Of a stretch of 46,490 nt of DNA, positions 1 to 46,490 are shown one piece after another. A program made the translations under genes and the position numbers. The number at the start of each line of letters is the position of its first letter. The stretch's first letter is position 1. Below the pieces are notes generated by a model. It had not been told where the DNA came from. It made no database searches and saw only the letters and a program-made list of their open reading frames with translations. The stretch is from an uncultured Altererythrobacter sp. (GTDB lineage: Bacteria; Pseudomonadota; Alphaproteobacteria; Sphingomonadales; Sphingomonadaceae): NCBI GenBank assembly GCA_913056125.1, contig CAJXNC010000016.1, forward strand, positions 1 through 46,490, in the 5' to 3' direction.

Positions 1-224
1 GCCTTCGGCTTCTCGGCCGGCTTCGCTTCTTCCGCAGGAGCCTTGGCTGCAGGCGTCGGCGCCGCGCCACCCTTGGCCGGACCGAGGGTGCGGCGCTTCT
101 TGGTCTCGACCACGACGGTCTTGGACCGGCCATGGGAGAAGCTCTGCTTTACCGCGCCGGTTTCGGTCTTGCGCAGGGTCAGCGGTTTGCGCTTCTTGGT
201 GTCGTTATCAGCTTCTTCGCTCAT
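1..224 (-). CDS. infB: Translation initiation factor IF-2, N-terminal fragment
   Basis: Only the first 74 codons lie in the window; the gene runs off the left edge. The protein begins [19 protein letters not shown] and continues with a [19 protein letters not shown] motif, the conserved amino-terminal signature of alphaproteobacterial IF-2, then enters the Ala/Pro/Glu/Lys-rich linker that precedes the GTPase core. IF-2 brings initiator tRNA to the 30S subunit. The ATG is preceded by GGAG five bases upstream. The usual upstream partners nusA and ylxR are absent here: the next gene upstream on the same strand is a HerA-like ATPase, 161 bases away. Family identity comes from the motif; the GTP-binding domain itself is not in view. 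Confidence 0.88.
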
Positions 225-385
225 TCAGTCTCCGGCCGCCGCAATCGGGCGGCTATGATCAAATCTGTTTGGTCCGTTCGCCGCGGGCCGGGCCCGCACG
301 CGTTCAGAGGGCATCGACATAGCGCTACTGGCGGTCAGGGTCTACACCCGCGATCGCCAATTCTCCGCCATTTGCGGCTTTTTTG

Positions 386-2236
386 TTATGCCGGCCTGCT
401 GTCGCCGGCCGGCGATACTCCGGTAAAGGCCAGATAACGCGTTGCTTCCCGGCGGAAACGCCGGGCCATGCCGGCATCGGTCAGGGCCAGGTGCACGACA
501 TTGAAATCGCCGAGAGCCTGATCAAGAACCGCACCCGGAAACGGGCTCCAGACGGCCAGGCCGGGGACGGCACCGCGCAAAATCCGCGCGACCCCGTCAT
601 CGGCGGCATCCGAAGCATGAATATAGGCAACCGCACCGCCCTTTTGAACCGCCGTGCGGGTTTTTTCGAATCCGCTGACCAGCATGCCGGCCCGGCGGGC
701 AAGGCCGAGCGCATTGAGAGTGCGGTCTGCAAGCGCGGTATCGAGCCAGGCAATTACCGCTGCCACACCGCCTTCGGGCATGGCCGCCTTCACGAAAGCC
801 TGGTCGCGATCGTTGTTGAGACGCATGGAAATGATCGTACCGCATTGCGAGAGCACGCCCTCGGCAAGGTCGGACGGTCGCTGCGTGATGAGACCAAGCG
901 AGATACCGTATTTACGGCCTTCCTTGGCGATGCGGCTGAGAATGCTGCCGACGGAAGAACCATCCGCGTTCTTCTCGTTCGGGACGTAGCGGTGGGCCTC
1001 TTCGCAGACCAGCAGCAGCGGGCGCGTCTTTTCATGACGACCCCAGATGGCAAAGTCGAATACCATGCGACTGAGCACCGCCACCACGGTGCTGGTGATG
1101 TCGGAAGGGACACCCGAGACGTCGATGATGGAGATCGGCTTGCCGCCGCCGGGCATACGGAAGATCTTGGAGATGAAATCCGCCATCGTATCGCCCACCA
1201 GCATGCCCGAGAACATGAACTGGTAGCGCGGATCGGCCTTGATCTCGTCGATCTTGGTTTTGATGCGCATATAGGGCGCCGATGTGGTCGCCTTGTCGAG
1301 CTTGCCCATCTCGTCCTGCAACATGTTGGTCAGGTCGGAGAGCAAATAGGGAATGGGCGAATCCACGGTGATCTTGCCCATGCTGCCGGCCATGCGGTTC
1401 CTGCTGCGTGCATGCAGCAGGCACTTGGCCAGGATGTCCTTGTCTTCCTGCAGGTCGTTGCCGCTGGAACGCAGCAGGACTTCGCAATGTTCTTCGAAGT
1501 TCATCAGCCAGTACGGCATTTGCAGGTTGGAGACGTCGAAGATCGTGCCCGTATTGCGGAAGGCCGCCGAATACTCGCCATGGGGGTCGATCATTACGAT
1601 GTGACCCTGCGGCGCGGCCTCGCAGATACGATGGAGGATCAGCGCGGCACTGGTCGACTTACCGGTACCGGTCGAGCCTAGCAGGGCAAAGTGCTTGCCG
1701 AGCATGGCATCGACATAGACGCCCGCGCGGATGTCGGAAGTCGGATAGACGGTTCCGATCTGGATCGAAGAACGGCCGTCCGAGGCATAGATCTGCCGCA
1801 AGTCTTCCGTTGTTGCCGGGAAGATCATCGCACCCGGGATCGGATAGCGCGTGACGCCGCGGCGGAAGGAGTGAATCTTGCCGGTGAGCTTCTCTTCCAG
1901 CCCCTCGCCCATGAAGTCGATATTGGCGACGACCGAGTTGCCCTCGCTGCGGCGATCCTGACGCTGGTTGCGGACGCTGGCGAGCAGCCAGCCATCCTTG
2001 GTCTTGATCTTGACCTGGCTGCCGACCTGACCTGCCAGGGCAATGGAAGGATCGGAATCTTCGGCGCATTCGTTTAGCCGCTGCATGTCGAGCGCAATCT
2101 GCGAGCCGGAACCGGCAATTTCGAGCACGATGCCGATCGGCTGCGTGGCGTTCTCGAAACTGTCATTGCCAGCAGGCGCCTCGGCCGAGGCGACCTGGCC
2201 GCCATTGGCGAAATTCTGGCTCGACATGTCATTCAT
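386..2236 (-). CDS. HerA-like ATP-binding protein (DUF87 family)
   Basis: About 616 residues. A beta-barrel-like N-terminal portion (a HAS-barrel-type domain is likely) is followed by a FtsK/HerA-type ATPase core. The Walker A sequence GSTGTGKST has its lysine near residue 193, and the Walker B-like LLLVCEEAHRYVP lies in the second half, followed by SLGLITQRPSDL, a sensor-type stretch typical of HerA. HerA proteins are hexameric DNA translocases that usually work with the nuclease NurA; no nuclease is seen here. The open frame extends to a TTG at 2317, but three ATGs (2242, 2236, 2227) are better candidates. I chose 2236 because GAG sits eight bases upstream. It follows the TIGR02186 gene by about 85 bases and may share its transcript. 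Role inferred only as DNA-associated ATPase. Confidence 0.82.
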   Translation of the reverse strand: MNDMSSQNFANGGQVASAEAPAGNDSFENATQPIGIVLEIAGSGSQIALDMQRLNECAEDSDPSIALAGQVGSQVKIKTKDGWLLASVRNQRQDRRSEGNSVVANIDFMGEGLEEKLTGKIHSFRRGVTRYPIPGAMIFPATTEDLRQIYASDGRSSIQIGTVYPTSDIRAGVYVDAMLGKHFALLGSTGTGKSTSAALILHRICEAAPQGHIVMIDPHGEYSAAFRNTGTIFDVSNLQMPYWLMNFEEHCEVLLRSSGNDLQEDKDILAKCLLHARSRNRMAGSMGKITVDSPIPYLLSDLTNMLQDEMGKLDKATTSAPYMRIKTKIDEIKADPRYQFMFSGMLVGDTMADFISKIFRMPGGGKPISIIDVSGVPSDITSTVVAVLSRMVFDFAIWGRHEKTRPLLLVCEEAHRYVPNEKNADGSSVGSILSRIAKEGRKYGISLGLITQRPSDLAEGVLSQCGTIISMRLNNDRDQAFVKAAMPEGGVAAVIAWLDTALADRTLNALGLARRAGMLVSGFEKTRTAVQKGGAVAYIHASDAADDGVARILRGAVPGLAVWSPFPGAVLDQALGDFNVVHLALTDAGMARRFRREATRYLAFTGVSPAGDSRPA

Positions 2237-2320
2237 ATGCATCGCTCGCAAAGCTGCTGTCAGTGATACGAGCGAATAAGGTTCTTCGGTTAAGAACGCG
2301 TCAATTCTGTGCGCCAACCA

Positions 2321-3094
2321 TCAGACCAGGGCGAAAAGCCGCCCGGCGGCCCATCCCATGAACAGGGAGAGAACGACGGCAACAAGACCGTAAATCAGCG
2401 AGTTATTGTCTGCTTGTTCGGCCACGACGCGGTCGAAACCTTCCTTGCGGACCTGCACTTCGGAAGTTGCCGCGGCGATCACGCGCCCGTCGCGCACGGC
2501 AAAGGTTTCTGCCACGTAGCGTCCCACGACAACGTTGGATGGCAGGTCGATCCGCGCTTGGTAGAGCACGTCCTCGCTAATGGTGACGCCGCTTTCATCT
2601 TGCTGGAAAAGTTCGTTCCGGCTTTGCAGGTCCACAAGCCCGGCGGTGAAGCGGCTGTACTGCTCCGGATCGATTGTGCCGGTGGGCGACAATTGCAGGT
2701 ATTCGAGGCCGAATTCGTAAATCGCTGCGGTCCGCTCATCGACGATCTCGTTGATCGGGCTGGAACTGGCAAGCGCGAAGAAGGAGGGAACCGAGCGGAA
2801 ATCGGTGCTTTCGGCATTGACCCAGATCCCGGCAATGCGCTGCTTCTCGCGCAATTCGATGGCCTGGCTGGGACCACGCAGGATCACCACGATATCGTAG
2901 TCGGCACGTGCCCGGCGTCCGTCCGGATCGAGGATTGCCCCGTAGAGCAGCAACTGCGTTCCGGTGAAGCCTTGCCGCACCAGCACTTCGTGCTGAGAAA
3001 TCTCGGGCACGAGGATGGGATCGCGCCCCTGTGCCTGCGCCGCGCCGGACAAGGCAAACAGCGCCAACAGGAGGGAGAACAGCGCACGCATCAT
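2321..3094 (-). CDS. TIGR02186 family (Alph_Pro_TM) membrane protein
   Basis: 257 residues: an N-terminal signal peptide ending near AAQAQG, a long periplasmic domain (about residues 25-225), and one C-terminal transmembrane helix (SLIYGLVAVVLSLFMGWAAG). This matches the layout and composition of the alphaproteobacterial putative transmembrane family TIGR02186, normally encoded beside TauE/SafE permeases, as here. Its ATG overlaps the stop of the upstream permease gene as ATGA, so the two are probably translationally coupled. The family's biochemical role is not established; an accessory role in anion (sulfite/organosulfonate) export is inferred from the pairing. Confidence 0.82.
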   Translation of the reverse strand: MMRALFSLLLALFALSGAAQAQGRDPILVPEISQHEVLVRQGFTGTQLLLYGAILDPDGRRARADYDIVVILRGPSQAIELREKQRIAGIWVNAESTDFRSVPSFFALASSSPINEIVDERTAAIYEFGLEYLQLSPTGTIDPEQYSRFTAGLVDLQSRNELFQQDESGVTISEDVLYQARIDLPSNVVVGRYVAETFAVRDGRVIAAATSEVQVRKEGFDRVVAEQADNNSLIYGLVAVVLSLFMGWAAGRLFALV

Positions 3095-4002
3095 AGCGGC
3101 ACCACCGTGTAGACTTCGTCCGGCACCCAGAACAGGCCGATAAGCATGTTGAGGGCGATGACCAGAACGATCACCGCCAGCACGAGGCGCAACCACTCGG
3201 GTTTCACCGCGCTGGCAATACGCGTGCCGAGTTGGGCCCCGATGACCGAACCGATCAGCAGCAGACCGGCCAGCACGATATCGACCGCCTTGGTCGTCAG
3301 CGCGTGGATCATGGTGGTCATGATGGTGACGAACAGGATGGTGAACAGGCTCGTTCCCACCACCACGTTCGCGCTCATGCCAAGGATGTAGAGCATGGCC
3401 GGCACCATGATGAAGCCACCGCCCACGCCCATCAGCATGGTGAGGATACCTACCACGATGCCCATGATCAGAGGCGCCAGCGGCGAGATGTAGAGGCCCG
3501 AGCGATAGAAGCGCCAACGCATGGGCAGGCTGGCGACCAGCGGATGGTGGCGACGCTTGGCAGCGCGTCGCTTTTCCTGCGGCTTGCGGTTCAGCGCCTG
3601 GATGCTTTCCTTACCCATCATGCCGCCGATCACGCCTAGCAGGATGACGTAGAGCAGGTTGATGACGACATCGATCTGTCCCAGCGCTTCGAGCAGGTTG
3701 AATATCGCCGCGCCCAGCATCGCGCCAACAAGGCCGCCAGCCACCGTCACCGCGCCCATCTGGAAGTCGACGCCGTTGCGGCGCGACTGGGCGAATACGC
3801 CCGAAACGCTGGCGCCAGTGACCTGCGTGGCAGCCGATGCGGCTGCGACCGTGGGCGGAATTCCCGAGAAAATCAGCAGCGGCGTGGTCAGGAACCCACC
3901 GCCCACTCCGAAAATTCCGGAAAGGATGCCCGTGGCCATACCGAGCGCAACGATCCACAGACCGTTGATCGCAAGATTGGCAATGGGAAGATAGACATCC
4001 AT
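3091..4002 (-). CDS. TSUP-family sulfite exporter, TauE/SafE type
   Basis: 303 residues with about eight hydrophobic segments in two halves. Each half starts with a glycine-rich repeat (GIFGVGGGFLTTPLL near residue 30 and LMGVGGGFIMVPAML near residue 190), the TauE/SafE hallmark. A basic cytoplasmic loop of about 40 residues (RKPQEKRRAAKRR) separates the halves. The family exports sulfite, sulfoacetate or related anions across the inner membrane. It is first in a two-gene coupled unit with TIGR02186, by an ATGA overlap. ATG start at 4002; substrate not determinable from sequence. Confidence 0.88.
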   Translation of the reverse strand: MDVYLPIANLAINGLWIVALGMATGILSGIFGVGGGFLTTPLLIFSGIPPTVAAASAATQVTGASVSGVFAQSRRNGVDFQMGAVTVAGGLVGAMLGAAIFNLLEALGQIDVVINLLYVILLGVIGGMMGKESIQALNRKPQEKRRAAKRRHHPLVASLPMRWRFYRSGLYISPLAPLIMGIVVGILTMLMGVGGGFIMVPAMLYILGMSANVVVGTSLFTILFVTIMTTMIHALTTKAVDIVLAGLLLIGSVIGAQLGTRIASAVKPEWLRLVLAVIVLVIALNMLIGLFWVPDEVYTVVPL

Positions 4003-4056
4003 GGCGCAGCGCTAACGCATGGCTGCGATGGATTGAAGGTGAATGGTGGTCCGTGC

Positions 4057-4986
4057 CTAAAATCCGGCGGATAGTGTGAGCGCAGGGCCACTAGATGGCT
4101 GCGCATCGCCCGCCACGCGGAAGCGATAGTCGGCCGCGAGCCGTCCGCTGCCTTCGCCCAGGCGGAAACGAATGGAGGCGCTGGGCCCGACATCGAGTCG
4201 CGCCGCACCTTCCTGCGCCCCGCCCCAAGCACCGGCACCGGCCCGCAGGTCGAAGTCATCCGAGCGCGCAAGGGAGCGATCAACCCGCGCCTGTCCATCA
4301 ACGAAGGCGGTGGCGTAGTCACCACTGACATAACCACCCTGAACATAAAGCTCGGCGCTTGCTCCGCCCGGTAGCGCGACGGGTGGAAGCTCGGTCACCG
4401 CGAATGCTGCGGGGCGCACCTCGCTGCCCCCGGGCCGATCTGCAACACGCATTTCGGCAGCAACCCGGACCGGCACCTGCGAGATCGGTCGGGCCGAAAG
4501 CCCGATTGCACCTTCTACATCGCGTTGGCCTTCGAGTGCCGCCGAACCGCGAAGATAGGCCTGCGGGCGATGGCTGCTCGACGGGGCCAGTTCAAAGCGG
4601 GCAATTGCACCCACCTGGCTGCGGCCATAGGACGGCCGCCCCGAGGTAACGGGGGTTGTGGTGTCGTCGCGCAAGAGCAGCCAGCCATCGACGGACCAAC
4701 GACGCGCCGGACCGCCGTCCTGCGCGAACGGTACGGGCAACGGGGCGGCTTGCTGGTTGTCCACGAGTTGCGGCGGAGTCTCCGGCGCAACGGGTCCGCG
4801 ACCGCGCTGGAAGGCAGGCAGCAACGCCTCTGGCACTTCCATATAGGCGAATCCGGCTGCCATCATCATGGCATGGCCTGCCGCGACACGCGCCGGGACA
4901 GGCTCGAAACTGGCCGATAGCTGGGTGCCTTCTCTTGCCGGTGACGCTTCGGCCTGCGGATCGCTCCAGCCCGATGCGGGCGGCAC
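4057..4986 (-). CDS. Outer-membrane-barrel-like protein, possibly NfrA C-terminal-domain-like
   Basis: 309 residues from a GTG. The first 60 residues are Ala/Pro-rich. The remainder shows alternating hydrophobic/polar strands with many Arg and Gly residues (GYVSGDYATAFVDGQARV, SIRFRLGEGSGRLAADYRF) and ends in LTLSAGF, with a terminal Phe as in outer-membrane beta-barrels. No signal peptide is present after the chosen start. The frame is the same as that of the small membrane protein just upstream (5008-5244), separated by a single TGA and seven sense codons, so the two may be one protein interrupted by a stop. Downstream position after a processive glycosyltransferase suggests an NfrA-like glycan export or anchoring role. 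That assignment is inference; the TPR region of NfrA is not seen. Confidence 0.5.
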   Translation of the reverse strand: MPPASGWSDPQAEASPAREGTQLSASFEPVPARVAAGHAMMMAAGFAYMEVPEALLPAFQRGRGPVAPETPPQLVDNQQAAPLPVPFAQDGGPARRWSVDGWLLLRDDTTTPVTSGRPSYGRSQVGAIARFELAPSSSHRPQAYLRGSAALEGQRDVEGAIGLSARPISQVPVRVAAEMRVADRPGGSEVRPAAFAVTELPPVALPGGASAELYVQGGYVSGDYATAFVDGQARVDRSLARSDDFDLRAGAGAWGGAQEGAARLDVGPSASIRFRLGEGSGRLAADYRFRVAGDAQPSSGPALTLSAGF

Positions 4987-5007
4987 GGAGTCGAGCGGCG
5001 GTGCAAT

Positions 5008-5244
5008 TCAGTCTTCACCTTCCTCCTCGAACTGCTCGGTTGACCCAAGCGGCGACTGCAAACGGACGGGGACGCCTTCTATCAATGCGCCATCCTGCAC
5101 TTCCGGTTCGATTGCAACGGGCAGTTCGGGCGTCGGAAACGGCGATTGCCACATCAGGCTGCGCAAGGCGATCCAGCCCGCGGCAAACACACCAAAAACG
5201 AATAGCGGCTGTCCGCGCGACCTATGGTTGCTACTGCGGTTCAC
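5008..5244 (-). CDS. Small single-pass membrane protein
   Basis: 78 residues starting at a GTG that overlaps the glycosyltransferase stop as GTGA. A basic N-terminus (NRSSNHRSRGQ) precedes one hydrophobic helix (PLFVFGVFAAGWIALRSLMW, residues 13-32), then a Pro/Glu-rich extracytoplasmic segment ending in EEEGED. The helix could act as an uncleaved signal anchor. The TGA stop at 5008-5010 is in the same frame as the downstream barrel-like protein, and the intervening codons read IAPPLDS without another stop. It may therefore be the exporting N-terminus of one longer protein (about 395 codons) broken by TGA, or a genuine separate small subunit. No family recognised. Confidence 0.55.
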   Translation of the reverse strand: MNRSSNHRSRGQPLFVFGVFAAGWIALRSLMWQSPFPTPELPVAIEPEVQDGALIEGVPVRLQSPLGSTEQFEEEGED

Positions 5245-6671
5245 GATGCTGCCTCAGTCACGGGAGTCGCAGCGGGATGGTGATAATGCTCGGTCTTCTC
5301 CCATTGCGGCTCGATCCCGCGCATGCTGCCGATATAGGCCCAGAGTGCACGGCGGCCGGACATGATGGCAATGATATTGGCGAGCGGGAAACGCAGGACG
5401 GCGCGGACGCCCTCGACAAAGCCATATTCACGTGCAGTGAAGACGAAGCGGACGAAACCTCTCCAGACAAAGCTGGCAAGAGTCGTCATGACCAGGAAGC
5501 TGAGCAGCGGATCAGCCTGCCATGGGCGTTCGAGGCCAAGTTGGCCAAGCAGGAAAAACAGGCCCGCCAACAGGAAGAAGCTGTAGCCGCAGGCCAGCAC
5601 GAGCGCGGCGAAAGGACCGCGCCGGTCGCGCAGGCGCATCCAGCGCTCGGTCAGGCTTCCTTCCCAGCCAAGCCGATCCCACCCTTGCAGTGCGATCCCG
5701 TGGACCCAGCGCGCCTTCTGGCGCACCGCATCCTCGAGCCGCGACGGGAAATAGGCACGCGTAGCGATCAGCGACCCGTCATCGCCGCGCACGCGCAGGA
5801 ACCGGGAAGTCCCGCCAGCCGCCTCGATCCGCATGCCGAGTTCGTAATCCTCGGTCAGCGATTCGACCGAGAACGGCCCTTCCGAACCGATCAGGCGGGA
5901 CATGTTGGCCAGCGTTGCGCGGTTGAAGGCACAGCCGACACCGGCCGCGGGCAAGCCGACACGCAGGGCATCGCGCACGACCATGGTCTTGCCGTGGGCT
6001 TCGGCAAATTCCTCGCAATAGTGACTGCCGATCCAGCGCGATCCCTTCTGCGGCAGGGGCAAGACGGGCAATTGCACGAATTCGGCCCGGTCCATGGCCT
6101 GGTCCATCAAACCAAGCGCCGCGGCATCGACCAGGTCTTCGGCATCGTGGAGCACGACCATGCGGTAGGCTTTGCCGCACCGGCGTTCGTCGGCCTGCAT
6201 TGCCGTATACAGCCTGTTCAGGCAGTCGGCCTTGGTTGTAGGCCCTTCCACGTCATGGACCACGAGGCGAACCCGCGCATCGGTCCCCGCGCCGCGCATG
6301 GCGGCCTCGAAGGTCTTCGGATCATTGTTGTAGCAGCCCACATAGATCGTGAACTCGCGATGGACCCAGACATTCAACGCATGGGCGATCGTGTGCTCGA
6401 TCACGCGCGCTTCCTGCCAGGCCGGGATGAAGATCGCTGCATGCCCCGAAAGCCGCCTTGTGCGGACATCTTCGCGCGAGAGCCGAAGTGTGGGCGTGCG
6501 CCGCGTGATTCGCCCCCATAACCACATGAGATCGACAGCGAATTCATCGAGGGCGCCGATCAGGAAGAAAACGCCCGCAAAGAGGAGCATTTCCCGTTCG
6601 GCCACCGCCAGCCATTCGAGGAACGTCCAAGGCCCCAGCATGCTATCCCCCTGCAAAACCGCGATTTCCAT
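5241..6671 (-). CDS. Processive GT2 glycosyltransferase, NfrB-like
   Basis: 476 residues. One N-terminal hydrophobic helix (about 25-45) precedes a GT2 domain (about 75-320) with FIPAWQE at its start, an acidic DAED metal-binding motif (HDAEDLVD), TEDYELG and QKARW. The D...D...TED...QxxRW arrangement marks processive membrane glycosyltransferases of the cellulose/hyaluronan synthase and NfrB type. Several C-terminal helices follow. NfrB in E. coli acts with outer-membrane NfrA to make and secrete a surface glycan used by phage N4; the neighbouring barrel-like gene suggests a comparable pair. The gene is first in its unit and divergent from nhaA (about 70 bases). The sugar substrate cannot be read from sequence. 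Confidence 0.8.
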   Translation of the reverse strand: MEIAVLQGDSMLGPWTFLEWLAVAEREMLLFAGVFFLIGALDEFAVDLMWLWGRITRRTPTLRLSREDVRTRRLSGHAAIFIPAWQEARVIEHTIAHALNVWVHREFTIYVGCYNNDPKTFEAAMRGAGTDARVRLVVHDVEGPTTKADCLNRLYTAMQADERRCGKAYRMVVLHDAEDLVDAAALGLMDQAMDRAEFVQLPVLPLPQKGSRWIGSHYCEEFAEAHGKTMVVRDALRVGLPAAGVGCAFNRATLANMSRLIGSEGPFSVESLTEDYELGMRIEAAGGTSRFLRVRGDDGSLIATRAYFPSRLEDAVRQKARWVHGIALQGWDRLGWEGSLTERWMRLRDRRGPFAALVLACGYSFFLLAGLFFLLGQLGLERPWQADPLLSFLVMTTLASFVWRGFVRFVFTAREYGFVEGVRAVLRFPLANIIAIMSGRRALWAYIGSMRGIEPQWEKTEHYHHPAATPVTEAAS

Positions 6672-6740
6672 AGAGATATCGACTATGGAGAAAAAGGCAA
6701 TGACGCGTCCTCAGGCTTGCATCCTTGCTGCAAATGCGAA

Positions 6741-7961
6741 ATGGAACAGTTGATGGTCCAGCCAATTCTCAAAACCGCCGTCCGGAATTTCAAAGCGCTC
6801 TTCAAGGCCGATGCCTTTGAAGGCATGCTGCTCATCGCGGTCGCGATCGTGGCCATGGTCGTCGCCAATTCGGCGGTCAATCATGCCTATCACGAACTCT
6901 TCCACGGAGAGCTGTGGGATCGCAACCTGTTCAAGCTGAACACGTTGCACCTGTGGATCAATGACGGTCTGATGGCGATCTTCTTCTTCGTGGTCGGCCT
7001 CGAAGTGAAGCGCGAGATCATCAACGGGAATTTGTCTGACCCCAAAGCCCGTACGCTGCCGGTACTGGCGGCGATTGCCGGCATGGCCGTTCCCGTGCTG
7101 GTGTTCCTGGTCGTGACCGGCGGCGATGCGCAGGTCCGCGCGGGTATGGCGATCCCCGCCGCCACGGACATTGCCTTCGCGATGGGCGTTATCGGCCTGC
7201 TTGGAACGCGCGTGCCGGGACCCTTGCGCCTGTTCCTGCTTACGGTTGCCATTGTCGACGATATCGGCGCGGTGGCGATCATCGCCATCTTCTATTCCAC
7301 GCCCTACTTGCCATGGCTGATTGCATCGCTGGCGGTTTTGGGCGTGATGATTGCCATGAATCGTATGCGAGTCGGCTCGATGGCTCTCTATGTGCTGGCC
7401 GCCTTGGTGCTCTGGTACTGCGTGCTCAACTCGGGCGTCCACGCGACGATTGCGGGCGTTCTGGCTGCGCTGACAATCCCGATGCGCAAGCCCAATGGCG
7501 ATTCCATGCTCGAGGATATGGAGCACGCCCTGGTGCCGTGGAACGCCTATATTGTCGTGCCCATTTTCGGCTTCGCCAATGCCGGCGTCGACATCTCCGA
7601 AATCGGGATAGACGGCCTTTTGGAGCCGCTCCCGCTTGCCGTTGCCGCCGGCCTCGTGGTCGGCAAGCAGCTGGGCATCTTCAGCTGCGTATGGGCATCG
7701 GTGAAACTCGGCATCGTTCCCAAGCCGCCCGGCTGCACCTGGCCGGAAATCTGGGGCGTCACCATCCTGTGCGGCATCGGTTTCACCATGTCGCTCTTCA
7801 TCGGCGAACTGGCCTTCCCGACCAATCGCCTGCTGATCGACGAGGCGAAGATCGGCATCCTCACGGGTTCGCTGATTTCGGCCGTACTCGGTTATGTCGT
7901 GCTGCGTTTCACCACGACCCATCCTGAGATGAAGGACGACCCCTACGATCCGGTGGTGTAA
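6741..7961 (+). CDS. nhaA: Na+/H+ antiporter NhaA
   Basis: About 406 residues with 11-12 hydrophobic helices. The paired transport aspartates lie in LTVAIVDDIGAVAI (D173 and D174, counted from this start), equivalent to D163/D164 of E. coli NhaA. Other family blocks are GLEVKREI and PAATDIAFAMG. It exchanges external protons for cytoplasmic Na+ (or Li+), giving salt and alkali tolerance in the inner membrane. The start is uncertain: the frame opens at a TTG (6717). ATG 6741 has no clear ribosome-binding site, and ATG 6753, with GGA seven bases upstream, is equally plausible. Transcribed divergently from the glycosyltransferase gene. Confidence 0.93.
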   Translation: MEQLMVQPILKTAVRNFKALFKADAFEGMLLIAVAIVAMVVANSAVNHAYHELFHGELWDRNLFKLNTLHLWINDGLMAIFFFVVGLEVKREIINGNLSDPKARTLPVLAAIAGMAVPVLVFLVVTGGDAQVRAGMAIPAATDIAFAMGVIGLLGTRVPGPLRLFLLTVAIVDDIGAVAIIAIFYSTPYLPWLIASLAVLGVMIAMNRMRVGSMALYVLAALVLWYCVLNSGVHATIAGVLAALTIPMRKPNGDSMLEDMEHALVPWNAYIVVPIFGFANAGVDISEIGIDGLLEPLPLAVAAGLVVGKQLGIFSCVWASVKLGIVPKPPGCTWPEIWGVTILCGIGFTMSLFIGELAFPTNRLLIDEAKIGILTGSLISAVLGYVVLRFTTTHPEMKDDPYDPVV

Positions 7962-7975
7962 TCAGCCAGTGAGAG

Positions 7976-7998
7976 GGGCCGCCGCATTGCGGCAGCCC
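7976..7998. terminator. Hairpin between convergent nhaA and DUF3297 genes
   Basis: A GC-rich stem (GGGCCGCCGC pairing with GCGGCAGCCC, one mismatch) lies in the 40-base gap between two convergent genes. There is no T-tract, so an intrinsic terminator function is only likely, not certain. Confidence 0.4.
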
Positions 7999-8001
7999 TG
8001 A

Positions 8002-8286
8002 TCATCCCGCCTTGGTTACAGGTGCATCCTCGCCCAGATCCTCGAACCAAGCTTCGACCGGACCATTGAGCTTGATCGTCAGTGGTCGGCCCTTGCGATC
8101 GACCGTCTTGCCGGCCTGCACGCGGACCCAGCCTTCGGAAACGCAATATTCCTCGATATCGGTGCGCTGCTTGCCTTTGAAGCGGATACCCACTCCACGT
8201 TGCAGGATCTCTGCGTCGAAATGCGGGCTGCGCGCGTCGATGGCGAGGTGGTCGGGCGGGCTGTCGATAGCGGATTCGTCACTCAT
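8002..8286 (-). CDS. DUF3297 family protein
   Basis: 94 residues beginning MSDESAIDSPPDHLAIDARS. It carries the family's conserved core: ILQRGVGIRFKGKQRTDIEEYCVSEGWV spread over residues 28-55, then TVDRKGRPLTIKLNG. Members are small, soluble and of unknown function (some are mislabelled glutathione peroxidase). The frame extends a further 17 codons upstream to an ATG at 8337, but homologues of this family start close to the DHLAI segment, so I took the ATG at 8286. It is transcribed toward nhaA and away from tRNA-Leu. Confidence 0.85.
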   Translation of the reverse strand: MSDESAIDSPPDHLAIDARSPHFDAEILQRGVGIRFKGKQRTDIEEYCVSEGWVRVQAGKTVDRKGRPLTIKLNGPVEAWFEDLGEDAPVTKAG

Positions 8287-8404
8287 GGGCTGAGCGCTTA
8301 GCCATGCCTTGGCGGTGAAATCAATCGGCTTGAACACGCCATGCCCCGAACAGCTGGCATGCGCGATGCAAACAAGGCCATCGCACCGCTTGCCCTTTGC
8401 GCTT

Positions 8405-8421
8405 GGGCCATCTAATGGCCC
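8405..8421. repeat. Perfect inverted repeat GGGCCAT-CTA-ATGGCCC
   Basis: Seven-base arms with a three-base spacer in the gap between DUF3297 (minus) and tRNA-Leu (plus). It could form a hairpin or a protein-binding site. A second perfect hairpin follows 11 bases later. Confidence 0.6.
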
Positions 8422-8432
8422 TCCCCTGTTTG

Positions 8433-8450
8433 TCAGGCGTCTTCGCCTGA
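8433..8450. repeat. Perfect hairpin TCAGGCG-TCTT-CGCCTGA
   Basis: Seven-base-pair stem with a four-base loop, 15 bases before the mature 5' end of tRNA-Leu. It may be a processing or termination structure in the tRNA leader; function not known. Confidence 0.6.
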
Positions 8451-8465
8451 GGGATTCGTCGGGCC

Positions 8466-8550
8466 GCGGGCGTGGCGGAACTGGTAGACGCGCTGGTTTT
8501 AGGTACCAGTATCGAAAGATGTGGGGGTTCGAGTCCCTTCGCCCGCACCA
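8466..8550 (+). tRNA. tRNA-Leu (anticodon UAG)
   Basis: Acceptor arm GCGGGCG pairs with CGCCCGC, discriminator A, and CCA is encoded (8548-8550). The anticodon stem CTGGT/ACCAG closes the loop TTTAGGT, giving anticodon UAG for CUA codons. A long class II variable arm and the T-arm GGGTTCGAGTCCC are present. Length 85 bases. It lies immediately upstream of tig. Confidence 0.97.
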
Positions 8551-8597
8551 GTTCCATCGTGTGCTGGGCCTGGAATGTTATTGAGAAGGCATGAGAA

Positions 8598-10115
8598 ATG
8601 CAGATCGTCGAAACGACAAATGAAGGCCTGAAGCGCGCCTATTCGCTGACCATCCCGGCCAAGGACATCGAAGCCAAGATCGATGCGGAAGTGAAGAAGA
8701 TCGCTCCGCAAGTGCGCATGCCGGGGTTCCGTCCGGGCAAGGTCCCCGCAAACCTGATCCGCAAGATGCACGGCGATGCCCTGCATTCCGACGTACTCAA
8801 CACCACATTGCGTGAATCGGTCGAAGGCCTGATCAAGGACAAGGAGCTGCGCCCCGCGCTGCAGCCCAAGGTCGAGATGACCGAAGGTTATGAGCAGGGC
8901 AAGGATGCCGAGCTCACTGTCGAGGTTGAAGTGCTTCCCGAAATCGAGGCACCTTGGATCGAAGGTCTCAAGCTGGAAAAGCTCAACGTCCCGGTTTCCG
9001 ACGAAGCGATGGACGAAGCACTGGCCAAGGTGGCCGAGAACCAGAAGAGCTACAAGGACGCGGCCAAGACCAAGAAGGCTGGCGAAGGCGACCAGCTGAT
9101 CATCGATTTCGTCGGCCGCGTGGACGGCGAGGAATTCGAAGGCGGCAAGGCCGAGGATACCCCGCTGGTGCTCGGCTCAGGCCAGTTCATTCCCGGCTTC
9201 GAGGACCAGCTGACAGGCGTGAAGACCGGCGACACCAAGACGATCACCGTAACCTTCCCGGAAGACTATCCGGCAGAGCACCTGAAGGGCAAGGACGCCG
9301 AATTCGACGTCACCGTGAAGCAGGTCAAGGTCGAGACGGAAACCAAGGTCGACGAAGAATTCGCCAAGAGCCTGGGCCTCGAAAGCCTCGACAAGCTCAA
9401 GGAGATCCTCAAGGGCCAGCTCGAGCAGGAAACTGCCGGCCTCACGCGTACGCAAATGAAGCGCCAACTGCTCGACAAGCTGGCTGCCGACTATGATTTC
9501 GAAGTGCCGCCGACGATGGTCGAGGCCGAGTTCGAGCAGATCTGGAACCAGCTCCAGGCCGAAGCCGCGCGCGAGGAAGATCCCGAAGCAGCGCAGAAGG
9601 AACTGGAAGCCGAGAAGGAAGACTATCGCGCCATCGCGGTGCGTCGTGTTCGCCTCGGCCTGCTGCTGTCCGAGATCGGCCAGGCCAACAAGGTCGAGAT
9701 CACCCAGCAGGAAATGTCCATGCTGATCCAGCAGGCGGCGCAGCAGTACCGCCCGGAAGATCGCGAGCGGTTCCTCGAATATGTCCGCCAGGACGCCATG
9801 GCCCAGGCCCAGCTGCGCGCCCCGCTTTACGAGGACAAGGTGGTCGACTTCCTGTTCGACAATGCCGAAGTGACCGAGCGTGACGTAACGCGCGAGGAGC
9901 TTGAAGCCGCAATCGAAGCCGAAGAAGCTCCTGTCGAGGAGAAGAAAGCACCGGCCAAAAAGAAAGCTCCCGCCAAGAAGGCAGCAGCGAAGAAGGCCCC
10001 GGCCAAGGCCGCTGCCGAGAAGAAGCCTGCGGCGAAGAAAGCTCCTGCCAAGAAACCGGCAGCCAAGAAGCCCGCTGCGAAAAAGGCGCCAGCCAAGAAG
10101 GCCGACGCCGAATAG
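8598..10115 (+). CDS. tig: Trigger factor with Lys/Ala/Pro repeat tail
   Basis: 505 residues. The N-terminal ribosome-binding domain contains the signature GFRPGKVPANLIRK (about residues 43-56). It is followed by an FKBP-type peptidyl-prolyl isomerase domain (DQLIIDFVGRVDGEEFEGG, about 165-185) and the helical C-terminal chaperone domain. The protein chaperones nascent chains at the ribosome exit. The last 65 or so residues are an unusual basic tail of APAKK/AAKK units reminiscent of histone H1 tails, making it about 70 residues longer than the usual 430-450. ATG start at 8598, with GAGAAGG upstream. A strong terminator follows. Confidence 0.97.
   Translation: MQIVETTNEGLKRAYSLTIPAKDIEAKIDAEVKKIAPQVRMPGFRPGKVPANLIRKMHGDALHSDVLNTTLRESVEGLIKDKELRPALQPKVEMTEGYEQGKDAELTVEVEVLPEIEAPWIEGLKLEKLNVPVSDEAMDEALAKVAENQKSYKDAAKTKKAGEGDQLIIDFVGRVDGEEFEGGKAEDTPLVLGSGQFIPGFEDQLTGVKTGDTKTITVTFPEDYPAEHLKGKDAEFDVTVKQVKVETETKVDEEFAKSLGLESLDKLKEILKGQLEQETAGLTRTQMKRQLLDKLAADYDFEVPPTMVEAEFEQIWNQLQAEAAREEDPEAAQKELEAEKEDYRAIAVRRVRLGLLLSEIGQANKVEITQQEMSMLIQQAAQQYRPEDRERFLEYVRQDAMAQAQLRAPLYEDKVVDFLFDNAEVTERDVTREELEAAIEAEEAPVEEKKAPAKKKAPAKKAAAKKAPAKAAAEKKPAAKKAPAKKPAAKKPAAKKAPAKKADAE
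9925..10112 (+). repeat. Low-complexity PAKK/AAKK coding repeat in tig
   Basis: Repeated AAG-GC[CGA] codon blocks encode about 12 tandem variants of (A)PAKK, AAKK and EKKPAAKK. The repeat is imperfect at DNA level, so it could expand or contract between strains. Confidence 0.8.
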
Positions 10116-10136
10116 GCTTCAGCTACACACCAAACA

Positions 10137-10176
10137 AAAAAGGGCGGCCTCACCGATTGGTGGCGCCGCCCTTTTT
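10137..10176. terminator. Bidirectional intrinsic terminator after tig
   Basis: The stem AGGGCGGC / GCCGCCCT is flanked by a run of A on the left and TTTTT on the right. It can therefore end transcripts from both tig (plus) and the convergent TonB-dependent-receptor-like gene (minus). Confidence 0.85.
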
Positions 10177-10199
10177 GTATCCTGCAATGGCAGGTCCGG

Positions 10200-12347
10200 T
10201 CAGAAGCTACCCGAGATACTCAGGTTGAATGACCGGCCGTCGAGCGTACGGCGCAATTCCCTGCCGCGCAGCAGCGCATCGGGCCCGCGCGGCCCATCGA
10301 AGATGAAGCGATCATTGATCTGCGGACGATCGAAGAGGTTCCCTGCGCTGAGGCGTACCGTCAGGCCGAACACATCCTTGTTCTCGACAAACAGCGACGC
10401 ATCGATCGTCGTCTGGTCGGAGAAGGTCCGTTCAGTCACGCGATAATTGAGGCTCGATCCCGAATCGTCGACCGAGAAGCCCCAGGCCCAGTTGGTGTCC
10501 GGCACGTCATGGCGGAAATCGGTGCGCCAGAACCAGACATTGGCCCCGTCGAACCGGCGATTGAAACCGGTCACCGGATCTTCCAGACTGGAATCTTCCA
10601 GGGACAGCGTTGCATCGATCTTGGCACCCTGCCAGCCCAGGGCGGCCAGTTCCAGGCGGCCATTCAGCCTCGCGCCGTGGCGCGAGGCGCTTTCGAGATT
10701 GCCGCGTGCTTCGCCCCCGCCCTCGACAGGAATGACGATCAGCAAATCCTCGATCTCGTGCCGGAAGAAGCTGATGGTCGCATTGCCCCAGGCGCCGAAA
10801 TTCTTGTTGAGCTCGATCTCGGCTTCCCAGCTTTGCTGCGGGCGCAGCTCGTTATTGCCCGCATCTTCATTGTCGTCGCTCAGGTTCACACTGGCCAGGA
10901 AGTCACCGAAGTTGAGCTGGCCAACCCGACGGGCAATTTCGAAGCTGACATCGAGAGTATCCGTTGCGGTCCAGGCGAAATTGAGCGAGCCCTTGGGGCG
11001 CAGGAAGGTGCGCGAGAGTGGGTTGGAACCGGTCTGCGCAATAGTCGAATGCTCTGCCCCGACCTGCAATTGCATGGCGAGATTGCCGGTGATCGGCCGT
11101 CCATAGCTGAGGATGGATTCGTAGCGGTCCTCGGTAACGCCGCCCGAACCGGCCGGGAAAGGGAAGTCGATGAAGTCCTCGGTAACAGGATCGTAGATGG
11201 CCAGCGAGCCCTGTTGGTCAAGGCGGTTGAAGGCCGCCTCAGCCGAAATCTGCCAGTCGGCGCCCCATAGCTGCCAGCTATATTCTCCACGGGCAATTCG
11301 CTCGCCCGTCTGGCTGGCGCGGCCGAACTGGCTACCGGAAAGCGGAAGACCCTCCTGGTCGAAGAAGGATGTCGAGACGAAATCGCCATCCTGGAAGCTC
11401 TCCAGCGCGATCAGCTTGAGTTTGCCGGGGCCAAGCGGGAATTCGATATCCGCACCGATCTCGTAATTATACTCGTTGTTGCGGCCACCAAACTGCTCCT
11501 GCAGCGCTGGCAGCGGATTGAGTTCGGTACGGGTCTCGATGGTTGTGCTGCGGAATCGAACAAGACCGAATGAAAGATTGAGATTGGCCTTCACATCGGG
11601 CGCGATATCGAGCGAGAAGATACCAGTGATGCTAGGGCGACGGAACTTGCGTGGTCCCTCGTAATATCGCTGGTCCACGACGCCGTTCGCGTCGATGATA
11701 TCGAAAGTCCCTTCCTGGCCGCCCTTGAAGCCGCCCACATCGGCGGCGATGGTGTAGCTGAGATCTCCGGTCGACCCGCGCACCGAGACATTGCCCTGGA
11801 GGAAATTGAAACCTCCAACCCCGGTGGAATAGCGTGGCCGCCATGAGAACTGGCCGGACATGCTGCTCGTCTCGCGAACGATGACATTGGCGACGCGACC
11901 CGAAAGGCCAGGGATTTCCAACGTCGAACCGTCGACCACGTCGATGCGTATGACGTTGGCCACAGGAATACGCGCCAGTTCGTCGCGCGTGCTAGTGGAC
12001 TTGCTGGAGATTCGATCGCCATTGATCAGGAGATTGCCTGATGCTTCACCGAAGCCGCGACCTCCGCCGCCCCCAAAACCGCCACCGCCACCCTGGATGT
12101 TCAAACCCGGGATCTCTTCGACCAGGTCGAGCGCGTTGCGCGGCGCGAACTGCGCGAAATCCGCCGGGTAATAGACGCGCGGCGCGTTGGCGACCGGGAA
12201 ATTCTCTTCCTCTGCCGGCGGTGGATTCTCAACCCCGCCCAACTCGGCAAGCGGATCGGGCGAACCCTGCGCCCATGCAGGATTGGCCGCAAAGGCAAGT
12301 GCGGCGCCGAGGGCGATCCGCCCGGTATTCAAGGCCAGGTTCGGCAA
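10200..12347 (-). CDS. TonB-dependent-receptor-like outer membrane protein, copy 1
   Basis: 715 residues from a TTG (GGGA five to eight bases upstream), with a signal peptide ending in AWAQG. A plug-like domain (about 60-160: FAQFAPRNALDLVEEIPG, then GNLLINGDRISSKS and LEIPGLSGRVANVIV) precedes a long beta-barrel that ends in FNLSISGSF with a terminal Phe. Inside the plug is a glycine run (GGGGGFGGGGGRG), unusual beside its paralogue. These proteins carry scarce nutrients across the outer membrane using TonB energy; no clear TonB box is seen. A paralogue lies at 14032-16128 and the two flank a secreted amidase. An inverted repeat sits 63-87 bases upstream of the start. Confidence 0.85.
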   Translation of the reverse strand: MPNLALNTGRIALGAALAFAANPAWAQGSPDPLAELGGVENPPPAEEENFPVANAPRVYYPADFAQFAPRNALDLVEEIPGLNIQGGGGGFGGGGGRGFGEASGNLLINGDRISSKSTSTRDELARIPVANVIRIDVVDGSTLEIPGLSGRVANVIVRETSSMSGQFSWRPRYSTGVGGFNFLQGNVSVRGSTGDLSYTIAADVGGFKGGQEGTFDIIDANGVVDQRYYEGPRKFRRPSITGIFSLDIAPDVKANLNLSFGLVRFRSTTIETRTELNPLPALQEQFGGRNNEYNYEIGADIEFPLGPGKLKLIALESFQDGDFVSTSFFDQEGLPLSGSQFGRASQTGERIARGEYSWQLWGADWQISAEAAFNRLDQQGSLAIYDPVTEDFIDFPFPAGSGGVTEDRYESILSYGRPITGNLAMQLQVGAEHSTIAQTGSNPLSRTFLRPKGSLNFAWTATDTLDVSFEIARRVGQLNFGDFLASVNLSDDNEDAGNNELRPQQSWEAEIELNKNFGAWGNATISFFRHEIEDLLIVIPVEGGGEARGNLESASRHGARLNGRLELAALGWQGAKIDATLSLEDSSLEDPVTGFNRRFDGANVWFWRTDFRHDVPDTNWAWGFSVDDSGSSLNYRVTERTFSDQTTIDASLFVENKDVFGLTVRLSAGNLFDRPQINDRFIFDGPRGPDALLRGRELRRTLDGRSFNLSISGSF

Positions 12348-12409
12348 CTGATCCCATCCATCAGATTGACTAAGTCCGGGCCGCTATACGGCCTCGCCCT
12401 TGGGAACAA

Positions 12410-12434
12410 GTTACAACTGGTAAGCAATTGTAAC
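12410..12434. promoter_or_regulatory. Candidate operator GTTACAA-N11-TTGTAAC
   Basis: A perfect seven-base inverted repeat with an 11-base spacer in the 99-base gap between the amidase stop and the start of TonB-receptor copy 1. It is AT-rich in a GC-rich genome and has no T-tract, so it fits a dimeric repressor site better than a terminator. Confidence 0.45.
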
Positions 12435-12446
12435 ATTTCCCCGGTT

Positions 12447-13991
12447 TCACTCCGGTTCCCAAGGCGCAAAGCGCGGTTCCGGCAAGGTGACGCTGCGAAC
12501 GCGTTCATAGGCGGCACCCGCCTGTAAAATAGCGTGATCGGCCCACTTGGCTCCGATGAAGGACAGGCCCACGGGCAGTCCTTCGACATCCCCCATCGGC
12601 ACGGTGAGATGCGGATAACCGGCAATCGCGGCAAGGCTCCCAGCGCCAATCCCGTTCGCGAAATGATCGCCAAGTACCAGGTCGATCGGCCAAGCCGGTC
12701 CTTCGGTCGGTGCGATCAAGAATTCGACCTGGTTTTCCGCCAGCAGGCGGTCGATCCCTTCGGGGCCGGCCAGGCGGAAGGAATTGGCGCGCGCGGCCTC
12801 ATAGGCCTCCCGGTCGGTGGTTTGCTCGGCAGCGAGGAAGACCTCCTGCCCGAACCAGCGCAATTCCTGCGCAGCATGCTCTTCATTGAAGGCGATCAGC
12901 CCGGCAAGGTCGCGCGCTGGCAAATCAGCCGGTGAGCTTTGCAGATAGGCCGCTATCCCCTCGCGGAACTCGTAGAGCAGGACGGTGTACTCGTCCGCCC
13001 ACATGCTCTCATCCATTTCGTATTCGATATCGACCAGCTGCGCCCCGGCGCTGCGCAAATCCTCCAGCGCCTGCTCGAACACGGCGGTGACGCGGGGGTC
13101 GTCACCCACCTGGTTGCGCAACACGCCAATGCGCCGCCCGAGCAGCGAGGCCGAGCCCAGCTCCTGTGTGAAGTTGATCGCATATTCATCGGCCGCCGCT
13201 GTCGCCGGGTCCGCCGGATCGCTCCCCGCAATCGCGCTCAGCAGCAGCGCCGCGTCATAAACGCTGCGCGCCATCGGCCCTGCGGTGTCCTGCGAAGAAC
13301 TGAGCGGGACGATATGCGTGCGGCTGACGAGGCCAACCGTGGGCTTGAAACCGACCACGCCGTTCACGCTGGCCGGGCAGGTGATCGAACCATCGGTCTC
13401 CGTTCCGATGGCCGCCCAAGCAAAATAGGCCGCCACTGCCGCGCCGCTGCCCGAGGAGGAACCACAGGCATTTCGGTCGGTGGCGTAGGGGTTCTTTGTC
13501 TGCCCGCCCACCGCGCTCCAGCCGCTGGTGGAATTGTCGCCGCGGAAATTGGCCCATTCGGAAAGGTTGGTCTTGCCGAGCACGATACCGCCCGCCGCGC
13601 GCAACCGCGCGATCAGCGGGGCATCGCGATTTGTACGATTGTCGGCGAGGGCAAGCGAACCCGCCGTGGTCGGCCATTCCACGGTCTCGATATTATCCTT
13701 CACCAGCACGGCGCGGCCGGACAGAAGCGTGCCATTAAGCACTGCATCTTCCGCCTGTTGTCCTGCCGCATTGTTGGCTGCGATGACGGCATTGAGCATG
13801 GGACCTGCATCGTCCCGCCGGGCGATGCGCTCCAGCATCGTCAATGCCTCGATCTCGGCATCCTGCGCTCGCATTTCGAGCGTAGGGATCCGCTGGTCGG
13901 CAATGACAATGGTTTCGCGCGGCGCCTCCTGCGCGTGGACCGGCATTGCGGCCAGCGCCAGCGTTGTCAGGGCAAGTAGCTTCCTAAGCAT
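12447..13991 (-). CDS. Secreted amidase-signature hydrolase
   Basis: 514 residues with an N-terminal signal peptide ([20 protein letters not shown]) and an amidase-signature (AS) domain. The Ser-cisSer-Lys triad is recognisable: lysine K98 in AVLVKDN, the serine-rich [12 protein letters not shown] loop, and the nucleophile region [15 protein letters not shown] enzymes hydrolyse amide bonds. The signal peptide places this one in the periplasm or outer membrane, unlike cytoplasmic GatA. It lies between two paralogous TonB-dependent-receptor-like genes on the same strand (40 and 99 base gaps), suggesting import and cleavage of an amide-containing compound. Substrate unknown. Confidence 0.9.
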
Positions 13992-14031
13992 TGTCCCATT
14001 GTGCGCCGCAGCGCCCGGGCTGACAATACCT

Positions 14032-16128
14032 CTAGAAGTCCCCGCTCAGCTGCAGGCGGAAGATCGGCTGCACCGAGAGGTCGCGATGCTCGGTAAACAG
14101 CACGGGCGAGCTGTCGCGCGGCCCGTCATAGACCGTGCGATCAAGCAGGGCGCGGCCATCGGTCAAATTGAACACCTGGAAGTTGAGCGTCATGCCGAGC
14201 ACGTCCTTATGCTCGATAAAGGCATAGGTGTAGGTCGGCCCCTCATAGTCGCGCCCGACTTCGGCAAGCCGATAATAGGGCAGTGTATGATTGTAGTCGA
14301 AACCTGCGCCCCAGGCCCAGTCGGTTCCGGGAATGTCGTGCCGCAATTCGGCATTGGCGCTGATATCGGTCTGCCCGCTGAAGGGACGCGATATGCCGGT
14401 CAGCGGATCTTCGAGATCGGTATCGCGATAGACGAAGGTGGTATCGAGCTTGGCCCCGTTAAAACCAATTTCCGAAAGCTCGAAGGTCGAGCGCCAGTCA
14501 TATTGGCGGTAGGTCGCACTGGGGATATTGCCGCGCGTCTCCAGTCCTCCGGGCAGCGGGATCAGCTCGATCCGGTCCTGGTACCAGACATAGAGCACGC
14601 GCAAGGTGGTCGAGCCCCAGCCGCCAAGGTCTTTCTTGACCTCCAGGTCGAGGTCCCAACTTTGCGGCGGTACCAGCTGGGCATTGCCGGCATTGGCCTG
14701 GTTTTGCTGCAGCGAGACGCTGGCGAGAAAATCGCCGAAGGAAAGCTGACCGACATCGCGCGAGAATTTGAGTGAGATGTCGAGATCGTCCATCGCCGTC
14801 CATGACAGCGAGACCGAGCCCTTGGGACGCCAGAACTCGCGGGTCAGCCCGCCCGGGCCGGTCTGCTTGAGCGTGGAATACTCTCCGCCACCGCCGACCT
14901 GCAGCGAAAGTCCGTCCGCGAGCGTGCGGTTATAGGTGAGGATCGCCTCGTAACGGTCCTCGGTCACCCCGCCAGTACCGTTAGGGAAAGCAATCTCGAC
15001 ATAGTCGCCCGCAGGATCGAGATCGAACAGGCTTGAGGTCCGCTCGAGCCGGTTATAGGTCGCCTCTGCATCGAGCTGCCAATTCCCGCCGAGCATATCC
15101 CAGCGATATTCCCCGCGAATGATCCGCTCGCCCGTCTCGGTGCGCGTCGTGAAGCGATTTCCTTCGTCGGGCCTGCCATCGTCATAGGCCAGCACCGATT
15201 GTGCGCGCTGCCTCTGCCGATCATAGCGTTCGAGGCCGATCAGCTTGAGGCGCCCCGGCCCGAGCGCGAAATCCGCATCGCCACCAAACTCATACCCCCA
15301 CCCGCGATTGCGATTGTCGAAATCGCGCAAGAGGTTCACGTCAGTTGCGATGTCGCGATATTCGTCATCGGAGAAATCGGTGTAGCGCCGCGAATAGCTG
15401 GCATTCGCATTGATCACCGTCCCGCCGGAACTGGTCCACTTGGCATTGCCGGAAAGCTGCGGGAAATCGCCGACAAAGCGCAGCAATACGTCCCGGTTCT
15501 CGGTGATATTGCCCATGCCATCGGTGATATAGGCCGTGCCGCCGCCAGCTGCGCCGCGGCCCACTCCGTGCGTGTAGGCAACTGTCCATTCGAAATCATC
15601 GCTCGACCCGCTAAGCGAGACCTCGCCGCCGAAATAACTCGGCTTGGCATATTTGGGCCGCGCAGTGGCGCGATACTCGAAACGCCCGCCGATCGGGCTG
15701 GGCTTGGTGACGACATTGGCGACCTGCCCCGAGAGACCGGGGATGCCAAGCGCCGCACCGTCGAGGATTTCGATCCGTTCGACGCGGCTTGTCGAGATGC
15801 GGCGCAGCTGGTCGAAGATCCCGTCCGACTTGCTCGAAATACGCTCTCCATTGACGAGCACATTGGCACTCGCCTGGCCGAGCCCGCGATCGCCATTGTC
15901 GTCGCGGATCGAAAATCCGGGCACCTGCTGCAGCATGTCGAGCGCATTGCGCGGCGCAAACCGGTCGAAATCTGCGGGGGTGAATACTGTCCCGCATGTC
16001 GCCAGCACGGCGAGCTGCGCCGAAGTGCACAATGTCGCGGCATCCTGCGCCACGACACCCACCGGTGCGAACGATGCGATCGCGGCCCCTGCCAGCAGAT
16101 ATCCCTTGATCCTCAATTCGATCCCCAT
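14032..16128 (-). CDS. TonB-dependent-receptor-like outer membrane protein, copy 2
   Basis: 698 residues, ATG start, signal peptide ending near GVVAQ. It is collinear with copy 1 at 10200-12347. Shared plug blocks are FAPRNALDMLQQVPG, NVLVNGERISSKS and LGIPGLSGQVANVV; shared barrel blocks include GTGGVTEDRYEAILTY and LSFGDFLASV; it ends in FRLQLSGDF. A short Cys pair (LCTSAQLAVLATC) precedes the plug. It is first in the minus-strand run (copy 2, amidase, copy 1) and divergent from clpP. The two copies are clearly diverged paralogues rather than a recent duplication. Ligand unknown; the shared amidase neighbour suggests a peptide-like or amide substrate. Confidence 0.86.
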   Translation of the reverse strand: MGIELRIKGYLLAGAAIASFAPVGVVAQDAATLCTSAQLAVLATCGTVFTPADFDRFAPRNALDMLQQVPGFSIRDDNGDRGLGQASANVLVNGERISSKSDGIFDQLRRISTSRVERIEILDGAALGIPGLSGQVANVVTKPSPIGGRFEYRATARPKYAKPSYFGGEVSLSGSSDDFEWTVAYTHGVGRGAAGGGTAYITDGMGNITENRDVLLRFVGDFPQLSGNAKWTSSGGTVINANASYSRRYTDFSDDEYRDIATDVNLLRDFDNRNRGWGYEFGGDADFALGPGRLKLIGLERYDRQRQRAQSVLAYDDGRPDEGNRFTTRTETGERIIRGEYRWDMLGGNWQLDAEATYNRLERTSSLFDLDPAGDYVEIAFPNGTGGVTEDRYEAILTYNRTLADGLSLQVGGGGEYSTLKQTGPGGLTREFWRPKGSVSLSWTAMDDLDISLKFSRDVGQLSFGDFLASVSLQQNQANAGNAQLVPPQSWDLDLEVKKDLGGWGSTTLRVLYVWYQDRIELIPLPGGLETRGNIPSATYRQYDWRSTFELSEIGFNGAKLDTTFVYRDTDLEDPLTGISRPFSGQTDISANAELRHDIPGTDWAWGAGFDYNHTLPYYRLAEVGRDYEGPTYTYAFIEHKDVLGMTLNFQVFNLTDGRALLDRTVYDGPRDSSPVLFTEHRDLSVQPIFRLQLSGDF

Positions 16129-16233
16129 CCCTGACCACAGCTGTAGTCGTTTCAGTTGATACGGCGATGCGGAACAAAGGATCGGCGCAATCGACGGGTG
16201 ACATATCCCGCTCCATCAGCGTCATGCAGCGGT

Positions 16234-16249
16234 CATTTGTGTGCAAATG
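16234..16249. promoter_or_regulatory. Inverted repeat CATTTG-TGTG-CAAATG
   Basis: Perfect six-base arms with a four-base spacer in the 201-base divergent region between TonB-receptor copy 2 and clpP. A regulator could act on either gene. Function inferred from position only. Confidence 0.4.
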
Positions 16250-16269
16250 GTGCAGAACCGGCGCTGCCT

Positions 16270-16298
16270 CTTGAACATGGCGGCGCCACGCGCGACAT
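16270..16298 (+). promoter_or_regulatory. Possible RpoH-type promoter of clpP
   Basis: CTTGAAC (16270-16276) and CGACAT (16293-16298) are separated by 16 bases and end about 30 bases before the clpP ATG. CTTGAA is the heat-shock sigma -35 core; the -10 match is weaker. RpoH itself is encoded in this window. Confidence 0.4.
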
Positions 16299-16329
16299 AG
16301 GCTCACGCATATCCATAGGAAGGAAATCC

Positions 16330-17010
16330 ATGTTCGACGTCTTCGGCGACAGCAAAGACCGCTTCACCACCGATCCCGTTACCGGCGCGCTCGTGCCGGT
16401 CGTCGTCGAGAGCACCAGCCGCGGCGAGCGTAGCTTCGACATTTTCAGCCGCCTGCTGCGCGAACGCATCGTCTTCGTCACTGGCCAGGTGGAAGACAAT
16501 ATGGCGAGCCTGATCGTGGCCCAGCTGCTGTTCCTCGAAAGCGAGAACAGCCAGGACATTTCCATGTACATCAACTCGCCTGGCGGCGTGGTGACCGCAG
16601 GCATGGCGATCCACGACACCATGCAATACATCAAGCCCAAGGTCCGCACGGTCTGCGTGGGCCAGGCAGCATCGATGGGCAGCTTCTTGCTCGCAGCGGG
16701 TGAGCCCGGCATGCGCGTGGCCCTGCCCAATGCCCGCATCATGGTTCACCAGCCTTCGGGTGGCGCACGCGGCATGGCCTCCGATATCGAGATCCAAGCG
16801 CGCGAAATCCTGCGTATCCGCGAGCGGATGAACGATCTCTACGTCAAATATACCGGCCAGAGCCTCTCCGACATCGAGAAAGCGATGGACCGCGACACCT
16901 TCCTCGAAGCGGAAGAAGCGAAGAAGTTCGGCATTGTCGATGCCGTCTTCGCTCATCGTCCGAAGGGTGAGGAGACCGAGGAAAGCGGCAGCGGCGGCGC
17001 TCCCGAATAA
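16330..17010 (+). CDS. clpP: ATP-dependent Clp protease proteolytic subunit
   Basis: 226 residues, ATG preceded by AGGAAGG. The catalytic triad is visible: S115 in [10 protein letters not shown]140 in IMVHQPSGG and D189 in [11 protein letters not shown]. ClpP forms a double heptamer that degrades substrates unfolded by ClpX or ClpA. The C-terminal tail ([15 protein letters not shown]) is slightly longer than in E. coli. clpX lies 1.4 kb downstream on the same strand, separated by an acyltransferase gene and its own promoter region, so the two need not be co-transcribed. Confidence 0.97.
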
Positions 17011-17044
17011 CGAAATTCTAAAGGCGCCGGGGTTAAGGGGCGGC

Positions 17045-18145
17045 ATGAACAAAGCCGCCCTGACCACCACGTCGGTTGCGACCCCTGCACAGGACCGACC
17101 TATCCAGCCACCGGTTGACGGTGCCGCGGGACAGATCGTCGGGGTCCAGTATCTGCGCGGTTTCGCCGCACTGGCGGTTGTCGTCTATCACCTCTCGCAG
17201 CGCTGGGAATCCTTCGCAGGTGTGCCTGCGCTCGAGACCCTGCGCTCGGGCGTGGACGTCTTTTTCGTCATCAGCGGCTTCGTCATGGTCTGGTCCACCA
17301 ATGCCGGTGCAAGGCTTTCGGCTCGCGACTTCATGGCACGGCGGATCATCCGCATCGTCCCCCTCTACTGGGTGGTGACAACGCTGGTGCTGGTGGCGCT
17401 TCTGGTCGCGCCTGCCGCGATATGGTGGACCGGGACATACCCGCTGCACACGATAGGCTCCTTCCTCTTCCTGCCACTGGAAAACCCGCGCATCGGGGCG
17501 ATCTACCCGGTCGTTCCGCTGGGTTGGACGCTGCTCTTCGAGATGTTCTTCTACCTTTGCTTCGCACTCGCCATCATGCTGGGCAGGCGCGAGCCGAAGC
17601 GCGTGATGACGATCCTCATCGCATCGATGGTGGGTTTCGTCCTCCTTGGACAACTGGTCCAACTTCCCGAGGCGCTGGACTTCTATGCGAGGCCGATCCT
17701 GCTCGAATTCGTGTTCGGCATGATCGCCGGCCTTCTCGTGCGCCGCTTCGTAGGACCGCAATGGCCGTGGCTTGCGCTGGCGATCTTCTCGCTCGCCGCA
17801 CTGATATTCCTGCCCGATATGCCCAATAGCTGGCGTGCCCTTCGTTTCGGCGTTCCGGCGGTCTTGCTCGTCCATGCCGCAATTCATGTTGCAGGCTGGA
17901 ATAGCGGCTTTTGGCACCGCATGGGCGACATGTCATATTCGCTGTACCTGGCCCACTACCCGGTCGTCATGGGCCTTGCCGCGCTGTGGACGGCATCGCT
18001 GCCGTCGACTTCTCCGATTGCCTATGCCGGTTTCCTTGCCTTGGGATGCCTGCTCAGCGTGGCAGCGGGATATGCCTGCTGGTTGCTGGTCGAACGTCCG
18101 CTGGTCAAAGCAGGTCGCGCACATTTAAGCTCGAAAAATCCGTAA
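17045..18145 (+). CDS. Acyltransferase family 3 (OafA/YrhL-like) membrane protein
   Basis: 366 residues with about ten hydrophobic helices. After a 35-residue N-terminal tail comes the family opening VQYLRGFAALAVVVYHLSQRW, containing the RG...H arrangement, then SGVDVFFVISGFVM near residue 75. Such enzymes O-acylate surface polysaccharides or lipids at the inner membrane. The ATG at 17045 follows AAGGGGCGG and lies 34 bases after clpP, so read-through from clpP is possible. The target glycan is not known; the insertion between clpP and clpX has no evident functional link to proteolysis. Confidence 0.85.
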   Translation: MNKAALTTTSVATPAQDRPIQPPVDGAAGQIVGVQYLRGFAALAVVVYHLSQRWESFAGVPALETLRSGVDVFFVISGFVMVWSTNAGARLSARDFMARRIIRIVPLYWVVTTLVLVALLVAPAAIWWTGTYPLHTIGSFLFLPLENPRIGAIYPVVPLGWTLLFEMFFYLCFALAIMLGRREPKRVMTILIASMVGFVLLGQLVQLPEALDFYARPILLEFVFGMIAGLLVRRFVGPQWPWLALAIFSLAALIFLPDMPNSWRALRFGVPAVLLVHAAIHVAGWNSGFWHRMGDMSYSLYLAHYPVVMGLAALWTASLPSTSPIAYAGFLALGCLLSVAAGYACWLLVERPLVKAGRAHLSSKNP

Positions 18146-18295
18146 CATGCTTAACGCGGAAAACCTTTGCGGTGGAACTGGCTGAAAGCGGTACACTTGC
18201 GAAATGCCGCTTCCCCGCCCGTCATTCCATTGTAGCAATTTGGCAACCCTGCTCCTTCAGGCAGGATCAAGCCGTGGGATTTAGGGCGCAGATGA

Positions 18296-18325
18296 TTGAT
18301 ATTGTGTCGTCCGGCTTTACATTAT
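18296..18325 (+). promoter_or_regulatory. Candidate sigma-70 promoter of clpX
   Basis: TTGATA (18296-18301) is followed after 16 bases by TACATT, or after 18 by CATTAT (18320-18325). It lies 47-76 bases before the clpX ATG in a 226-base gap. Confidence 0.5.
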
Positions 18326-18339
18326 GGGATGACTCAAGT

Positions 18340-18355
18340 GCCCCTACAACGGGGC
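18340..18355 (+). repeat. Leader hairpin before clpX
   Basis: GCCCC-TACAAC-GGGGC can form a five-pair GC stem ending 16 bases before the clpX start, just upstream of its AAGGCAAGGA ribosome-binding site. It might stabilise the mRNA or tune initiation; unproven. Confidence 0.4.
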
Positions 18356-18371
18356 GCACAAGGCAAGGAAT

Positions 18372-19640
18372 ATGACGAAGTTGAGCGGATCCGATAGCAA
18401 GAGCACCCTTTACTGCAGTTTCTGCGGCAAGTCCCAGCACGAGGTGCGCAAGCTGATTGCAGGACCGACCGTTTTCATCTGCGACGAATGTGTCGAGCTG
18501 TGCAACGACATCATTCGCGAGGAAGCCAAGGGCGGCATTTCGGGCAAGAAGGATGGCGAGATCGCCACCCCGCGCGAGATTTGCGACACGCTTAACGACT
18601 ATGTGATCGGGCAGGACCGCGCCAAGCGCGTGCTCTCGGTTGCAGTCCACAACCACTACAAGCGCCTCAAGCACTCGGCCAAGGCCGGCGATGTCGAACT
18701 GGCCAAGTCCAACATCCTGCTGGTCGGCCCGACCGGTTCGGGCAAGACGCTGCTGGCGCAGACGCTGGCGCGCACTTTCGATGTGCCCTTCACCATGGCC
18801 GACGCCACCACGCTGACCGAAGCGGGTTACGTGGGTGAAGACGTCGAGAACATCATCCTCAAGCTGCTCCAGGCTTCCGACTACAATGTCGAGAAGGCGC
18901 AGCACGGCATCGTCTATATCGACGAGATCGACAAGATTACCCGCAAGGCGGAAAACCCCTCCATCACGCGCGACGTGTCGGGCGAAGGCGTGCAGCAGGC
19001 GCTGCTCAAGCTGATGGAAGGCACCACTGCCTCCGTTCCGCCGCAGGGCGGTCGCAAGCACCCGCAGCAGGAATTCCTGCAGGTCGACACGACGAACATC
19101 CTGTTCATCTGTGGCGGCGCGTTCGCCGGCCTCGAAAAGGTCATCGGCGACCGCCTGCAGAAGCGTTCGATCGGCTTCGGTGCAAATGTCACCGATCCGA
19201 CCAAGGCCAAGGTTGGCGAGATGCTGCAGAAGTGCGAGCCGGAAGACCTGCTGAAATTCGGCCTGATCCCCGAATTCGTCGGCCGCCTGCCGGTCATCGC
19301 CACGCTGCACGACCTCGATGCTGATGCCCTGGTGACGATCCTCAAGGAACCGAAGAACGCGCTGGTGAAGCAGTACGCAAAGCTTTTCGAACTGGAAGAT
19401 GTCGAGCTGACGTTCACCGACGAGGCGCTGATCGAAATCGCCAAGAAGGCGATCAAGCGCAAGACCGGTGCACGTGGCCTGCGTTCGATCGTGGAAGGCA
19501 TCCTGCTCGACACGATGTTCGACCTGCCCGGCATGGACGGCATTTCCGAAGTCGTTGTCGATGCCGAAGTCGTCGCCGGCCGCAAGGAGCCGGTCCGCGT
19601 GATGGACGGCAAGAAGGACAAGAAGGAAGAGGCGGCCTGA
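18372..19640 (+). CDS. clpX: ATP-dependent Clp protease ATP-binding subunit ClpX
   Basis: 422 residues. The N-terminal C4 zinc-binding domain has C15, C18, C37 and C40. The AAA+ core contains Walker A GPTGSGKT (119-126), the pore-loop motif GYVGEDVE, Walker [11 protein letters not shown], and the IGF loop (RSIGFGA) that docks on ClpP. ClpX unfolds tagged proteins for ClpP, including cell-cycle regulators in alphaproteobacteria. ATG at 18372 with AAGGCAAGGA upstream. The stop overlaps the probable CTG start of the next small gene. Confidence 0.98.
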
Positions 19641-19888
19641 GCGAGCTGCCCTTCCCGCTCGATGCAATAGATCGCGTCGAGTTCTTCAAGCGCGACGAGC
19701 TGACAAGCGATCTCATTTGCTGCGAAATCACGGCTGGACGGCAAACCTTCTTCCTGCACGAAGAAGATGCGGCATGGCAGCTGGCGATCAAGAAACTTGC
19801 GACATTACCAGGTTTCGATGGCGACTGGTACGTGAAGGTCGCACTTCCTGCATTCGCCGAATGCAGCTTGATAGCCTTTTCCCGTTAA
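19637..19888 (+). CDS. Small conserved-looking protein with probable CTG start
   Basis: About 83 residues in a frame with no ATG, GTG or TTG near its beginning. It reads [19 protein letters not shown] onward and ends [13 protein letters not shown] before TAA. A CTG overlapping the clpX stop (CTGA), preceded by GGAAGAGG, is the best start. Codon choice and amino-acid composition look like a real soluble protein: acidic/aromatic, with a paired Cys (DLICCEI) and a GFDGDW segment. The stop is three bases before the GTG of the phosphatase-like gene, making a tight clpX-small gene-phosphatase unit. I recall similar small proteins in sphingomonads but cannot name a family. Confidence 0.55.
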
Positions 19889-19891
19889 AAC

Positions 19892-20233
19892 GTGCGCCGC
19901 TACCTCTTCGTCTGCAGCCAGAACAAGCTGCGCAGTCCGACGGCAGAACAGGTCTTCGCCGATTGGCCGGGCCTGTCCGTGCTTTCTGCGGGCACCAACA
20001 ATGACGCCGTAACCACGCTTGATACGGAGCTGGTCGAATGGGCAGATTCCATCTTCGTCATGGAGCGAACTCACCGCAACAAGCTGCAAAAGAAGTTTCG
20101 CAAGCAGCTTGGAGGCAAACGAATTATCTGCCTGGACATCCCGGACGAGTACAATTTCATGGAAGATGCACTCGTAGATTTGCTGAAGGACAAGATGCAG
20201 CCATGGCTGCCAATGGTCCCGCCCGAGGATTGA
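19892..20233 (+). CDS. Low-molecular-weight protein tyrosine phosphatase-like protein
   Basis: 113 residues from GTG 19892. The phosphatase P-loop Cys-X5-Arg is near the N-terminus as VCSQNKLRSPTAE (C8, R14), followed by LSAGT. The length is shorter than classical LMW-PTPs (about 150), and the usual C-terminal DP(Y/F) acid loop is replaced by DIPDEYNFME. It could be an active phosphatase of the short subfamily or an arsenate-reductase-like relative. It sits four bases after the small clpX-linked gene and is probably in the same transcript. Confidence 0.72.
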   Translation: MRRYLFVCSQNKLRSPTAEQVFADWPGLSVLSAGTNNDAVTTLDTELVEWADSIFVMERTHRNKLQKKFRKQLGGKRIICLDIPDEYNFMEDALVDLLKDKMQPWLPMVPPED

Positions 20234-20250
20234 GAGGACACGTCCATTAC

Positions 20251-20279
20251 TTGGTGAACAGCGGCGCAGCTGTTATCAT
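20251..20279 (+). promoter_or_regulatory. Candidate promoter TTGGTG-N17-TATCAT
   Basis: Good sigma-70-like spacing. The expected transcription start (about 20286) falls only a few bases before the GTG at 20289, implying a leaderless or near-leaderless mRNA. Confidence 0.45.
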
Positions 20280-20288
20280 GTTGACATA

Positions 20289-20621
20289 GTGAACGCTGCA
20301 ACCTTCTTCGGCTTTGCCCTCGCCCTGTCGTCTTTCCTGTGGTCGATTTCCGGCTTCTATCGCCCCCGTTTCGAAGGGCGTGAGCACGTGGTGATGAACT
20401 GGGGCTTCGACCTCAAGCCGAACAGCTACGCTTCGCCGCGCGTGGCCTTGGCGATCACGCCGGCTGTCGGGACGTTGGTCATGCTGATGATTGCAACCTT
20501 GAGCACGATTCTGACACCCCAGGACCAACGCCTGGCGGCTCTCGGCGCCATGATCTTCGCCTTCATCGTGATCGCGGGGATCCACGCCGCGCACCTGCAT
20601 TTCGCCGCGAAAGCGGAGTAG
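20289..20621 (+). CDS. Small three-helix membrane protein
   Basis: 110 residues from GTG, with three hydrophobic segments (about 3-22, 54-76 and 85-105) and a short charged loop FYRPRFEGREH. No family recognised. No Shine-Dalgarno sequence is present in front of the GTG. A promoter-like TTGGTG/TATCAT pair ends ten bases upstream, consistent with a leaderless transcript. It ends adjacent to the convergent GFA-family gene without a visible terminator. The start could alternatively be the later ATG in MNWGF, but that would remove the first helix. Confidence 0.6.
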   Translation: MNAATFFGFALALSSFLWSISGFYRPRFEGREHVVMNWGFDLKPNSYASPRVALAITPAVGTLVMLMIATLSTILTPQDQRLAALGAMIFAFIVIAGIHAAHLHFAAKAE

Positions 20622-21116
20622 CTAGCCCTCGCCCGCCTTGCGGCGTGCAGCCAGCGCTTTCAATCGATCCATGCTCGCCGGCGGCAAGGTCGCGGGCGGA
20701 TCATAATATTCGCCGAAAGCGGGAATGCCTTCGGGCAGGGTAACCCAGGGCATCTTGAAGTCCGTGAAAATCGCGACGTCTGGCGTAACGCTGCTTGAAT
20801 CGTCCAGGGTGCCCGCGCGAAAGCCAGTCATCAGCGATCCGAAGCGCGGATAATGGCTCCACAGAGCCGTACCGCAGGTCTTGCAGCGAAAGATCGTATG
20901 CGGATTGCCACTGCCGCCGGGAACGGTGTGGCTGGCCAGTTCGCCCGAGAGAAGCTCAAGATTCTCGCTTTCGGTGAAGACATTGACCACGCTGGTCGAG
21001 CCGGTCTGCTGCTGGCACAATCGGCAATGGCAATTGTGGACCATGATCGGCTCGCCGGTGAAGCGATAGCGGACCTCGCCACAAGCACAGCCGCCCTCGC
21101 GAACAGTCTCACTCAT
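20622..21116 (-). CDS. GFA family zinc protein (glutathione-dependent formaldehyde-activating-like)
   Basis: 164 residues with the family's cysteine set: C10, C12 (GGCACGEV), C29, C31, C34 (HNCHCRLC), and the later CKTCGTALW. These bind two zinc ions in Gfa-fold proteins. Homologues are named for formaldehyde-glutathione condensation, but most are uncharacterised. The start overlaps the deacetylase stop by eight bases. It is the last gene of a minus-strand run (mtgA, CDF transporter, deacetylase, GFA). Confidence 0.85.
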   Translation of the reverse strand: MSETVREGGCACGEVRYRFTGEPIMVHNCHCRLCQQQTGSTSVVNVFTESENLELLSGELASHTVPGGSGNPHTIFRCKTCGTALWSHYPRFGSLMTGFRAGTLDDSSSVTPDVAIFTDFKMPWVTLPEGIPAFGEYYDPPATLPPASMDRLKALAARRKAGEG

Positions 21117-21831
21117 CGCCCACTCCTCCGCCTGCCAGCAATTCGCTGACCGTTACCATGGTGTAGCCGCGCTCCTCCAGCCCCTCGATGATCAACGGCA
21201 ACGCTTTACTTATGACCTCGCGATGGCCGAACATGGGGTGCATCAGCACGATCGAACCAGGCTGCACACCGTCGAGGATTATGTCGGCATATTCGCGCGG
21301 ATCGGTCAGGCCCACGCCTTCCTCCACATCCCACATGATCGTGCGGTAACCCGCATTGTCCACTGCCAGCGAAAGGCCGAGCAGGCGCTTGCCAAAAGGC
21401 GGACGGAACAGGGTCGGGCTTTCCACGCCCTCTGCGCGCAGCAGCGCGTCGGTCGCGCCGACCTCTTGCTCGTAGGTCGAGGGCATGCGCAGCAACAGGC
21501 GCTTATGCGTGTAGCTGTGATTGCCGAGTTCGTGCCCAGCCTCGAGCATGCGCCGCGCAAGGCCCGGATTGCGCTGCATCGCCTCCCCGACAAGGAAGAA
21601 GGTCGCCTTGGTGCCATGCGCATCAAGGATCGGCAGGACCATCTCCACACCGGGCGGAATGGGTCCATCGTCGAAGGTCAGCGCCACCAGCTTCTGATCG
21701 GTATCGACGCGGCAATGCACTTCGCCGACAAGCTGGAAACACTCCGCGCCAGACAGGCGGTGGAGGCCATAAGCCCCTGCCAGCAACACCAGCAGGCCGA
21801 TGCCGATGCGCCGCAGCAGCCTGCCGCGCAT
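21109..21831 (-). CDS. Polysaccharide deacetylase (NodB homology domain)
   Basis: About 240 residues with one N-terminal membrane helix (GIGLLVLLAGAYGLHRL). The NodB-domain motifs are LTFDDGP, HSYTH (metal ligands), RPPFGK and, toward the end, IVLMHP. It removes N- or O-acetyl groups from cell-wall or surface polysaccharide outside the cytoplasmic membrane. I use ATG 21831, two bases after the upstream stop. A TTG at 21849 with GACGAG upstream would add six residues and overlap that gene. Tightly packed between the CDF transporter and GFA genes. Confidence 0.86.
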   Translation of the reverse strand: MRGRLLRRIGIGLLVLLAGAYGLHRLSGAECFQLVGEVHCRVDTDQKLVALTFDDGPIPPGVEMVLPILDAHGTKATFFLVGEAMQRNPGLARRMLEAGHELGNHSYTHKRLLLRMPSTYEQEVGATDALLRAEGVESPTLFRPPFGKRLLGLSLAVDNAGYRTIMWDVEEGVGLTDPREYADIILDGVQPGSIVLMHPMFGHREVISKALPLIIEGLEERGYTMVTVSELLAGGGVGDE

Positions 21832-21833
21832 CG

Positions 21834-22784
21834 TCAGCAATCTGCGCAATGCTCGTCGCGGTGTGTCTCGACCTGCAGTGTCATGTGGCCGATCAAGTAA
21901 TTATGCTCCAATTCGTGCGCGACATCGTGCAGGAAGCTGTCGCCGGGATGGCCGGAAGGCATGACGAGATGCGCGGTCAGCGCTGTCTCTGTCGTACTCA
22001 TCGGCCAGATATGGAGGTCGTGCACCGCCTCGACCCCATCGAGCCCGGCAAGGTACTCGCGCACTGCGCTCTCGCTGATATTGTCGGGCACGGCATGCAG
22101 GCCCATTTTCACGCTGTCCTTGAGCAAACCCCAGGTCCCCCAGGCAATCACCCCGACGATCACGAGGCTAACTATCGGATCGATAAGGACGATCCCTGTC
22201 AGGAGGATGAATAGGCCGGCGACCACAACGCCCACGCTGACCAGCGCATCGGCGGCCATGTGCAGGAATGCACCCCGAATATTAATGTCGCTGTGGCGCC
22301 CACGCATGAACATCAGCGCGGTCACCGTATTGATGACAATACCTATCCCGGCGACCCAGATCATCGTCCAGCCCTCGACCTCGGTCGGCACGACCAGCCG
22401 GTGCATGGTCTCGAACAGGATCGCGCCGATCGTGATCACCAGCAGCGTCGCATTGGCGAGAGCGGCGAGGATGGTCGAGCTTTTCAGGCCATAGGTGAAG
22501 CGCGCCGTGGCGGGCTTCTTCGCTGCCACGCTGGCGCCCCAGGCGATCAGCAGGGCAAGGACATCGGACAAATTGTGTCCGGCATCGGCGATCAGCGCCA
22601 TCGAGCCGGAAAGATATCCGAACAGCGCCTCCACCACCACAAAGCCGGTATTGAGCCCCGCCCCGATGGCGAAGGCAGAGCCGAAATCCGCCGGCGCATG
22701 GCTGTGGCCGTGATGGTGTCCATGGCCATGCGAATGGCCATGACCGTGGTCGTGCGAATGATCGTGAGAATGTCCAAGACCCAT
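21834..22784 (-). CDS. Cation diffusion facilitator (Zn2+/Co2+ efflux), CzcD/ZitB type
   Basis: 316 residues. The first 30 are extremely His-rich (HSHDHSHDHGHGHSH...), a likely metal-buffering tail. Six transmembrane helices follow with the metal-site motifs ALIADAGHNLSD (TM2) and FLHMAADA (TM5). A cytoplasmic C-terminal domain (DLHIWPMS) ends in HRDEHCADC, whose His and Cys residues could also bind metal. It expels zinc or similar ions using the proton gradient. ATG at 22784, five bases after mtgA. No metal-responsive regulator gene is adjacent. Confidence 0.93.
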   Translation of the reverse strand: MGLGHSHDHSHDHGHGHSHGHGHHHGHSHAPADFGSAFAIGAGLNTGFVVVEALFGYLSGSMALIADAGHNLSDVLALLIAWGASVAAKKPATARFTYGLKSSTILAALANATLLVITIGAILFETMHRLVVPTEVEGWTMIWVAGIGIVINTVTALMFMRGRHSDINIRGAFLHMAADALVSVGVVVAGLFILLTGIVLIDPIVSLVIVGVIAWGTWGLLKDSVKMGLHAVPDNISESAVREYLAGLDGVEAVHDLHIWPMSTTETALTAHLVMPSGHPGDSFLHDVAHELEHNYLIGHMTLQVETHRDEHCADC

Positions 22785-22789
22785 TGGGC

Positions 22790-23461
22790 CTACTCGTAGA
22801 CGCAGGAATCGAGTCCGTCACGCCTGACGACGCCGATGCGCGCTTCGATCGTATTTCCATAGCGCGCGGTGAAGCCCGACGGGTTGCGCACTTCGCGCGT
22901 CTTGGGGCTCGGCAAGGCGGCGGCGATGCGACTGGCCTCGTCGCGCGACATGCGGGCGGCCGAATGGTCGAAATAGCGCCACGAACCGGCCTCGACCCCA
23001 TAGGTGCCGATGCCCGTCTCCGCGACATTGAGATAGACTTCCATGATCCGGCGCTTGGTCCACAGCTTCTCGATCAGGAATGTGAAATAGGCTTCCACGC
23101 CCTTGCGGAACCAGCCGCCGCCCTGCCACAGGAAGACGTTCTTGGCAGTCTGCTGGCTGATCGTGGAGGCACCGCGCTGGCGCCCGCCCGCAGCGCGCTC
23201 TTCCAGCGCATCCTCTATCGCCTCGACATCGAAGCCTTCATGCTCGCAGAACTTGGAATCCTCCGCCGCGATCACGGCAGAGACCATGTTGCGGTCGATC
23301 CGGCTGAGCGGCTCCCAGTCACGCGTGACCGAATTTTCGTCGAGCAGCATGGTCATGGTGTAAGTCACCGGAACGAAACGCAGGATCAGCACCATGACCA
23401 CGCTGAAGCTGACGAAGATCAGCGTGCCCTTGGCGACATATTTGGCGATGCGTACGACCAT
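22790..23461 (-). CDS. mtgA: Monofunctional biosynthetic peptidoglycan transglycosylase
   Basis: 223 residues: one N-terminal membrane anchor (about 10-32) and a GT51 domain. The catalytic Glu is in VIAAEDSKFCEHEGFD; further GT51 blocks are RGASTISQQTAKNVFLW and RIMEVYLNVAE. It polymerises lipid II glycan strands in the periplasm without a transpeptidase domain. ATG at 23461. It leads a compact four-gene minus run downstream of the rpoH terminator. Confidence 0.95.
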   Translation of the reverse strand: MVVRIAKYVAKGTLIFVSFSVVMVLILRFVPVTYTMTMLLDENSVTRDWEPLSRIDRNMVSAVIAAEDSKFCEHEGFDVEAIEDALEERAAGGRQRGASTISQQTAKNVFLWQGGGWFRKGVEAYFTFLIEKLWTKRRIMEVYLNVAETGIGTYGVEAGSWRYFDHSAARMSRDEASRIAAALPSPKTREVRNPSGFTARYGNTIEARIGVVRRDGLDSCVYE

Positions 23462-23502
23462 GACGCCTACCTAGACTCAAACCGGCGCCCGAAACAGCGC
23501 CG

Positions 23503-23535
23503 AAAAATGAAACGGGCCACCCGAAGGCAGCCCGC
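23503..23535 (-). terminator. Intrinsic terminator of rpoH
   Basis: On the minus strand, GGGCTGCC-TTCG-GGTGGCCC forms a stem with a stable UUCG loop, followed by TTTCATTTTT. It lies 24 bases after the rpoH stop. Confidence 0.88.
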
Positions 23536-23558
23536 TCTGTTCAATTATGCCTGGGCGT

Positions 23559-24461
23559 TCAGGCCGCTGCCGGCATCAGCCTTTCGCCGGCAATGCGCTG
23601 CATCGCCTTCTGCAACTTCTCGAAGGCGCGCACCTCGATCTGGCGGATGCGTTCGCGGCTCACATCATAAACCTGCGAAAGCTCTTCCAGCGTCTGCGGA
23701 TTGTCGACCAGGCGACGCTCCGTGAGAATATGCTTTTCGCGATCGTTGAGGCTTTCCATCGCCTCGATCAGCATTTCCCGGCGCACCTCTGCCTCTTCGG
23801 CATCGGCCACAACCACGTCCTGCAGCGGTCGATCGTCGGTCAGCCAGTCCTGCCACTCACCAGCGCCTTCTTCGCCATTGCGCATGGGCGTGTTGAGCGA
23901 TCCGTCACCGCCCATCATCATGCGCCGATTCATGTTGATCACTTCCTGCTCGGGCACGCCCAGATCGGTTGCGATCTTGGTCACGTCTTCCGGCGACAGA
24001 TCTGTGTCTTCGTAGGCCTCGAGCTGCTTCTTCATCCGGCGAAGGTTGAAGAACAGCTTCTTCTGTGCAGCGGTGGTACCCATCTTCACGAGCGACCAGC
24101 TGCGCAGGATGAATTCCTGGATCGATGCCTTGATCCACCACATGGCATAAGTGGCGAGGCGGAAGCCGCGATCGGGCTCGAACTTCTTCACGCCCTGCAT
24201 CAGGCCGACATTGCCTTCGGAAATCAGGTCCGAAACCGGCAGGCCATAGCCGCGATAGCCCATGGCGATCTTGGCCACGAGCCGCAGGTGCGACGTGACG
24301 AGCTGCGCGGCAGCATCGGGATCGTCATGCTCGCGGTAGCGCACCGCCAGCATGTATTCCTGCTCCGCGGTCAGCACCGGGAATTTCTTGATTTCGGCCA
24401 GATAGCGGTTGAGGCTCTGCTCTCCGCTCAGCGCTGGCACGCTTGGTCGATTGTTGCTCAC
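23559..24461 (-). CDS. rpoH: RNA polymerase heat-shock sigma factor
   Basis: 300 residues from GTG 24461 (V-S-N-N-R), matching the usual RpoH length. Region 2 includes HLRLVAKIAMGYRGYGLPVSDLISEGNVGLMQG and the -10-binding stretch RLATYAMWWIKASIQEFILRSWSLVK. The RpoH box is recognisable as QKKLFFNLRR. Region 4 is EELSQVYDVSRERIRQIEVRA. The same frame extends to another GTG (24533), but its extra 24 residues (CPSGACKKRSTQERF) do not resemble the family. RpoH directs heat-shock transcription. It lies 121 bases downstream of the pseudouridine synthase gene and ends in its own terminator. Confidence 0.95.
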   Translation of the reverse strand: MSNNRPSVPALSGEQSLNRYLAEIKKFPVLTAEQEYMLAVRYREHDDPDAAAQLVTSHLRLVAKIAMGYRGYGLPVSDLISEGNVGLMQGVKKFEPDRGFRLATYAMWWIKASIQEFILRSWSLVKMGTTAAQKKLFFNLRRMKKQLEAYEDTDLSPEDVTKIATDLGVPEQEVINMNRRMMMGGDGSLNTPMRNGEEGAGEWQDWLTDDRPLQDVVVADAEEAEVRREMLIEAMESLNDREKHILTERRLVDNPQTLEELSQVYDVSRERIRQIEVRAFEKLQKAMQRIAGERLMPAAA

Positions 24462-24582
24462 TAGTTTCCCAAACCTTTCTTGCGTCGACCGCTTTTTGCA
24501 GGCCCCTGATGGGCACCCGGTTTTCACGGCCACATTATTGGTTCCGCCCTTATAGCCGAACTATGGCTAGATAGGACGCATT

Positions 24583-25536
24583 TCATCGATTTGAATGACC
24601 CATTTGGTCGATAAGTTCCCGCATATCTGCCGGTAATTCGCTGCGGAACTGCAAGAAGTTACCGTTAACGGGATGTTCGAAGCCCAGGACTGCCGCATGG
24701 AGGGCCTGCCGTTCGAATCCCAACTCCTTGAGAATCGGGCGAATCTGCGCATTGGCGCGTCCATAAACCGGGTCACCCAATAGCGCATGACCGATTGACG
24801 CAAGGTGAACCCGGACCTGGTGCGTTCGACCGGTTTCCAGCCGACATTCGATGAGCGCGCAGCCGTTTAGTCTCTCGATGGTCTTGTAATGGGTAACCGC
24901 GTGCTTCCCGCGCGAGGAATCCCTGGGCAGCACCGCCATTTTCTTCCTGTTGGCGTCGGAGCGACCGATCCGCTCGTCCACCGTACCAGCTGGCGGAACG
25001 GGATGGCCGTTGCAGACTGCCAGATATGCCCTCTCGAGCGAGTGATCGGCGAACTGCCGGGCAAGCCCTTCATGCGCCACATCGCTCTTGGCAACGACCA
25101 GCAAGCCGGATGTGTCCTTGTCGATGCGATGCACGATTCCGGGCCGCGCCACCCCGCCAATTCCGCTCAATTGCCCGCGGCAATGGTGCAGCAGGGCATT
25201 GACCAATGTGCCATCCGGGTTTCCTGCCGCCGGGTGGACAACCATCCCGGCTGGCTTGTCGACCACAATCAAATGCGCGTCCTCATAGACGACATTGAGC
25301 GGGATATCCTGTGGATGAGCCTGTGGATCATCCGGGGGTGGAATGTGGACAGAAAAGCTCGACCCCGCTTGAACTCTGGCCGAAGGGCTGGTGGCAACCT
25401 TGCCATCCACTTCCACCTTGCGATCCGATATCAGGGCCTTGATCCGCTCTCTTGACAAAGGCGTAACCTCGGCCAGCGCCTTGTCGAGGCGCGCAGCCGA
25501 GTTGATAACCCCGTTGATAAGTTCGCCTTGGCTCAT
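24583..25536 (-). CDS. RluA-family 23S rRNA pseudouridine synthase (RluD-like)
   Basis: 317 residues: an N-terminal S4 RNA-binding domain (LDKALAEVTPLSRERIKALISDRKV, from about residue 17), then a catalytic domain with the signature GIVHRIDKDTSGLLVVAK containing the catalytic Asp. ETGRTHQVRVHLASIGHALLGDPVYG lies in the second half. The S4 domain and length favour RluD (positions 1911/1915/1917 in helix 69) over RluA or RluC. ATG at 25536. Only 17 bases separate it from the divergent JAMM gene, so promoter elements must overlap coding sequence. Confidence 0.9.
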   Translation of the reverse strand: MSQGELINGVINSAARLDKALAEVTPLSRERIKALISDRKVEVDGKVATSPSARVQAGSSFSVHIPPPDDPQAHPQDIPLNVVYEDAHLIVVDKPAGMVVHPAAGNPDGTLVNALLHHCRGQLSGIGGVARPGIVHRIDKDTSGLLVVAKSDVAHEGLARQFADHSLERAYLAVCNGHPVPPAGTVDERIGRSDANRKKMAVLPRDSSRGKHAVTHYKTIERLNGCALIECRLETGRTHQVRVHLASIGHALLGDPVYGRANAQIRPILKELGFERQALHAAVLGFEHPVNGNFLQFRSELPADMRELIDQMGHSNR

Positions 25537-25553
25537 GCTAGGTTCTGTGGAGG

Positions 25554-25949
25554 ATGATGCTGAAAGTCACAAGCATGGTGCTCGAAGCGCTGCAAGGGGA
25601 GGCCGCAAAGGCACTTCCCGATGAATGCTGCGGTATCCTGCTGGGCAGTGAAAACCGCATTGAGGCCATTGTACCTACGCGGAACATTCATCCCAGTCCG
25701 CAAACCCGTTTCGAGATCGATCCGCAAGCGCTTGTCGACGCCCATCGCACGGCGCGCGCAGGCGGTCCGCAGATCATCGGCTATTACCACTCCCATCCGG
25801 ACGGTCCGGCCCAACCATCTGCGACGGACAGCGCGTTGGCCAATCGCGATGGCACCGTATGGGCCATTGTCGGGCAAACCGACGTAACGTTCTGGCGCGA
25901 CGATGAATGCGGTTTCGTCGCGCTTTCCTATCATATGCTTGGCGGCTAA
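25554..25949 (+). CDS. JAMM/MPN+ metalloprotease-like protein (Mov34 family)
   Basis: 131 residues with a complete JAMM motif: E24 (LPDECCGILLG), H79-S-H81-P and D92 (HSHPDGPAQPSATDSA). This zinc site is found in bacterial Mec+/RadC-fold isopeptidases that trim ubiquitin-like sulfur carriers. No sulfur-carrier or E1-like gene is adjacent. Two tandem ATGs (25554, 25557) follow GGAGG very closely. The gene is followed nine bases later by chpT, so the pair is probably co-transcribed. Confidence 0.86.
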   Translation: MMLKVTSMVLEALQGEAAKALPDECCGILLGSENRIEAIVPTRNIHPSPQTRFEIDPQALVDAHRTARAGGPQIIGYYHSHPDGPAQPSATDSALANRDGTVWAIVGQTDVTFWRDDECGFVALSYHMLGG

Positions 25950-25958
25950 AGCCCTTCC

Positions 25959-26609
25959 ATGACCTCATCGCTCGATCTTGCCGCCCTGCTCTGTTCACGC
26001 CTGTGCCACGACATGCTCAGCCCCGTTGGCGCGCTCAATAACGGCCTCGAACTGCTGGCGGACGAGAAGGACCCCGAAATGCGGCAACGCTGCATCGACC
26101 TGCTCGAGCAGAGCGCGAAGACGAGCGCCAACAAGCTCAAGTTCTTCCGCCTTGCCTTCGGTGCCGCCGGCGGATTCGGCGAGATGGTCTCTAGCGAGGA
26201 GGCACAGCAATTGCTCGGCGCGCTAGTCGATGCAGACGAGCGGTTGCAGCTTGAATGGGCCGTGACCGAAGCCAAGCTGTCGAAATCGGCCATGAAGGTG
26301 ATGCTCAACCTCGCTGCCATCGGCCTCGATACGCTGGTGCGTGGCGGAACCCTGGCCGTGGGTGCCGAAACCCATGACGGCATGACCGAAATCGCCATTC
26401 GTGCTGCGGGCCCGCGGGTCGCTTTCGACGATACCATCGGCCAGGCGTTGGAGGGCGCACTCGACGAAAGCGCGTTGAGCGGGCGCACCGCACCGGCCCA
26501 CATGATCCGCCTGCTGGTGAAGGAAATGGGCGGCAAGGTTCAGTATGCGAAGACCGACGAGGCGCTGGTGATGGGCGCCGAACTGCCCGCTCCGGACCTG
26601 ATCGGCTGA
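25959..26609 (+). CDS. chpT: Histidine phosphotransferase ChpT
   Basis: 216 residues. The helix-hairpin contains the phospho-accepting His in ALLCSRLCHDMLSPVGALNNGLE (H17), followed by a degenerate ATPase-like domain (from about residue 85) typical of ChpT (HPTransfase, DUF2328). ChpT relays phosphate from the hybrid kinase CckA to CtrA and CpdR, controlling cell cycle or motility genes in alphaproteobacteria. ATG at 25959, nine bases after the JAMM gene; 13 bases separate it from the amidase gene. Confidence 0.93.
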   Translation: MTSSLDLAALLCSRLCHDMLSPVGALNNGLELLADEKDPEMRQRCIDLLEQSAKTSANKLKFFRLAFGAAGGFGEMVSSEEAQQLLGALVDADERLQLEWAVTEAKLSKSAMKVMLNLAAIGLDTLVRGGTLAVGAETHDGMTEIAIRAAGPRVAFDDTIGQALEGALDESALSGRTAPAHMIRLLVKEMGGKVQYAKTDEALVMGAELPAPDLIG

Positions 26610-26622
26610 TCGGACGGTCGCG

Positions 26623-27330
26623 ATGTCCGATCCGCTCGTCCATCGCGAAATTGCCTCGCCCAACTGGAACGAGCGCAAGCAGCCGATCAACATGGTCGTG
26701 CTGCATTATACCGAGATGAAGCCGATCGAGACTGCCCTGACACGCATGTGCGATCCCGCGGCCGAAGTCTCGGCACATTACTGTATCAGCGAGGAAGGCG
26801 AGGTCATCCGCCTCGTCCCCGAGGAAAAGCGCGCCTGGCATGCCGGACGCTCCTACTGGCGCGGCAACCAGGATGTGAACTCCGCCAGCATCGGCATCGA
26901 GCTCGACCATCCCGGCCATGCACTGGGCTATCGCGACTTCGCCGAGGCTCAGATCGAGGCACTGCTCCCGCTGCTCGACCGCATCGTGAAAGCGCACGAT
27001 ATCCCGCGCGCCAATGTCGTGGCCCATTCGGATGTCGCACCTGCCCGCAAGGTGGATCCCGGCGAACTCTTCCCCTGGGATCGCCTCGCCCGCTGCAAGC
27101 TGTGCCTGCCCCGCCCTGAAAAGCTCGAACTGGGCGACCCGTTCGACAATGATGGCGCCTTCTATCTCGCACTCGAGCGTTTCGGGTACGACATTACCGA
27201 TGGACACAAGGCCGTCGAAGCCTTCCAACGGCGCTGGCGCCCCGAGCGTATCGACGGGGTGATAGACGGCGAGATACGCGCGATCCTGTTCCAGCTCCTG
27301 CTCGATCGTGACCAGGGCAAGTCCCGCTGA
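26623..27330 (+). CDS. N-acetylmuramoyl-L-alanine amidase, AmpD/Amidase_2 type
   Basis: 235 residues. Zinc ligands fit the Amidase_2 pattern: H28 (MVVLHYTEM), H135 (VVAHSDVAPARK) and D145 (VDPGELFPW). The C-terminal 60 residues (AFYLALERFGYDI, AVEAFQRRWRP) look like a PG_binding_1 domain. No signal peptide is evident, so cytoplasmic muropeptide recycling (AmpD-like) is likely, although AmiD-like export cannot be excluded. Follows chpT closely in the same direction. Confidence 0.9.
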   Translation: MSDPLVHREIASPNWNERKQPINMVVLHYTEMKPIETALTRMCDPAAEVSAHYCISEEGEVIRLVPEEKRAWHAGRSYWRGNQDVNSASIGIELDHPGHALGYRDFAEAQIEALLPLLDRIVKAHDIPRANVVAHSDVAPARKVDPGELFPWDRLARCKLCLPRPEKLELGDPFDNDGAFYLALERFGYDITDGHKAVEAFQRRWRPERIDGVIDGEIRAILFQLLLDRDQGKSR

Positions 27331-27418
27331 GGCCGGAGCATTAGGAAATCGCCTTCCCGGCGTATAGCTTTCTTCCGAACGCCACGCAGAGGGCGCGAGT
27401 CGAGGAGGAGGGAGTAAT

Positions 27419-28138
27419 ATGACAAGGAAGCTGTTTGCCGAGTTCTTCGGCACTTTCTGGCTGGTTTTCGGGGGCTGCGGCTCTGCCGTTCTGGCCGCAG
27501 CATTTCCCGAACTGGGCATCGGCTTCGCCGGTGTGGCGCTGGCTTTCGGCTTGACCGTCCTGACCATGGCCTATGCGGTGGGTGGCATTTCGGGCGGGCA
27601 TTTCAATCCGGCCGTTTCGCTGGGCCTGGCGGTTGCCGGGCGCTTCGGGTGGAAGGAGCTTGCCCCCTATTGGGCAGCGCAGGTCATCGGTGCGTTTGCC
27701 GCCTCTGGCATGCTGTTCGTGATCGCATCGGGCATGGCTGGCTGGAGCCCGGGCGGCTTCGCCTCCAACGGTTTCGGTGACTTGTCGCCGGGCGGATATT
27801 CCATGCAAGCCGCCCTGCTGATCGAGATCGTGCTGACCGCCGGTTTCCTGATAGTGATCCTGGGATCGACCTCGGACAAGGTGCCGGGAGGCTTTGCCCC
27901 GATCGCCATCGGCCTGGCGCTGACGCTGATTCACCTGATCTCCATCCCGGTGACCAATACCTCGGTCAATCCGGCCCGTTCGACAGGCGTGGCCTTCTAC
28001 GCCGAAACCGCGGCCGTCGGGCAGCTCTGGCTGTTCTGGGTGGCGCCGCTGGTGGGCGGCGCAATCGGCGCGGCGATCTGGAAATACCTGCTCGCACCGG
28101 ACGAATCGCTGGCCGGCATTGGTGGCGAAGGCGAGTAG
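27419..28138 (+). CDS. aqpZ: Aquaporin Z-type water channel
   Basis: 239 residues, six transmembrane helices and both NPA half-helices: [12 protein letters not shown] (about 60-70) and [14 protein letters not shown] (about 180-190). The ar/R arginine follows the second NPA. The small loop lengths fit water-selective AqpZ rather than the glycerol facilitator GlpF. It begins [27 protein letters not shown] with a very strong GAGGAGGAGGG upstream. An 88-base gap separates it from the amidase gene. Confidence 0.93.
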
Positions 28139-28147
28139 CGGGAAAAG

Positions 28148-28175
28148 GGAGGCGGCTTCCCAACGGACCGCCTCC
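28148..28175 (+). terminator. Possible terminator after aqpZ
   Basis: GGAGGCGG pairs with CCGCCTCC across a 12-base loop, ten bases after the aqpZ stop. There is no T-tract. It overlaps the expected rnpB promoter region. Confidence 0.4.
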
Positions 28176-28179
28176 ACCC

Positions 28180-28185
28180 TATATG
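28180..28185 (+). promoter_or_regulatory. Likely -10 element of rnpB
   Basis: TATATG lies about seven bases before the predicted 5' end of the RNase P RNA. No good -35 match is seen at 16-18 bases upstream. Confidence 0.4.
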
Positions 28186-28191
28186 CGCCCC

Positions 28192-28604
28192 TGCCAGGAG
28201 GCCGGGCAGCCGCGTTGGAGGCAACTCCACCGAGGAAAGTCCGGGCTCCACGAAGCAAGGGTGGCGGGTAATGCCCGCCCGGTGACCCTCTCGGGGGAAG
28301 CCGAGGGAAAGTGCCACAGAGAGTATACCGCCGATGGAGCCTAAAGCTCACAGGCAAGGGTGAAAGGGTGCGGCAAGAGCGCACCGGGGGACTGGTGACA
28401 GGACCCGCATGGCAAACCCCACCCGGAGCAAGACCGCATAGGGGTCTCGCGCCTTAGGGCAGGAGCGCTTCGCTCCGAGAGATCCGGGTTGGTCGCTTGA
28501 GCGGCGGAGCAATCCATCGCCTAGATGAATGGCTGCCACTGCCGATACGGTCCTGCATGGGATACCGTCGGCGGTACAGAACCCGGCTTACAGGCCTCCT
28601 GGCA
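28192..28604 (+). ncRNA. rnpB: RNase P RNA, bacterial class A
   Basis: About 413 bases. The terminal helix P1 is formed by TGCCAGGAGGCC near 28192 and GGCCTCCTGGCA near 28593-28604. The universally conserved GAGGAAAGTCCGGGCTCC core is near 28240, ACAGAGAGTATACCGCC follows about 80 bases later, and the 3' conserved ACAGAACCCGGCTTACAGG ends the molecule. It is the catalytic RNA that matures tRNA 5' ends. Ends are assigned from P1 pairing and may be off by a few bases. Open frames over this stretch on either strand are not genes. Confidence 0.96.
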
Positions 28605-28621
28605 ACTTCCGCATGACCGGA

Positions 28622-29428
28622 TCAGGCATCCAGAGGACGCGGCACGGCAATGACGGAGCCGTCCGACTGCACCTCCGTCTCGATATAGCGGCGGCGCGAT
28701 CCTTCGAGCACCAGCGCAGTCAGTCGCCCGCTGGAATAGGCGCCGGTATCGACACCGATGCGATTGCCGCGGTCGACCGGGTCTTCGCTGATGGTGTGGC
28801 CATGTACCACAACAGCCTCATAAGCCTCGGCATGGGACAGGAAGGGTTCGCGAATCCACCGCAGATCCGCCCGCCTTTGCTCGGCCAGCGGCGTTTCAGG
28901 ATCGATTCCGGCATGGACGAACACGTAATCGCCGATACGGACCATGTCCTCGAAGGTGGAGATGTAGGCGCGATCTCCTGCTGGCACCTTGCGTTGCATC
29001 AGATCCTGGATGTCCTCGATCGCGAGCTTGGCAAGGCTACGCTTCTCGATGCCGTAGCTGAGCAGCGTGTCTGCACCGCCATGGCGCAGGAAGTGACGCA
29101 ACATGTCGGCATTCTCGAAGCTCTTGAGGAACATCTCCTCGTGATTGCCGCACAGGATTCGCACGTCCCGTCGCTGCTGCCACAGACGCGCACGCTTCAG
29201 GACACCGGCACTGTCCGGCCCGCGATCCACGAGGTCACCTAGCAGGATGATTGTGGTTGCCGCAGTGCCCGCTTCCCGATCATCGGTCTCGACCGCTTCG
29301 ATCAACGCATCGAAAAGGTCGAGCCGTCCGTGGATATCGCCAATGGCATAGACGCGCTGCCCCGGCGGCAAGGCTGGCAGCTCTTGCTCCTCCTTGTCGG
29401 AGAACAGGGATTTGAAGAATTGCAGCAT
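28622..29428 (-). CDS. Metallophosphoesterase (PP1/ApaH-like serine/threonine phosphatase family)
   Basis: 268 residues from ATG 29428 (MLQFFKSLFSDKEEQE). Calcineurin-like metal motifs occur in order: YAIGDIHGRLD (about 28-38), LLGDLVDRGPDS (about 62-73), ILCGNHEEM (about 92-100), FVHAGIDP and VVHGHT. This arrangement is shared by bacterial PrpA/PrpB-type protein phosphatases and diadenosine tetraphosphatases. The length and NHEEM motif favour the protein phosphatase-like branch. The frame continues upstream to 29533, but those residues do not match the family. It ends 18 bases from the 3' end of rnpB, convergent. Confidence 0.87.
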   Translation of the reverse strand: MLQFFKSLFSDKEEQELPALPPGQRVYAIGDIHGRLDLFDALIEAVETDDREAGTAATTIILLGDLVDRGPDSAGVLKRARLWQQRRDVRILCGNHEEMFLKSFENADMLRHFLRHGGADTLLSYGIEKRSLAKLAIEDIQDLMQRKVPAGDRAYISTFEDMVRIGDYVFVHAGIDPETPLAEQRRADLRWIREPFLSHAEAYEAVVVHGHTISEDPVDRGNRIGVDTGAYSSGRLTALVLEGSRRRYIETEVQSDGSVIAVPRPLDA

Positions 29429-29626
29429 CGTCTTTGAACCGTCCTGTAGCTCTAACGCATCTAGGCGCAAGTCGGTCATTGCCAATTGACCGGGTTGCGA
29501 AAATACATACCTCTGAGGTCGATGTGATGCCAAAAATCAACACATTGGGGATGAACGGGTCGTGACGGGCAATAAACCTTGTGCATTGCAGCACGGCTGT
29601 GCAGATATATTGCGTCTTTGCGAATA

Positions 29627-29650
29627 CCGACCCACGAAAAGAGAGGTCGG
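29627..29650 (+). repeat. Leader hairpin upstream of the TorF porin gene
   Basis: CCGACC and GGTCGG pair across a 12-base purine-rich loop, about 60 bases before the ATG, in the 281-base gap between the divergent metallophosphoesterase and porin genes. A TATATT that could be a -10 element lies at 29606-29611. Confidence 0.35.
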
Positions 29651-29709
29651 GACGCATCGCGCAGGTGGGACGAGGCATTAGTTTCAACCAAGCAATGAGG
29701 AAATTGCCC

Positions 29710-30447
29710 ATGCTTACGTCCGTCCGCAGCCTGATGGCTGCTACTGTTCTCGCCGGTTCGGCCTTTGTCGCAGCTCCCGCTGCCGCACAGGAAGTTGGTG
29801 TAGAAGTTTCCGCCAACGCCGCAATCGTCAGCGAATACCGCTTCCGCGGTGTTGACCTGTCGGGTGGCGACATTGCCATCCAGGGCGGCGTCGACATCGG
29901 CCTGCCGGCTGGTTTCTACATCGGCACCTGGGGTTCGTCGATCGACGAAACCACCGTCGGCTACGGTCACACCGAACTCGACATCTACGGCGGCTGGGCC
30001 ACCGACATTAGCGACACCGTGTCCTTCGACATCGGCGCTATCATGTACATCTATCCGAATGCAGGCCCGGGCGACTTCGATTACATCGAATTCTACAGCT
30101 CGGTTGGCTTCGCGCTCGGCCCGGCAGACCTGGCCGTTGGTGTCGCTTACGCACCCGACCAGGATTCGCTCGGCAGCACCGACAACTTCTACATCTACAC
30201 CGACCTGGGCATCGGCATTCCCGACACCCCGATCACGATCACCGGCCACCTCGGCTACACCGATGGCTTCCTGACCTTCACCAACGATTCGGAAGCTTTC
30301 GACTGGTCGATCGGTGTTGAAGTTGCCCTGGGCGACATTCTTTCGATCGGCGCTGCTTATGTCGACGTCGAAGGCGATGCCGCGGTTGATCCGGGCGAAG
30401 TCTTCACCAGCGACGCATTCGTCGTGACGCTGGCTGCTTCGATCTAA
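29710..30447 (+). CDS. TorF family putative porin (Gcw_chp)
   Basis: 245 residues with a signal peptide ending AAPAAAQE. The mature part begins VGVEVSANAAIVSEYRFRGVDLSGG, the start signature of the TIGR02001/TorF family, and continues as an acidic beta-strand-rich barrel (ELDIYGGWATDIS, YIYTDLGIGIPDTP) to the C-terminal VTLAASI. It is a predicted outer-membrane channel. ATG 29710 has GAGG nine bases upstream; an ATG at 29695 (MRKLP) would add five residues. Its long leader and strong terminator suggest an abundant single-gene transcript. Substrate unknown. Confidence 0.88.
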   Translation: MLTSVRSLMAATVLAGSAFVAAPAAAQEVGVEVSANAAIVSEYRFRGVDLSGGDIAIQGGVDIGLPAGFYIGTWGSSIDETTVGYGHTELDIYGGWATDISDTVSFDIGAIMYIYPNAGPGDFDYIEFYSSVGFALGPADLAVGVAYAPDQDSLGSTDNFYIYTDLGIGIPDTPITITGHLGYTDGFLTFTNDSEAFDWSIGVEVALGDILSIGAAYVDVEGDAAVDPGEVFTSDAFVVTLAASI

Positions 30448-30476
30448 TCGACGCACATTAGCGAAGAACGACGTTC

Positions 30477-30510
30477 GGGCCCGCGCCGCAAGGTGCGGGC
30501 CCTTTCTTTT
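30477..30510 (+). terminator. Intrinsic terminator of the TorF porin gene
   Basis: The stem GGGCCCGC / GCGGGCCC is followed by TTTCTTTT, 30 bases after the stop codon. Confidence 0.92.
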
Positions 30511-30526
30511 GCGCGATACAGACGGG

Positions 30527-31279
30527 TCAGGTGAGGTAGAAGTCCACCGTAGTGACCACGCGAACCTTCTTGTAAGGCGTATCGGCAACGCCCCAGCCGC
30601 CACCATCGCCATCACGCGCATCGATCGAGAAATAGCCTTGAGTCGCTTGGCGGATGCCGCCGACATCGGCGCCTGAATCCTCGGCAAATTGCTCCGCCGC
30701 CGCCCGCGCATCGCGCGTCGCTTCGGCCACCATTTCCGGCTTGATATCGTTGAGTCGGGTAAAGGTGTAGGCCATGCCCGAACCTTCCCCCAGCATCACC
30801 CCGCGGCGAACCAGGTCGAATTGCTGGCGCACGGCGCGCTGGGCGCGTTCGATATCCTCGGTGCGCAGCGTCATGCGTTGGCGCACGGTGAAGCGTGGAA
30901 TGCCGTCCTGTGTGTAGCTGGAGACATTGACGCCGGTGGGCTGCAGCGCATCCTCCGGAAAACCGAGCTCGCTGAAGAATGCGCGGATCGCCGCCGTATC
31001 CTGGTCGACGCTGGCCTGCGCACCCGTCATGTTGCTCTGCGTTGCCGAAAAGGAAATCGTCCACGTCGCCAGGTCGGCCATGACCTCGCGTTCAGCCAGC
31101 CCGCGCACGGTTACGGACCGCTCGGCCATCTTGGCGCGGGTCAGGCCGTCTCCCAGCAGGTAGCCGCCTAGGCTCATGCCGAGAGCCAGCACGGCGGCGG
31201 AACCGATCAGGACCTGCGAGACGGGCTGTTTCCAGAAAGGTGTAGCGGTTGGGGTCGGGTTCTCGCTATCTGTGCTCAT
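30527..31279 (-). CDS. SIMPL domain protein (DUF541)
   Basis: 250 residues: an N-terminal cytoplasmic tail, one membrane helix (VLIGSAAVLALGMSLGGYLLG, about 24-44), and a periplasmic SIMPL domain starting at RSVTVRGLAEREVMADLATW. Family features include TQDGIPRFTVRQRM near the middle and RVVTTVDFYLT at the end. SIMPL/DUF541 proteins are envelope proteins linked to oxidative stress resistance in some bacteria; no enzymatic function is established. Divergent from gloA across 105 bases and convergent with the TorF gene. Confidence 0.85.
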   Translation of the reverse strand: MSTDSENPTPTATPFWKQPVSQVLIGSAAVLALGMSLGGYLLGDGLTRAKMAERSVTVRGLAEREVMADLATWTISFSATQSNMTGAQASVDQDTAAIRAFFSELGFPEDALQPTGVNVSSYTQDGIPRFTVRQRMTLRTEDIERAQRAVRQQFDLVRRGVMLGEGSGMAYTFTRLNDIKPEMVAEATRDARAAAEQFAEDSGADVGGIRQATQGYFSIDARDGDGGGWGVADTPYKKVRVVTTVDFYLT

Positions 31280-31384
31280 CCTTGGTTCCTCTCTGGTCGC
31301 TTTGTGCGGCGTTGTGACCCTGCCTGCTTTGCGCCTGGAGCGATGAACCGTGTTTGAATAGCGATGAATGGAGTATCATTTCCG

Positions 31385-31825
31385 ATGGTCAAATTCCTGC
31401 ACAGCATGATCCGGGTGAAGGATCTCGACGCCACGCTGGACTTCTTCAAGCTGCTCGGCCTCGAACAGGTGCGCCGCAAGGATTTCGAATCCGGCCGCTT
31501 CACCCTCGTCTTTCTCGCCGCTCCGGGACAGGAGGACGTCGCCGAGGTCGAACTGACTTACAACTGGCCGCCCGAGGATGGCAGTGAACCCGAAACCTAT
31601 GAAGGCGGGCGCAATTTCGGCCACCTCGCCTACCAGGTCGAGGACATTTACGGCATGTGCCAGAAGCTCTCCGATGCCGGCGTAACCATCAACCGCCCCC
31701 CGCGCGACGGGCATATGGCCTTCGTCCGCACGCCCGACGGCATCTCCATCGAATTGCTGCAAAAGGGTGGCTCGCTGGCGCCGCAAGAACCCTGGGCGAG
31801 CATGGAGAATACCGGCAGCTGGTGA
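31385..31825 (+). CDS. gloA: Lactoylglutathione lyase (glyoxalase I)
   Basis: 146 residues beginning [21 protein letters not shown]. Glyoxalase I metal ligands are placed as expected: His in FLHSMIRV, Glu in [10 protein letters not shown], His in [12 protein letters not shown] and Glu in [11 protein letters not shown]. The enzyme isomerises the methylglyoxal-glutathione hemithioacetal to S-lactoylglutathione. An in-frame ATG at 31364 lacks a ribosome-binding site; ATG 31385 has GGAG ten bases upstream. Followed after 46 bases by der. Confidence 0.93.
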
Positions 31826-31871
31826 GTTCGCGCTTGCCAAAACCCGGCACTAGCGCCACCTGACGCGGCTC

Positions 31872-33449
31872 ATGGCAAAACGCAAACTCCCCCAGGTGGT
31901 CATTATCGGCCGCCCCAATGTCGGCAAGTCGACGCTGTTCAACCGGCTGATCGGCAAGAAGCTGGCGCTGGTCGACGACCAGCCTGGCGTCACGCGCGAC
32001 CGCCGTTTCGGCGAGGCGGGACTGCTTGGCCTTGAATTCGAGGCAGTCGACACCGCCGGCTGGGAAGATGAAGATCCCAACAGCCTGCCCGGCCGCATGC
32101 GCGCGCAGACCGAAGTTTCGGTGAAGGGTGCCGATGCGGCCCTCTATGTCTTCGATGCCCGTGCCGGGATCACCCCGCTCGACGAGGAAGTGGCTCGCTG
32201 GCTGCGTGCGCAGGACGTGCCGGTGGTTGTGCTCGCCAACAAGTCAGAGGGCAGCGCGGGCGATGCCGGAATCATGGAGGCCTATTCGCTGGGCTTTGGT
32301 GAACCCATCGGCATTTCTGCCGAACACGGTGAAGGCATGGCCGAAATCTATTCCGCGCTGATGCCATTGCTGGCCGACAAGGCCGAGCGGCTGGAAATCG
32401 AATTTGAGGCGGAGCAGGCGATTGCCGCCGACAAGGCCCGTGCCCGCGAACAACGTGCCGAGGCCCGCGCCGAGCGCGCGGCCGCGCGTGCGCAGGCGCT
32501 CGAAAGTGGCGAGGATTGGGATGACGAGGCCTGGCCCGAAATCCCCGACGACGAGGGAGAGCCGGAACACGATCCCGCCGCGCCGCTCAGCCTTGCCATT
32601 GTCGGGCGCCCCAATGCCGGCAAGTCCACGCTGATCAACCGCCTGCTGGGCGAGGACCGGCTGCTGACCGGCCCTGAGGCTGGCATCACCCGCGATTCCA
32701 TCGCGGTCGACTGGCAATGGACCGATCCCAAATCGGGAGAAGTGCGCGATATCAAGCTGGTCGACACGGCCGGAATGCGCAAGCGTGCCAAGGTACAGGA
32801 CAAGCTGGAAAAGCTCTCAGTCGCCGATGCCAAGCGCGCTGTCGATTATGCCGAGGTCGTGGTGCTGCTGCTCGATGCGACGCGCGGCCTCGAAGTACAG
32901 GACCTCAAGATCGCCAATATCGCACTCGAGGAAGGTCGCGCGCTGATGGTGGCGATCAACAAATGGGACATTGCCGCGGAGCCGAGTGCGCTATTCAACG
33001 GCATTCGCGCCGCGCTCGAGGAAGGACTCGCCCAGCTCAAGGGCGTGCCCATGGTCGCCGTTTCGGCCATGACCGGCAAGGGCCTCGACCAGATGCTCAG
33101 CGCCGCCTTCGAACTGCGCGAGGCATGGAGCCGCCGCGTTCCGACTTCGGCGCTCAATCGCTGGTTCGACGATGCACTGGCAGCTAATCCCCCGCCCGCG
33201 CCCGGCGGCAGGAGGATCAAGCTGCGTTACATCACCCAGGTCGGAACCAGGCCACCGCGCTTCGTGATCTTCGGCACGAGGCTGGACGACCTGCCCACCA
33301 GCTATGAACGCTACCTCGTCAACGGCATCCGCCGGCAGCTTGGCTTTGGTGCCGTACCTGTGCGTCTTACGCTGAAGAGCCCCAAGAACCCCTATGATTC
33401 AAATCGCGGCGGTGGCGGCAAGTTCAGCGGTGGCGAAGGCCGGGACTGA
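31872..33449 (+). CDS. der: Ribosome-assembly GTPase Der (EngA)
   Basis: 525 residues with two tandem GTPase domains: P-loop GRPNVGKST at 13-21 with DTAGWE, and P-loop GRPNAGKST at 245-253 with DTAGMRKR and NKWD. A C-terminal KH-like domain (IKLRYITQVGTRPPRFVIFGT) follows. Between the G domains is an unusually long Ala/Glu/Arg-rich acidic-basic linker (about 185-240), which accounts for the length above the usual 450-490. The first domain's NKSE replaces the canonical NKxD. Der binds 50S precursors. The tail is Gly-rich. Confidence 0.96.
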   Translation: MAKRKLPQVVIIGRPNVGKSTLFNRLIGKKLALVDDQPGVTRDRRFGEAGLLGLEFEAVDTAGWEDEDPNSLPGRMRAQTEVSVKGADAALYVFDARAGITPLDEEVARWLRAQDVPVVVLANKSEGSAGDAGIMEAYSLGFGEPIGISAEHGEGMAEIYSALMPLLADKAERLEIEFEAEQAIAADKARAREQRAEARAERAAARAQALESGEDWDDEAWPEIPDDEGEPEHDPAAPLSLAIVGRPNAGKSTLINRLLGEDRLLTGPEAGITRDSIAVDWQWTDPKSGEVRDIKLVDTAGMRKRAKVQDKLEKLSVADAKRAVDYAEVVVLLLDATRGLEVQDLKIANIALEEGRALMVAINKWDIAAEPSALFNGIRAALEEGLAQLKGVPMVAVSAMTGKGLDQMLSAAFELREAWSRRVPTSALNRWFDDALAANPPPAPGGRRIKLRYITQVGTRPPRFVIFGTRLDDLPTSYERYLVNGIRRQLGFGAVPVRLTLKSPKNPYDSNRGGGGKFSGGEGRD

Positions 33450-33575
33450 TACAGGTCACAATCAGGCAAATTAGGCATTGCGTTCCGCCTTCCAAGGAAC
33501 CAATCTTGCATCGCTTTTGGAGAGGAGCAGGTTCGGCGGGGGGCCGGGCCTGATACTCTGATTCCGGAGGCGGCT

Positions 33576-34970
33576 CTGTCGACCACATTCGATTTCATCG
33601 TCATCGGTAGTGGCCCTTCGGGCCGCCGCGCCGCGATCCAGGCTGCCAAGCTGCACAAATCGGTCCTCGTTGTCGAAGGGCGGATGAAGGTCGGCGGGGT
33701 TTCGGTCCATACAGGCACCATCCCGTCAAAGACCTTGCGGGAAACCGCTCTCAACCTGTCGGGCTGGCGCGAGCGCGGCTTTTACGGCCAGTCCTACAGG
33801 GTGAAGAAGGAGATCGGCAGCGAGGATCTCGGCATAAGGCTGGCCAAGACGCTGGCTTATGAAGTCGACGTGCTCGAACACCAGTTCCAGCGCAATGGCG
33901 TGTCGACCATGGCCGGCTTCGCACGCTTCGTTGATCCGCACCAGCTGGTGGTGACCCAGCCCGATGGCAGCGAAATGCTGGTCCATGGCGACCGCATCCT
34001 GATCGCCGTCGGAACGGTCCCCTTCCGACCCGATTTCGTCGATTTCAGCGATCCCGACGTGATGGACAGCGACGAGATCGTGGACATTCATCGCCTGCCG
34101 CGCAGCCTCACCGTGATCGGTGCAGGCGTGATCGGCATCGAATATGCGACCATCTTCAGCGCGCTCGATGTCGCCGTCACCATCGTCGAACCGCGCGACA
34201 GCTTCCTCGATTTCGTCGATCGCGAGATCATCGAGGAGTTCATCCACGAACTGCGCGATCGCGGCGTTACCTTCCGCACGGGTTCCAAGGTGGTTTCCGT
34301 TGCCAGGCAGAAGGATGGCCCGGTGACAACTGAACTGGCCGATGGGCGCCTGATACGATCCGAAATGGTTCTCTACGCCGCCGGACGGAAAGGCGCGGTC
34401 GAGGATCTCGGCCTCGACAAGTGCTCCCTCACCACCGATGGACGCGGGCGGCTGAAGGTCGAACCAGACACGTTCCAGACGGCGGTGCCGCACATCTATG
34501 CCGCCGGCGATATCATCGGTTTTCCCAGCCTGGCCTCGACCTCGATGGAACAGGGCCGCATTGCCGCCTGCCATGCCTTCGGCCTGCCGCTGCCGCCGGC
34601 ACCCGAATACTTCCCCTACGGCATCTATGCCGTCCCGGAGATATCGACCGTGGGCCTGAGCGAGGAGGAAGTCCGCGAACAAGGCATACCCTACGAAACC
34701 GGTGTCGCGCGTATGCGGGAAACTTCACGCGGGCACATCATGGGCCTGGACAAGGGCATGATGAAGATGATTTTCGGAACGCAGGACCGGCGGCTGCTGG
34801 GCGTCCATATCATCGGCGAAGGTGCGACAGAGCTGATCCACATCGGCCAGGCGGTGCTCAACCTCGAAGGCACGATCGACTATTTTATCGAGAATACCTT
34901 CAACTATCCGACGCTGGCAGAGGCCTACAAGATTGCCGCGCTCAATGCCTGGAACCGGATGGCTGGATAG
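33576..34970 (+). CDS. sthA: Soluble pyridine nucleotide transhydrogenase with probable CTG start
   Basis: 464 residues if initiated at CTG 33576, matching E. coli SthA (466). The FAD-binding Rossmann start FDFIVIGSGPSGRRAA lies upstream of the first ATG (33684), so that ATG cannot be the true start. No ATG, GTG or TTG occurs in frame for at least 30 codons upstream of the Rossmann motif, whereas GGAGGCGG lies five bases before the CTG. The flavin-adjacent stretch VGGVSVHTGTIPSK has no redox cysteines, as expected for SthA rather than lipoamide dehydrogenase. A second nucleotide-binding fold (TVIGAGVIGIEYATIF) and a dimerisation domain follow. It equilibrates NADPH and NADH. Confidence 0.85.
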   Translation: MSTTFDFIVIGSGPSGRRAAIQAAKLHKSVLVVEGRMKVGGVSVHTGTIPSKTLRETALNLSGWRERGFYGQSYRVKKEIGSEDLGIRLAKTLAYEVDVLEHQFQRNGVSTMAGFARFVDPHQLVVTQPDGSEMLVHGDRILIAVGTVPFRPDFVDFSDPDVMDSDEIVDIHRLPRSLTVIGAGVIGIEYATIFSALDVAVTIVEPRDSFLDFVDREIIEEFIHELRDRGVTFRTGSKVVSVARQKDGPVTTELADGRLIRSEMVLYAAGRKGAVEDLGLDKCSLTTDGRGRLKVEPDTFQTAVPHIYAAGDIIGFPSLASTSMEQGRIAACHAFGLPLPPAPEYFPYGIYAVPEISTVGLSEEEVREQGIPYETGVARMRETSRGHIMGLDKGMMKMIFGTQDRRLLGVHIIGEGATELIHIGQAVLNLEGTIDYFIENTFNYPTLAEAYKIAALNAWNRMAG

Positions 34971-34982
34971 GCCGAGCAGAAA

Positions 34983-34997
34983 ATCGGCCAGGCCGAT
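34983..34997. repeat. Short palindrome ATCGGCC-A-GGCCGAT
   Basis: Perfect seven-base arms with a one-base spacer, 12 bases after the sthA stop. There is no T-tract; it could be a weak stem or a chance palindrome. Confidence 0.4.
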
Positions 34998-35072
34998 CGA
35001 GCCGACAGCAAAAGTTCAGCAATTCCACGCCAAATTCTGCCCCATCTTTTCGGGGGCGGAAGGAGAGACAGC

Positions 35073-35276
35073 GTGAACCGTTATCGCATCGAATTCCATT
35101 CGAATGGCACAGGAAAGCAGCCAACCTGCCTGATGGCGCCCGATATCCAGACCGCGCTGGTCGTGGCCGAGATCAACATGGCGGGCGGGTCGGCCGAATT
35201 GTGGGACGGTGACAGGCATTTGGCATGGCTCCAGCGCCAGCCGGGTACACAGTCAGCCTATTGGCGGGTATCCTGA
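35073..35276 (+). CDS. Small uncharacterised protein
   Basis: 67 residues from GTG 35073, preceded by AGGAGAG. It reads MNRYRIEFHSNGTGKQPTCL, then a helix (APDIQTALVVAEINMAGGSAELW) and an aromatic C-terminus (QSAYWRVS). Soluble, no transmembrane segment. The clear ribosome-binding site supports translation. No family recognised. It ends one base before the convergent bacterioferritin stop. Confidence 0.6.
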   Translation: MNRYRIEFHSNGTGKQPTCLMAPDIQTALVVAEINMAGGSAELWDGDRHLAWLQRQPGTQSAYWRVS

Positions 35277-35277
35277 G

Positions 35278-35763
35278 TTATTCGCCTTCATCCGCCGGCT
35301 CGGCATTGAGCTGGACATAGTTTTCCAGTCCCATGCGCTTGATCTGGTCGAACTGGGTTTCGAGGAAATCGACATGCTCTTCCTCGCTTTCGAGGATCGA
35401 GGCGAAGAGGTCGCGGCTGACATAGTCGCGCACACTCTCGCAATGCTCCACGGCATCGCGCAGCAGCGGGATCGCCTCCATCTCCAGCGCAAGGTCGGCC
35501 TTGAGGATCTCCTCGACATTCTCCCCGACCTTCAGCTTGTGCACCGCCTGGAAATTGGGAAGCCCTTCGAGGAACAGCACACGCTCGGCCAGCTGGTCGG
35601 CATGCTTCATCTCGTCGATCGATTCCTCGCGTTCCTTCTCCGCGAGCTTGTGCACGCCCCAGTCCTTGAGCACGCGATAGTGCAGCCAGTACTGGTTGAT
35701 GGCAGTCAGCTCGTTGGTGAGTGCCTTGTTGAGGTAATCGATGACCTTGTCGTCGCCCTTCAT
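35278..35763 (-). CDS. bfr: Bacterioferritin
   Basis: 161 residues. Ferroxidase ligands match Bfr: E18 (TNELTAINQYW), E51 and H54 (IDEMKHADQ), and the later E and EEEH (ALEMEAIPLL, LESEEEHVDFLE). M52, the haem-bridging methionine, is present, so this is a haem-binding bacterioferritin rather than a Dps or ferritin. It oxidises Fe2+ and stores iron in a 24-mer. It sits downstream of bfd on the same strand across a 131-base gap containing a terminator. Confidence 0.96.
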   Translation of the reverse strand: MKGDDKVIDYLNKALTNELTAINQYWLHYRVLKDWGVHKLAEKEREESIDEMKHADQLAERVLFLEGLPNFQAVHKLKVGENVEEILKADLALEMEAIPLLRDAVEHCESVRDYVSRDLFASILESEEEHVDFLETQFDQIKRMGLENYVQLNAEPADEGE

Positions 35764-35845
35764 CGGGTCTCTCCTTCTGATCCGGGAGCCATACTAGCCG
35801 CCAATCTGGGCTGCTTGGCAAGCGAAAGCGCGTACCGAGAAGCGG

Positions 35846-35866
35846 AAAAACCGCGGAAAACCGCGC
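35846..35866 (-). terminator. Probable terminator after bfd
   Basis: On the minus strand CGCGG-TTTT-CCGCG is followed by GTTTTT, about 30 bases after the bfd stop. It suggests bfd and bfr are partly separate transcripts. Confidence 0.65.
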
Positions 35867-35894
35867 TTTTGCGAATGCGTTTCAGAAGAAGTGA

Positions 35895-36086
35895 TCAGGC
35901 GGCGAATTTAGCAGGACAGGAGGCACGACGTTCCTCGAGAACGATCTCGTCAGCCTCTTCCAGGCACTGGCCGCAATTGGGTTTCATGCCCAGCGCAGCA
36001 TAGACCGTTTCCGCATCGCCCGAGGTGCGGCGCGCCATATCGCGCAGATCGCTCTCCCGAATTGCATTGCAGATACAGGTATACAT
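35895..36086 (-). CDS. bfd: Bacterioferritin-associated ferredoxin
   Basis: 63 residues starting MYTCICNAIRESDL. Four [2Fe-2S] cysteines in the Bfd spacing are C4, C6, C38 and C41 (PNCGQC). Bfd docks on bacterioferritin and reduces its core through the haem so iron can be released under scarcity. An in-frame upstream start (36116) would add ten unrelated residues; the ATG at 36086 fits the family. A Fur-like inverted repeat lies 35 bases upstream. Confidence 0.93.
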   Translation of the reverse strand: MYTCICNAIRESDLRDMARRTSGDAETVYAALGMKPNCGQCLEEADEIVLEERRASCPAKFAA

Positions 36087-36120
36087 TGGCTGCGAGTCTC
36101 CTGACCTCACAGCCATATCT

Positions 36121-36139
36121 AATGCGACTTACTCGCAAT
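36121..36139 (-). promoter_or_regulatory. Candidate Fur box upstream of bfd
   Basis: The inverted repeat TGCGA-N5-TCGCA, extended by AAT/AAT flanks, resembles alphaproteobacterial Fur sites of the GCAAAT/ATTCGCA type. It lies 35-53 bases upstream of the bfd ATG. Iron repression of bfd is common, which supports the guess. Confidence 0.45.
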
Positions 36140-36163
36140 AGCAAGCCAGTTGCGCGGGATTTT

Positions 36164-37429
36164 TCAGCGTTTGAAGGGGAAAATCCGCCAATAGGTCAGG
36201 CAGCGCCAGAGCCATTCGAGCGGTCCGTGGCGATAGCGTGCCAGCCAGGGTTTCGACCACAGGAGCATCAAGGCCCAGCCCAGTGCCACCACCAGAAGCG
36301 ATTCGAGGCGATGCATGGTGCCGAACAATCCGCCCGCCCAGCCCTGGAAGATCAGCACCATGACCAGCGAGGTGCCTATATAATTGCTGAAGGCCATGCG
36401 CCCCGCTGCGATCATCCTCTCGTCCAGCCAGCCACGGCGCGGCTGCGAGGCATAATGCGCCAGCAGGGCAACACCTCCGGCCAGCATTGGCACATTGGCG
36501 AATTGCGACAGGCCGAAGAAGGAAAGCTGGGTCAGGTAAGGCGGAAAGTCCTGCCAATAGACCGCCAGCCCGATGGCAAGGTTGAGCGCCAGACCGAGAA
36601 GGAAGGCAAACCGTGCCAGTCCCAGCCAGTGCGGTGCATCCTCCTGTGCCGCGAATACGCCGCTCTTGTAGAAGCCCATGCCGATCATCATCAGCGGGAT
36701 CGTTTCGTAAAAGCCGAAAGTCGCGTAGCTGATCAGCGCATCGCTCTCGTTCTCGATACGATAGGCGAGGATTTCCCAATAGCTTCCGCCAGTCATCAGC
36801 GCCCCGCCCTCTGCGGCTTCGGCAAGCCTGCCCTGCCAGAATTCGGCATAGAATTCGCCGTCCAGGGGGCCGGTCAGCAAGACGTCGCTGCCCGCTTCCG
36901 CCAGCGCGGCGGGGAGATAGGCAAAGCTCTGCAAGAGTGCTCCGGCAAGGCCCCACAGGATCCCGGCGGAGACGAGCGTCCTTGCCTTCATCGGGATTGC
37001 GAACAGGGCGAACAGCCCGGCACAGGCATAGCTGAACAAAATGTCGCCCTTGAACAGCAGGAAGAAGTGGGCGAGCCCGAACAGCGCCAGCCAGCCCAAT
37101 CGCCTTGCCTGCAGGTTCATCGCCTTCTGATAGCCCTCCACCTTGTCGATGAAGAGCACCATCCCCGCTCCGAACAGGATGGAAAAGATGCCGCGAAACT
37201 TGCCGTCCACCAACACGAATTGCACCACCCAGGCGAGCTTGTCGGAAGCTTTCGCTCCTCCCGGCAAGGCATCGGGCCAGTAATAGGCGGTGTCCACCTG
37301 CGAGAATCCGTTGATATTGGCCAGGAGGATGCCAAGCACGGCGAGGCCGCGCAGCCAGTCGAGCGAGACGAGCCTTTCGCTGCGCCCGATCGGCGCAAGC
37401 CTCTCCTGCTTGTCCGGCAATTCGTCCAT
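36164..37429 (-). CDS. DUF418 family membrane protein
   Basis: 421 residues with about ten hydrophobic helices. The N-terminus carries the family opening RLVSLDWLRGLAVLGILLANI. A periplasmic-looking loop follows (ALPGGAKASDKL), and the C-terminal half holds the DUF418 core (GRMAFSNYIGTSLVMVLIFQG and GPLEWLWRCLTYW). These resemble acyltransferase-3 relatives of unknown substrate. It starts at ATG 37429, 29 bases after the stop of the Sel1/SPOR gene and in the same direction, so the two may be co-transcribed. Confidence 0.86.
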   Translation of the reverse strand: MDELPDKQERLAPIGRSERLVSLDWLRGLAVLGILLANINGFSQVDTAYYWPDALPGGAKASDKLAWVVQFVLVDGKFRGIFSILFGAGMVLFIDKVEGYQKAMNLQARRLGWLALFGLAHFFLLFKGDILFSYACAGLFALFAIPMKARTLVSAGILWGLAGALLQSFAYLPAALAEAGSDVLLTGPLDGEFYAEFWQGRLAEAAEGGALMTGGSYWEILAYRIENESDALISYATFGFYETIPLMMIGMGFYKSGVFAAQEDAPHWLGLARFAFLLGLALNLAIGLAVYWQDFPPYLTQLSFFGLSQFANVPMLAGGVALLAHYASQPRRGWLDERMIAAGRMAFSNYIGTSLVMVLIFQGWAGGLFGTMHRLESLLVVALGWALMLLWSKPWLARYRHGPLEWLWRCLTYWRIFPFKR

Positions 37430-37458
37430 GCGCCCCTCTGATCGGGAGCCTTACTGCC

Positions 37459-38589
37459 TTACTGGCGGGTCACAAGGCAATCCTGCCCGGCGCGCTTGAG
37501 CGAATTGCAGGCGGTTTGCGCGGCATCACGCGAGGCATAGCCCCCCGCCTGCAGTTTTACGACCTGGCCCGAAGGAACGAGCAGCCGCTGGTATCCGGCA
37601 ATCTCGGGTCGAGAACTCAAACGGTTCCACAACCGCTCCGCATTGCCGGCTACCGAGAACGCTCCCAACTGTACGCGCCACGGACCCGAAGCCGTTGCCG
37701 AAGGCGCAGGAGTTGATGCGGCGGGCGTAGCGGTCGCGGCAACCCGAGCAGGTGCCGGCGCAGGAGTAGGTGCCGAAACGCGCGGCTGGTTCGCTACATC
37801 CTGCGAACGGGCAAAGTCCGCTCCGGCAACGGCCGGGCTTTCGGTCCCCGTTGCGCGCTGCGCCTCGGCAATCGCCGAACGGGCGGCTGCGACCGATGGC
37901 GACACAGCCGTCGTGGCAATAGGACGAGGAATGCGCGGAGTGGCCGCGGGAGGCACATCGATTGCCTGCGTGCCGAGATCGGCGGCGGCAAGTTCGACGG
38001 CGCGGGCGGCATCGGCTTCGACCCGCATCTGCTGGGCGAGGCCAGCGGCCTCCTGCCTTTGCTGCAGTGGGATATATTCGTCCATCTGGGCGATGGCCGG
38101 CGCGGCCTGAGGCAGGCCCGTGCCATTGGCGAGCGTGAGAAGGGCATAGGCCCTCACATAGTCCTGCGGCACGAGGTCGCCGTTGAAATGCGCTATGCCA
38201 AGCAAGTATTGCGAGCGCGGATCGCCGCGGCGGGCGGCATCCTCGACATAGGGAAGCGCTTCTTCCCGGCGTCCGTCCTGGAACAGCATCAGGCCATAGG
38301 TATCGGCCGCCTGCATATGCCCGGCCTGCGCAGCACGGTAATAAAGTGCCTCGGCCCGCTCCTCGTCCCGGGGGACGCCGCGCCCGAGTCGATAAGCCTG
38401 TCCCAGGTTGAACATGGCATCGGGATCGCCTGCTTCTGCAGGAGCGCTCCACTCATTGACGGCGGCGGCATAATCGCCCCGGCTCCAGGCATCGACCCCC
38501 GCGCGGACATCGGCCAGCGCCGGGGCGGCAATGGCAACGGAGCACGCCAAGGCGGCGCGCAGGTACCATGCGGACTTGAGGCGCATCAT
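37459..38589 (-). CDS. Sel1-repeat and SPOR-domain periplasmic protein
   Basis: 376 residues from ATG 38589, with GGAGG eight bases upstream. A signal peptide (ALACSVAIAAPALA) is followed by three to four Sel1/TPR-like repeats (about 30-165: DAMFNLGQAYRLGRGV, QAADTYGLMLF, RSQYLLGIAHFNG). An Ala/Pro-rich linker then leads to a C-terminal SPOR domain (PWRVQLGAFSVAGNAERLW to the end). SPOR domains bind denuded septal peptidoglycan. It is divergent from the ParA operon, whose last gene also carries repeats plus a SPOR domain, so the two may act together at the division site. Role inferred from domains. Confidence 0.86.
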   Translation of the reverse strand: MMRLKSAWYLRAALACSVAIAAPALADVRAGVDAWSRGDYAAAVNEWSAPAEAGDPDAMFNLGQAYRLGRGVPRDEERAEALYYRAAQAGHMQAADTYGLMLFQDGRREEALPYVEDAARRGDPRSQYLLGIAHFNGDLVPQDYVRAYALLTLANGTGLPQAAPAIAQMDEYIPLQQRQEAAGLAQQMRVEADAARAVELAAADLGTQAIDVPPAATPRIPRPIATTAVSPSVAAARSAIAEAQRATGTESPAVAGADFARSQDVANQPRVSAPTPAPAPARVAATATPAASTPAPSATASGPWRVQLGAFSVAGNAERLWNRLSSRPEIAGYQRLLVPSGQVVKLQAGGYASRDAAQTACNSLKRAGQDCLVTRQ

Positions 38590-38641
38590 CACATAATCCT
38601 CCGCGACAATCGCAATTACAGTCGCCTCCATAGTAAATAAG

Positions 38642-38655
38642 GCATTAGCAAATGC
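38642..38655. repeat. Inverted repeat GCATT-AGCA-AATGC
   Basis: Five-base perfect arms in the 286-base divergent region between the Sel1/SPOR gene and parA. Weak evidence; it could be an operator for the Sel1/SPOR gene. Confidence 0.25.
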
Positions 38656-38827
38656 TTTATGGCCTGCAGCATTCCTGATGCGGCCCACCCCTCTCGAGCG
38701 AGCGCCCAGCGACCGAAGGGACCCCGCGAATGCACGCAAGATCCTCCGCCGTGAAATGGACAAGCCGAAAATGCGGGCTGCGCATTAACTCAAAATAAAG
38801 GGTGATCTGCGAATTCCCCATTTGGAA

Positions 38828-38854
38828 GGACCGAGAACTCCTCTCTTTCGGTCC
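38828..38854. promoter_or_regulatory. Inverted repeat upstream of parA
   Basis: GGACCGA and TCGGTCC, perfect over seven bases with a 13-base pyrimidine-rich spacer, ending 21 bases before the parA GTG. It could be a leader hairpin, or an operator for the RHH-like protein encoded in the same operon. Confidence 0.4.
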
Positions 38855-38875
38855 AGTATCTGAGGGGGATTGTCC

Positions 38876-39595
38876 GTGCGCGTATTGGCGTTGGCATCAC
38901 AAAAAGGTGGCTCTGGCAAGACGACCTTGTCGGGGCATCTGGCCGTGCAGGCCCAGCGTGCCGGCGCCGGTCCGGTCGTTCTGATCGATATCGACCCGCA
39001 AGGCTCGCTTGCAGACTGGTGGAATGAACGCGAGGCGGAATATCCCGCCTTTGCCCAGACCACGGTTGCCCGGCTTGCCAATGACCTTGCGATCCTGCGC
39101 CAGCAGGGTTTCAAGCTTGCGGTGATCGACACCCCTCCCGCAATAACAATGGCGATCCAGTCGGTCATTTCGGTGGCCGAGCTGCTGGTCGTCCCGACCC
39201 GCCCCAGCCCGCACGACCTGCGCGCTGTGGGTGCCACGGTGGATCTGTGTGAGCGCGCCGGCAAGCCGCTGATCTTCGTCGTCAACGCGGCAACGCCCAA
39301 GGCCAAGATAACCTCGGAAGCCGCCGTCGCGCTTTCGCAGCACGGCACTGTCGCGCCGATCACCCTCCACCACCGCACCGACTTCGCCGCCTCGATGATC
39401 GATGGTCGCACGGTGATGGAAGTGGAGCCGGAAGGTCGCAGCGCGCAGGAGATCGTCGCGCTCTGGCATTACATTGCCGACCGTCTCGAGAAGAATTTCC
39501 GCCGCACCGTCTTCGCGGCGCCTGGCAGCAAGGCAGCACAGGCCAATGGCATGCATCGCCCGCAGGGCAATTTCGGCCGCCGGGTCGCGCAGTAA
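38876..39595 (+). CDS. ParA/MinD-family ATPase
   Basis: 239 residues from GTG 38876, with GAGGGGGA nine bases upstream. The deviant Walker A KGGSGKTT spans residues 10-17, with its signature lysine at 10. Walker A' is LIDIDPQGSLADWW, and VIDTPP follows near residue 90. It lacks the N-terminal DNA-binding domain of large plasmid ParA proteins. Such ATPases form dynamic gradients on the nucleoid or membrane and position cargo. Partners are likely the next two genes (18- and 15-base gaps), not a ParB: no ParB or parS-like array is seen. It could localise a SPOR lipoprotein complex rather than DNA. Confidence 0.9.
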   Translation: MRVLALASQKGGSGKTTLSGHLAVQAQRAGAGPVVLIDIDPQGSLADWWNEREAEYPAFAQTTVARLANDLAILRQQGFKLAVIDTPPAITMAIQSVISVAELLVVPTRPSPHDLRAVGATVDLCERAGKPLIFVVNAATPKAKITSEAAVALSQHGTVAPITLHHRTDFAASMIDGRTVMEVEPEGRSAQEIVALWHYIADRLEKNFRRTVFAAPGSKAAQANGMHRPQGNFGRRVAQ

Positions 39596-39613
39596 AAGGT
39601 GCGGAGCAGAGCC

Positions 39614-40081
39614 ATGAGCGGAACCAAGCCCATCGCATCGCTCGGCCCGCTGCTGCTCGCCCGCAAGGGCACAGCCAAGCCGGCCATGCGCACTGCCTCG
39701 AGCCATCCCGGCTCGCTTAAGTCGGATAACGATATTGCCGCCATGCAGGCCGAACTCGGCTGGAACGACATGGGCGATATCGCAGTAATCACAGCAGAGC
39801 CGGCAGTACCCCGCCAGCGCGAGGAACTGGTCACCCGTCTCGACGACGTGCGCCAGGCACGGGCGAAGACGCAGAAGCGTGCCCAGGAACATGTTTCGCG
39901 CCGTTCGGCCTTTACACTGCGCCTCGACGCCGAACGCCATCTCAGGCTCAAGCTGGCCGCCGCCGTCGAAGGCGAAAGCGCTCAGCAGCTCGTCACGCAG
40001 GCTCTCGACCAATACCTGGCCGACATGCCCGAACTCGAAACTCTCGCCGCGCAGGTCAAGCGCAACAGCAAGAAGGCCTAA
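39614..40081 (+). CDS. Ribbon-helix-helix-like ParA partner
   Basis: 155 residues. The first 80 are probably disordered (KPIASLGPLLLARKGTAKP...). A charged helix follows (REELVTRLDDVRQARAKTQKRAQEH), then a region resembling a ribbon-helix-helix fold: a strand SAFTLRLDAE and two helices (RHLRLKLAAAVEGES, AQQLVTQALDQYLADM). This fits small ParG/CopG-like adaptors that bind DNA and stimulate a ParA ATPase. ATG at 39614 with GGAG upstream. It is sandwiched between parA and the SPOR lipoprotein gene in one operon. The RHH assignment is by pattern only. Confidence 0.68.
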   Translation: MSGTKPIASLGPLLLARKGTAKPAMRTASSHPGSLKSDNDIAAMQAELGWNDMGDIAVITAEPAVPRQREELVTRLDDVRQARAKTQKRAQEHVSRRSAFTLRLDAERHLRLKLAAAVEGESAQQLVTQALDQYLADMPELETLAAQVKRNSKKA

Positions 40082-40096
40082 GGGGGGCCAAAAGCG

Positions 40097-41563
40097 ATGT
40101 ATCAGGTGGACAAGACCAATCGCATGATGAGCCTGGCGGTCAGCACCGCCATGGCAAGCGCTCTGCTTGCGGGCTGTTCGATGACCCCCGCTCCGCGCGC
40201 CGATGTCTCGGCCGCCGCGGCGCAGGAAGCTCTTGCCGAAGGAAAGCACGATCGCGCCATCCGCCACGCGGAAGCCGCTGTTCAGGCAGACCCGCGCAAC
40301 GCCGCCTATCGCGCGATGCTGGGCAATGCCTATCTCGACAATGGCCGTTTCGCTTCTGCAGAAACCAGCTTCAACGATGCGATGCTGCTCGGCGACAACT
40401 CGCCGCGCACCGCTCTCAGCCTGGCCCTGTCGCTGAGCGCGCAGGCCAAGTTCAGCGAAGCTGCTGCCCTTCTCAACGATTGGGAAACCGAACTCGCTCC
40501 GGCCGATCTCGGCCTTGCCCTTTCGCTCGCTGGCCAGCCGGAACGTGGCATCCACATAATGGGCAATGCCATTCGCGGCGGCCAGAACACCGTCAAGATG
40601 CGCCAGAACCTGGCCTATGCCTATGCTTTGGCGGGCCGCTGGCGCGATGCCCGCCTGATGGCGGCGCAGGACGTGCCGGCGGACCAGCTCGGCGCTCGAA
40701 TGGAAGAATGGGCTCAGCTCAACAGCCCGATCGCCTACCAGCTACGTATCGCACGCCTGCTCGACGTTCCGTCAGGCGAGCGCGATGACGGTCAGCCGAT
40801 CCACCTTGCCCTGTCCAATTTCCCGTCGGACATCCAGCTTGCCTCGGAAGCCAGCGCCTATGCTGCTGCAAACAGCGCGCTGGCCGCCGTCGAAGTCGAC
40901 ACGCAGGACGTGGCCACACCCGCTCCGGCCATGCAATCCGCCGCCGAGAGCATGAATGTGCAGGCTTCGGCCAGCGAACTTCCTGCAGTGGGATCGCCCA
41001 ACCTCGCGCTCAACGACTACCAGGCTCCGGCAACCGCACGCCCCACCGAATTTGCGCAGGCCTTCGCCACCGATGCACCGGCCGGCGGTTCGATTGCGCA
41101 GGTAACGCAGGATGCCATCCGCTTCGTCAACGATCCCGTCGTCCAGACCTTGCCGGTCCGCTACGGCGCCGCCCCCGAGCCGCGCGTTTCGAGCCAGGCC
41201 CGCCCGATCGCTTCGCGCGCCGTTCCCGGTGCTTCGCAACCGGCAACAGTCGCACCCGCTTCGCCCGATGGCACACATCTGGTCCAGCTCGGTAGCTTTG
41301 CCAGCGAGCAGGGGGCACGCCGTGCATGGGGCATCTATGTCAGCCGCTATCCCGAGCTGGCAGGCCACGAAATGGTGATTTCCGAGGCCGTCGTTCGCGG
41401 CAAGCGCTACTGGCGCGTTTCCGCAGCTGGCTTCAATCGCGATGACAGTAACAGGATGTGCGCAGCATCTTCCGCCAATGCTGGTGAAGGGTGCATCGCC
41501 TGGGCCGAAGGAAGCCCGCTCCCGGGCGCAGTCGAAACCGGCATTCGCTTCGCCAGCCGCTGA
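40097..41563 (+). CDS. TPR and SPOR-domain lipoprotein
   Basis: 488 residues. The signal peptide has a lipobox LLAGC (C27). About four TPR-like repeats (from ALAEGKHDRAIRHAEAAVQADPRNAAYRAMLGNAY to about residue 220) precede a long Ala/Pro linker and a C-terminal SPOR domain (HLVQLGSFASEQGARRAWGIY, about 395-475). It would be anchored in the outer or inner membrane and reach septal glycan. ATG 40097 has AAGGGGGG nine bases upstream. Third gene of the ParA operon, ending in a strong terminator. It mirrors the divergent Sel1/SPOR protein. Confidence 0.86.
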   Translation: MYQVDKTNRMMSLAVSTAMASALLAGCSMTPAPRADVSAAAAQEALAEGKHDRAIRHAEAAVQADPRNAAYRAMLGNAYLDNGRFASAETSFNDAMLLGDNSPRTALSLALSLSAQAKFSEAAALLNDWETELAPADLGLALSLAGQPERGIHIMGNAIRGGQNTVKMRQNLAYAYALAGRWRDARLMAAQDVPADQLGARMEEWAQLNSPIAYQLRIARLLDVPSGERDDGQPIHLALSNFPSDIQLASEASAYAAANSALAAVEVDTQDVATPAPAMQSAAESMNVQASASELPAVGSPNLALNDYQAPATARPTEFAQAFATDAPAGGSIAQVTQDAIRFVNDPVVQTLPVRYGAAPEPRVSSQARPIASRAVPGASQPATVAPASPDGTHLVQLGSFASEQGARRAWGIYVSRYPELAGHEMVISEAVVRGKRYWRVSAAGFNRDDSNRMCAASSANAGEGCIAWAEGSPLPGAVETGIRFASR

Positions 41564-41587
41564 GCTCAATCCCACCTCTCTCCTAAG

Positions 41588-41616
41588 ACCCGCCCCTCAC
41601 CGGGCGGGTTTTTTCT
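41588..41616 (+). terminator. Intrinsic terminator of the ParA operon
   Basis: The stem ACCCGCCC / GGGCGGGT is followed by TTTTTTCTT, 25 bases after the lipoprotein stop. Confidence 0.93.
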
Positions 41617-41626
41617 TGGCAAGGGG

Positions 41627-42856
41627 TCAGAGGTCGATCGAAACCCCGCCCTTCCACAAGGCGGTGACGCGACCCTCGGCAGGCTGGCCGTCGAAGGGCG
41701 TATTGCCTGCCTGCGCTTCCATCTTGCGCGAATCCACGATCCACGGCGCGACCGGGTCCACCAGCGCAATATCGGCCTCGTAACCTTGCACAAGTTCGCC
41801 CGCTTCCACCCCGAGCAGGCTCGCCGGATTGCGCGCCACGAGGTCGAAGGCGCGCGCCATCGTGATCTCGCCGTCGCGCACGAGGGTGAGCACCATGGCT
41901 AGCAGCGTCTCGGCCCCGGCCATTCCGGGTGCGGCATCGACGAAAGGAAGGCGCTTGTCCTCGGGACCGCGCGGATCATGGCCCGACGCAATAACGTCGA
42001 TCGTGCCGTCGCCGATGGCCTCGATCACGGCCTGCCGGTCATCCTCGCGGCGCAGCGGCGGAGACAGGCGGGCAAAGGTGCGGAACTCGGCCGTGGCGAG
42101 ATCCGACAGCATGAAATGCGCAGGCGTCACACCGGCGGTAACCGCAACGCCCCGCGCCTTGGCGGCCCGGACGAGGCCCAGCGCAGTGCGCGTCGTCACT
42201 TGCCGCAAATGGAGCTTCGCCCCGGCCAATTCGGCCAGCGCGATATCGCGTGCCACGGCCAGCGCCTCGGCTTCGGCAGGCGCGCTTGGCAGGCCAAGCC
42301 TTGTGGCCATTTCTCCCGCCGTCGCCACCGCACTGCCGGCAATCCCGCCATCTTCGGCGTGGCTGACAACCACCATGTCGAGCATGGCGGCATATTGCAG
42401 CAGGCGCAGCATCACACCGCTATCGGCGATCCAGCCGCGCCCGGTAGCTATCGCCCTTGCCCCGGCATCGCGCATCAGGGCGATCTCGGCAAGATTGTCG
42501 CCCGAAAGACCGGTAGTCGCGGCTGCTAGCGGATGGACCCAGAAATCGGGCTTGCCGCTTTGCGCGGCGAAGCGGACCCGCGCCGGATGGTCGAGCGGCG
42601 GGTTCTGGTCGGGCATGAGCGCAGCGCGGGTGATACCGCCGAAGTGGAATGCGGGCTTGTCGATAGCGAAGACGCCAAAGTCGACAAGGCCGGCCGCAAC
42701 CAGCTTGCCGCCTGCGTCGACGATATTGTCGCCTTCCTGGGGCCCCTCTCCGATCGCGGCAATCACACCATCGGCAAAGCGGATGGAAGCCTCGACAATC
42801 CCGCCGGACGTCACCAGCCTGCCGCCGGTAATGGTTGTGGGAGCGAGTTGCTTCAT
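41627..42856 (-). CDS. Dihydroorotase-like protein, probably non-catalytic (PyrX type)
   Basis: 409 residues with the amidohydrolase fold of type I dihydroorotases ([14 protein letters not shown] start, VSHAEDGG near 167, GAETLLA near 315). The metal-binding D-x-H-x-H after GLVD is replaced by DFGVF (residues 59-63), and the catalytic TDHAPH-like motif reads SGHDPRG (291-297), lacking the Asp. It is therefore unlikely to cyclise carbamoyl aspartate and resembles PyrX/PyrC', which supports aspartate carbamoyltransferase assembly. Its ATG overlaps the pyrB stop as ATGA with GGAGAG upstream, so the two are coupled. An active pyrC would be expected elsewhere in the genome. A GTG at 42862 is an alternative start. 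Confidence 0.82.
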
Positions 42857-44076
42857 ACCCACTCTCCTTCACCCCAGCCGGGTGTCTTGCGCGCCTTGCG
42901 CGTCAGCACGTCAAGGCAGGCCATGCGGATCGCCACGCCCATTTCCACCTGGTCGGTGATGATCGAACGCCCTTTGAGATCGGCAATATCGCTGTCGATC
43001 TCGACCCCGCGATTCATCGGGCCGGGATGCATGATAATGCAATCGGGTTCGGCCAGCGCGAGGCGATTAGCGGTAAGCCCGTAAAGATGGCGATATTCGC
43101 GCGGCGAAGGAATGAACTGGCCATCCATCCGCTCGTTCTGCAGACGCAGCATCATTACCACTTCGGCGCCGTCCAGAGCTGCATCGAAATGATGGAATAT
43201 CTCGACACCCATGGCTTCGATGCCGGCGGGCATGAGGGCCGGCGGCGCGCAGACCCGGACCTTGGCGCCAAGCGCCTGCAGGCAGAGGATGTTCGAACGT
43301 GCCACTCGGCTGTGCAGGATGTCGCCACAGATCGTCACGGTCAGACCGTTGAACATGCCATCGCTGCTCGCCCTGCCCTGCTGCTGCAGCTTGTGGCGCA
43401 GGGCCAGCGCATCGAGCAGCGCCTGGGTGGGATGCTCGTGCTGGCCATCGCCGGCATTGAGCACGGGGCAATCGACCTTGCCACCGATCAGGCCGACCGC
43501 GCCGCTCGACCCGTGGCGGATGACGATCGCATCTGCGCGCATGGCATTGAGCGTGACTGCGGTATCGATCAGCGTCTCGCCCTTCTTCACAGAGCTTTGC
43601 GCCGCATGCATGTTGACCACGTCTGCACCGAGGCGCTTGCCCGCGATCTCGAAGCTCAGCAGCGTGCGTGTCGAATTTTCGAAAAAGGCGTTGATGATGG
43701 TCAGCCCCGCCAGCGCGTCGCTGTGCTTGGTCGCCTGGCGGTTAAGCGCCACCCATTGCTCCGCCTCTTCAAGCAGGAATAGGATCTCGTGCGTTTCAAG
43801 CTGGCCAATGGATAGCAGGTCGCGATGCGGGAAGGCACGCCCGCCTGCCGGAAAACGCCCGCCAATGGATGCCTGGTCGGGCGATACCGCTCCCCCCGGA
43901 CCCGCGAAGTCCCGCATGAAGGCGCGGATCTTCTCGACCGTGCTGCTGCGAATATCGCGGCCGGCGCGCAGCTGAGAGACGAAGGGTTTGTCGTTGAGCA
44001 CCAATTCGCCAAAGCGCGTCTCGGACATGCCGTGACGGGTACAAAAGTCGGCGATTTCCTCGATCAGGTCTGTCAT
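42853..44076 (-). CDS. pyrB: Aspartate carbamoyltransferase fused to an N-terminal helix-turn-helix domain
   Basis: 407 residues in one uninterrupted frame. Residues 1-57 form a Xre/lambda-repressor-like HTH: helix [10 protein letters not shown] (18-27), turn NDKP, recognition helix [10 protein letters not shown] (32-41), then [11 protein letters not shown] linker (58-78) leads to a complete transcarbamoylase: [17 protein letters not shown] (135-138), HPTQALLD (from 215) and HPGPMNRG (from 350). The enzyme condenses carbamoyl phosphate and aspartate in pyrimidine synthesis. Usual catalytic chains are about 310-340 residues and lack the HTH. No canonical internal start with a ribosome-binding site lies in the linker; M54 is possible but lacks one. 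A palindrome with TTGACA lies just upstream, so autoregulation is plausible. Confidence 0.9.
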
Positions 44077-44101
44077 CGAAATCCGCTTTTGTTGGATAAA
44101 A

Positions 44102-44118
44102 CCAACTTGTCAAGTTGG
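44102..44118 (-). promoter_or_regulatory. Palindromic operator and -35 element upstream of pyrB
   Basis: CCAACTTGTCAAGTTGG is a perfect palindrome of seven-base arms around GTC. Read toward pyrB it contains TTGACA, the consensus -35. It ends 26 bases before the pyrB ATG. An additional GTTGG at 44091-44095 repeats one arm. No strong -10 is visible at 16-18 bases. It is a natural site for a dimeric HTH repressor. Confidence 0.6.
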
Positions 44119-44251
44119 AAACGGGCGAGGCGGTGGATAGCGGCCGTTCCCGCGAGTGGCAGCGCGCGTTTGCTGCTCAAGCGCTTTCGGCTGGCACATC
44201 CACCGCTCACCGCCTAGATTGCCCCAAAATCAGCGAAATGAGGCAGGATCG

Positions 44252-46174
44252 ATGAGTTTTGCAGGCAAGGTCTGGCGACTTTTGGTGGGCATCAAGGATG
44301 CGCTGGCCCTGATGTTCCTCTTGCTGTTCTTCGCCCTGCTGTTCGCTGCACTCAGCAGCAGGCCCAACCCCGGCGTGGTGCGAGAAGGGGCATTGCTGCT
44401 CAAGCTCACCGGCTCGATCTCCGAGGAACCCGCCGCGATCGAACCGCTCGACGTGCTCCTGTCTGGCTCCCTTCCCACGCGATCCTATCGCACCCGCGAT
44501 CTCGTCCGCGCGATCGACGAGGCAGCGCGCGATGAGAGGATCAAAGCGCTCGCTCTCGACCTCACCACCTTCACCGGCGGGGGCGCCGTGACCATGCAGG
44601 AAGTTGGCGAGGCGCTGGCCCGCTTCCGCAACACCGACAAGCCGATCTACGCCTATGCGGTCGCCTATTCGGACGATTCGATGATGCTGGCGGCCCATGC
44701 CGACGAGATCTGGGTCGATCCCATGGGCGGCGCAGTGATCCGCGGCCCCGGCGGCAGCATCACCTTCTACGCCGCCGCGTTCGAGCGTTTCGACATCACC
44801 GCGCATGTCTTCCAGGTCGGTGCCTTCAAGGGTGCCGGCGAGCCCTACGTCAACACGCAGATGTCGCCCGAATTCCGCGAAAATACCGAGGCCTATGTCG
44901 ATGCGATCTGGGAGGAGTATCGGGCGCATATCGTCCAGGCGCGCTCGCAGGTCGATTTCGATGCGGCGACGACCGGTTTGCTGGACCAGGTCGAGGCAAA
45001 TGGCGGCGATCTGGCACAGGTCGCGCTCGCCACCGGCCTTGCCGACACGATCGGCACACGCGAGGAATGGGGCACGCGCATCGCCGAAGTGGTCGGCGAA
45101 GACGAGTGGGACGATAAACCCGGCTCTTTCGCCTCGACCGATTACGACACCTGGTTCAACTCGCTCGAACCAGAGAGCTCCTCCCTGCGCAGTCTCTCCG
45201 GAGGCAAGAAGCAGATCGGCGTCATTACCGTCGCCGGTGAGATCGTCGATGGCAATGCCGGTCCCGGCACGGCCGGCGCATCGCGCATCAGCCGCCTGCT
45301 GGACGAGGCTCTCGATGACGACCTCGCCGCGCTGGTGGTCCGGGTCAATTCGCCCGGCGGCACGGTAACGGGTTCGGAAACGATCCGGCGCGCGATCCTG
45401 CGCCACAAGGACAAGGGCATCCCCATCGCCATTTCCATGGGCGATTACGCTGCCAGCGGCGGCTACTGGATCTCCACCACGGGCGACCGCATTTTCGCCG
45501 AGCCCGAGACGATCACCGGCTCGATCGGCGTCATTCTGGCCGTGCCCAGTTTCGAGAACCTCCTCTCGGAATACGGCATCACGCACGATTCCATCCGCAC
45601 CACCCCGCTGGCCGGACAGCCGGACATCCTGGCAGGCTTCACACCGGAAACGGACGCTCTGCTGCAGGCAGAGACGCAGGCGATCTACGACCGCTTCGTT
45701 AGCCTCGTGGCCGAATCGCGCGGCCTCTCCCTCCAACGCATGGAGGATCTTGCGCAGGGTCGGGCCTGGGCAGGGGGTGCAGCAAGGCAACTGGGCCTTG
45801 TGGACCAGTTCGGCGGGCTTGACGCCGCCATGGAATGGGCGGCGCAACAAGCCGGGATCGAAGAAGGCGAATGGGAGCCGCATTTCCTGCGTGGCCAGCC
45901 CGATCCACTCGCCGCGTTCCTTACAGGAATAGCCGGTGGCTCTGCCGAGGCTCCGCAAGAGATGGTCGCCGTTTCCAGCCAGTTCGCCATGCAGGAGCAG
46001 GACGCCCTCGCCCGCCTTTCCGCCAATTTCGATCGGCTGTTCAGCGCGCAGGGCGCGCAGTCCGTCTGCCTGCAATGCCTCGCCCTCGGCGCGACGCAGG
46101 CACAGCCTGCCCGGTTGCAACGAGGCGATGCAGATTGGCTGCAATTGTTGGCTGGCCGCTTCAGGGCATATTGA
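44252..46174 (+). CDS. sppA: Signal peptide peptidase SppA, long (67K) type
   Basis: 640 residues from ATG 44252 (AGG seven to nine bases upstream). One N-terminal membrane helix (ALMFLLLFFALLFAAL) is followed by two tandem S49 domains. The general-base lysine K193 (VGAFKGAGEPY) is in the first domain and the nucleophile S402 (GDYAASGGYWIS) in the second, the same split arrangement as E. coli SppA (K209/S409). It degrades released signal peptides in the periplasmic membrane face. The frame extends upstream to 44156, but those residues are not SppA-like. Divergent from pyrB across 175 bases; a promoter could overlap the pyrB operator. Confidence 0.95.
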   Translation: MSFAGKVWRLLVGIKDALALMFLLLFFALLFAALSSRPNPGVVREGALLLKLTGSISEEPAAIEPLDVLLSGSLPTRSYRTRDLVRAIDEAARDERIKALALDLTTFTGGGAVTMQEVGEALARFRNTDKPIYAYAVAYSDDSMMLAAHADEIWVDPMGGAVIRGPGGSITFYAAAFERFDITAHVFQVGAFKGAGEPYVNTQMSPEFRENTEAYVDAIWEEYRAHIVQARSQVDFDAATTGLLDQVEANGGDLAQVALATGLADTIGTREEWGTRIAEVVGEDEWDDKPGSFASTDYDTWFNSLEPESSSLRSLSGGKKQIGVITVAGEIVDGNAGPGTAGASRISRLLDEALDDDLAALVVRVNSPGGTVTGSETIRRAILRHKDKGIPIAISMGDYAASGGYWISTTGDRIFAEPETITGSIGVILAVPSFENLLSEYGITHDSIRTTPLAGQPDILAGFTPETDALLQAETQAIYDRFVSLVAESRGLSLQRMEDLAQGRAWAGGAARQLGLVDQFGGLDAAMEWAAQQAGIEEGEWEPHFLRGQPDPLAAFLTGIAGGSAEAPQEMVAVSSQFAMQEQDALARLSANFDRLFSAQGAQSVCLQCLALGATQAQPARLQRGDADWLQLLAGRFRAY

Positions 46175-46250
46175 GCGCTTGTCATCGCGCGCAGCACATG
46201 GCAAAGGCGCGCGCCTGCCGGGAATAGCAGCACGCTGTTGCGGTTCGGGC

Positions 46251-46325
46251 GGGCGCGTAGCTCAGTGGTAGAGCACACCCTTCACACGGGTGGGGTCGCA
46301 AGTTCAATCCTTGCCGCGCCCACCA
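46251..46325 (+). tRNA. tRNA-Val (anticodon CAC)
   Basis: Acceptor GGGCGCG pairs with CGCGCCC, discriminator A, encoded CCA (46323-46325). The anticodon stem CACCC/GGGTG closes the loop TTCACAC, giving anticodon CAC for GUG codons. The D-arm GCTCAGTGGTAGAGC is standard. Length 75 bases. Confidence 0.97.
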
Positions 46326-46411
46326 TCTCTTCAAGCATTTGGAAAAATGGTCGCCAATTGCGGGCGGCATAGGTCTGCATCAGCCCCTCCACCGCGGCGT
46401 GGCAGGATGAC

Positions 46412-46448
46412 AAAAAAAAGGGCCGGGAGTTTCCTCCCGGCCCCTTTT
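46412..46448. terminator. Strong bidirectional intrinsic terminator
   Basis: GGGCCGGGAG-TTTC-CTCCCGGCCC has eight A on the left and CTTTT on the right. It can serve the tRNA-Val side (plus) and a minus-strand gene entering from the right edge. Confidence 0.93.
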
Positions 46449-46469
46449 GTCTGACCAAGTGGTCTTTGC

Positions 46470-46490
46470 TTACATGCCCGAATTACATAC
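46470..46490 (-). CDS. Possible 3' end of a minus-strand gene
   Basis: The last 21 bases, read on the minus strand, give six codons ending CNSGM and a TAA, followed 22 bases later by the bidirectional terminator. Another frame also stops here (ATG TAA), so the reading frame is not certain. Too short to identify. Confidence 0.3.
   Translation of the reverse strand, partial: VCNSGM

Follow-up and report, generated by a model that had tools for sequence, protein, structure and literature searches.

The regulation of aspartate carbamoyltransferase (ATCase) is a textbook subject, and the few enzymes that bear DNA-binding domains have been studied in detail; BirA, PutA and NadR are enzyme-repressor proteins. 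BzdR is reported to join an HTH to a shikimate-kinase-like domain in which catalysis has been lost (PMC3602430), and the ATCase chain of Pseudomonas aeruginosa is described as having only a short N-terminal extension of 11 residues (PMC7053772). Here we describe a pyrB gene lying in a 46,490-nt stretch of DNA from an uncultured Altererythrobacter sp. (the window), whose product is an ATCase that begins with an HTH domain and which looks to have captured both this domain and its DNA target site, in a few sphingomonad lineages, from a phage Cro-like repressor.

A preliminary description of the window had read one frame as an HTH, a linker and a full ATCase with STRT, HPTQ and HPGP motifs, and this was upheld by the ORF, Pfam and NCBIfam results and by alignment (Table 1). 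Pfam found OTCace_N at residues 85-227 and OTCace at residues 244-390 of the 407-aa protein but no significant family before residue 85, and residues 1-57 on their own gave one sub-threshold match (E 0.076). NCBIfam NF002032 (382.7 bits against a curated cut-off of 263) and TIGR00670 (290.4 bits against 236.95) both began to match at residue 85, and the model for PRK11891-type long ATCases (NF008853, 430 positions) scored 138.9 bits, below its cut-off of 560. The three motifs, which we take to be those of the ATCase active site, were invariant across 24 aligned fused proteins, and the closest solved relatives of this part, by fold as well, were the ATCases of Bacillus, Staphylococcus and Aquifex. 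Judged on its sequence, the protein is a complete, active-looking ATCase joined to an N-terminal HTH.

Residues 1-57, modelled alone with AF2, gave a compact structure of four helices (2-15, 19-27, 32-37 and 44-56; pLDDT 90.6). Foldseek matched this model to Xre/Cro/lambda-repressor-like HTHs (SinR, HipB, P22 c2 and C.AhdI) and also to CUT domains, the matches being weak (E 0.7 and above, query TM about 0.6-0.75); no solved chain was matched by the HTH sequence. The predicted four-helix structure and the Foldseek lists, at these weak E-values, agree with the Xre/Cro-like fold first suggested for these residues; the domain falls among phage Cro-like proteins, and its predicted fold is of the lambda-repressor type. 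When the whole protein was modelled, residues 60-72 of the linker had a pLDDT below 50 and are predicted to be disordered; across the 24 aligned fused proteins the linker is variable, whereas a 22-residue core of the HTH is almost invariant.

Table 1. Features of the pyrB locus, in window coordinates, with the basis of each assignment.
Feature	Position	Strand	Basis
pyrC', degenerate dihydroorotase; its start overlaps the end of pyrB	41627..42862	-	ORF, NCBIfam, alignment
pyrB with N-terminal HTH (HTH-ATCase), 407 aa from ATG	42853..44076	-	ORF, Pfam, NCBIfam, alignment
ATCase catalytic chain, residues 85-391	42904..43824	-	Pfam, NCBIfam, PDB matches
Linker, residues 58-73; both its length and its sequence vary	43858..43905	-	Alignment; pLDDT <50 at 60-72
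Cro-like HTH domain, residues 1-57	43906..44076	-	AF2 model, alignments, tree
Putative recognition helix, residues 32-37 (FVSQLR)	43966..43983	-	Modelled helix; recognition role inferred from the HTH fold
Candidate operator GTTGGTTTTATCCAAC, holding the 14-mer TTGG-N6-CCAA from -29	44091..44106	-	Cross-locus comparison
Second inverted repeat CCAACTTGACAAGTTGG, sharing one half-site with the operator	44102..44118	-	Window clade; sequence
-35-like TTGACA, inside CCAACTTGACAAGTTGG	44108..44113	-	Sequence, promoter scoring
24-nt remnant of the non-fused pyrB promoter region, TGTGCCAGCCGAAAGCGCTTGAGC	44175..44198	-	Identical in L069
Divergent neighbour gene	44252..46174	+	ORF; start set by eye

The product of the overlapping gene, PyrC', scored below the TIGR00857 cut-off. 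Compared with the Aquifex dihydroorotase, an H of the HxH region is replaced by Q and TDHAPH has become SGHDPR, positions that we assume to be dihydroorotase metal ligands; without them, PyrC' is probably a structural partner of the ATCase, by analogy with P. aeruginosa (PMC7053772). The sole other TIGR00857 match in the genome was weak (35 bits, contig C1), and since PyrC' is itself degenerate, the active dihydroorotase probably belongs to another class. The divergent neighbour, presumably a signal-peptide-peptidase (SppA)-like gene, is not S24-like by eye and is the same neighbour as that found beside non-fused pyrB. Genome G000 also has a third carbamoyltransferase-fold gene (L003, on contig C8), an open frame of 370 aa, besides a 320-aa frame on C12 and PyrB.

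The fusion was confirmed as real and rare. A search of 5.8 billion proteins with residues 1-84 returned 24 clusters, every one an ATCase of 383-407 aa, and a second query, a Novosphingobium-like fused protein, returned 36, of which 19 were new, so that there are 43 fused clusters in all, each with both ATCase Pfam domains (P0023 and P0024 are annotated from residue 17). At the genome level the fusion was present in 1 of 149 family genomes (that of the window itself), in 3 of 40 from the genus of the window (G000, G166 and G176), in 2 of 397 from a wider draw of the family, in 2 of 195 from the genus of G208, and in two named Erythrobacter records (L091 and L092). It is therefore shared by several lineages and not confined to the window (43 clusters, 7 distinct DNA loci), a matter on which the preliminary description had called for comparison with related PyrB proteins. 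Among these genomes, G173 (96% complete) gave no PyrB-like match better than 4.7e-13, and the pyrB match of G007, like that of G079, was broken into pieces.

One origin suggested at the outset was a formerly separate small HTH gene that had lost its stop. Small separate HTH genes, about 40% identical, were found in 114 of the 149 family genomes with a 59-aa HTH query. Among the matches listed, none adjoins the pyrB of a non-fused family genome, and a host HTH gene upstream of pyrB was rejected on that ground as the direct source. The nearest standalone relatives are small Cro-like (pro)phage proteins, most often next to an S24-peptidase (CI/LexA-like) gene that points the other way. A loose regular expression picked out a divergent ORF bearing an S24-like motif beside 42 of 52 standalone HTHs, and Pfam Peptidase_S24 was confirmed in all 10 such ORFs tested, as well as in L173, L174 and L196. 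Thus the idea of a once separate gene stood, but with a phage cro-like gene bringing its own promoter in the place of an upstream host gene.

The standalone relatives also carry a characteristic site. A perfect TNGG-N6-CCN'A repeat was present within 168 nt upstream of 25 of the 52 distinct relatives, against a mean of 0.59 and a maximum of 3 in 200 dinucleotide shuffles, and when the spacer was varied from 0 to 12 the count was 25 at spacer 6 and at most 2 at every other length. L173, the closest standalone relative in the genus of the window, has the identical 14-mer TTGGTTTTATCCAA at -29, as at pyrB, and lies in a prophage, with terminase, integrase, SSB and Rad52 genes around it. Integrase, terminase and DnaB genes surround L174, and DnaB and DUF1376 were found near L201 (two proteins tested). 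A widespread small HTH gene (of the MLIRSIEKFL... type) is divergent from an S24 LexA/CI-like gene in L183 (712-1662), L185 (703-1662) and similar loci, with TAGG-ATTTTT-CCTA-GACAAG-TAGG between the two genes in many sphingomonads; this pair looks like a conserved host-borne switch of the Cro/CI type.

An alignment of these HTHs, used to scan viral contigs, picked out 16 phage loci. In every one of them an inverted repeat sits inside the 17 nt that separate a -35-like box (TTGACN in 15 loci) from a -10 beginning with TA; the 4-bp arms are perfect in nine and match at 3 of 4 positions in seven. The half-sites vary (TGGG, GGGG, TGTG and TTGG), TTGG occurring in two of the 16, L340 and L339, the latter a phage record matching the prophage of L173. 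Three further phages with TTGG half-sites (L319, L322 and L256) came from a search with the operator pattern and so are not independent support for the layout; in that search 5 of 123 operator-bearing viral stretches contained an HTH relative. Across L333-L348, L319, L322 and L256 the half-sites vary at a constant 6-nt spacer, a series that can be set against the residues around 31-35 in the manner of a recognition code.

The corresponding site in the host loci is coupled to the fusion. TTGG-N6-CCAA was found within 150 nt upstream in all seven distinct fused loci, whereas it was found in none of 124 non-fused pyrB loci, the start of the latter being fixed by rule as the Met nearest ahead of the RFPAG-like motif and only those with at least 100 nt upstream being counted. 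In the fused loci it invariably begins at -29 or -30 before the ATG, with flanks that differ between lineages; the exceptions among non-fused loci lie farther off, at -140 (L123) and -686 (L158) from STRT. The extended form GTTGG-N6-CCAAC is present once in the genome (3.0 Mb), a number within chance given two per strand in the backwards control. The 16-mer operator has no second place in the whole genome at up to two mismatches, and five at three. No regulon is proposed for the site, which on this evidence is local and not a regulon element.

An inverted repeat resembling CCAACTTGACAAGTTGG also occurs in the phage stretch L319. The -10 is poor in the window clade (in the window, CAAAAG at a spacing of 16 and AAAAGC at 17), and the top sigma-70 match of L091, L092 and L171 does not straddle the operator, the scores being taken without a shuffled control. 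The promoter layout thus appears fully phage-like only in the phages, and not cleanly so in the host loci. An inverted repeat at the start of the fused gene itself fits an autorepressor, and the proposal that the protein represses its own operon gained, in this conserved repeat at the pyrB start of 7/7 fused loci, the kind of site that it calls for.

The HTH and the enzyme have not shared one history. In a tree of 57 columns with numerous weak forks, which left out P0023, P0024 and P0025-P0043, the HTHs of 26 fused proteins formed one clade (UFB 96, SH-aLRT 88). The fused PyrB cores fell into three lineages (the genus of the window, Erythrobacter and a Novosphingobium-like group) that were interleaved with non-fused cores. 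Constraining the 26 fused cores together in a 68-row tree, in which the 42 non-fused rows were hand-picked and P0010 and P0012 omitted as near-copies, changed the log-likelihood by -432.9 (p-AU 1.2e-52), and a single origin of the HTH together with its enzyme core was rejected. At least 8 changes between the fused and non-fused state are forced on this tree; an earlier tree (152 rows, 28 fused) needed 12, at least 4 of them forced. We attribute these changes to recombination at the pyrB locus, through exchange or loss and in either direction, and the data fit one capture followed by such exchange or by repeated loss. Non-fused pyrB loci have a conserved upstream stretch in common, of which the window keeps 24 nt, upstream of the new promoter-operator; apparent decayed remnants of it were seen by eye in L091 and L092.

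Sequence comparison thus documents the fusion, its conservation, the coupling of the operator to it, and the phage kinship of both the domain and the promoter layout. From these we infer DNA binding, repression and a quaternary arrangement, and consider it likely that pyrB acquired at its front a cro gene from a phage, promoter-operator included, and that the fused enzyme now autorepresses pyrB-pyrC'. The cro-like gene, its promoter and its operator would have been inserted behind the former pyrB promoter and ahead of the coding sequence, with an in-frame junction, giving a single polypeptide of Cro-type HTH, flexible linker and ATCase. By analogy with the Pseudomonas enzyme this protein would assemble with the degenerate PyrC', and the HTH copies of the assembly would bind pairwise to TTGG-N6-CCAA just ahead of the start codon, repressing pyrB-pyrC' from the promoter brought along. 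The enzyme, in short, probably represses its own gene: because the DNA-binding domain is part of the enzyme, the amount of ATCase would limit its own synthesis and that of the overlapping pyrC'. Several points count against this reading: besides the weak fold matches and missing families of the HTH, the imperfect host promoters and the chance-level count of GTTGG-N6-CCAAC given above, the fusion is so scarce across family genomes that most of the family can do without it, and ATCase trimers are 3-fold symmetric whereas the operator is 2-fold.

Autorepression might in addition be gated by metabolites, nucleotides, carbamoyl phosphate or aspartate altering the assembly or conformation of the protein and hence its hold on the operator, as in a trigger enzyme. 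All the features that favour autorepression apply here too, and there is a degenerate PyrC partner as in P. aeruginosa, where nucleotides are reported to destabilise the ATCase-pDHO dodecamer (PMC7053772). Nevertheless, we regard gating as possible but rather doubtful, as the predicted disorder of the linker means that any coupling would have to pass through the oligomer state, and the same account argues against classical allostery for the Pseudomonas enzyme (PMC7053772).

An unlikely alternative is that the HTH serves in conflict between phage and host, either by repressing the early promoter of TTGG phages (superinfection immunity) or because phage CI/Cro act on pyrB. The 14-mer operator found unchanged in a prophage from the window's own genus (L173/L339), TTGG operators in L340, L319, L322 and L256 (the last three found via the operator search) and the patchy distribution, for which the PyrB-core tree demands no fewer than 8 changes, are compatible with such a role. 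However, the window genome has no second GTTGG-N6-CCAAC site, so no such prophage is resident, and simple replacement through homologous recombination also explains the patchiness. Both roles might be combined, with the HTH-ATCase autorepressing pyrimidine synthesis and also repressing the early promoter of infecting TTGG-operator phages, its repeated exchange at pyrB then reflecting phage pressure; this we consider improbable, but if true, one allele would provide both feedback control and immunity.

Slightly less credible again is that the HTH is a passenger, translated without a regulatory role, or that translation of PyrB begins mostly within the frame, at M54. Residues 1-84 are not needed for a complete enzyme domain, and M54 is kept in six of the seven fused DNA loci, including the window. 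The exception, L064, has no ATG, GTG or TTG anywhere in residues 27-95, and the fused proteins have lost the short leader (MTS...) with which non-fused relatives begin, about 17 residues ahead of RFPAG. An internal start, which had been raised in the preliminary description, is therefore contradicted as a rule, the native non-fused start being gone, but an additional start at M54 is compatible with the sequence in those six loci. In four close pairs the dN/dS of the HTH was 0.037-0.118, compared with 0.071-0.120 for the catalytic part; the fifth pair, L091/L092, was saturated at synonymous sites and yielded no HTH value. The linker gave 0.28-0.38 in three close pairs and, exceptionally, 0.025 in L171/L200, and across lineages the HTH evolves faster than PyrB (dN 0.21-0.30 against 0.13-0.19). 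In close pairs purifying selection thus acts on the HTH as it does on the catalytic part, and this, together with retention of the operator in 7/7 loci of three lineages, argues against a passenger. That sequencing or assembly had artificially united two genes is next to impossible and was ruled out, as 43 clusters from several sources and 7 distinct loci in different genomes have the identical joint.

Under the preferred reading, that of a captured and autorepressing HTH, a regulatory gene of a phage was apparently captured jointly with the site it acts on, and a housekeeping enzyme would thereby have acquired a complete autoregulatory circuit at a single stroke. As the domain exists both fused and free, with matched operators, this origin of a trigger enzyme is directly testable.

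In the open-licence literature, to which the search was confined (subscription papers were outside its scope), no ATCase with an HTH was found. Fusion of an enzyme with a DNA-binding domain is already known as a kind. The protein is like the catalytic chains defined by TIGR00670 and NF002032 in that residues 85-391 pass both cut-offs with their motifs intact, and unlike them in its N-terminal HTH. It resembles the P. aeruginosa ATCase-pseudo-DHO complex in the overlap of pyrB with a degenerate pyrC', but the chain described there has no HTH (PMC7053772). With BzdR it shares a DNA-binding domain set on an enzyme-like domain and differs in that its ATCase motifs are intact (PMC3602430). In BirA, PutA, NadR and BzdR the enzyme or enzyme-like part is a different one, and the DNA-binding part here is phage Cro-like and appears to have brought its operator along. 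Phage Cro-like repressors encoded beside an S24 (CI/LexA-like) gene are alike in HTH sequence, in operator architecture and in the distance to the ATG; they differ in that the HTH of the window is fused to an enzyme and its divergent neighbour does not look like an S24 gene.
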